From positions 1-33,725 of the forward strand of contig KV835886.1 of assembly GCA_001838165.1 (NCBI GenBank): a stretch of DNA of 33,725 nucleotides. The letters are read 5' to 3'. The stretch comes from Actinomyces sp. HMSC035G02 (GTDB lineage Bacteria > Actinomycetota > Actinomycetes > Actinomycetales > Actinomycetaceae). The translations under genes and the position numbers were made by a program. The notes beneath the pieces are model-generated. The model was not told where the DNA came from and ran no database searches. It was given only the letters and a program-made list of their open reading frames with translations. The number at the start of each line of letters is the position of its first letter. The stretch's first letter is position 1. Shown one piece after another: positions 1 to 33,725 of the stretch.

Positions 1-184
1 AGACCCCAACTACACCCCCAATTATGAAGAGCCGGAAATCCGGGCATTGCACTGACGATGATTGCGGTGCACCGGGGGAATTACGTGCGGAATTATGGGG
101 ATAAACGAGGCCGGGGCCCGACCCACCCCTCACCGTGCGGTGAGCGAGTGGCCGAGCCCCGGCCTCGTCAATGAACGCGTCAGA
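1..184. other. Left-edge intergenic stretch
   Basis: No gene is supported here. The stretch holds the terminator-like hairpin downstream of the uracil permease (107-166). It also holds a 14-bp segment at 76-89 (GGGAATTACGTGCG) that recurs in inverted orientation near the right edge of the window (33697-33710). A possible upstream gene could lie beyond the window edge. Confidence 0.5.
107..166 (-). terminator. Terminator-like hairpin downstream of uraA
   Basis: Eleven-base arms at 107-117 and 156-166 are perfectly complementary (GAGGCCGGGGC / GCCCCGGCCTC). They enclose a second small hairpin at 129-144. The structure starts about 19 bp after the uraA stop on the minus strand. The tract after it is only weakly T-rich, so strong intrinsic termination is an inference. 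Confidence 0.55.
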
Positions 185-1558
185 TCAGGCGTCAGCCTGC
201 GGCGCGGGGGAGCGGTGGCGCTTCGAGTACGCCTCGCCCTCCAGCTCCGAACCAGACGGCGCGGACGCGGGCGATGCCGCCTCCAGGTTCGTGCCACGCA
301 GCTTCGAGATCAGGCGCATGCCGTGGTAGATCAGCAGAGCGGCGGCCGTGCCCAGCGCGATACCGCCGAAGGTCATGTCGCCGACAACCCACGTGAAGTT
401 TGCGATCGCGACGATCAGTGAGACTGCGGCGGTGTTCAGGTTCACCGGGTTGGAGAAGTCGACGCGGTTCTGCACCCAGATGCGAACGCCCAGCATGCCG
501 ATCATGCCGTACAGGACCGTGCCCGCGCCGCCGAGGACGCCCGGGGGAATTGTCGCGATGAGGGCGCCGAACTTCGGCAGCATCGACAGGACCAAGGCGA
601 CGCCGGCCGCGATGATGTACGCCGCCGTCGAGTACACGCGGGTCGCAGCCATGACGCCGATGTTCTCGGCGTAGGTGGTCGTACCCGAACCGCCGCCGCT
701 GCCGGCCAGCATGGTGGAGAGGCCGTCCGCCACGAGTGCGCGGCCCGTCAGGTCGTCCATGTTCTCGCCCGTCATTGCGGACACCGACTTCACGTGGCCG
801 ACGTTCTCGGCGACCAGGACGAACACGACCGGCAGGAACAGGCCGAGAGTCGACACAGAGAAGGCGGGGGTGTGGAACTCGGGGAAGCCGATCCAAGCGG
901 CGTCGCTCACCTTAGAGAAATCGACCTCGCCCTGGTAGATCGCTACCAGGTAGCCGACCAGCACACCGATGAGGATCGAGAGGCGGCCGAGGATGCCCTT
1001 GAAGAGGACGGTCACGAGGCAGATCGACACGATCGTCACGACGGCCGTGATCGGGCCTTGCTTCACCCAGTTCCACGCGGCGGGCGCCAGGTTCAGGCCG
1101 ATGAGCGCCACGATCGCGCCCGTCACCACGGGCGGCATGACAGCATCAATCCAGCGCACGCCCGCGAAGTGGACGATCAGGCCGACGAGCGCCAGCGTTG
1201 CGCCGACAGCGATGATGCCGCCGAGCGCGTAGGAGGGGCCCATGGAGGCGGTGACTGCCTGGATCGGTGCGATCAACGCGAACGAGGAGCCCAGATACGA
1301 GGGCAGGCGACCCGCCGTAATCAGGAAGAACAGCAGGGTGCCGATCGCGGTGAAAAAAAGCGTTGTTGACGGGGGGAATTTAGTCAACAACGGAACAAGG
1401 AACGTGGCACCAAACATTGCGACCACGTGCTGGGCACCAATGCCAGCGGTGCGTGGCCACGAGAGTCGTTCATTCGGAAGGACGACGTCGCCGGGATTAA
1501 TGGACGTGCCGTTACCGTGAAGCTTCCAACGGAACAGCGAGGTCTTCGTTTCGCTCAT
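185..1558 (-). CDS. uraA: Uracil permease (nucleobase:cation symporter-2 family)
   Basis: Predicted inner-membrane uracil/proton symporter of the NAT/NCS2 family, 457 aa, the usual length. The protein is hydrophobic almost throughout, as expected for a 14-helix fold. Family-typical acidic residues are visible: E251 in the segment AENVGH and E298 in TYAENIGV, which correspond to the substrate-binding glutamates of UraA. The Gly/Ser-rich stretch GSGGGSGTTTY precedes the second. The start is the ATG at 1556-1558, giving an N-terminus MSETKTSLF followed by a short cytoplasmic arm. The reading frame stays open far upstream, but that extension is Arg/Gly-rich, overlaps the divergent gene and tRNA-Ser, and is not credible. 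No clear Shine-Dalgarno precedes the ATG. Uracil phosphoribosyltransferase (upp), which would use the imported uracil, lies about 8 kb away rather than adjacent. Transport of uracil rather than xanthine is inferred from the UraA-like motifs. Confidence 0.92.
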   Translation of the reverse strand: MSETKTSLFRWKLHGNGTSINPGDVVLPNERLSWPRTAGIGAQHVVAMFGATFLVPLLTKFPPSTTLFFTAIGTLLFFLITAGRLPSYLGSSFALIAPIQAVTASMGPSYALGGIIAVGATLALVGLIVHFAGVRWIDAVMPPVVTGAIVALIGLNLAPAAWNWVKQGPITAVVTIVSICLVTVLFKGILGRLSILIGVLVGYLVAIYQGEVDFSKVSDAAWIGFPEFHTPAFSVSTLGLFLPVVFVLVAENVGHVKSVSAMTGENMDDLTGRALVADGLSTMLAGSGGGSGTTTYAENIGVMAATRVYSTAAYIIAAGVALVLSMLPKFGALIATIPPGVLGGAGTVLYGMIGMLGVRIWVQNRVDFSNPVNLNTAAVSLIVAIANFTWVVGDMTFGGIALGTAAALLIYHGMRLISKLRGTNLEAASPASAPSGSELEGEAYSKRHRSPAPQADA

Positions 1559-1717
1559 AAGCGTACAAATCCGATCAGTTGATGGGCAGAATGGCCGTAC
1601 CGGTCGGAATAACAGGGTAGCGCGTTCGCCCCTGTGTCCGCAGGTTTCGCCACGCGTAAACCCCTCCAGCGCGCAAAGTGTGGTGCATGCCCCTCCCGGT
1701 ATGGGATAGTGGAGCAC

Positions 1718-2161
1718 ATGAGTCAGCCGTCCTCGAACATCGCCCCCGCCGTCTCGAGCGTGCCCTGGGCGACCCCGGAGACCTCGTCGATGGATGCGCC
1801 GGGCGACCGCTTCGGATACGCGCCGGGCCGCCTTCGCGTCCCTGCCGCTGACTTCTCGGGGCCTACGTTCCCCGGGACGCAGTACGTGGACGTTGCTGCG
1901 ATCTTCGCCGATGGCGGCTACAACTCGCCCAAGCCGATTGGGAATCCCCTCGCGAAGGCTGCCCTGTGGGTCAGTGTCTTCAGCGTTTTCTTCATTCCGA
2001 TAATTGTCTCGGTCGTCCTCGCGATTATCGCCCTCGTGCAGGCGCAAAACCTGCCCGGCCGCGTCGGTTCGCGCGAAGCCATTGCGGCCCTCGTCTTCAA
2101 CGGCATCCTGATCCTCGGCGCCCTGACCTTCTATCTGATTGGCCTCTCTGGGCTCTTCTAA
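1718..2161 (+). CDS. Small DUF4190-like membrane protein
   Basis: 147 aa. The first ~75 residues are polar and Pro/Ser/Ala-rich, as in many actinobacterial proteins with disordered N-termini. The C-terminal half has two predicted membrane segments (about residues 85-112 and 125-146) separated by a short charged loop containing GRVGSREA. This layout resembles the DUF4190 family, whose function is unknown. The ATG at 1718 was chosen over an in-frame start 28 codons upstream because a GGAG lies just before it and the upstream residues look unlike protein. The gene is divergent from uraA and is followed by the tRNA-Ser promoter. Function cannot be assigned. Confidence 0.72.
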   Translation: MSQPSSNIAPAVSSVPWATPETSSMDAPGDRFGYAPGRLRVPAADFSGPTFPGTQYVDVAAIFADGGYNSPKPIGNPLAKAALWVSVFSVFFIPIIVSVVLAIIALVQAQNLPGRVGSREAIAALVFNGILILGALTFYLIGLSGLF

Positions 2162-2201
2162 GGGTTCCGTGCCGCGCTGTGACCTGCTCCATTGGCCAGG
2201 A

Positions 2202-2232
2202 TTGGCGCTGAGAGCCTTTTGTCGCTTATGAT
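2202..2232 (+). promoter_or_regulatory. Promoter of tRNA-Ser
   Basis: A -35-like TTGGCG at 2202-2207 and a -10-like TATGAT at 2227-2232 are separated by 19 bp. The expected start, near 2239, is 13 bp before the mature tRNA. The -10 is a 5/6 match; the spacer is slightly long. Confidence 0.5.
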
Positions 2233-2251
2233 TGTCCGGCACGATGTGCAC

Positions 2252-2339
2252 GGAGGATTCGCCTAGTGGCCTATGGCGCACGCTTGGAAAGCGTGTTGGG
2301 TGCAAGCCCTCGGGGGTTCGAATCCCCCATCCTCCGCCA
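2252..2339 (+). tRNA. tRNA-Ser (anticodon GGA)
   Basis: Class II tRNA with a long variable arm. The acceptor arm GGAGGAT pairs with ATCCTCC (ending at 2335), the discriminator is G2336, and CCA is encoded at 2337-2339. The anticodon loop TTGGAAA sits between complementary stems and gives anticodon GGA, which reads UCC/UCU. The T-arm GGGGGTTCGAATCCCCC is intact. It has its own promoter and a strong terminator immediately after. Confidence 0.97.
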
Positions 2340-2343
2340 CCGG

Positions 2344-2377
2344 ACCCCGGGACCTGTTGAGGTTCCGGGGTTTTTGT
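2344..2377 (+). terminator. Intrinsic terminator after tRNA-Ser
   Basis: Arms at 2345-2354 and 2361-2370 (CCCCGGGACC / GGTTCCGGGG, one mismatch) are followed directly by a run of five T. This is a classical rho-independent terminator. Confidence 0.9.
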
Positions 2378-2671
2378 TGCTTGTTGCACCGCCTGATCTC
2401 CGGCCGCCGCGAGTCCTGCCCGCCCGCGAGCCGTCCGCGCCGCGAGCTTCGCTCGGCGCGTCGTCTCGAAGCCCGGCCAGGCCCCGCAGGCCTCGCGGCG
2501 GCCTCCAATCGGGCGGGGCTTGTGGCTGTGAATGGCCAGGCCCCGCCGCCGCCCACCGGCACCGCGGCAGGTCCCTCCGGCGCCCTCCACACCGGCGGCA
2601 CTTGTGGTGCTGTGTGCCCCGGCCGGCAATCGGGCGGTCCCGCGCTGCTGAGCCCAGGCCTCGTCCCCTGA
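2378..2671. other. GC-rich intergenic stretch between tRNA-Ser terminator and ybaK-like gene
   Basis: About 290 bp without a credible gene. Long open frames exist on both strands but are Arg/Pro-rich and run through the tRNA. It contains inverted GC-rich arms (for example GGCGGGGC near 2512 and GCCCCGCC near 2545) and one copy of a 30-bp repeat (2454-2483) shared with the region downstream of tRNA-Arg. Confidence 0.5.
2454..2483 (-). repeat. Dispersed 30-bp repeat, copy 1
   Basis: On the minus strand this 30-bp segment matches 4308-4337 (plus strand) at 29 of 30 bases. The shared core is TCGAGACGACGCGCCG preceded by GGCCTGGCCGGGC. Each copy lies in a non-coding stretch downstream of a tRNA gene. 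It may be a remnant of a small dispersed element. Confidence 0.6.
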
Positions 2672-3235
2672 TTAGACTCCGAGGCCCTCGACGATCTCTG
2701 CGCCCGGGAGCGCGGCCAGGACCTCGCCCGTCACAAAGAGCTTCGATCGGCGCAGGCCCGAGCCGATGCAGCTCCATCCGACCGAGCATGCCGAGTCGAT
2801 AAGGAGTCGCCATGAGCCGGGTACGCCCACCGGCGTGATGCCGCCGTACTCCATGCCCGACGCCTCGACCGCGCGTTCCTGCGGCCAGAAACTCGCCTTG
2901 CGCACGTCGAGGCGCTTCTTCACGACGTGGTTGACGTCCGCGTTCGTTGTCGCGCGCACGACGCACGCCGCGATCCGCTCTTCGCCGGCGCGCTTGCCAG
3001 CCACCAGGATGCAGTTCGACGATAGTGCCAGGTCCATGCCGAACTCGCGCGTCATGACCTCCGTGTCCGCGAGCTCCGGGTCGATCGCGACGACCAGTGC
3101 CGACGAGGCAGTGGCCACCCCGCGCTCGGCCAGCGCGGTCAGTGCGGCGGCGACGGGCGGGGCGAGCAGGTCGAGGTGGTCCAGTGCGGGTGCCGGCTCC
3201 AGTGAGCCGATGCCAGGAATGATGATGTCGCTCAT
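2672..3235 (-). CDS. YbaK/prolyl-tRNA editing domain protein
   Basis: 187 aa, single-domain length for the YbaK/ProX/EbsC family. Members are cytoplasmic deacylases that hydrolyse mischarged aminoacyl-tRNAs such as Cys- or Ala-tRNA(Pro). Family-like features are the ILVAGKR strand, the VVKKRLDVRKASF segment carrying conserved basic residues, the segment GMEYGGITPVGVPGSW, and a C-terminal GSGLRRSKL. The ATG at 3233-3235 is the first start that gives a sensible N-terminus (MSDIIIPGIG). The open frame upstream is low-quality and overlaps the SRP RNA. Substrate is not predictable from sequence alone. It is transcribed toward tRNA-Ser and divergently from the SRP RNA gene. Confidence 0.8.
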   Translation of the reverse strand: MSDIIIPGIGSLEPAPALDHLDLLAPPVAAALTALAERGVATASSALVVAIDPELADTEVMTREFGMDLALSSNCILVAGKRAGEERIAACVVRATTNADVNHVVKKRLDVRKASFWPQERAVEASGMEYGGITPVGVPGSWRLLIDSACSVGWSCIGSGLRRSKLFVTGEVLAALPGAEIVEGLGV

Positions 3236-3388
3236 GGTCTCAGGGTAGGTCTGCTCGCCGTGGGTTGGTGGCGCCTGGTCAGTCCTTAAGCGTGTGTAAC
3301 GATCGTGGTGTGGGCGTTGCTCGTGGGGTGTTTGTGTGAGGCTGGCGAGTTGCGGTCTTCGCAGCTGCGCGCGTGGGACGAAAACGTG

Positions 3389-3394
3389 TATGCT
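3389..3394 (+). promoter_or_regulatory. -10 element of the SRP RNA gene
   Basis: TATGCT lies 6-11 bp before the inferred 5' end of the SRP RNA. No convincing -35 hexamer is seen at the proper distance. Confidence 0.35.
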
Positions 3395-3399
3395 GGGGG

Positions 3400-3490
3400 C
3401 CGGTCCTCCGCGTGACGGTATCATCCGAACCTCCCCAGGGCAGGAATGCAGCAAGGATAAGGGTGCGCTGCCGGGTGCGCGGAGGATCTT
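3400..3490 (+). ncRNA. ffs: Signal recognition particle small RNA (4.5S type)
   Basis: The highly conserved SRP domain IV tip is present at about 3436-3454 (CAGGGCAGGAATGCAGCAAG), with the GGAA tetraloop and the asymmetric AGCA side. Flanking sequences GGTCCTCCGCG (3402-3412) and CGCGGAGGATC (3478-3488) pair to close a single long hairpin of about 90 nt, the small bacterial form without an Alu domain. The RNA binds Ffh and FtsY for co-translational membrane targeting. Exact ends are estimated from the stem. Confidence 0.92.
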
Positions 3491-3612
3491 TGTATATGCT
3501 GCTCGATCTCGGTCGGCTGTAGGACATGCTCCTTCAGTGTGGTTCAGGTCATGGCTCTTGATTTTGCATCCTGACGAAGAGCGTGTAAGCTTATACCCAG
3601 CCAAACGGCAAA

Positions 3613-3685
3613 GCGCCCGTAGCTCAATGGATAGAGCATCTGATTACGGTTCAGAAGGTTGGGGGTTCGAGTCCCTTCGGGCGCG
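3613..3685 (+). tRNA. tRNA-Arg (anticodon ACG)
   Basis: 73-nt tRNA. The acceptor arm GCGCCCG (3613-3619) pairs with CGGGCGC (3678-3684), and the discriminator is G3685. The anticodon stem TCTGA/TCAGA encloses loop TTACGGT, giving anticodon ACG. In bacteria A34 of this tRNA is deaminated to inosine by TadA, whose gene is at 10829. CCA is not encoded (GCAG follows). Confidence 0.97.
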
Positions 3686-3732
3686 CAGCGGCCCCCCTCG
3701 GTGCGATCCACCGGTGGGGGTTCTGCATTTTT

Positions 3733-3761
3733 AAAAAGCACTCCTTCGGGAGTGCTTTTTT
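3733..3761. terminator. Bidirectional intrinsic terminator after tRNA-Arg
   Basis: Perfect 8-bp stem AGCACTCC (3737-3744) / GGAGTGCT (3749-3756) with a TTCG tetraloop. It is flanked by an A-run on the left and a T-run on the right, so it can act in both directions. It ends the tRNA-Arg transcript. Confidence 0.93.
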
Positions 3762-3867
3762 CATGCCCATCCGTACGCGGCGATACGCAGGGACGTTGTG
3801 TGTTGTCGTGGCCCAGATGGTGCGTCGCAGGCGAGCCTTCGCGGGGGGCGTGGATGCGGATGGAGGG

Positions 3868-3890
3868 CTGAAAGAAAAACCGCCCCCGCT
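3868..3890 (-). repeat. Short motif GGGGCGRTTTTTCTTTCA-type, copy 1 (inverted)
   Basis: Read on the minus strand, this segment gives GGGGGCGGTTTTTCTTTCAG. It matches the two direct copies at 3969-3990 and 4021-4042, apart from one or two bases in the GGGGCGRT core. Confidence 0.55.
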
Positions 3891-3920
3891 TCATGAGACA
3901 TGGGGTGTTATGAAACTTTC

Positions 3921-3979
3921 ATCGCCCCAGCACGCTCAAAATCTCCTATTTCTGCCGATCTTTGATGAGCAGGGGCGAT
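3921..3979. repeat. Inverted repeat forming a large hairpin
   Basis: Arms ATCGCCCC (3921-3928) and GGGGCGAT (3972-3979) are perfect complements. An inner pair GCTCA (3934-3938) / TGAGC (3966-3970) is also complementary. The loop is A/T-rich. The right arm overlaps copy 2 of the short motif. Confidence 0.45.
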
Positions 3980-3990
3980 TTTTCTTTCAT
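3969..3990 (+). repeat. Short motif, copy 2
   Basis: Reads GCAGGGGCGATTTTTCTTTC followed by AT. It is nearly identical to copy 3 (4021-4042) and to the reverse complement of copy 1 (3868-3890). Confidence 0.55.
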
Positions 3991-4020
3991 GCGGCCTGTG
4001 AGAGTACGTTCTCGTGCAGT

Positions 4021-4042
4021 GCCGGGGCGGTATTTCTTTCAT
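4021..4042 (+). repeat. Short motif, copy 3
   Basis: Reads GCCGGGGCGGTATTTCTTTC followed by AT. It starts 52 bp after the start of copy 2, in the same orientation. Confidence 0.55.
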
Positions 4043-4307
4043 TCAGATCACTCGACGCGTCTTATTGTGAAATAGGAAGTGCTAGTGCCCGGACTTTGCG
4101 CACCTTGGTGAAACCGGTGGCACCTTTGCGAGGGGGTGTGGGTGGTGGTGGGGATCGGCTCTACTAATTCCGCAGGCAATTCGACTGGACGAAGAATCAA
4201 CACAGCGCGAAAACCTTGCAATTCCAACGCTGTGACTTCATGGTTTGAAAGAGTCGCGACGGAATTGCATGCGAAATTGGTGGTGGACCCAGCGATGAGG
4301 GACGCGA

Positions 4308-4337
4308 GGCCTGGCCGGGCATCGAGACGACGCGCCG
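4308..4337 (+). repeat. Dispersed 30-bp repeat, copy 2
   Basis: Matches the reverse complement of 2454-2483 at 29/30 bases; the single difference is A versus T after GGCCTGGCCGGGC. It lies in non-coding DNA between tRNA-Arg and gluQ. Confidence 0.6.
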
Positions 4338-4417
4338 CCGCCCACGGGCGCACAAAGCAGCCCGGCCTAACTAAGCACACGCGGCACCCGGAACACCCGT
4401 GGGGTTACAAGCAGTCC

Positions 4418-5332
4418 TCAGGAACTGGGAGGCGTCACGACCCACGGCTCGGTCGACAAAGAACGCAATCCTGCAATCCCCAGAGCATCCGCGATGTCGG
4501 AGGCGCAACGCGCCCCGGGCACTCCCAGGGACGACCCGATAAACGCCACGACGTCCTCGGTGGACCAGCCCAGGCCTCGTAAATCTGAGAGGGTGACGGC
4601 ACCGTCGCGCTTGGCCAACCGGGCCCCTGAGGGCGCGAGCGCCAGGGGCACGTGAGCGTACGTCGGCTCAGGCGCCCCGAGCAGGTGGGCGAGCTGCGCC
4701 TGCGCGGGTGCCTGGGAGAGCAGGTCGAAGCCCCGCACGACCTGGTCGACGCCCTGGAACGCGTCGTCGACGACGGCTGCGAGGTTGTAGGCGGGCACGC
4801 CGTCCGCGCGGCGCACGACGAAGTGGTCGACGGCCCCGGTGTAGGAGCCGTGCAGTTCGTCGAACACGGTCCACTCGGGCGAGGGGGCGGCCAGGCGCAG
4901 CGCGGGGGCGCGCCCAGCGGCGGCCAGTGCCGCACGCTTAGCCTCGCGCTCGGATTCGCTCAGCGTCAGGCAGGTGCCCGGGTAGTGGCCGGGCGGCACG
5001 TGCGGTGCGGAGGCGGCCTCGCGGATGTCGCGGCGGGTGCAGTAGCACTCGAAGATGAGGCCGCGCTGCGCCAGCGACGCCAGGGCAGCCTCGTGCGCGT
5101 CGGCCCGCGCGGTTTGGATGAGGGGCTCGCCGTCCCAGTCGACTCCGATCGCCGCCAGGTCCTCGATCTGGCGCTCGGCGGAACCGGCTCGCTCCCGGTC
5201 GATGTCCTCGATGCGTAGGACGAATCGCCGCCCGGTCGTGCGCGCCCACGCCCACGCGAGGATCGCGGTGCGCAGGTTGCCCAGGTGGAAGTCGCCCGTG
5301 GGGGAGGGCGCGAATCGTCCGGTGTTCGTCAT
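4418..5332 (-). CDS. gluQ: Glutamyl-Q tRNA(Asp) synthetase
   Basis: 304 aa paralogue of the catalytic half of glutamyl-tRNA synthetase. It lacks the anticodon-binding domain, as is diagnostic for GluQRS. It activates glutamate and transfers it to the queuosine at position 34 of tRNA(Asp). Class I signatures are the HIGH-like HLGN at residues 16-19 (after RFAPSPTGDF) and the KMSKS-like LAKRD near residue 248. The CYCTRRD segment and a downstream TC in PGHYPGTC match the zinc-binding insertion. The ATG at 5330-5332 gives the canonical MTNTGRFAPSPTG start. It is transcribed divergently from the fluoride channel pair. Genes for queuosine synthesis are not in this window. Confidence 0.93.
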   Translation of the reverse strand: MTNTGRFAPSPTGDFHLGNLRTAILAWAWARTTGRRFVLRIEDIDRERAGSAERQIEDLAAIGVDWDGEPLIQTARADAHEAALASLAQRGLIFECYCTRRDIREAASAPHVPPGHYPGTCLTLSESEREAKRAALAAAGRAPALRLAAPSPEWTVFDELHGSYTGAVDHFVVRRADGVPAYNLAAVVDDAFQGVDQVVRGFDLLSQAPAQAQLAHLLGAPEPTYAHVPLALAPSGARLAKRDGAVTLSDLRGLGWSTEDVVAFIGSSLGVPGARCASDIADALGIAGLRSLSTEPWVVTPPSS

Positions 5333-5412
5333 GCGCCCAGTGTACGAGGCGGTGGCCGCCTCCCGGGATCCGCCTCCCCGGGTGGTGGCGGCGCGGGCGT
5401 ACAGTGGGGTGC

Positions 5413-5877
5413 ATGGTGAGTATTCGGGTTCCTGACTGGTTGGCGGTCTTCGTGGGCGGGGTCGTGGGGACGGCGGCGCGTGCCGGCCTGGACGTGGTCG
5501 CGAAGGCCTCGCCCGTGCGCGGTCTCTTCCTGTCGTGGTCGACGCTGACGGTCAACGCCGTCGGCGCGTTCCTCCTGGGCGCGCTGGCCGCGTGGGTGGC
5601 GGGGCGCCTGGCGCGCGGCGCCGGGGATGCGGCGTTGCTGAAATCCCTGAAGCTCCTGGTCGGCACGGGTTTTGCGGGCGCGTTTACGACGTACGGGACG
5701 TACATCGTCGCGTCGGTGGGTTACGCGTCGCTCAATGGAATTGTCGAGGCCGTCTCTCAGTCCCTCGGTCTCCTGGCGCTGGGTGGTGCCTGTGCCTGGG
5801 CGGGTATGCGTGCGGGGGAGTGGCTGTGTGGACCCTCGGGCGTGCGGCCCGTCGCCGGTGAGGGGGAGCGAGCGTGA
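5413..5877 (+). CDS. crcB1: Fluoride ion channel subunit CrcB/Fluc (first)
   Basis: 154 aa membrane protein with four predicted helices. Fluc signatures are visible: the N-terminal GGVVGTAAR motif, the second-helix TLTVNAVGAFLLG with the pore-lining Asn, and the third-helix GTGFAGAFTTYGTY that carries the central Na+ site and the Phe-box region. Fluc proteins export cytoplasmic fluoride. In many Gram-positives they occur as adjacent pairs that form antiparallel heterodimers, as expected here with the next gene. The ATG at 5413 was preferred over a GTG three codons earlier because GGGGT precedes it. The stop overlaps the next start by 4 nt. No fluoride riboswitch is recognisable in the 80-bp upstream gap. 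Confidence 0.92.
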   Translation: MVSIRVPDWLAVFVGGVVGTAARAGLDVVAKASPVRGLFLSWSTLTVNAVGAFLLGALAAWVAGRLARGAGDAALLKSLKLLVGTGFAGAFTTYGTYIVASVGYASLNGIVEAVSQSLGLLALGGACAWAGMRAGEWLCGPSGVRPVAGEGERA

Positions 5878-6245
5878 GCACAGCAACTTTCCTGTGTGTG
5901 GCCCTGGCCGGTGGAGTGGGTGCGTGCGCCCGCTTCTGGCTGGACCGTGGTGCTCAGCGCGCCCTGTCCTCGTGGGGTGACCCGGCGGGGGCGAAGCTCG
6001 GCATCCTGGTCGTCAACGTCATCGGGTGTTTCCTGGCCGGCGCGGCCACGCAGCTGGTGCCCGCGGGTCTCATGCCGATCGTTTCGACGGGGTTCCTCGG
6101 CGGCTTCACGACGTTTTCGACGGCGCTCGTGGACGCGGTCACCCTGTGGGCGGACGGATTCCGAGGTCGCAGCCTCGCCCTCGCGCTCGGCACGTGGGCG
6201 GCCTCGTGGGGCGCGGCGCTCGCTGGTATCGCGTGCGCCGGATAG
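5874..6245 (+). CDS. crcB2: Fluoride ion channel subunit CrcB/Fluc (second)
   Basis: 123 aa, a usual single-subunit Fluc length. It starts at GTG 5874 within the overlap GTGA and is preceded by GGGGGAG. Motifs mirror its partner: AGGVGACARFWLDR at the N-terminus, NVIGCFLAG in helix 2, and STGFLGGFTTFSTA in helix 3. Translational coupling with crcB1 supports a heterodimeric channel with opposite topologies. Nothing is truncated. Confidence 0.92.
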   Translation: MSTATFLCVALAGGVGACARFWLDRGAQRALSSWGDPAGAKLGILVVNVIGCFLAGAATQLVPAGLMPIVSTGFLGGFTTFSTALVDAVTLWADGFRGRSLALALGTWAASWGAALAGIACAG

Positions 6246-6365
6246 GGAGTTTTCCGCGTAACTACAGCCGCGATGTGGCCTGTTCGGTGAGGGTTTAGCC
6301 ACGATACGGAGTTTTGTAACGGCATTCCGAGCGCTCGCGCGTGTGGCCCTCATATGCTGATGGTG

Positions 6366-6381
6366 TGGGCCGTGTGGCCCA
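6366..6381 (+). promoter_or_regulatory. Leader hairpin upstream of metN
   Basis: The perfect inverted repeat TGGGCC-GTGT-GGCCCA lies 15 bp before the metN start and just after a -10-like TATGCT (6353-6358). It could be an operator or an mRNA hairpin. It does not resemble a SAM riboswitch. Confidence 0.35.
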
Positions 6382-6396
6382 GTAACGGAGATGCAC

Positions 6397-7419
6397 ATGA
6401 TTGACCTCACCGGGGTGTCCAAGGTCTACCCCGTGAAAAACGGCGGCCAAGTCGTCGCGCTCGATGGGGTGAACCTGCACGTCGATCGCGGCTCGATCCA
6501 CGGGATCGTCGGCCGTTCTGGCGCGGGTAAGTCCACGCTCATCAGGTGTCTGACGGCCCTGGAGAAGCCCACCGAGGGCCACATCGTCGTCGACGGCCTC
6601 GACCTGGCGACGCTGTCGGGTTCCGCGCTGCGCGCCGCTCGCCGCCGTATCGGCATGGTGTTCCAGGCCGCGAACCTCCTGGACGCTCGCACCGCCGCCG
6701 ACAACATCGGCTACCCGCTGAAGCTCGCGGGCGTGCCTCGTGCGCAGCGCCGTGAGCGCGTCGAGGAGCTCCTTTCGCTCGTGGGCCTCGAAGGCCGCGG
6801 CGACTCCTACCCGTCCCAGCTGTCGGGTGGCCAGCGTCAGCGCGTCGGCATCGCCCGCGCCCTGGCCGACAACCCCGCCGTGCTCCTGTGCGACGAGCCG
6901 ACCAGTGCGCTCGACACCGAGTCGACCGCTCAGATCCTCTCCCTGCTGCGCCACGTGCGCGACGTCGCCGGCGTCACCGTCGTCGTCATCACCCACGAGA
7001 TGGCCGTCGTCCGCGAGATCTGCGACTCCGTGACCCTCCTCGGCCACGGTCAGGTCCTGCAGACCGGCCCCCTCGAAGAGGTCGTGGCCGACCCCTCGAC
7101 CCCGCTCGCCCGCGAACTGGTCCCCATGCCGGTCGTCGAGTCGGTTCCGACGGAATCCGCCGACAGCCGCTTCGAACCAAATGCGGCGGGCACCGTCCTC
7201 CTCGACGTCGTCTTCACCTCGCACCCGGGAGTGCCCACGGGCGCCACGGTCCTGCACCTGGCCTCGTCCATGGGCGCTGACGTGACCGCGGGAACCTTCG
7301 AGTCCCTCGGCAGCGTGCAGGTGGGGCGCCTGGCCCTGACCGTCCCCGCGTACCACGCTGACAAGATCATCGAGCAGCTGCGCAAGAACAACGTCCACGC
7401 GGAAGTGAGGGACCAATGA
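6397..7419 (+). CDS. metN: Methionine ABC transporter ATP-binding protein
   Basis: 340 aa ATPase of the MetNIQ importer for methionine. Walker A is GRSGAGKS at about 39-46, the ABC signature is LSGGQRQRVGIARAL, Walker B is VLLCDEPTSALD, and the H-loop is VITHEM. The C-terminal ~80 residues form the ACT-like NIL domain, which in MetN binds methionine and mediates transinhibition. The ATG at 6397 was chosen over ATG 6391 because GGAG at 6387-6390 abuts the first ATG but is correctly spaced from the second. The stop overlaps the metI start by 4 nt. The complete metN-metI-metQ order supports methionine as substrate. Confidence 0.95.
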   Translation: MIDLTGVSKVYPVKNGGQVVALDGVNLHVDRGSIHGIVGRSGAGKSTLIRCLTALEKPTEGHIVVDGLDLATLSGSALRAARRRIGMVFQAANLLDARTAADNIGYPLKLAGVPRAQRRERVEELLSLVGLEGRGDSYPSQLSGGQRQRVGIARALADNPAVLLCDEPTSALDTESTAQILSLLRHVRDVAGVTVVVITHEMAVVREICDSVTLLGHGQVLQTGPLEEVVADPSTPLARELVPMPVVESVPTESADSRFEPNAAGTVLLDVVFTSHPGVPTGATVLHLASSMGADVTAGTFESLGSVQVGRLALTVPAYHADKIIEQLRKNNVHAEVRDQ

Positions 7420-8147
7420 CCGCCGCACACACTGCCGCTTACGCGCTGGCGCTCCTGCCTGCGGGCAAGGGTGACCCGACGTGGCTGGAAAACGATGCCC
7501 TGAGGAAGCAATTCATCCCAGCTATCTTCGAGACGCTGCAGATGGTGGGTCTGTCCACCCTCTTCGCGGTCATCATTGGCACGCTCATTGGCCTCGTCCT
7601 GGTCCAGACCGGCAAGGGCGGCCTCACCCCGAACAAGGGCGTGTACCAGGCCGTGTCCTTCGTCGTGAATATCGTGCGTTCCCTGCCCTTCATCATCGGC
7701 ATCATCGTGCTGATTCCCGTCACGAAGGCGATCGTCGGTCGCTCGACTGGCTCCATGGCCACGGTCGTGCCCCTCGTCATCCTCTCCGCGCCCTTCTTCG
7801 CGCGCCTCGTGGAGACGAACCTGTTGGCCGTCGACCCCGGAAAGATCGAGGCCGCACAGATGATGGGTGCCTCCAACCGTCAGATCCGCTGGGGCATCCT
7901 CATTCGCGAGGCCATGCCGGCCCTCATCCAGTCCATCACGACCCTGGCGATCACCCTGATCGGCTACTCCGCGATGGCGGGCGCCGTCGGCGGCGGCGGC
8001 CTGGGCCAGATGGCCATCAACTACGGATACAACCGCTGGCAGACCGACGTCATGATCTCCACCGTCGTCGCCATCATCATCATCGTGCAGATCATCCAGC
8101 TGATCGGCGATATCCTCTCGCGCCTGGTCGACCACCGCGCGCGCTGA
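7416..8147 (+). CDS. metI: Methionine ABC transporter permease
   Basis: 243 aa permease with about five predicted membrane helices. The EAA coupling-loop motif (EAAQMMGASNRQI) near residue 148 contacts MetN. The family-typical ETLQMVGLSTLFAVIIG precedes helix 1, and the GYSAMAGAVGGGGLG stretch sits near the periplasmic gate. The start ATG is embedded in the metN stop (ATGA), giving translational coupling. It is followed after 70 bp by the binding lipoprotein. Confidence 0.95.
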   Translation: MTAAHTAAYALALLPAGKGDPTWLENDALRKQFIPAIFETLQMVGLSTLFAVIIGTLIGLVLVQTGKGGLTPNKGVYQAVSFVVNIVRSLPFIIGIIVLIPVTKAIVGRSTGSMATVVPLVILSAPFFARLVETNLLAVDPGKIEAAQMMGASNRQIRWGILIREAMPALIQSITTLAITLIGYSAMAGAVGGGGLGQMAINYGYNRWQTDVMISTVVAIIIIVQIIQLIGDILSRLVDHRAR

Positions 8148-8217
8148 CAGACCCCGGTCAGGCCACCCGGCCCCGACCATTCATCCCATCCAGTACACAG
8201 AAGAAAAGAGAACCATC

Positions 8218-9051
8218 ATGCGTCACCGCTCTCTCGCAGCCATCGGCCTGGCGGCCGTTGCCACCCTGGGCCTGGCGGCCTGCGGCGGCGGCTCCACCTC
8301 CTCGGATGCTTCCGGCTCTTCCTCGGACGTTGTGACCCTGACCGTGGGCGCGACCCCCTCGCCCCACGCGAAGATCCTCACCTACATCAACGACAACCTG
8401 GCCGAGGCCGAGGGCATCAAGCTCAAGATCGTTGAGTACACCGACTACGTCCAGCCCAACACTGCGCTGAACGACGGCGACCTGGATGCTAACTTCTTCC
8501 AGACCGTCCCCTACCTGGAGAACGCGGAGAAGCAGTTCGACTACAACTTCGAGGCCGGCGAGGGCATCCACCTCGAGCCCCTCGGCGTGTTCTCCAACAA
8601 GCACAAGTCTCTCGACGAGCTGCCCGACGGCGGCACGATCGGCATCATCTCCGACACGGCCAACCAGGCCCGTGCGCTCGAGCTCCTGGCCACTCAGGGC
8701 CTCGTCTCGATCCCTGAGGGCGACGGCGACGTCAACATCAACACCGTCACCAAGCTGAAGAACTTCGACTTCCGCGAGGTCGAGGGCCCGCAGCTGGTCC
8801 GCTCGCTCGACGACTTCGACTACGCGGTCATCAATGGCAACTTCGCCCAGGAGGGTGGCAAGTCCATCTCCGGTGACGCGCTCGTCGTTGAGTCCCCCGT
8901 GGACAACCCGGCCGTGAACGTCCTCGTGTGGAAGAGTGATTCCAAGAAGACCGACGCCATCGCGAAGCTCGAGAAGCTCCTGCACTCCGATCAGGTGAAG
9001 CAGTACATCGAGCAGACCTGGTCGGACGGCTCGGTCATCCCGGCGTTCTGA
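8218..9051 (+). CDS. metQ: Methionine-binding lipoprotein
   Basis: 277 aa NlpA/MetQ-family substrate-binding protein anchored outside the membrane. A type II signal peptide ends in the lipobox LAAC at 19-22, with Cys22 as the lipidated residue, followed by a Gly/Ser linker. The mature domain contains family motifs DYVQPNTALNDGDLDANFFQ, GIISDTANQARAL and VINGNFA. A purine-rich AAAAGAGAA lies upstream of the ATG. It completes the importer. D- or L-methionine specificity cannot be told. Confidence 0.95.
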   Translation: MRHRSLAAIGLAAVATLGLAACGGGSTSSDASGSSSDVVTLTVGATPSPHAKILTYINDNLAEAEGIKLKIVEYTDYVQPNTALNDGDLDANFFQTVPYLENAEKQFDYNFEAGEGIHLEPLGVFSNKHKSLDELPDGGTIGIISDTANQARALELLATQGLVSIPEGDGDVNINTVTKLKNFDFREVEGPQLVRSLDDFDYAVINGNFAQEGGKSISGDALVVESPVDNPAVNVLVWKSDSKKTDAIAKLEKLLHSDQVKQYIEQTWSDGSVIPAF

Positions 9052-9120
9052 TTCACGAGGCCGGGGCGCGCTGGCGCCGAGGCTGACGGAACGCAGGGCC
9101 GAGAGGCTCGCATAGATAAA

Positions 9121-9160
9121 CGGGTGGGCCCCGGAACCGTAAGGTTCCGGGGCCCACCCG
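9121..9160. terminator. Strong hairpin between convergent metQ and yagU
   Basis: Perfect 18-bp stem (9121-9138 with 9143-9160) and a GTAA tetraloop. It sits between two convergent genes and so probably serves both. The U-tract is poor on either side. Confidence 0.75.
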
Positions 9161-9182
9161 TCTGTCCACGCAAGCGGATGTA

Positions 9183-9737
9183 TCAGTTGGTGCGAGACTC
9201 GAGCGGGAACTCGGCGTCCGGCTCGTGCGTGATGCGGTTACGCATGTCGCGGCGGAAGACTTCGATGACCCACAGCCAGATGATGTGGCCGAAGAACTCG
9301 GAGAAGTGCTCCGCGAAGGGCTGGTTCCAGGGTGCCGGGACGGTGCCCATCAGCGGCATGAGGACGACGTGGAAGGCCACGTAGACGAAGATGCCGAAGG
9401 CGGCACCCTGCCAGAGCTTGATCTGCGGGAAGCGCTCGGCCAGCACGCAGTAGATGACCGCGAAGGCGATCGAGAACGCGAAGTGGACGATGAAAGAGAC
9501 CCAGGGGAGTCCTTCGTTACCGTTGAAGGTGTAGGACATGTGGGTGACGCTCTCCGGGAGACCCAGCTGCTGGAGCAGCTCCTGGGGCGGGTTGGTGGCG
9601 TTGCGCTCGGGCGTACGCGGAGGCAGCGGCACCTCCCATCCGAACTTCACGATGGCGGAGACGATACCGCCGAGAACACCTGCGATTGCTGCCACGCCGT
9701 AGCGGCGGCGCTTGGGATTGGTCTGAATGAGTGCCAT
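9183..9737 (-). CDS. yagU: YagU family inner-membrane protein (DUF1440)
   Basis: 184 aa. As recalled, it matches E. coli YagU end to end: the N-terminal RRRYGVAAIAGVLGGIVSA and VKFGWEVPLPPRTPE, the middle FPQIKLWQGAAFG, and the C-terminal RDMRNRITHEPDAEFPL. It has about four hydrophobic segments. YagU has been linked to acid resistance in E. coli; its molecular function is unclear. It is shorter than the E. coli protein in the loop after VPLPPR. The ATG at 9735-9737 gives the conserved N-terminus. It stands alone between hairpins that end the metQ and upp transcripts. Confidence 0.88.
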   Translation of the reverse strand: MALIQTNPKRRRYGVAAIAGVLGGIVSAIVKFGWEVPLPPRTPERNATNPPQELLQQLGLPESVTHMSYTFNGNEGLPWVSFIVHFAFSIAFAVIYCVLAERFPQIKLWQGAAFGIFVYVAFHVVLMPLMGTVPAPWNQPFAEHFSEFFGHIIWLWVIEVFRRDMRNRITHEPDAEFPLESRTN

Positions 9738-9877
9738 GTGACAAGCATGAAATGCGCGTAGGGCATTTTCGAGGCCTTGGGGCGCTTAGCGCCGAAGGTC
9801 ACACGGGAGTGTGATCAGTGAAAACGGGCCGCAAATAGCCAAGTCGGTTAATTTGCGTCTTTATTGTTGAGTAAATA

Positions 9878-9919
9878 CGAGGGGTGGGTGCGGGACTTTC
9901 ATCCCGCACCCACCCCTCG
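9878..9919 (-). terminator. Terminator hairpin downstream of upp
   Basis: Perfect 18-bp stem (9878-9895 with 9902-9919) and a six-base loop. It begins about 58 bp after the upp stop on the minus strand. The sequence after it on that strand is A/T-rich (TATTTACTC). Confidence 0.75.
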
Positions 9920-9976
9920 TGTGGCGTTAGCTGCGTCGCACCCCGGCGCTGCGATGCGCGAGGAGTGCGTGCCTCG

Positions 9977-10615
9977 TCAGTCGATGATTCCGTACAGGCG
10001 GTCGCCCGCGTCGCCTAGGCCGGGGACGATGTAGGACTTCTCGTTGAGGTGATCGTCGACGGCGGCGACAACGACGTTCACGTCGGCGCGGTCGCCGATC
10101 GCCTCCTCGAGGGTCTTGATGCCCTCGGGAGCGGCCAGGATGCACACGCAGGTGACGTCCTTAGCGCCGCGCTCGAAAAGGTAGTTGGTGGCGGCGACCA
10201 TGGTGTGGCCGGTGGCCAGCATCGGGTCCAGCACGAAGCACTGGCGGCCCGACAGGTCGTCCGGCAGGCGGTTCGCGTAGGTCTCGATCTCCAGGGTGTC
10301 CTCGTCGCGACGCATGCCCAGGAAGCCGACCTCGGCGGTGGGCAGCATGCGGGTCATGCCCTCGAGCATGCCCAGGCCTGCGCGCAGGACGGGGACCACG
10401 ATCGGGCGAGGCTCGGAGAGCTTCAGGCCGACGGTGGGGGCAACCGGGGTCTGGATGGGGGTCTCGGTGACGGCCACTTCGCGCGTCGCCTCGTAGGCGA
10501 GCAGGGTGACCAGTTCGTCCACGAGCTGGCGGAACGTCGCCGACGGCGTTTCGCGATCGCGCAGGACGGTGAGCTTGTGGGTGATCAGGGGGTGATGAGC
10601 AACGTGGAGGCGCAT
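9977..10615 (-). CDS. upp: Uracil phosphoribosyltransferase
   Basis: 212 aa, the standard length. It converts uracil and PRPP to UMP in pyrimidine salvage. The PRPP-binding loop is [11 protein letters not shown], the uracil-binding C-terminal motif is GDAGDRLYG, and the conserved [13 protein letters not shown] and RDEDTLE are present. The N-terminus [15 protein letters not shown] is typical of the family. The ATG at 10613-10615 is preceded by AAGG at a long distance and no strong Shine-Dalgarno. It is divergent from tadA and works with UraA, encoded at the left end of the window. Confidence 0.96.
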
Positions 10616-10828
10616 GGTTATAGGCTACCTTGTTCGTCCGCTGGCGCGCATCCAGTGTGTCGAACGCGAAGCTAGGGTCTCGTGCGTGCTGGCGCCGCGC
10701 TCGGTGGTGGCCTGGATCGGCGGCGCGTTGGGTCTCGTGTCAAGCTCATCCGTCACACGAGCATCACGAGTCACGATGGACTCCAACTACCCCAACAGTG
10801 ATTTGGCCGGTAAGCTAGGAGGGTGACC

Positions 10829-12190
10829 GTGAATGAGCAGTACCGCGAAGCAATGGGCAAGGCCCTCTTCCTGGCCAACCGCGCCCGCGAAACGGGAGAC
10901 GTTCCCGTCGGAGCCGTCGTCGTCGACGAGGATGGCCGCATCATCGGACGCGGGTGGAACTGCCGGGAGGCCAACCACGACCCCTCAGGTCACGCCGAAA
11001 TCGTCGCCCTGCGTGAGGCCGGCCGCGCCAGGGGTACGTGGCGCCTGACCGGCTGCACGCTCATCGTCACCCTGGAACCCTGCACGATGTGCGCGGGCGC
11101 CATCCTTGCCTCTCGCATCGACCGCGTCGTCTTCGGCGCCTGGGACCCCAAGGCCGGCGCCGCCGGATCCCTGCGCGACGTCCTGCGCGACGCCCGCATG
11201 CCCCACCCGACCGAGGTCATTGGCGGCGTCCTCGCCCAAGAGGCCGCCATGCAGCTGCGCTCCTTCTTCCTCGGCTGCCGCACGCCCGACGAAATGCCCG
11301 TCATCCAGGCTCCCGTCCACGAGCCCAGCGACCTGGTCGCGCCCATCGTCGTCCCGTACGAGGAGGACGACGCCCCCGAGCAGGTCAGCGAGGAAGCCCC
11401 CCGTGAGGAAGCCACTCACGATGAGGGCGTTCCCGCGCAGCTCGTTACCCCCGAGCCTCCGGCCGCCCCCGCCGCGCCCGCTCCTTCCGACGAGGACCCC
11501 CGCTCTGGGGCGTTCCCCGTGCCTCCCCGCCACGGCCGGGTCAGCCACCGTGGCACCGAGGCCTCGCCCCTGCCTCGTCGAGTGGGCCGCCCATTCTCCG
11601 AGCGCGTCTCCGGTAACGCCGACAACCCCGCCGACATCCCCGCGGGCGAGTCGATCGAACCCGGTGCCTCCGCGGCGGCTCCCGTCTCGCAGCAGCCCTA
11701 CCGCAGCGCCGCCCCCGTTCTGCCGGCAGTCTCGCCGAGTACGACGCGCGGTCCCATCACGCGCTCCGTCCCCCAGATTCGACCCGTCCACGTGCACCCC
11801 TCCGCGTCCGTGCCCGAAGGCCTCTACACGCCCGCCCAGCCCGGCCGTCCCGTGGCTCAGCCGCTGCGCGATAGCGCGCCCCGGCCTCGCAGCGCTGAGC
11901 CCGTCGTCGCACCCGCGCCCACGGAGCCTCCGGCCCCTGTCGTACAGGCCGCTCCCACCCCCGTCGAGGAGCAGCCCGCGCCGATCCCCGCGCCGCCCGC
12001 GTTCCCGCAGCGCGCCACGTCGCGCCAGAGCGCGCGCCCGCAGCGCCCCCTCCCGCAGGCTTTCGAACCCGAGCCCGCGCGCCGCGTCGACTACGAACTG
12101 TCCCCGCGCCAGTTCAACGACGTCGACCCCATCACCTCCGGGATTCGCGTGCGCCGCTCCGCGCGCCGCCGCGGCAACGCTCGTCACTGA
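10829..12190 (+). CDS. tadA: tRNA(Arg) A34 adenosine deaminase TadA with long Pro/Ala-rich C-terminal extension
   Basis: Residues 1 to about 155 form a complete TadA domain. HAEI (H55, E57) and PCTMC (C85, C88) supply the zinc ligands and catalytic Glu, and GDVPVGAV precedes them. It deaminates A34 to inosine in tRNA-Arg(ACG), a tRNA encoded at 3613 in this window. The remaining ~298 residues are low-complexity, rich in Pro, Ala, Arg and Glu, and end in a basic tail (RRSARRRGNARH). Bacterial TadA is normally about 150-170 aa, so the tail is exceptional. The frame stays open through the tail with neighbour-like codon use and runs to 1 nt before moaB, which argues against a sequencing artefact. 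The second GTG (10829) was chosen because AGGAGG (10817-10822) is spaced six bases from it but touches the first GTG (10823). Confidence 0.9.
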   Translation: MNEQYREAMGKALFLANRARETGDVPVGAVVVDEDGRIIGRGWNCREANHDPSGHAEIVALREAGRARGTWRLTGCTLIVTLEPCTMCAGAILASRIDRVVFGAWDPKAGAAGSLRDVLRDARMPHPTEVIGGVLAQEAAMQLRSFFLGCRTPDEMPVIQAPVHEPSDLVAPIVVPYEEDDAPEQVSEEAPREEATHDEGVPAQLVTPEPPAAPAAPAPSDEDPRSGAFPVPPRHGRVSHRGTEASPLPRRVGRPFSERVSGNADNPADIPAGESIEPGASAAAPVSQQPYRSAAPVLPAVSPSTTRGPITRSVPQIRPVHVHPSASVPEGLYTPAQPGRPVAQPLRDSAPRPRSAEPVVAPAPTEPPAPVVQAAPTPVEEQPAPIPAPPAFPQRATSRQSARPQRPLPQAFEPEPARRVDYELSPRQFNDVDPITSGIRVRRSARRRGNARH

Positions 12191-12191
12191 C

Positions 12192-12683
12192 ATGATCCCC
12201 GCACGCGTCATTACGGTCTCGGACCGCTGCTCAGCCGGCCTCGCCGAGGATCTCTCCGGTCCCCTCGCCGCGCGTCTCCTCGCCGATCACGGCGTTGAGG
12301 CCTCGGTGCGCGTCGTCCCCGACGAGGTCGACGCCATTCGCGCCGCGATCACCGCGGCCGTGGAGGACGGCGCCCGCTTCGTGTTCACGACCGGCGGGAC
12401 CGGCCTCGCGCCCCGCGACGTCACCCCCGAGGCCACCGAGCCTCTCCTCGCCACCCGCATCGACGGCCTGGCCGACGCGATTCGGCGCCGAGGCGAGGAA
12501 AAGGTCGCCTCCGCAGCCCTGTCGCGAGGCCTCGTCGGCGTGACCGCGCGATCCCCCGAGGGTGCCCTCGTCGTCAACGCGCCCGGCTCGCGCGGCGGCG
12601 TCACCGATGCCGTGGCCGTCATCGGCCCTCTCGTCGCCCACATCATCGACCAGCTCGCGGGCGGCGACCACCCGCGCGCATAA
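12192..12683 (+). CDS. moaB: MoaB/Mog family molybdenum cofactor protein
   Basis: 163 aa, the length of single-domain MogA/MoaB proteins. Members bind molybdopterin; Mog-type enzymes adenylylate it before MoeA inserts molybdenum. Visible motifs are the N-terminal VITVSDRCSAG, the central FTTGGTGLAPRDVTPEA and the C-terminal VVNAPGSRGGVTDA. These match the GTG and PGSP-like binding loops. The ATG starts 1 nt after the tadA stop, so the two are probably co-transcribed. Whether it acts as a Mog adenylyltransferase or an inactive MoaB cannot be decided by eye. No other mog is present in the window, which makes the active role plausible. Confidence 0.88.
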   Translation: MIPARVITVSDRCSAGLAEDLSGPLAARLLADHGVEASVRVVPDEVDAIRAAITAAVEDGARFVFTTGGTGLAPRDVTPEATEPLLATRIDGLADAIRRRGEEKVASAALSRGLVGVTARSPEGALVVNAPGSRGGVTDAVAVIGPLVAHIIDQLAGGDHPRA

Positions 12684-12704
12684 AAGCCTGAAGTGACAAC
12701 GAAA

Positions 12705-12736
12705 AGGCCGCCCGGCGTACACGCTGTGGGCGGCCT
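12705..12736. terminator. Bidirectional terminator between moaB and moaC
   Basis: Arms AGGCCGCCC (12705-12713) and GGGCGGCCT (12728-12736) are perfect complements. A-rich sequence precedes them and T-rich sequence (CTTCGTCTTTTCG) follows. It lies between convergent genes. Confidence 0.82.
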
Positions 12737-12758
12737 CTTCGTCTTTTCGTAGGGGGCC

Positions 12759-13241
12759 TCAGTCCTGCGGATCCTCCGGGCGCACCCAGTCGCCGCTGCG
12801 GCCGCCCGACTTCGCCACGATCTTCGCCTCGCGGATGCGGGCGGAGCGATCCACGCCCTTGACCATGTCCACGATAGCGAGAGCCGCGACCGTCACCGAG
12901 GTCAGCGCCTCCATCTCCACGCCCGTGCGGTCGGCCGTGCGCACGGTCGCACGGATCGCCACGTGATCGTCCTCCAGGCTCAGGTCCACCGCGCAGCCGT
13001 GCACGCCAATCGTGTGCGCGAGGGGCAGCAGCTCGGGGACGCGCTTCGCCGCTGAAATGCCGGCCACGCGCGCCACCGCCAGCACGTCGCCCTTCGGGAC
13101 GGTGCCGTCACGCAGGGCCTGCATGACCTCGGGCGAGCAATCCACGCGGCACACGGCGCTCGCCTGGCGCACCGTCGGATTCTTCGCGGTCACGTCCACC
13201 ATGTAGGCGGCGCCGTCCTCGTTCAAATGCGTAAATTTCAC
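12759..13241 (-). CDS. moaC: Cyclic pyranopterin monophosphate synthase MoaC
   Basis: 160 aa, the usual MoaC length. It converts the MoaA product (3',8-cyclo-GTP) to cyclic pyranopterin monophosphate. Motifs are KGDVLAVARVAGISAAKRV, the active-site TGVEMEALTSVTVAALAI, and DMVKGVDRSARI, with the catalytic Asp and Lys conserved. One oddity is that the nearly invariant PLCHP segment reads PLAHT: the His is kept but Cys and Pro are replaced. A GTG start at 13239-13241 was chosen because GAGAGG lies about six bases upstream and the N-terminus MKFTHLNEDGAA fits the family. It is the second gene of a moeA-moaC unit on the minus strand. Confidence 0.93.
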   Translation of the reverse strand: MKFTHLNEDGAAYMVDVTAKNPTVRQASAVCRVDCSPEVMQALRDGTVPKGDVLAVARVAGISAAKRVPELLPLAHTIGVHGCAVDLSLEDDHVAIRATVRTADRTGVEMEALTSVTVAALAIVDMVKGVDRSARIREAKIVAKSGGRSGDWVRPEDPQD

Positions 13242-13275
13242 GGTTTTCCTCTCGTTAATTCTCTCTATGGTGGGG

Positions 13276-14553
13276 TCAGCCCACGAGCGGGACGACCGCC
13301 AGCTCCTGGCCGGCCTCGACCGCCTCGACGTCCGGCGCGACCACTCCGATTGCCTCTGCGTTCGCGAGCGAGGCCACCAGGTGCGACTTCGACCCCAGGG
13401 GGTGCACCGGCTCCACCCAGTGGGCCGCGGCCTCGTCCCCCTCTCCGGAGACGAAACGAAGCGGGATGAACTGTGTCTTCCCGGCCGGCGACTCCCAGCC
13501 CACGTGTGCGCGGGCGATGATGCCGCTCGGGACCGTGCCGCCCTGCTCGGGGGCGACGAGGCCGGACATGACCGCCAGCGCGCCCGCGACGTACATGTGG
13601 AACGTCGTAAAGACTGACACGGGGTTGCCGGGCAGGCAGATGACCGGCGTCTCGTGGCCGCCCGTGCCCACCTGCGTCGAGCCCACGCCCTGCGGGCCGC
13701 CCGGCTGCTGCGCGACGTGGTGGAAGCCCGCGTCCGTGCCAAGCGTCAGGCGCACGACCTCGAAGGCACCCGCCGAAATGCCGCCGGCCGTGAGGACCAG
13801 GTCGGCCTCCGGGGCCTCATTGAGGGCCGCGCGCAGCTCGGCTGGGGTGTCCCCCGTGCGCAGGTGCGCGACGACGCGCCCGCCGGCCTCCTCGACGAGG
13901 CCGCGCAGCAGGATGCCGTTCGAATCGGGAATCTGCCCGCGCTCGAGGGCCTCGCCGGCGCGCTTGAGCTCCGTGCCCGTCGACACGACGATGACGCGTG
14001 GGCGGGGCAGGACCGTGAGGGTGCCGTGCCCGACCGAGGCAGCAGCCGACAGGGCCGTCCCGTCCAGGATTCGGCCAGCCTCCAGGACCGGGGAGCCAGC
14101 TTCGAGAGCCTCGCCCGCCACGCGCACATTCGCGCCCAGCTTGGGGGCGACGCGGATCTCGACGGTGTCGGGCGCCTGAGCGATGCCCGCCGCATGGTCC
14201 GTGTCCTCGACTTTCACGACAGTGTCGGCGCCTTCGGGGATCGGCGCGCCCGTCATGATGCGCCAGGCCTGCCCCCGCTCGAGGCGATTCTCGCGGGTGT
14301 CGCCCGCTGGAATGTCGCCTGCGACGGGCAGAGTCCACGGGCCCTCGCCCTCCAGGTCATCGCGGCGCACCGCAAATCCGTCCATTGCGGAGTTCGTGAA
14401 CGGCGGGAGGGGGATCAGCGAGGAAACGTCGACCGCTAGGCGGCGACCCAGGCACTCCTCGACGGGGAGCGTGTCGTGGGGGAGGACGTGGCTGAGCGCC
14501 AGCGCCTCGATCAGCTCGCGATGCTGCGCGGTGGACAGGGCGGGATCGTGCAT
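13276..14553 (-). CDS. moeA: Molybdopterin molybdenumtransferase MoeA
   Basis: 425 aa. It inserts molybdate into adenylylated molybdopterin. Family motifs in order are LPPFTNSAMDGFAVR near 70-85, AGDIPAG, IMTGAPIPEGADTVV, the PRVIVVSTGTEL strand of the MoaB-like domain, GGISAGAFEVV, and LPGNPVSVFTTF. The GG-S-G-x-x-D segment carries Glu where Asp is usual. The ATG at 14551-14553 gives MHDPALSTAQH; upstream in-frame residues (His/Ala/Pro-rich) look non-coding. moaC follows after 34 bp on the same strand. Repeat copy A begins about 130 bp upstream of the start codon. Confidence 0.94.
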   Translation of the reverse strand: MHDPALSTAQHRELIEALALSHVLPHDTLPVEECLGRRLAVDVSSLIPLPPFTNSAMDGFAVRRDDLEGEGPWTLPVAGDIPAGDTRENRLERGQAWRIMTGAPIPEGADTVVKVEDTDHAAGIAQAPDTVEIRVAPKLGANVRVAGEALEAGSPVLEAGRILDGTALSAAASVGHGTLTVLPRPRVIVVSTGTELKRAGEALERGQIPDSNGILLRGLVEEAGGRVVAHLRTGDTPAELRAALNEAPEADLVLTAGGISAGAFEVVRLTLGTDAGFHHVAQQPGGPQGVGSTQVGTGGHETPVICLPGNPVSVFTTFHMYVAGALAVMSGLVAPEQGGTVPSGIIARAHVGWESPAGKTQFIPLRFVSGEGDEAAAHWVEPVHPLGSKSHLVASLANAEAIGVVAPDVEAVEAGQELAVVPLVG

Positions 14554-14880
14554 GTCACCAGTGTAGGGCCAGGTGGGGTGGGCGAGGCGTGCGGGGGCAT
14601 GTGCGTGCATGGTGTTGTGCGGTTGCTGTTCGGGTGGCTGGGCGTGGCCGTCTGCCTCGCGCCCGCTGCGCGAGGCGTGGGCTGGGTTGGGCGGTTGTAG
14701 CCCGTTTCAGTGGCCTGGACATGGGATGCAAGGGGGAATTGCAGCATTAGGAGCGTGACACGCCGACGACACGCCGTGATGGGACTTCTAATGCTGCCAA
14801 ACCCCCACTTACGTGGCCTGGTGGGCCTTCGTTGGCGCAGAGGAGACGGCATCTGACGGCGTTCGCCGGGTGCTGTGGAC
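14554..14880. other. Intergenic region with repeat copy A
   Basis: 327 bp without a gene between moeA and the DUF559 gene. Most of it is the structured repeat copy A (14684-14827). The remainder is GC-rich. No firm promoter for moeA was identified. Confidence 0.55.
14684..14827 (+). repeat. Structured ~145-bp repeat, copy A
   Basis: Homologous to 16040-16185 in direct orientation. Shared blocks are GGTTG...CGTTTCAG, GGCCTGGA, GGGGGAATTGCA, tandem GACACGCCG in the loop, ACCCCCAC and GTGGCCTGGTGGGCC. The arms GCAGCATTAG and CTAATGCTGC pair perfectly. They differ in sequence from the arms of copy B, which also pair, so the stem is conserved rather than the bases. It lies just downstream of the DUF559 gene. 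Confidence 0.85.
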
Positions 14881-15897
14881 TCATCCCAGGCGTGCGGCAA
14901 GCGCCGAGCGGACCTGCGCAATGAGCTCGTCTGGATGCTCCAGATCGTGCCAGCCGACGCGGATGATGTGCCAGCCCGCGGCTTCGAGGTGGCGTTGGCG
15001 CTCGCGCTCGCGGGAAAGTGACGCGTGGATGCTGCGGGCGTTGTCCCCGTATTTGGCTCGTCCGTCGAACTCGATGCCGACTTTCTCGGCCGTGAACCCG
15101 CAATCGATGAAGTAACGACGACCCCGCGTGTGCACCTCGACCTGTGTGCGCATGCCGGTGAGGCCCGCCGCGCACAGCTCGTACAGCACACGCGCTTCTC
15201 CCGGGGAGGCGCATCCGGCATCTGCGTGAGTGATGATCCACTGTGCTTGAGAGCGGCCCCGAGCACCATTGCCAAGACGCGTGAGCTCCGCGCTCAATAA
15301 CTCCTTCCAATACTTCTCGTGTCGACGTGAGTCTTTGAGACGGAAGTTATCGAAGTGCGTGAAGGCGTTGCCGATCACGCAGATCTGGGCGAAGGCCGCT
15401 CTCTGGTTCGGTGAGGTCCGTGCGACGGTAATCTGCGCTGCTTCGGGGCTTTCGATGAGCAGGCCACGTGCGTCAGTTATTGGCGGCAATCGACGAACGC
15501 GACTCGGCGTGATCGTTATCGGCTCGAAATGATGTGTACCGATTGAGACTGCGGGCAGGTGGATCGAATGGGAAGACGTTGACGAAGCAATAGTGAGTGC
15601 AGGTATGCGAGGGGTGGACGCGTATCCGTGTGCCCACAGGGCACACTGACCGATGACTGCCATGGCTCGGTGTGTGCGAGCGAGGTGGTAGAGGCGCGCG
15701 GCGAGCACGACCTCCGGTAGCTGACTCATGTTTATGTCTGTCAGGAGAGGCAGATCAAGGTATGTCCTACCCGCGATTTTCACTGCAGCCGGTGTCTTTG
15801 TGAGGCCGTGGTGGCTGGAACGCGGTACGCGAATGATCGCCCGTTCAACGGCGTTGAGGATGAAGGGAGCGTCGTTACCCCTGACTTCTTGGCTCAT
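14881..15897 (-). CDS. DUF559 domain protein (AbiEi-like N-terminus, PD-(D/E)XK-like C-terminus)
   Basis: 338 aa. The C-terminal ~110 residues match DUF559, a restriction-endonuclease-like fold related to Vsr: SPGEARVLYELCAAGL, RRYFIDCGF, KVGIEFDGRAKYGD, then RERERQRHLEAAGW and IIRVGWHDL. The Asp in FIDCGF and the Glu in GIEFDG are candidate metal-binding residues. The N-terminal part (VIGQCALWAHGY; ITDARGLLIE) recalls actinobacterial proteins with an AbiEi-antitoxin-like domain fused to DUF559. Their function is not established; nucleic-acid cleavage or a toxin-antitoxin role are possibilities. The gene sits between repeat copies A and B and interrupts the molybdenum cofactor gene series. 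Codon use appears less GC-biased than its neighbours, consistent with acquisition. Confidence 0.78.
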   Translation of the reverse strand: MSQEVRGNDAPFILNAVERAIIRVPRSSHHGLTKTPAAVKIAGRTYLDLPLLTDINMSQLPEVVLAARLYHLARTHRAMAVIGQCALWAHGYASTPRIPALTIASSTSSHSIHLPAVSIGTHHFEPITITPSRVRRLPPITDARGLLIESPEAAQITVARTSPNQRAAFAQICVIGNAFTHFDNFRLKDSRRHEKYWKELLSAELTRLGNGARGRSQAQWIITHADAGCASPGEARVLYELCAAGLTGMRTQVEVHTRGRRYFIDCGFTAEKVGIEFDGRAKYGDNARSIHASLSRERERQRHLEAAGWHIIRVGWHDLEHPDELIAQVRSALAARLG

Positions 15898-16039
15898 GAG
15901 TGAATTCTAATGCGCTATCTGTCAGTTTGTTACGGTTTGGATCTTCTGATTTTGTTTGATTACTGAGATGTCTTCGTGCGTTGCGATGAGGCGCGGGCAT
16001 GGGTGCGGTGTTCGTGTGCGGCGTGACGAGGAGTGGGTC

Positions 16040-16185
16040 GGGTTGCGTGGTTGCAGCTCGTTTCAGCGGCCTGGATACCGGAGCACGGGGGGGAATTGCA
16101 CTACATGAGGGTTCGACACGCCGGTGACACGCCGTTGGGAGGCCTCGTGTAGTGCAAAACCCCCACGCGCGTGGCCTGGTGGGCC
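16040..16185 (+). repeat. Structured ~145-bp repeat, copy B
   Basis: Second copy of the element at 14684-14827, same orientation. Its arms TGCACTACATGAGG and CCTCGTGTAGTGCA pair over 14 positions with one G:T. Only the GC/TGCA base of the stem is shared with copy A. Loop sequence GACACGCCGGTGACACGCCG preserves the tandem GACACGCCG motif. Confidence 0.85.
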
Positions 16186-16210
16186 GTTGCTGGGGTGAAT
16201 GTGGCTGTGA

Positions 16211-16266
16211 CCGCCACCAACAGGTGCAATGAACTGGTTTCGCACCGCCTGGGTGGGCGGTGGCGG
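16211..16266 (+). promoter_or_regulatory. Nested hairpin in the moaA leader
   Basis: Arms CCGCCACC (16211-16218) and GGTGGCGG (16259-16266) pair, with an inner pair GGTGC (16223-16227) / GCACC (16242-16246). It lies about 140 bp before moaA. I could not match it to the known Moco riboswitch, so any regulatory role is inference. Confidence 0.3.
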
Positions 16267-16406
16267 CGTAATCCTCGCTTGACGACGCTGATTAGGAGCT
16301 GGCCTCTGTCTCCTTTCTCTCAACGACGAGGCAGGGGCCGCGTGTTGCCGTTCATGCTCGGTTTTTCGAGGGGCGAACACCGGGCAAATCGCGGTAGGGT
16401 TGCGCC

Positions 16407-17471
16407 ATGTCTGTCGAGTTCGTTTCCGCCCCTCAGGCGGCAGATGCGGTGGCGTGTGACGCGCCGCTGCGGCTCGTCGACACCTTCGGGCGCGTGGCTC
16501 GCGACCTGCGCGTGTCGCTCACAGACCGCTGCAACCTGCGCTGTTCCTACTGCATGCCCCCCGAAGGCCTGGACTGGCTGCCCACCGAGGAAACCCTGAC
16601 CGATGACGAGGTCGTGCGCCTCGTGCGCGTCGGCGTCGAGCGGCTCGGGATCCGCCAGGTCCGCTTCACCGGCGGAGAACCCCTCCTGCGCCGAGGCCTC
16701 GAGGGGATCATCGAAGCGTGCTCCCACCTGCGCACCGACGAGGGGAAGCCCCTGGACCTGGCCCTCACGACGAACGCGCTCGGCCTGGCCAAACGCGCCC
16801 AGGGCCTGAAGGACGCGGGCCTGAACCGCGTCAACATTTCGCTTGATTCTCTGGACCCCGAGCACTTCGCGGCGATCACCCGCCGCGACCGCCTCGGTGA
16901 CGTCCTGGAGGGCATCGAGGCCGCCGCCCGCGCGGGCCTGAGCCCCATCAAGGTCAACGCCCTCGTCCTGCGCGGCATGAACGAGGCCGACCTGCCTGAC
17001 CTGGTCGACTACTGCCTGGACCGGGGCATCGAGCTGCGCGTCATCGAGCAGATGCCGATCGGCCCGCCAGACACGTGGGATCGTCAAAACATCATGACGG
17101 CCGACGAGATCCTGCACATCATGAGCACTCGCCACACACTGACCCCCGCGCCCCGCGAGGACCCGCATTCTCCGGCGGGACGCTGGATCGTCGACGGTGA
17201 CCCGACGAAGCGGCTCGGAGTCATCGCCTCCGTGTCCGACCCCTTCTGTGGCGCGTGCGACCGCACCCGCCTGACCTCGGACGGCATGGTGCGATCCTGC
17301 CTGTTTTCGACCGAAGAGACCTCGCTGCGCGACCTGCTGCGCGGCGGCGGTGACGATGCGCAGATCGCCGCCCGATGGACCGACGCGATGTGGGCGAAGC
17401 CGGCTGCACACGGGCTGAATATCGATACCTTTGCTCGCGCGTCGCGCACCATGAGCCGTATTGGTGGGTAA
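16407..17471 (+). CDS. moaA: GTP 3',8-cyclase MoaA (radical SAM)
   Basis: 354 aa. It performs the first step of molybdenum cofactor synthesis, converting GTP to 3',8-cyclo-7,8-dihydro-GTP. The radical SAM cluster CNLRCSYC has cysteines at 42, 46 and 49, followed by RFTGGEPLLR. The C-terminal second cluster is FCGACDRTRL plus a Cys 14 residues on (VRSC). The protein ends in Gly-Gly, as in functional MoaA where the tail reaches the active site. The ATG at 16407 is followed by a ~30-residue N-terminal arm typical of actinobacterial MoaA. It is divergent from the DUF559 gene and upstream of narK. Confidence 0.96.
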   Translation: MSVEFVSAPQAADAVACDAPLRLVDTFGRVARDLRVSLTDRCNLRCSYCMPPEGLDWLPTEETLTDDEVVRLVRVGVERLGIRQVRFTGGEPLLRRGLEGIIEACSHLRTDEGKPLDLALTTNALGLAKRAQGLKDAGLNRVNISLDSLDPEHFAAITRRDRLGDVLEGIEAAARAGLSPIKVNALVLRGMNEADLPDLVDYCLDRGIELRVIEQMPIGPPDTWDRQNIMTADEILHIMSTRHTLTPAPREDPHSPAGRWIVDGDPTKRLGVIASVSDPFCGACDRTRLTSDGMVRSCLFSTEETSLRDLLRGGGDDAQIAARWTDAMWAKPAAHGLNIDTFARASRTMSRIGG

Positions 17472-17496
17472 CCTCCCACTAATTTCGTGACGCCGA

Positions 17497-17508
17497 TGTT
17501 TTCTAACA
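17497..17508. promoter_or_regulatory. Small dyad upstream of narK
   Basis: TGTT-N4-AACA lies about 190 bp upstream of narK. It resembles, with shorter spacing, the TGTTA-N6-TAACA dyad upstream of the regulator gene at 26116-26131. It may be a regulator site, but the motif is short and could be chance. Confidence 0.2.
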
Positions 17509-17695
17509 GCGGTCAATTGCTTGTTCGTCCTCAGGGGGAATGTCCCTGGCAGGCGCACTTTTCCCAGTGCTTACAAGGGTGATGCACGTCCCAATGAGTT
17601 CCTGTGGGTTATGTCATTTCCATTGGTAGCCTCCGTGTTAAAGAATGTCCGGCGCATGCCCGCGCCTGGGCGTCCCTTCCGACCCGAGGAGAGCC

Positions 17696-19039
17696 ATGAG
17701 CGCGACCGACCCCGCGGCCAAGAAGAGCCGCTACCTGCTCACTGACTGGAACCCCAACGACGAATCCAAGTGGGACTCGAAGCTCGCGTGGCGCACGCTG
17801 TGGATCACGACCTACTCGCTGATCCTGGCCTTCTGCGTGTGGTTCCTGCCCAGCGCGATCGAACCGAAGCTGACCGCCCTCGGATTCGATCTGAGTGAAT
17901 CGCAACGCTACTGGATTATTGCCCTCCCGGGCCTGGCAGCCGGCATCCTGCGCCTCATCTACATGTTCCTGCCCCCGCTCATCGGCACCCGCAAGCTCGT
18001 GGGCATCACCTCCCTGCTGTGCGTCATTCCGATGCTCGGCTGGTTCTTCGTGGTCCAGGACAACACGACTCCCTACTGGGTCCTGCTGTCCCTGGCCTTC
18101 ATGTGTGGCATCGGCGGCGGCGCGTTCTCCGGCTACATGCCCTCCACCGGCTACTTCTTCCCCAAGCGCCTGTCCGGCACGGCCCTCGGCCTGCAGGGTG
18201 GCATCGGTAATCTCGGCATGTCCGTCATTCTGCTCGTCGGTCCCGTTCTGATGGGCTTTGGTCTTTTTGGTCTGACCTGGTTGGCGCCCCAGCAGCAGGT
18301 GGCCGGCACCGCTGCCGGCCAGAACATCTGGGTCTACAACGCCGCGATCTTCTTCGTCCCGTGGTGCATCCTCGCGGCGATCCTCGCCTTCATCTGGCTG
18401 CGTGACGTGCCCGTCAAGGCCAACATCAAGCAGCAGCTGGACATCTTCTCCAACCCCAACACCTGGTACATGACCATCCTCTACGTCATGACCTTCGGCC
18501 TCTTCTCCGGCTTCTCCGCCGTCTTCGCAAAGTTGATCAATGGGCAGTTTGGTGCCCAGTCAGCACTTGCGCTTCCTGTGGCTGGCGCGACCTACGCGTT
18601 CCTCGGCCCCCTCATCGGCTCGCTCATCCGCATGTCCTGGGGCATCTTCTGCGACCGCATGGGCGGCGCCATCTGGACCTTCATCTCCGGCGTCGGCATG
18701 GCGATCACGATGGGTGGCATCGCCTGGGTCCTGACGAACCCCACCGGCATGACGGACTTCCACATCTTCCTGGGCCTCATGCTCGCCATGTTCCTATTCT
18801 CCGGCTTCGGCAACGCCGGTACCTTCAAGCAGATGCCGATGATCATGCCGGCCCGCCAGGCCGGCGGCGCCATCGGCTTCACCGCGGCGATCGCGTCCCT
18901 CGGCCCCTTCCTGGTCGGCGTCGCGCTCTCCGCTATCAGCGCCCCGGTCTTCTTCGCGGGCTGCGCCATCTTCTGCGCCCTGTGCTCGGTCCTGTGCTGG
19001 GTCATGTACGCGCGCAAGAACGCCCCGTTCCCCGGCTGA
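17696..19039 (+). CDS. narK: Nitrate/nitrite transporter NarK
   Basis: 447 aa major facilitator superfamily protein with about 12 predicted helices. Nitrate-porter signatures are present: GGAFSGYMPSTGYFFPKR, GGIGNLGMSV in the first half, and the second NS-like motif FGNAGTFKQMPMI. Members move nitrate in, by proton symport, and/or exchange it for nitrite. The ATG at 17696 has GAGGAG six bases upstream and replaces an in-frame upstream start with a poor context. It precedes narG by 69 bp, suggesting a narK-narGHJI operon. The 224-bp upstream gap holds the likely anaerobic/nitrate promoter, though no clear FNR-type site was seen. Confidence 0.95.
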   Translation: MSATDPAAKKSRYLLTDWNPNDESKWDSKLAWRTLWITTYSLILAFCVWFLPSAIEPKLTALGFDLSESQRYWIIALPGLAAGILRLIYMFLPPLIGTRKLVGITSLLCVIPMLGWFFVVQDNTTPYWVLLSLAFMCGIGGGAFSGYMPSTGYFFPKRLSGTALGLQGGIGNLGMSVILLVGPVLMGFGLFGLTWLAPQQQVAGTAAGQNIWVYNAAIFFVPWCILAAILAFIWLRDVPVKANIKQQLDIFSNPNTWYMTILYVMTFGLFSGFSAVFAKLINGQFGAQSALALPVAGATYAFLGPLIGSLIRMSWGIFCDRMGGAIWTFISGVGMAITMGGIAWVLTNPTGMTDFHIFLGLMLAMFLFSGFGNAGTFKQMPMIMPARQAGGAIGFTAAIASLGPFLVGVALSAISAPVFFAGCAIFCALCSVLCWVMYARKNAPFPG

Positions 19040-19108
19040 TCCATCCGGCACTGCGCGGTGCCGACTGGACCTGCCACTGCCTCGTCAATCGACTCTTAGG
19101 AGCACCCC

Positions 19109-22100
19109 ATGACGAATCTCGAATCCGATATGACCTTCCCGACCTACGGCGGTGAGGTCAAGCCCGCGACCGGCGCGACCCTGTTCGCGCTCGGCTCGTG
19201 GCTGCGTCGCGGCAAGGCGTCCGCCGACGCGCGCCAGCTCTTCCTCGAGGGCGGCCGCGAAGGCGACTCCTTCTACCGCGACCGCTGGAGCTACGACAAG
19301 ATCGTGCGCTCCACCCACGGCGTGAACTGCACGGGCTCCTGCTCGTGGAAGATCTACGTCAAGGACGGCGTCATCACCTGGGAAACCCAGCAGACTGACT
19401 ACCCGTCGACCGGCGCGGACATGCCCGAGTACGAGCCCCGCGGCTGCCCGCGTGGCGCGGCGTTCTCGTGGTACGAGTACTCGCCGACCCGTATCAAGTA
19501 CCCCTACGTGCGCGGCGTCCTCCTCGACATGTTCCGCGAGGCCAAGAAGCGCCTCGGCGATCCGGTCGACGCGTGGGCCGCGGTCGTTGAGGACCCGGAG
19601 AAGGCGCGCGCCTACAAGTCGCAGCGTGGCCGCGGCGGCATGGTCCGCGTGTCCTGGGAAGAGGCGATGGAGATCGTCGCCTCCGCCTACGTGCACACGA
19701 TCAAGCAGTACGGCCCGGACCGCATCGCCGGCTTCTCGGTGATCCCCGCTATGTCGATGATCTCCTACGGTGCGGGCGCCCGCTTCCACGAGCTCATCGG
19801 CGCGACCATGCTGTCCTTCTACGACTGGTACGCGGACCTCCCGCCGGCCTCCCCGCAGGTCTTCGGCGACCAGACCGACGTGCCCGAGGCCGGCGACTGG
19901 TTCAACTCGCAGTACCTCATCATGTGGGGCACCAACCTACCGCTGACCCGTACCCCCGACGCCCACTTCATGGCCGAGGCCCGCTACCACGGCCAGAAGG
20001 TCGTCGTCGTGTCCCCGGACTTCGCGGACAACACGAAGTTCGCGGACGACTGGTTGCGCGTCCAGCCCGGCACGGACGGCGCCCTGGCGCAGGCCATGGG
20101 TCACGTCATCCTCAAGGAATTCCACGTCGGCAAGCGCGAGCCCATGTTCCTCGATTACATGAAGCGCTACACCGACTCCCCGTTCCTCGTGGAGATCGGC
20201 GAGGTCGGCGAAGGCGCCCACGAGGGCATCGATCCGGCGACGCTGGTTCCCGGCAAGTTCCTCACGGCCGCCAAGATGCCCGAGGGCACGACCGAGCGCA
20301 CCGAGAACAACGAGTTCCGTCCCCTCGTTATCGAGGCCGACGGCACGGTCAAGGACCCGGGTGGCACGCTCGCCGATCGCTTCGGCGAGGAGGGCGCTGG
20401 CCACTGGAACCTCAACCTCGATGGCGTCGAGCCGGTCCTGTCCATCATGGACACGGACGAGTGGGAAGCCGTTGAGATCGCCCTGCCGCGCTTCGACCTG
20501 CCCGCGGCCTCCGGCCAGGCTTCGGTCGGCGGCGGCTACGTCAAGCGTGGCGTGCCCGTGCGCCGCGTCAACGGCCGCCTCGTGACGACCGTGTACGACA
20601 TCATGCTGGCCCACTACGCGGTTGAGCGCGAGGGTCTGCCGGGCCAGTGGCCCACCGACTACATGGACGCCTCCACGCCGGGCACCCCCGCGTGGCAGGA
20701 GGAGTTCACCTCGGTTCCCGCCGGAGCCGCCATCAAGATCGGTCGCGAGTTCGCGCAGAACGCGGTCGAGACCGAGGGTCGTTCCATGATCCTCATGGGC
20801 GCTGGCACGAACCACTACTACCACTCCGACCAGATGTACCGGACGTTCCTGGCGCTCACGGAAATGTGTGGCACCCAGGGCCGCAACGGTGGCGGCTGGG
20901 CCCACTACGTGGGTCAGGAGAAGGTCCGCCCGATCATGGGCTGGGGCTCCTTCACCTTCGCCCTGGACTGGGCGCGCCCGCCGCGCCAGATGATCTCCAC
21001 CGGCTGGTACTACATGACCACCGACCAGTGGCGCTACGACGGGGCCCCGGCCTCGGCGATGGCGAACCCGATCAAGTCCTCGCACCTGGACGGCAAGCAG
21101 CTGGTCGACACCCTCGTCGAGTCGGTTCAGCGCGGCTGGATGCCCTGCTACCCGACGTTCTCCAAGGGTTCGACCCAGCTGGGTCGCGAGGCCGCCGAGG
21201 CCGGCATGGCCCCCGCGGAATACGTGTCCCAGGAGCTGCGCGAGGGTCGCCTGCAGTTCGCGATCGAGGACCCGGACGCCCACCACAACGTTCCGAAGAT
21301 CCTCGCGAACTGGCGTACGAACCTGCTCGGCTCGTCCGCGAAGGGCACCGAGTTCTTCCTGCGTCACATGCTGGGCACCGGCAACGAGGTCAACGCCGAG
21401 GAGCTGGAAGAGGGCAACCGCCCCGCGTCCGTCAACTGGCGTGAGGCTCACCCCGGCAAGCTCGACCTCATGTGGGTCGCGGACTTCCGCAACACCTCGA
21501 CGACGCTGCACTCCGACGTCGTGCTGCCCGCCGCCACGTGGTACGAGAAGCACGACCTGTCCTCCACGGACATGCACCCCTTCATGCACTGCTTCGACGA
21601 GGCCGTGAACCCGCCGTGGGAGGCCCGCACCGACTTCGAGGTGTTCCAGACCCTGGCTCGCCTCGTCGGCCGCATGGCCCCCGGCCACCTGGACACCCAG
21701 ACGGACGTCGTCGCGGTCCCGCTGGGGCACGACTCCCCGGACGCCATGACCATGGCGGACGGCGTCGTTCCCGAGCAGACGTGGACGCCCGGCAAGACCA
21801 TGCCGAAGCTGGTCCCGATCGAGCGCGACTACACGCAGGTCGGCTACAAGTTCGACCGCATGGGTCCGCTCCTGCCCAAGGCCGGCCTGGCCTCGAAGGG
21901 CGTTGCGTACAACGTGCAGGAGGCGTACGAGCAGCTCGGCGACCTCAACGGCCGCGCCCCCATGGACGGCAACGCCGGCGAGGGCATGCCGCTGTGCGAC
22001 ACCGCCATCAAGGCGGCGAACATGGCGCTGCGCTTCTCGGGCACCACGAACGGTTCGCTGGCCGTTCAGGGCTTCCGCACGCTGGAGAAGCGCGTCGGCA

Positions 22101-22879
22101 ACGAGATGGCGTTCCTGGCCGAAGGTGACGAAGAAAAGAAGATCACCTACCAGGACACCGTCCTGCAGCCGCGCAGCGTCATCACCAGCCCCGAGTGGTC
22201 GGGTTCCGAGCACGGCGGTCGCCGCTACAGCGCCTTCGTGCAGAACGTCGAGTGCCGCAAGCCGTGGCACACGCTCACGGGCCGCCCGCAGTTCTACGTC
22301 GACCACGACTGGATGATGGACATGGGCGAGTCCCTGCCGATCTTCCGTCCGCCGCTCGACCTGGCGCACATCTACGGTGAGCGCCCCGTCGGCGACCACC
22401 GTCCCGGTCAGCCGGGTCAGGCCGAGGTCGCGGTGCGCTACCTGACGATCCACAACAAGTGGGCCATCCACTCCCAGTACTACGACAACCCGTACATGCT
22501 GACGCTGGGTCGTGGTGGCCAGACGGTGTGGATGAGCCCGCAGGACGCCGAGAAGATCGGCGTGCGCGACAACGAGTGGATCGAGGCGAAGAACCGTAAC
22601 GGCACCGTGTCGGCTCGCGCTGTTGTCTCCCACCGCATCCCGGAGGGCACGGTGTTCATGCACCACGCCCAGGATCGCCAGATCAACACCCCGCTGAACG
22701 AGGGGTCCGGCAAGCGCGGCGGCACGCACAACTCGCTGACCCGAATCTTTATTAAGCCGACCCACCTGGCCGGCGGATACGCGCAGTTCGCCTACGCGTT
22801 CAACTACTACGGTCCCACCGGCAATAACCGTGACGAGGTCACGGTTATCCGCCGCCGCTCCCAGGAGGTGCAGTTCTGA
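19109..22879 (+). CDS. narG: Respiratory nitrate reductase alpha subunit
   Basis: 1256 aa, normal for NarG. It is the molybdenum bis-MGD catalytic subunit that reduces nitrate to nitrite on the cytoplasmic side. The FS0 [4Fe-4S] ligands appear as H70-x3-C74-x3-C78 and C113 (RGCPRG). His as first ligand is typical of NarG. The molybdenum-ligating Asp is D243 within SFYDWYADLPPASPQ. The ATG at 19109 is preceded by AGGAG. The stop overlaps narH by 1 nt. No Tat signal is seen; the N-terminus is short, consistent with a cytoplasm-facing enzyme. It depends on the Moco genes on both sides of the nar operon. Confidence 0.98.
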   Translation: MTNLESDMTFPTYGGEVKPATGATLFALGSWLRRGKASADARQLFLEGGREGDSFYRDRWSYDKIVRSTHGVNCTGSCSWKIYVKDGVITWETQQTDYPSTGADMPEYEPRGCPRGAAFSWYEYSPTRIKYPYVRGVLLDMFREAKKRLGDPVDAWAAVVEDPEKARAYKSQRGRGGMVRVSWEEAMEIVASAYVHTIKQYGPDRIAGFSVIPAMSMISYGAGARFHELIGATMLSFYDWYADLPPASPQVFGDQTDVPEAGDWFNSQYLIMWGTNLPLTRTPDAHFMAEARYHGQKVVVVSPDFADNTKFADDWLRVQPGTDGALAQAMGHVILKEFHVGKREPMFLDYMKRYTDSPFLVEIGEVGEGAHEGIDPATLVPGKFLTAAKMPEGTTERTENNEFRPLVIEADGTVKDPGGTLADRFGEEGAGHWNLNLDGVEPVLSIMDTDEWEAVEIALPRFDLPAASGQASVGGGYVKRGVPVRRVNGRLVTTVYDIMLAHYAVEREGLPGQWPTDYMDASTPGTPAWQEEFTSVPAGAAIKIGREFAQNAVETEGRSMILMGAGTNHYYHSDQMYRTFLALTEMCGTQGRNGGGWAHYVGQEKVRPIMGWGSFTFALDWARPPRQMISTGWYYMTTDQWRYDGAPASAMANPIKSSHLDGKQLVDTLVESVQRGWMPCYPTFSKGSTQLGREAAEAGMAPAEYVSQELREGRLQFAIEDPDAHHNVPKILANWRTNLLGSSAKGTEFFLRHMLGTGNEVNAEELEEGNRPASVNWREAHPGKLDLMWVADFRNTSTTLHSDVVLPAATWYEKHDLSSTDMHPFMHCFDEAVNPPWEARTDFEVFQTLARLVGRMAPGHLDTQTDVVAVPLGHDSPDAMTMADGVVPEQTWTPGKTMPKLVPIERDYTQVGYKFDRMGPLLPKAGLASKGVAYNVQEAYEQLGDLNGRAPMDGNAGEGMPLCDTAIKAANMALRFSGTTNGSLAVQGFRTLEKRVGNEMAFLAEGDEEKKITYQDTVLQPRSVITSPEWSGSEHGGRRYSAFVQNVECRKPWHTLTGRPQFYVDHDWMMDMGESLPIFRPPLDLAHIYGERPVGDHRPGQPGQAEVAVRYLTIHNKWAIHSQYYDNPYMLTLGRGGQTVWMSPQDAEKIGVRDNEWIEAKNRNGTVSARAVVSHRIPEGTVFMHHAQDRQINTPLNEGSGKRGGTHNSLTRIFIKPTHLAGGYAQFAYAFNYYGPTGNNRDEVTVIRRRSQEVQF

Positions 22880-24429
22880 TGAAGGTCATGGCTCAGATCG
22901 CGATGGTGATGAACCTCGACAAGTGCATCGGCTGCCACACCTGTTCGGTCACCTGCAAGCAGGTGTGGACGAACCGCGAAGGTACCGAGTACATCTGGTT
23001 CAACAACGTCGAAACCCGTCCCGGCGTGGGCTACCCCCGCGGCTGGGAGGACCAGAAGAAGTGGAAGGGTGGCTGGAAACGCACCGCCACGGGCCGCCTC
23101 GTTCCCCGTCAGGGCGGACGCGTCGCCTCGCTCGCGAAGATCTTCGCGAACCCGACGCAGCCGACCATGAAGGACTACTACGAGCCGTGGACGTACGAGT
23201 ACGACAAGCTGCTCCAGGCGCCCGCGAACTCCCGCGCGATCCCGACGGCCCGCGCGAAGTCCAAGATCACGGGCGAGCACATCGACAAGCCCGAGTGGGG
23301 CCCGAACTGGGACGATGACCTTGGTGGCTCCATGGAGACCCTGGATCAGGACCCCGTCCTGCACCAGATGAACCTCCAGGTTGCTAAGACCATCGAGGAC
23401 GCGTACATGTTCTACCTGCCTCGCATCTGCGAGCACTGCCTGAACCCGACCTGTGTGTCGGCGTGCCCCTCGGGCGCGATGTACAAGCGCTCCGAGGACG
23501 GCATCGTCCTCGTCGACCAGGATCAGTGCCGCGGCTGGCGCATGTGCGTCTCCGCCTGCCCTTACAAGAAGGTCTACTTCAACCACAACACGGGCAAGGC
23601 CGAGAAGTGCACGCTGTGCTACCCGCGCCTCGAGGTTGGCCAGCCGACCATCTGCTCGGAGACCTGCGTGGGCCGCCTGCGCTACATGGGCGTGCTGCTC
23701 TACGACGCGGACCGCGTCACCTGGGCCGCGTCCCAGGAGGACGAGCGCGATCTGTACCGCGCCCAGCGCGAGATCCTGCTCGACCCGAACGACCCGCAGG
23801 TGGTCGCCCAGGCTCAGGCCAACGGCGTTCCGCACTCGTGGATCACGGCCGCCCAGCAGTCCCCGATCTGGAAGCTCATCACCGAGTACGAGGTCGCCCT
23901 GCCGCTGCACCCCGAGTTCCGCACCCTGCCGATGGTCTGGTACGTGCCGCCGCTGTCCCCGGTCGTCGATCAGGTGACCGCGTCCGGCAGTGACGGCGAG
24001 GACCACAAGGTTCTGCTGTCCGCCATCTCGCAGATGCGTATCCCGCTGGAGTACCTGGCCGGCCTGTTCACGGCCGGAGACACGGCTCCCGTGGAGTTGG
24101 CGCTGCGTCGCCTCGCCGCGATGCGCTCCTACATGCGCGACGTCTTCGTCGACAACCCGACGAACGAGGAGATCCCGGCCTCCGTGGGAATGACCCCGGA
24201 GAAGGTCAAGGAGATGTACCGACTGCTGTCGATCGCCAAGTACGACGACCGCTTCGTCATTCCGACCGCCCACCCCGAGATGCCGCGCGGCATCAAGGAG
24301 CTCGAGGGCTGCCCGGTGTCCTACGATGTCGAGGCCTTCCACGGTCTGGCCCCCGCCACGTCGAACCGCCCGATGGGTGGCTCGTCGCCGGAGGGACGCC
24401 AGATGCTCCCCCTTGAGGTCGTTCGATGA
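22879..24429 (+). CDS. narH: Respiratory nitrate reductase beta subunit
   Basis: 516 aa iron-sulfur subunit passing electrons from NarI to NarG. Four Cys groups are visible: CIGCHTCSVTC near 16-26, CEHCLNPTCVSACP, CRGWRMCVSACP, and CTLCYPRL with a later CSETC. The Trp in CRGWRMC in place of a cluster cysteine is the hallmark of the NarH [3Fe-4S] centre. The ATG at 22879 lies in a TGATG overlap with the narG stop, and AGGAGG is about 10 bases upstream. The stop overlaps narJ by 4 nt. Confidence 0.98.
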   Translation: MKVMAQIAMVMNLDKCIGCHTCSVTCKQVWTNREGTEYIWFNNVETRPGVGYPRGWEDQKKWKGGWKRTATGRLVPRQGGRVASLAKIFANPTQPTMKDYYEPWTYEYDKLLQAPANSRAIPTARAKSKITGEHIDKPEWGPNWDDDLGGSMETLDQDPVLHQMNLQVAKTIEDAYMFYLPRICEHCLNPTCVSACPSGAMYKRSEDGIVLVDQDQCRGWRMCVSACPYKKVYFNHNTGKAEKCTLCYPRLEVGQPTICSETCVGRLRYMGVLLYDADRVTWAASQEDERDLYRAQREILLDPNDPQVVAQAQANGVPHSWITAAQQSPIWKLITEYEVALPLHPEFRTLPMVWYVPPLSPVVDQVTASGSDGEDHKVLLSAISQMRIPLEYLAGLFTAGDTAPVELALRRLAAMRSYMRDVFVDNPTNEEIPASVGMTPEKVKEMYRLLSIAKYDDRFVIPTAHPEMPRGIKELEGCPVSYDVEAFHGLAPATSNRPMGGSSPEGRQMLPLEVVR

Positions 24430-25115
24430 GTACTTTCGTCGGCATTCCGCGTATTCCTACGGCCGCTCCGGAAACGGAGATGGATCCGCAGGACGCGCGC
24501 GGTGTGCGCATGGCGGTCTCGGTCCTCCTGGACTATCCGGGGGATGACTTCGAGACCAAGCTGAACGCCGTCGAGGAGGCTCTGGCTGACCTGCCGGAGC
24601 CGGCCTCGTCGGCCCTGGCCTCGTTCGTGAGCTACGCTCGCGCCGCGGGCCTGCGCGCCATGCAGACCACCTACGTGGAGACGTTCGACCAGCGCCGCCG
24701 CTGCGCGCTCGGCCTGACGTACTACACGCACGGCGACACCCGTGGACGCGGCCAGGCAATCCTGGCGTTCAAGGAGGTGCTGCGCCGCGCCGGCTTCGAG
24801 ATGGACCGCGAGGAGCTGCCCGATCACCTGCCGGTGGTCCTGGAGTTTGCGGCCTTCGACGAGACGGGCACGGCCGAGGGCCTGCTGCGCTCGAACCGCG
24901 AGGGCATCGAGGTGATCCGCACGGCGCTGCGCGCCGCGGACTCCCCGTACGCGCCGCTGCTGGATGCGCTGGTCGCGACGCTGCCTGAGCCGGACGAAAA
25001 GACCATTGAGGGCTTCCGTAAGCTCATTAGCCAGGGGCCGCCCACCGAGCTGGTGGGCGTGGGCGATCTGTCTGCCACGCCCTCCCCGACTTCCGAAACA
25101 ACGATGGGACGGTAA
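24426..25115 (+). CDS. narJ: Nitrate reductase molybdenum cofactor assembly chaperone
   Basis: 229 aa all-helical TorD/NarJ-family chaperone that holds apo-NarGH for cofactor insertion and membrane attachment. Family segments are the LLDYPGDDF start, YVETFDQRRRCALGLTYYTHGDTRGRG, and DHLPVVLEFAA. The ATG overlaps the narH stop (ATGA), indicating translational coupling. narI follows after 5 bp. Confidence 0.95.
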   Translation: MSTFVGIPRIPTAAPETEMDPQDARGVRMAVSVLLDYPGDDFETKLNAVEEALADLPEPASSALASFVSYARAAGLRAMQTTYVETFDQRRRCALGLTYYTHGDTRGRGQAILAFKEVLRRAGFEMDREELPDHLPVVLEFAAFDETGTAEGLLRSNREGIEVIRTALRAADSPYAPLLDALVATLPEPDEKTIEGFRKLISQGPPTELVGVGDLSATPSPTSETTMGR

Positions 25116-25120
25116 CGTTC

Positions 25121-25897
25121 ATGGAATCCGCACTTTTGCATGCCGCGTCTGCAGCCGAGACGCAGTCGCTGTCCTTCCTGGACATTGCCCTGTGGGTGGT
25201 CCTGCCCTACGTGTCCTTCGCGATCCTCATCGTGGGCCTCGCGTGGCGCTACAAGACGGACCAGTACGGCTGGACGTCTCGTTCCTCGCAGTGGAATGAG
25301 CCGACCATCCTGCGCTGGGCGTCGCCGCTGTTCCACTTCGGTGTTCTCTTCGTGTTCATGGGCCACATCCTCGGCCTCGTGATCCCGAAGACGTGGACCG
25401 AGGCGGCCGGCGTGCCCCAGCACGTGTACCACCTGATGGCGACGATCCCCGGTACGATCGCCGGAATCATGACGATCGTCGGCCTCGCGATGCTGATCTA
25501 CCGCCGTCTGGTGTACAAGTCGGTACGCGTGGCGACGACCCGCATGGATATCGTCACCTACGTCATGCTGACCATCCCGGTGCTCCTGGGTGGCGCGGCG
25601 ACGCTGCTGAACCAGGTGCTCGGTGGGCACGAGGGCTACGACTACCGCGAGACGATCTCCGTCTGGTTCCGGTCGATCTTCTACCTGCACCCGCAGGCGC
25701 ACCTGATGGTCGATGTGCCCCTCAGCTTCAAGCTGCACATCGTCGCTGGCCTGCTGCTCTTCTGCGTGTGGCCGTTCACCCGCCTCGTGCATGCGGTGAG
25801 CGCACCGGTCGGCTACGTGGCGCGTCCCCCGGTGGTCTACCGTGCGCGCGACGAGCGCCGCGAGCACCAGCTGACGCGTGGCGGCATGTCGGACTGA
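25121..25897 (+). CDS. narI: Respiratory nitrate reductase gamma subunit (cytochrome b)
   Basis: 258 aa membrane subunit with five predicted helices that oxidises menaquinol and ligates two b hemes. Histidines suited to heme ligation are in FHFGVLFVFMGHILG (helix 2) and, near the C-terminus, in FKLHIVAG and TRLVHAV. The conserved RWASPLFHFG and WFRSIFYLHP are present. It completes narGHJI. A GC hairpin follows at 25964-25989. Confidence 0.96.
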   Translation: MESALLHAASAAETQSLSFLDIALWVVLPYVSFAILIVGLAWRYKTDQYGWTSRSSQWNEPTILRWASPLFHFGVLFVFMGHILGLVIPKTWTEAAGVPQHVYHLMATIPGTIAGIMTIVGLAMLIYRRLVYKSVRVATTRMDIVTYVMLTIPVLLGGAATLLNQVLGGHEGYDYRETISVWFRSIFYLHPQAHLMVDVPLSFKLHIVAGLLLFCVWPFTRLVHAVSAPVGYVARPPVVYRARDERREHQLTRGGMSD

Positions 25898-25963
25898 TCG
25901 ATGGCCGTGCCCGCCGCGGTCCCTCGCTCCTCGGCGAGGCTGTGGCGTGGTGATCGGCAGGGG

Positions 25964-25989
25964 CGGGGGCGAGCGCAGGCTCGCCCCCG
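25964..25989 (+). terminator. Terminator of the nar operon
   Basis: Perfect 10-bp stem CGGGGGCGAG (25964-25973) / CTCGCCCCCG (25980-25989), six-base loop, followed by CGTCTTTAT. It lies 66 bp after the narI stop. Confidence 0.82.
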
Positions 25990-26104
25990 CGTCTTTATCG
26001 GGGGTCCCCGCGTTCTCACCTGTATGAATAGAGCGATAGACCCCGCGTAATGCGACCGACTGCTGGTATTGGCCGTGCGAGTGGCTGTCTGTGATGGGTA
26101 GAAT

Positions 26105-26131
26105 AAAGCGCGCTTTGTTAGTAACGTAACA
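26105..26131. promoter_or_regulatory. Paired dyads, candidate operator of the HTH-MoaD gene
   Basis: A perfect 12-bp palindrome AAAGCGCGCTTT (26105-26116) abuts a second dyad TGTTA-N6-TAACA (26116-26131). Both are about 70-95 bp upstream of the ATG of the winged-helix protein. Autoregulation or control by a redox/nitrate regulator is inferred. Confidence 0.45.
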
Positions 26132-26199
26132 GCTTTAATGCCGTATGGAGATGCCTATGAAGGGCATTTCCGCTGATTATGAGGGAGAGAGGATACGTC

Positions 26200-27195
26200 A
26201 TGAGTGATACCTCCCGTGCTCGGCCTCTGGCTGAAACGCTCGCCGCAATGGCGGCGTTGACCCCTGCACAGCACGCGCTCTTGGAGCGCATCTCGCACCA
26301 TGCGACACCCGTGACCGTGGCGGAGCTGGCTCAGGAAGCCGGCTTGCACGTCTCGAGTGTGCGCGAGACCCTCGAGGGTCTGTTCGCCCTCGGCCTCGTG
26401 GAAAAGCAGCAGCTTCCCTCATCAGGCCGTGGCCGACCCGCGCTGGGCTATTCGACGATGACCCCGGCGGATCCCTCGTTTGCGGCGCAGATGCTGCACC
26501 AGCTCACCTCGTCGCTGCTGGCGTGGCTGCGCGTTGACGCGGCCGACCCGGCCGCCTCGGTGCGTGAGATCGGCTCGCGCTGGGCGGACGCCGCCCTCGA
26601 GACGATGGCGGTGCCTGATCACAGCCACAATTCGAATCGTCGTCCCGTGCGCGACACCTTCAGCATCGCCTCGCACCTGGGCAAGGTGCGCCTGTTCATG
26701 AACGCGATGGGCTTTGCCTCGGTTCCGCACGAGACCGACCCGATGGCCGTCGTGCTGACGGCCTGCCCGTTCACTGAGCCGGGCGCCCCCGACGACCTGG
26801 CCCTCGAGCTGCGCCGCGGCATCGTCGAGCGCGTGTTCGAGCGGACGGCGACCGGCTTTGCCACCTGGTCACTGGAGAGCGATCCCGAGGATCCTCTGCG
26901 CCTGACTGTCTATATTCGACGGCTTGATGAGGCGAATCCGAAGCCGCTGTCGACGACCCTTCACTTCTTTGGTGGCGCGGCCGAGGCCGCCGGTGGGTAC
27001 ATGCGCGAACTGCCCTCCGCTGAGACTCCCGCGACTCTGGGCGAACTCATCGATCAGCTCAGCTCAGAGGGCCCTGAGCTGGCGCGAATCCTCGCTGTGT
27101 CGAGCTATCTGGTCAACGAGCGCTCCGCTCGTCTGGACGCCGAGCTCGCGCCCGGCGCGCGTGTCGACGTCCTGCCTCCCTTCGCTGGCGGGTGA
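26200..27195 (+). CDS. Winged-helix regulator fused to a C-terminal MoaD sulfur-carrier domain
   Basis: 331 aa with three parts. Residues ~17-85 form a winged helix (LTPAQHALLERI, VTVAELAQEAGLHVSSVRETLEGLFALGLVEK, then a GRGRPALGY wing) like ArsR/COG2345 regulators. Residues ~90-240 resemble the COG2345/SufR-type sensor region, but only one cysteine (C189, in LTACPF) remains, so an Fe-S cluster held by this domain alone is unlikely. Residues ~250-331 match MoaD: TLHFFGGAAEAAG, ATLGELIDQLS, LVNERSA, and the terminal VDVLPPFAGG. The protein ends exactly in Gly-Gly, the residues thiocarboxylated in MoaD. moaE, a MoeB-like gene and mobA follow, and no free moaD is seen. The ATG at 26200 was preferred over 26179 because AGAGAGGA lies correctly spaced before it. 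It would supply sulfur to MoaE and may couple carrier state to nar/Moco transcription. Confidence 0.9.
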   Translation: MSDTSRARPLAETLAAMAALTPAQHALLERISHHATPVTVAELAQEAGLHVSSVRETLEGLFALGLVEKQQLPSSGRGRPALGYSTMTPADPSFAAQMLHQLTSSLLAWLRVDAADPAASVREIGSRWADAALETMAVPDHSHNSNRRPVRDTFSIASHLGKVRLFMNAMGFASVPHETDPMAVVLTACPFTEPGAPDDLALELRRGIVERVFERTATGFATWSLESDPEDPLRLTVYIRRLDEANPKPLSTTLHFFGGAAEAAGGYMRELPSAETPATLGELIDQLSSEGPELARILAVSSYLVNERSARLDAELAPGARVDVLPPFAGG

Positions 27196-27215
27196 GACTT
27201 TTTAGTCATTTGTGT

Positions 27216-27252
27216 GGGGCGGTCAGGGTTGTAAAATAATCCTGACCGCCCC
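27216..27252 (+). promoter_or_regulatory. Hairpin between the HTH-MoaD gene and moaE
   Basis: Perfect 12-bp stem GGGGCGGTCAGG (27216-27227) / CCTGACCGCCCC (27241-27252) with an A/T-rich 13-base loop and no U-run after. It may be a partial terminator, attenuator or RNA-stability element lowering moaE expression relative to the fusion gene. Confidence 0.5.
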
Positions 27253-27296
27253 CGCCTAAGATGAAGGGGAAGGCACTCCCGTCCCTGGAGGATCCC

Positions 27297-27716
27297 ATGT
27301 CAGCTGAGATTGCAACCGGCATCACCGATGAACCGCTGGATACCGGCGCGCTGATTAATAGCGCACGTCGGGATACGTGTGGTGCTGTGGCGTCCTTTGT
27401 TGGGGTGGTGCGTAACCATGACGGCGGAGAGAGCGTGGATGCGATCGAGTATTCTTCGCACCCGTCGTCGCAGCAGATTCTGCGGGATATCGTCATGGAA
27501 TTTAAGGATCGTCCGGGCGTGCATTGCATCGTCGCGTGGCACCGCGTGGGGCATCTGGAGATCGGTGAGGATGCGATGGTTGTCGCCGTCGCCGCAGAGC
27601 ATCGTGCGCAGGCATTCCGCGCGGTCGAGGCCATTGTCGAGGACGTGAAGGCGAAGCTCCCGATCTGGAAGAAGCAGGAATTGACTGACGGTTCTCACAA
27701 CTGGTCGGGTCTGTGA
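27297..27716 (+). CDS. moaE: Molybdopterin synthase catalytic subunit MoaE
   Basis: 139 aa. It forms the dithiolene of molybdopterin with sulfur from MoaD. Motifs are GAVASFVGVVRNHDGG at the N-terminus, IVAWHRVGHLEIGEDAMVVAV, EHRAQAF, and the C-terminal VKAKLPIWKKQE with the catalytic lysines. The ATG at 27297 has GGAGG about five bases upstream; an earlier in-frame ATG (27261) has no such site. The MoeB-like gene begins 1 nt after its stop. Its natural partner here is the MoaD domain of the preceding fusion. Confidence 0.95.
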   Translation: MSAEIATGITDEPLDTGALINSARRDTCGAVASFVGVVRNHDGGESVDAIEYSSHPSSQQILRDIVMEFKDRPGVHCIVAWHRVGHLEIGEDAMVVAVAAEHRAQAFRAVEAIVEDVKAKLPIWKKQELTDGSHNWSGL

Positions 27717-27717
27717 G

Positions 27718-28542
27718 ATGACGATCGGCGATCCTTTCTCCCGCGATGCGGCCGTTTCGGGGCGCGCCGTCGCGCTTCCGCTGATCAATCAGCCCGTCCC
27801 GTACGAGGCCGGGGATCCCGCGCTGGAGCGTTTCCGTCGCAATTGGCTAGTCTCCGGCATTGGCGAGGCCGGCCAGGCGCGCCTGGCTGCCGCGCGCGTG
27901 CTCGTGGTGGGCGCGGGCGGCCTTGGCTCCCCCGTCCTCCTGTACCTGACGGCGGCGGGCATCGGCACGATCGGCATCTGTGATTCTGACGTGGTCGAGG
28001 TGTCGAACCTTCAGCGTCAGCTCCTGCATGGCGAGGGCGACGTGGGGGATCCGAAGCCGGACTCCGCGGTGCGTCACCTGAGCGGGCTGAACTCATCGGT
28101 GCATTTTGAGCGCTACGGGCACGTGACCCGCGAGTGGTTGGACGAGCATGGTCGCGAGTGGGACCTGATCGTCGAGTGCACGGATAACTTCGATGCGAAG
28201 TACCTGGTCGCGGACTACTGCGCGGATTCTGGCGTTCCGCTGGTGTGGGGCACGGTCGTGTCGATGGCTTTCCAGGTGAGCGTGTTCTGGTCCCAGGCGC
28301 CGGCCCCGGTGCCCTCGTTGACGCTGCGGAGCCTGCACCCGGTCAAGCCTGCCCCCGGAACGACGCCGGCCTCGCCGAAGGTTGGCGTGCTCGGCCCCGT
28401 GGTTGGCCAGGCGGGCACCGCGATGGCGACGGAGGCTATCAAGCTGCTGGTGGGCTTCGGCGAGCCGCTGATCGGGCGTGTCCTCATGATGGATGCGGCG
28501 ACGCAGCGCGCCGACGTGCTGACCTTCGCGCCGTGGGACTGA
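27718..28542 (+). CDS. moeB: MoeB/ThiF family adenylyltransferase lacking zinc cysteines
   Basis: 274 aa E1-like enzyme expected to adenylate the C-terminal glycine of a MoaD-type carrier. Adenylation features are GAGGLGSP (65-72), D89/D91 after GIC, NLQRQ (97-101), K113 in DPKPD, and ECTDNFDAKY with D156. VGVLGPVVGQAG and ATEAIKLL are also typical. The two CxxC zinc pairs of MoeB/ThiF are absent: the expected CxxC after SLT reads LRSLHP, and the second site reads ASPKVGVLG. No rhodanese domain is fused, unlike mycobacterial MoeZ, so the sulfur donor is elsewhere. It starts 1 nt after the moaE stop and overlaps mobA. The symbol reflects context; specificity is inferred. Confidence 0.88.
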   Translation: MTIGDPFSRDAAVSGRAVALPLINQPVPYEAGDPALERFRRNWLVSGIGEAGQARLAAARVLVVGAGGLGSPVLLYLTAAGIGTIGICDSDVVEVSNLQRQLLHGEGDVGDPKPDSAVRHLSGLNSSVHFERYGHVTREWLDEHGREWDLIVECTDNFDAKYLVADYCADSGVPLVWGTVVSMAFQVSVFWSQAPAPVPSLTLRSLHPVKPAPGTTPASPKVGVLGPVVGQAGTAMATEAIKLLVGFGEPLIGRVLMMDAATQRADVLTFAPWD

Positions 28543-29159
28543 GTCCCGTCGCCCGCGCTGACGTCGCTGCGATCGTCGTCGGCGGCGGTGGGGGAGAGCG
28601 CCTGGGTGGCGTCTCCAAGCCTGACCTGACGCTCGGTGGCGTGCGCTTGATCGACCGTGTGTGCGGAGCTCTTCTGGAGGTGTGCGGCGCGGGTTGCGTG
28701 GCCGTCGTGCCGCCGATCGTACGCGTTCCGGATGGTGTCCGGCGCACCCTTGAGGATCCGCCGAACGGTGGTCCGCTGGCTGGTATTGACGCGGGCCTGC
28801 GCGCGCTGAGCGTCGGCGACGACGTCCTCGTCGTTGTTGTGTCTGTCGACGCTCCCGGTGTGGGTGCTTTTCTGCCCGTCCTCCTCGAACCCGCGTTGGG
28901 CGAGGGGGTCGAGGGGCGCATCGTGCGCGGCGGGGATCCGGAGCGTTTCGATCAGTACCTCATGGGCATCTATCGTGCGGGTGCGCTGCGCCGCGTCCTC
29001 GACGAGGCCGAGGCTTCCCTCGGGTCGGTCCGTGGAGTGGGGGTGCGCCGGGTGCTGCGCGCGCTGGCGCTCGAGCGAGTGGGCGTGAGCGCCGACGTTT
29101 GCCGGGACATCGATACCCCTGCGGATGTGGCCTGGTGGGAGGCTTTCCTGGGTCAGTAA
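28533..29159 (+). CDS. mobA: Molybdenum cofactor guanylyltransferase (MobA-like)
   Basis: 208 aa nucleotidyltransferase with a Rossmann-like NTP fold. It is expected to attach GMP to Mo-molybdopterin to form the MGD used by NarG. The N-terminal loop is AAIVVGGGGGERLGG with SKPDL, a variant of the usual LAGGxSxRMGxDK. PPNGGPLAGIDAGL matches the PxxGPLAGI motif, and the metal-binding DxP segment reads SVDAPGV. The start is uncertain: GTG at 28533 overlaps moeB by 10 nt and gives MGLSPVARADVAAIVV; no good Shine-Dalgarno is seen. It is the last gene of the HTH-MoaD/moaE/moeB/mobA unit. Confidence 0.85.
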   Translation: MGLSPVARADVAAIVVGGGGGERLGGVSKPDLTLGGVRLIDRVCGALLEVCGAGCVAVVPPIVRVPDGVRRTLEDPPNGGPLAGIDAGLRALSVGDDVLVVVVSVDAPGVGAFLPVLLEPALGEGVEGRIVRGGDPERFDQYLMGIYRAGALRRVLDEAEASLGSVRGVGVRRVLRALALERVGVSADVCRDIDTPADVAWWEAFLGQ

Positions 29160-29160
29160 T

Positions 29161-29190
29161 TTGTGATCGATACCCCCGAGGGTGTAGATT
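29161..29190 (+). promoter_or_regulatory. Possible promoter of the Pce-like gene
   Basis: TTGTGA (29161-29166) and TAGATT (29185-29190) are separated by 18 bp. Each matches 4/6 of the sigma-70 type consensus. The inferred start is about 38 bp upstream of the ATG. Confidence 0.35.
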
Positions 29191-29234
29191 TAGCTAGTAA
29201 GTGTCCTACGCCCTATCCCACTCAAGGTGCACTC

Positions 29235-31301
29235 ATGAATCTTCGTCACGGACAACTGTGGCAGCGACTCGGACTGACCGTATTGTCAGGAATTCTCGTC
29301 GCATCCCTCGCTCCCGCTACTGCGGCCGCCCCTGCAGGCGGTCAGGATACGCATGGTGACATGGAGTCTGCCGACCTCTCCCAGTCAAGTACCGACTCCG
29401 GCGTCGCTGCCCCGGTCGCTTCCCAGGATCGTGCAGCCTCGGATGGCGCCGATGCGTCCGATGCCTCCGACTCCGCCGAATCCGCGGATTCAGCCGACGA
29501 GGCCACGGCCTCGTCCGAGGAAGAAAGCGCGGACGGCGTCGACGCGCAGGTCTACACCTTCCCCGGCACGGACGGTCCCACCCGCATTCATGTTCTCTCG
29601 ACGTCGGGTTCTGCGGACGCCATCCTGCTCGAGTCTCGAGGCGTCTTCGCTATGATCGACGGCTCGGAGGGCGTGGGTGCGCCCGACGGCAAGGATCCGC
29701 GCTACCCGCTGCGCGACGGCGTGGTCCCTGGTTGGGCGGGGGATACCGACCGGGTTCTCGGTTACATGTCCAACCACGGCGTCACCTCCTCGAACCTCGC
29801 GTTCTACCTGGGCACGCACGCCCATTCCGATCATATCGACAACGCGGACGATATCATCAGGAAGTTCCGCCCGAAGGTCATCTTCAGCCCCGAATACTCC
29901 GACAAGTGGATCACGGATAAGTCACGCCTGTGGGACAACCAGTGGGTCTACGACAACATGATGGCGGCCGCGCGATGGGCTCAGAGCACGTACGGCGCGT
30001 CGATCGTGCAGAATGTCAAGGACTACAACACTCACATCACGCTGGGTGATATGGATGTCCAGATTATCCCCACGGATCCGGCTGAAAACTACAAGAAGAC
30101 CGGTGTTCGCGATGCAAACCTCATTGCATATACAGCGAAGGTGAGTGCATTCGGGCATTCCGCCTACCTGGCCGCCGACCTTGAGGCCGGTGGTGGCTAC
30201 GAGGACCGCATCGCGCCGATCGTTGGGCATGTCGACATGCTCAAGGCTGGTCACCACGGCCTGCCGACCTCAAACTCTCCGGCCTTCATGAAGGCATTGA
30301 GCCCCTCCATGATCGCCCAGACAGGGCCGGAATGGTACACCCCCGACAATCTGACCCAGAGCGTTATTCATGGGGAATCGTCGTGGGTGCCGCTGGTGGA
30401 TCTGTGGCCCAGTGCGCACATTCCCTCGCTCATCGCTACTTTCGGGTCCGCTGGCATTACATACAACGATCTGTCCGCCGCTTCCTGGGGGCATGAGTAC
30501 GGCCTAGAGAGGCCGCGCGCCTGGTGGTTCAAGGGCGGCCGACCCGCAGCCACGACCGGCTGGTGGAAGGGATCGAGTGGGTCCTGGTACTACTTCGCGG
30601 GCAAGCCCTCCGCCGAGGCCAGCACCTGGGTGTATGACGGCGGGCAGTGGTACTGGATGGACGCCACCGGCGCGATGGCGACCGGTTGGATTCATGACGG
30701 AAAAGCGTGGTACTACCTGGATTCCGCAGGTCATCCCGCAGGTAACGGGTGGAGCCTCATCGATGGCTCGTGGTACTACCTGAGCGGCGGGCGCGCTGCC
30801 ACCGGTTGGCTCTACGAAGGTGGTGCCTGGTACTACCTGAACGGCGCGACCGGCGCGATGGTCACCGGATGGAAGCAGATCGACGGTCAGTGGTACTTCC
30901 TGAACTCCTCGGGCGCGATGGTCACCGGCTGGATGAATGGTGGCGGTCCTTGGTACTACCTGACCGGCAGTGGCGCCATGGCCACCGGGTGGCTCTACGA
31001 CAACGGCTCCTGGTACTACCTGGATGCAGTGACCGGCGCGATGGCCACCGGATGGTTCCAGGACGGGACCACCTGGTACTACAGCAGTTCCTCCGGCGCC
31101 ATGATGACCGGCTGGCTGAACGGTGGGACCGCGTGGTACTACCTGAGTGACAGCGGCGCTATGGCCACGGGCTGGATCCTGGATCATGGGGCTTGGTACT
31201 ACATGAACGGCACAGGTGTCATGGTCACTGGCACGCAGGAGATCGACGGTCGCTCCTCGATCTTCTCCCCCTCGGGACGCTGGGTCGGCTACGCCTCCTG
31301 A
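29235..31301 (+). CDS. Secreted Pce/CbpE-like phosphorylcholine esterase with choline-binding-type repeats
   Basis: 688 aa. Signal peptide 1 to ~32 ends at ATAAAPA, followed by an acidic Ser/Asp/Ala-rich linker to ~105. Residues ~108-400 form a metallo-beta-lactamase fold with THAHSDH (His195, His197, Asp199, His200) and later AADLEA and AGHHGLP. Several stretches closely follow pneumococcal Pce/CbpE as recalled: SADAILLESRGVFAMID, PDGKDPRYPLRDG, EYSDKWITDKSRLWDN and ALSPSMIAQTG. From residue 442, about 12 repeats of the type GW-x7-WYYL-x5-GAMAT run to the end. In Pce the same architecture removes phosphorylcholine from teichoic acids while bound to choline on the cell surface. The ATG at 29235 has AAGGTG upstream and gives the signal peptide. 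The repeats could instead bind another wall glycopolymer. It ends at the start of a 93-bp repeat. Confidence 0.87.
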   Translation: MNLRHGQLWQRLGLTVLSGILVASLAPATAAAPAGGQDTHGDMESADLSQSSTDSGVAAPVASQDRAASDGADASDASDSAESADSADEATASSEEESADGVDAQVYTFPGTDGPTRIHVLSTSGSADAILLESRGVFAMIDGSEGVGAPDGKDPRYPLRDGVVPGWAGDTDRVLGYMSNHGVTSSNLAFYLGTHAHSDHIDNADDIIRKFRPKVIFSPEYSDKWITDKSRLWDNQWVYDNMMAAARWAQSTYGASIVQNVKDYNTHITLGDMDVQIIPTDPAENYKKTGVRDANLIAYTAKVSAFGHSAYLAADLEAGGGYEDRIAPIVGHVDMLKAGHHGLPTSNSPAFMKALSPSMIAQTGPEWYTPDNLTQSVIHGESSWVPLVDLWPSAHIPSLIATFGSAGITYNDLSAASWGHEYGLERPRAWWFKGGRPAATTGWWKGSSGSWYYFAGKPSAEASTWVYDGGQWYWMDATGAMATGWIHDGKAWYYLDSAGHPAGNGWSLIDGSWYYLSGGRAATGWLYEGGAWYYLNGATGAMVTGWKQIDGQWYFLNSSGAMVTGWMNGGGPWYYLTGSGAMATGWLYDNGSWYYLDAVTGAMATGWFQDGTTWYYSSSSGAMMTGWLNGGTAWYYLSDSGAMATGWILDHGAWYYMNGTGVMVTGTQEIDGRSSIFSPSGRWVGYAS
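30558..31298 (+). repeat. Tandem cell-wall/choline-binding repeats (coding, ~12 units of ~20 codons)
   Basis: Degenerate tandem units of about 60 bp within the Pce-like gene. Each encodes GW, a short polar loop, WYYL or WYFL, and GAMAT/GAMVT. Units 5-11 are the most regular. The last unit has lost the aromatic pair (reads RSSIFSPSGRWVG). Similar DNA units such as TGGTACTACCTG recur and could recombine. Confidence 0.85.
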
Positions 31302-31367
31302 TCGAGGAGCCGGCGACCATCCTCACAAAGCGCCGCCCGCCGCGTATCGACGCAGGTGGGCGGCGCT
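31275..31367 (+). repeat. 93-bp direct repeat, left copy (end of Pce-like gene plus terminator)
   Basis: Matches 33487-33579 at 90 of 93 positions. It contains the last eight codons (GRWVGYAS), the stop codon of the Pce-like gene, and the downstream terminator hairpin. With the right copy it brackets the RloA/RloB pair. Confidence 0.95.
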
Positions 31368-31368
31368 T
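31328..31368 (+). terminator. Terminator hairpin of the Pce-like gene
   Basis: Arms AAGCGCCGCCC (31328-31338) and GGGCGGCGCTT (31358-31368) are perfect complements with a 19-base loop. No U-run follows, so strength is uncertain. The hairpin is duplicated at 33541-33579. Confidence 0.7.
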
Positions 31369-31440
31369 GTCAGAGGACTTGTGTCGTGACGTAGTGGGGT
31401 GAAGGGAGGGCTGCGGAGCGTTGCTGATGGCGCACTGCAA

Positions 31441-31470
31441 TTGGACTCTATTCCGAGGAAGATGTAGAAT
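31441..31470 (+). promoter_or_regulatory. Promoter of the RloA/RloB cassette
   Basis: TTGGAC (31441-31446) and TAGAAT (31465-31470) with an 18-bp spacer lie in a locally A/T-rich stretch. The start would be near 31477, about 25 bp before the RloA ATG. It lies inside the repeat-bounded segment, so the cassette carries its own promoter. Confidence 0.55.
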
Positions 31471-31501
31471 TTTTACAACTAAACGGGAAAGCGAGAGTGC
31501 G

Positions 31502-32818
31502 ATGCTGCGGGTCCTTCACCTCGATAACTGGAAGTCCTTTTCGGAGCCGATCGACTTCACGATGATTGCGGGTAAGGAAACTCGCCATGGAGAGACGCTT
31601 TACCTTGGCAGTAAGAATCGTGTGCTTCCTGTTGCTGCGATCTACGGCGCGAATGCTGCGGGAAAGTCCGCTCTCCTCGATGCCCTCGCTCACCTGCAGG
31701 TCATGCTGCGCGAGCCGCGCAAGCGTGGGCAGCGCCTGCACTATCACCCGCACCTTCTCTTTGGCGCCAACAGGCCCAGCGTTATCGGTGTTGAGATCGT
31801 CCTCGATGTGCAGGATGCGACGTCGAATCGACAGGCCATCGTCTACTACGAGGTCGCGTTCAACGCGGGAGAAATCGTCGAGGAGTCCCTGTACCGCGTG
31901 CGCTCGGAAGATGAGCAGGCGGTCTTTGAGCGCCACGGCCAGGAACTCTCTCTCTACGGCGATCTTGAGGAGGACGCGTCGCTTGTGGCCGCGTCGAAGA
32001 CGGTACAGCCAAACCGTCTCTTCCTCGAAACCTGCTTCAATGCCGGACTCATTGACGACGAGAATAGTTTGCTGGGCTCCGTCATCGAATGGTTTAAGCG
32101 CTTGACGATCCTTAAACGGGGAGCGCGTTACATTCTCATGCCTCAGCGGATCGCGCACGATGAGGTTTTTCGTGCCGCTGTCGGGAGGGGGTTGACGGTT
32201 GCCGACACCGGTATTTCCGATATCTGCTTCACAGTCGTTCCTCGAGCCAAGGTTCCTGCAGAAGAGAAAATCCTTGATGAGGTCGAGGAGCAGCTGCTCG
32301 ATAACACCTCTGAGGCGTACCTCAATGCGGAGAGTGGGGCTGTTTTTCGCGCTCGCCGCGCCGAGGATGGAGAGGTTGTCTATGAGCGTCTCGTCACCGT
32401 GCACGGCGATGGGAACAAGGAGTTTCGGCTTCCCCTTGAGCAGGAATCCGACGGCAGCATCCGCTACCTGCACCTGTTGCCCATCCTGTATTGGGCGGGA
32501 GGCGCCCACAAGTCGGGCGTCTATCTGATCGACGAGCTTGAGGATTCACTTCATCCAAAACTGACGGAGGAGCTCATTCGACTGTTCCTGGATGCGTCGG
32601 GGCCCGACGAACGACGCCAGCTGATCTTTACGACGCATGAGCTCCACCTCCTGCGGGCTGACCTGCTGCGGCGCGACGAGATTTGGCTGGTGGAAAAGAA
32701 CGATCACCGGTCAGAGCTCACGAGGCTTACGGACTTCCCCGCGTCCGACATCCGATCGGGCAGCGACCTGCAGCGGATGTACATGTCGGGTCGTCTCGGC
32801 GGCATACCGCGGCTGTAG
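31502..32818 (+). CDS. rloA: RloA-type AAA/ABC-like ATPase (AbiL-like defence component)
   Basis: 438 aa SMC/OLD-like ATPase (AAA_15/AAA_21 type). Walker A GANAAGKS (49-56) follows an N-terminal strand MLRVLHLDNWKSFSEP typical of the family. The C-terminal part has Walker B VYLIDELEDSLHP and the switch-like FTTHELHLL. The long middle is the usual insertion between the motifs. RloA ATPases pair with RloB nucleases in restriction-linked operons and in Lactococcus AbiL-type phage abortive infection. The ATG at 31502 was chosen because GAGAG precedes it and the family N-terminus starts there. By eye the gene is less GC-biased than its neighbours. It ends 8 bp before rloB. Confidence 0.87.
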   Translation: MLRVLHLDNWKSFSEPIDFTMIAGKETRHGETLYLGSKNRVLPVAAIYGANAAGKSALLDALAHLQVMLREPRKRGQRLHYHPHLLFGANRPSVIGVEIVLDVQDATSNRQAIVYYEVAFNAGEIVEESLYRVRSEDEQAVFERHGQELSLYGDLEEDASLVAASKTVQPNRLFLETCFNAGLIDDENSLLGSVIEWFKRLTILKRGARYILMPQRIAHDEVFRAAVGRGLTVADTGISDICFTVVPRAKVPAEEKILDEVEEQLLDNTSEAYLNAESGAVFRARRAEDGEVVYERLVTVHGDGNKEFRLPLEQESDGSIRYLHLLPILYWAGGAHKSGVYLIDELEDSLHPKLTEELIRLFLDASGPDERRQLIFTTHELHLLRADLLRRDEIWLVEKNDHRSELTRLTDFPASDIRSGSDLQRMYMSGRLGGIPRL

Positions 32819-32826
32819 GGGTTGCG

Positions 32827-33483
32827 ATGGGTAAGAAACGACAAGCTCCAACGAGGAAAACTTCGCGCGGGCTCAGGGACAACTCTCATAGTAAACAGGT
32901 AAAATCTCTTGTCCTCTTCGCGGTCGAAGGCGCGACGGAAAAAGAGTATCTCAAGGCGCTCAATCAGCACCGCTATCGGGGGGCATTCGCTTTAGATTTC
33001 TGCGGGAGCCGTCCCGAATCCTCGCTCAAGAATCTACTGGTGAACGTCAAGCGGAAAGCCGCGGATCTGGGATTCGAAAGCATCAGCGGTGCCTGGATCG
33101 TTTGTGACGTGGATGAAAATAAGCCCCATGTTGAGAACCTGCAGAAGTGGCTCACAGAGCAGTCGAGGTTGCCTCGCGGAGTGGTGCTGTCGAACCCCTG
33201 CATCGAGGCGTGGTTCGTCTATCACTGCGCGAACACGTGCTCGAGCCGGACCGCCGGTTCTGCCCTCAAAGAGCTGCAAAACAAATGGAAGCAGGGAACC
33301 TACGCGAAGGGGATGGTCATTCCCGAGTGGCTCATCGATCAAACCGACGAGGCCTGTCTACGGGTGCAGCGACGGCGGGCGAGCTTCGCGCAGGGCGTGA
33401 CCGCGTGGGACGAGGCGCCCTGGAGCGATATGCCCGAGTTGATCGCATGGCTCGACCGGTTGAGGCAACGACGCTCCGAATGA
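32827..33483 (+). CDS. rloB: RloB family TOPRIM-like protein (AbiL-like defence component)
   Basis: 218 aa. RloB motifs are the basic N-terminus, VLFAVEGATEKEYL with E34/E38 (TOPRIM-like acidic site), IVCDVDEN with D94/D96, and SNPCIEAWFVYH (122-133). The acidic residues suggest a metal-dependent nuclease, probably controlled by the RloA ATPase. AGGGG lies a few bases before the ATG. The stop is 3 bp before the right copy of the 93-bp repeat. No restriction-modification or retron genes accompany it in the window, so it looks like a stand-alone two-gene system. Confidence 0.88.
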   Translation: MGKKRQAPTRKTSRGLRDNSHSKQVKSLVLFAVEGATEKEYLKALNQHRYRGAFALDFCGSRPESSLKNLLVNVKRKAADLGFESISGAWIVCDVDENKPHVENLQKWLTEQSRLPRGVVLSNPCIEAWFVYHCANTCSSRTAGSALKELQNKWKQGTYAKGMVIPEWLIDQTDEACLRVQRRRASFAQGVTAWDEAPWSDMPELIAWLDRLRQRRSE

Positions 33484-33486
33484 ATC

Positions 33487-33579
33487 GGACGCTGGGTAGG
33501 CTACGCCTCCTGACCGAGGAGCCGGCAACCATCCTCACAAAGCGCCGCCCGCCGCGTATCGACGCAGGTGGGCGGCGCT
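33487..33579 (+). repeat. 93-bp direct repeat, right copy (relic of the Pce-like gene 3' end)
   Basis: 90/93 identity to 31275-31367. It still encodes GRWVGYAS and a stop in one frame, but there is no upstream gene in that frame. It includes the terminator hairpin (arms 33541-33550 and 33570-33579), which now lies just after rloB and may end its transcript. Confidence 0.95.
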
Positions 33580-33725
33580 GCGCTGCCGCGCCGTTGCCTC
33601 GTTCGTTTCTGGTGTCCGGGGGGCGGCGGCCCGCCCGCTCGAAAAGCCACGCTCGAGCGTGCCCCACACGCCTCCGGCATGGTTCCCCACAAATGTCGCA
33701 CGTAATTCCCATGTAAACCTTTCAA
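33580..33725. other. Right-edge intergenic stretch
   Basis: No supported gene. It contains an inverted copy (33697-33710) of the 14-bp segment at 76-89. Short open frames on the minus strand run into the terminator relic and are not credible. Confidence 0.45.

Follow-up and report, generated by a model that had tools for sequence, protein, structure and literature searches.

The DNA analysed here (the window) is a stretch of 33,725 nucleotides from Actinomyces sp. HMSC035G02. Between its nar genes and its moaE gene lies a single open reading frame joining a transcription regulator to a MoaD-like domain. The genes and features of this locus are as follows.

16407-17471, before narGHJI: moaA (Pfam)
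17645-19039, before narGHJI: narK (MFS family)
19109-25897, forward strand: narGHJI (narJ and narI by Pfam; narG and narH presumably, named by gene place and recall)
25963-25990, forward strand: terminator-like hairpin between narI and the fusion gene (scan)
26099-26104, forward strand: TAGAAT, candidate -10 element for the fusion gene (recognised by eye in near relatives)
26116-26131, forward strand: operator-like palindrome TGTTAGTAACGTAACA (core pattern, with variants in near relatives)
26200-27195, forward strand: regulator-MoaD fusion gene, 331 aa plus stop (open frame, Pfam MarR_2 and ThiS, 20 further loci)
26227-26454, forward strand: winged helix, residues 10-85, with LHVSSVRE helix and GRGRP wing (Pfam, AlphaFold2 model, invariant motifs)
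26479-26922, forward strand: long helix 94-113 and sensor domain 117-241, probably TRAPP-subunit-like (AlphaFold2 model, Foldseek)
26764-26766, forward strand: Cys189, sole cysteine, aligned to the first of three in unfused relatives (alignment)
26923-26949, forward strand: linker, residues 242-250, of low confidence and variable (pLDDT 58 for block 241-250; alignment gaps)
26950-27192, forward strand: MoaD domain, residues 251-331, with Gly-Gly at 27187-27192 (PF02597, Foldseek)
27216-27252, forward strand: 17-bp hairpin between the fusion gene and moaE, with no clear T-run
27297-27716, forward strand: moaE, start probably 27297 (PF02391, E 1.2e-32; solved MoaE chains matched over nearly the whole length)
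27718-28542, forward strand: MoeB/ThiF-like activating enzyme (PF00899, E 1.2e-57; MoeB 1jw9, E 2e-35)
28548-29159, forward strand: mobA-like gene, start uncertain (PF12804)

The frame starts at the ATG at 26200 (or at 26179) and stops at 27193-27195, giving 331 amino acids counted from 26200, and runs without a break through a winged helix, a sensor domain and a short linker into a MoaD domain whose Gly-Gly end is free. The original prediction of a regulator and a MoaD-like domain in one frame is thereby confirmed, together with the protein's C terminus VDVLPPFAGG with its intact Gly-Gly and the succession of moaE, MoeB-like and mobA genes behind it, each of which has the Pfam match given above. 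Pfam returned MarR_2 over residues 20-77 (E 1e-8) and ThiS (PF02597) over residues 255-331 (45.2 bits against a cut-off of 22.5, E 1.4e-11), the latter match bearing out the predicted MoaD domain; the piece 26941-27192 by itself reached 46.9 bits. The NCBI moaD equivalog TIGR01682, tried here on the fusion and its MoaD piece, gave 26.4 bits for the fusion and 30.5 bits for the piece alone, below its cut-off of 66.15. NCBIfam matches to the regulator part all lay below their cut-offs, the best being to an Lrs14-like HTH family, and neither TOBE nor Mop (molybdate-binding) was among the Pfam families listed for the fusion protein up to E 1.

An AlphaFold2 model built from 34 sequences (mean pLDDT 87.2, pTM 0.62) predicts a MoaD fold over residues 251-325 followed by a loose tail, with a poorly ordered linker around 242-250. 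MoaD chains head the Foldseek matches of this model (6jc0_A, E 5.4e-7; 6jbz_B; 1fm0_D, E 1.4e-4); 1jwb_D, the MoaD of a MoeB complex, stands lower in the list (E 1.2e-3), and winged-helix regulators are also returned. Weak matches to TRAPP subunits (3cue_B, E 9.2e-4; 7b6d_A, E 4.1e-3; TM 0.30 by query length) are ascribed to the sensor part by their length, the matched stretch itself not being printed. Since dN/dS ranged from 0.01 to 0.37 across 12 pairs in each of the winged helix, the sensor and MoaD, all three parts are under purifying selection. Judging from its motifs, H-x-SSVRE and the GRGRP wing, which are invariant in 18 aligned fusions (among the translated loci, L068 reads RRGRP), the N-terminal part very probably binds DNA. 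Taken together, 26200-27195 encodes a conserved and probably two-function protein.

Distribution and gene neighbourhood of the fusion

The conserved fusion looked for by the original prediction was found in related genomes: among the matches listed, it is present at full length in at least 21 of the 200 genomes sampled from the family, 17 belonging to the nearest genus, three to genus g5 and one to genus g10. A class-wide sample yielded it in one of 394 genomes (G001). A search of 5.8 billion proteins, with 7998 candidates scored, found 76, of which 53 carry a winged helix and ThiS according to a hand count from a table of precomputed domains. Named carriers are Schaalia, Actinomyces, Buchananella, an Actinomycetaceae MAG and Propionibacterium cyclohexanicum; the carriers are related to Schaalia odontolytica, an oral bacterium that reduces nitrate. 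A profile search listed 95 sequences and added one further fusion (P0077), with no new fusion lineage among the rows examined. Nocardia-type regulators of 320-329 aa lacked a MoaD end in the eight examined (P0080, P0083, P0084, P0087-P0089, P0091 and P0093).

The fusion proteins of L107 (Xylanimonas cellulosilytica 352_XCEL) and L108 (Sanguibacter keddieii 250_SKED) are 97% and 96% identical, and these records probably represent mislabelled Schaalia assemblies. P0051, named Propionibacterium cyclohexanicum, falls inside the clade of Actinomycetaceae fusions, perhaps through horizontal transfer.

Loci were fetched as 20 regions from the 21 fusion genomes, G086 excepted. As in the window, the fusion gene comes straight after narKGHJI, with narI as its direct 5' neighbour, and moaE lies 3' of it in all 20; moaE adjoins the fusion gene in 18 and is 1.8 or 7.4 kb off in L075 and L074. 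A MoeB-like gene follows moaE in 17 regions, but not in the three g5 genomes. The frame was unbroken in each of the 20 fusion loci translated, which rules out a sequencing frameshift joining two genes; the frameshift or stop between the two parts that the original prediction had considered is likewise absent from the window. Two-piece matches, apparently in different frames, were seen in the narG of L084 and L095 and the narH of L076, and may reflect a frameshift, a sequencing error or divergence.

The MoaD half and Moco synthesis

The original prediction took the fusion to be the cell's MoaD. Among relatives this largely holds: in 18 of the 21 fusion genomes, two of them incomplete (G197, 84%; G199, 70%), the fusion is the only ThiS (PF02597) match over the cut-off, although G005, G040 and G064 possess a second, free MoaD. 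Sub-threshold PF02597 matches in G068, G183 and G197 stop short of the profile end. Because PF02597 missed the free MoaD of G126, a sharper profile was built from 10 MoaD sequences and run on 30 genomes; it recovered the divergent free MoaDs of G126 and G147, both overlooked by PF02597, and the fusion remained the sole match in the same 18 genomes, with two MoaDs each in G005, G040 and G064. The free MoaD of G126 (L103, 15996-16310) and its G147 counterpart carry an insertion before the last strand. A short ThiS match within a 151-aa frame (G156:C1:145478-145666), in a genome with no MoaE or regulator match, is perhaps a remnant.

MoaE, the MoeB-like protein and NarI were each matched in all 21 fusion genomes, and the Gly-Gly is kept in the window and in the 20 translated loci. 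Three genomes, G166, G168 and G170, retain the regulator half without MoaD; they gave no NarI, MoaE, MoeB-like or MoaD match at the thresholds used, nor any match to the sharper MoaD profile. The MoaD part therefore goes with the Moco pathway, both being missing from these three genomes. Such comparisons point to a role of the MoaD half in Moco synthesis, and to a regulator able to function, or at any rate to survive, in its absence. Like MoaD (6jc0, 1fm0), the fusion has a beta-grasp domain with a free C-terminal Gly-Gly, and in the window moaE and a MoeB-like gene are adjacent; unlike MoaD, it is extended at the N terminus by 250 residues that include a DNA-binding domain. Judged from near relatives, we are highly confident that these bacteria use the C-terminal domain as their working MoaD.

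Alternatively, the fusion could act purely as a regulator, reporting through its binding of MoaE or MoeB, with another, undetected MoaD making Moco. The second MoaD of G005, G040 and G064 would fit this, as would the fact that the MoaD counts come from relatives' genomes and not from the window's own. Yet neither profile, one of which detects divergent MoaDs, found another MoaD in 18 of 21 genomes, and the MoaD part and the Moco genes are absent together from the three genomes that keep the regulator, so we regard a mere reporter as very improbable.

The MoaD fusions found in the literature covered are MoaD-MoaE chains that undergo cleavage. In the available portion of PMC4326299, MoaX of M. 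tuberculosis is, like the fusion, a natural MoaD fusion in Actinobacteria, but it has MoaD ahead of MoaE, is cut after the Gly-Gly and contains no regulator (PMC4326299). Such a layout, MoaD then MoaE in one chain, was not seen in the window, where moaE is a separate gene. The MoaD part of the fusion might similarly be released, by a protease or from an internal translation start, so that the halves act apart, and MoaX, which is cut in the cell and needs this cutting, would provide a precedent (PMC4326299, same portion). However, the Gly-Gly of MoaX is blocked until cut because MoaD stands in front, whereas that of the fusion is already free. The 29-codon junction has no ATG, GTG or TTG in five of 21 sequences (the window and four near relatives), which makes free MoaD by internal initiation unlikely in the window strain. 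A Shine-Dalgarno-like stretch at a junction start codon occurs in only one of the 21, and no start that could release free MoaD is conserved among them. We therefore consider separately acting halves unlikely.

Ancestry of the regulator half

ArnR of C. glutamicum, as described in the part of PMC12343034 available, is encoded immediately downstream of narKGHJI and binds a [4Fe-4S] cluster, with the conserved Cys179, Cys193 and Cys223 as likely ligands. It represses nar and hmp, its binding is abolished by NO, and its sensor domain has a TRAPPC3-like likeness (PMC12343034). The fusion shares with this account of ArnR a winged helix, a dimer helix, a TRAPPC3-like sensor, a gene place behind narKGHJI and an actinobacterial host, but has only one of the three ligand cysteines left and has an added MoaD domain. 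Gene place, predicted fold and cysteine spacing suggest that the regulator half is kin to ArnR, the ArnR sequence itself lying outside the alignment, and ArnR is a better comparison for it than COG2345 in general. In G006, G121 and G092 an unfused relative immediately follows narI; in G126 the two are separated by about 1 kb.

In a tree built from 53 regulator parts, 32 fused and four unfused rows grouped in one clade (support 100/99), next to which stand four unfused rows carrying the full set of three cysteines. All three presumed ligand cysteines occur in 14 of the 17 unfused rows outside the clade and in none of the 36 rows inside. Outside, the second cysteine is absent from L090, L099 and L105. 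Of the 14 complete unfused rows, 12 show the ArnR spacing of 14 residues between the first two cysteines; the third follows 32-44 residues further on (30 in ArnR). Inside, the second is missing from all 36 rows and the first from four (L083, L087, L088 and P0071), while the third column holds a cysteine in three (P0051, P0056 and P0067). From these counts and the tree, the loss of the cysteines and the gain of MoaD fall on the same long branch. Based on the spacing in ArnR, the lost cysteines would be ligands of a [4Fe-4S] cluster. The single cysteine noted in the original prediction is indeed the only one of the window protein, Cys189, and the others have been lost relative to unfused relatives; that MoaD replaced the cysteines as sensor is plausible but unproven. 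Ligand loss is also possible without fusion, since L090, L099 and L105 are unfused.

For a second tree, 10 of the 53 rows were dropped beforehand: L103, L105 and L099, which have long branches, L100, and six with close kin. With the long branches removed, clade support was 100/100 and the fused label needed three changes within the clade. Starred branches nest L086, L087 and L088 in this tree, and the neighbours of L087/L088 differ between the two trees. A clade comprising the fused rows by themselves was mildly rejected (p-AU 0.030), but excluding only L086 (p-AU 0.278) or only L087/L088 (p-AU 0.295) was not. Given these exclusions and the shift of L087/L088, secondary loss of MoaD is favoured but not proven, and one fusion followed by several losses of MoaD is likely but not certain.

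The orphan regulators without MoaD lie at 8938-9690 in L086, at 9666-10406 in L087 and around 9972-10631 in L088, in genomes without NarI or Moco-gene matches. Those of L086 and L087 are near upp- and tadA-like genes, upp being at 9977-10615 in the window, and may mark where a nar-moa island stood before it was lost.

Candidate regulatory sites and possible coupling of the halves

We propose that the N-terminal part would be an ArnR-like DNA-binding regulator whose presumed [4Fe-4S] ligands were lost on the branch that gained MoaD. By the chemistry of known MoaD, the MoeB-like enzyme would adenylate the MoaD domain, the free Gly-Gly would become thiocarboxylated, and the domain would dock into MoaE. 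Its state, free or held by MoeB or MoaE, would alter DNA binding, and for this reason the fusion would be kept. That one protein is jointly a working MoaD and an ArnR-like DNA-binding regulator is probable; that the free, MoeB-held or MoaE-held state of MoaD changes DNA binding is a tentative proposal made by analogy. ModE and BirA each join, in one protein as in the fusion, a winged helix to a domain of the pathway controlled. Their domains differ from those of the fusion, ModE binding molybdate through Mop domains and BirA being a biotin ligase. BirA, a bifunctional repressor-enzyme, would be the model for a MoaD state that sets DNA binding.

The core of the palindrome TGTTAGTAACGTAACA is expected 0.03 times by chance per window. 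Inspection by eye showed variants upstream of the gene in nine near relatives, the weakest in L073, and none in more distant fusions. A search of three genomes allowing two mismatches gave a single palindrome per genome, each time 5' of the fusion gene; the reversed pattern, run as a control, gave one hit as well, in G043. In the Schaalia odontolytica group the fusion thus probably controls its own transcript through 26116-26131, a putative operator. Signalling to the nar and moa genes, as originally predicted, was not borne out by these scans. A 10-site matrix gave no convincing site ahead of narK, and a shared operator at narK was not supported, the only window score being 0.0, at the end of moaA, against 29-38 for true sites. 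Control of nar by the fusion is assumed from descent.

The matrix scan also returned partial sites behind mobA in four relatives. These copies (TTTGTMAGTAAYG; L066 7107, L067 7822, L068 12591 and L069 13139) precede a choline-binding-type surface protein gene 3' of mobA. In the window, a large protein with choline-binding repeats is encoded at 29163-31301, immediately behind mobA.

A consensus promoter scan found no promoter for the fusion gene. Three terminator-like sites were observed in the scanned region for 0.8 expected, and in L076-L084, the nine regions furthest removed from the window, about 70-230 bases separate the narI match from the start of the regulator match. The hairpin at 27216-27252 is kept in nine near relatives, with 93.5% of cells paired across 10 sequences and weak covariation, and was not seen in distant fusions; it might be an attenuator or an RNA-stability element. 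No Moco riboswitch (RF01055) was detected in the window, and none of the 21 fusion genomes had one over the cut-off (G068 gave a weak match of 15.5 bits). Flavohaemoglobin (hmp) is the second target of ArnR; the 21 fusion genomes had no hmp family match over the cut-off. The same was true of all 28 genomes searched, with a strict cut-off passed by only two of 14 controls and with weak matches in G174 and G183, and hmp was set aside as a second target.

The missing targets and the MoaD-less survivors speak against coupling of the halves; in its favour are the long retention of the fusion and the replacement of sensor cysteines by MoaD along one branch. A passive fusion is rated slightly more likely than coupling: MoaD would have been captured by read-through from a neighbouring regulator gene and would do its normal job while carrying a harmless N-terminal cargo, with no signal between the halves and a regulator that answers to something else or to nothing. 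The short, variable and poorly ordered linker is consistent with such a capture, as are the regulator kept without MoaD in G166, G168 and G170 and the lack of a regulatory target among the nar sites scanned (narK). A mere cargo is, however, harder to reconcile with a conserved HTH and with retention in at least 21 sampled genomes of three genera, among the matches listed. The second presumed Fe-S ligand is moreover gone from every row of the clade, a point countered by the unfused L090, L099 and L105, which also lack that cysteine. The coupled reading, in which an iron-sulfur sensor was swapped for a sulfur carrier whose thiocarboxylation or partner state, and hence Moco demand, directly sets DNA binding, is thus advanced as a possibility only.

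If true, this coupling would provide a transcription factor with a working ubiquitin-like sulfur carrier as its signal domain. A regulator that is the pathway's own sulfur carrier would directly link cofactor synthesis to nitrate respiration, and one protein may both build Moco and control genes needing Moco in nitrate-respiring actinobacteria. Even without coupling, the fusion is a well-marked case in which presumed Fe-S ligands disappeared along the very branch that gained a fused domain.

A molybdopterin-synthase subunit is also tied to transcription in Drosophila, where MoaE is a subunit of the ATAC histone acetyltransferase (PMC9228816, in part). This case differs in concerning the other subunit, an animal and a chromatin complex, and the part of the source available mentions no DNA-binding domain of its own (PMC9228816). 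No description of a MoaD-regulator fusion was found in the literature searched, most subscription journals being outside its reach. The available part of the MoaE/MOCS2 review PMC9228816 contains none, nor does that of the beta-grasp review PMC1949818, whose main text has MoaD 17 times and HTH 0 times. In databases, the architecture is visible in some protein names ('ArsR family transcriptional regulator/m...').
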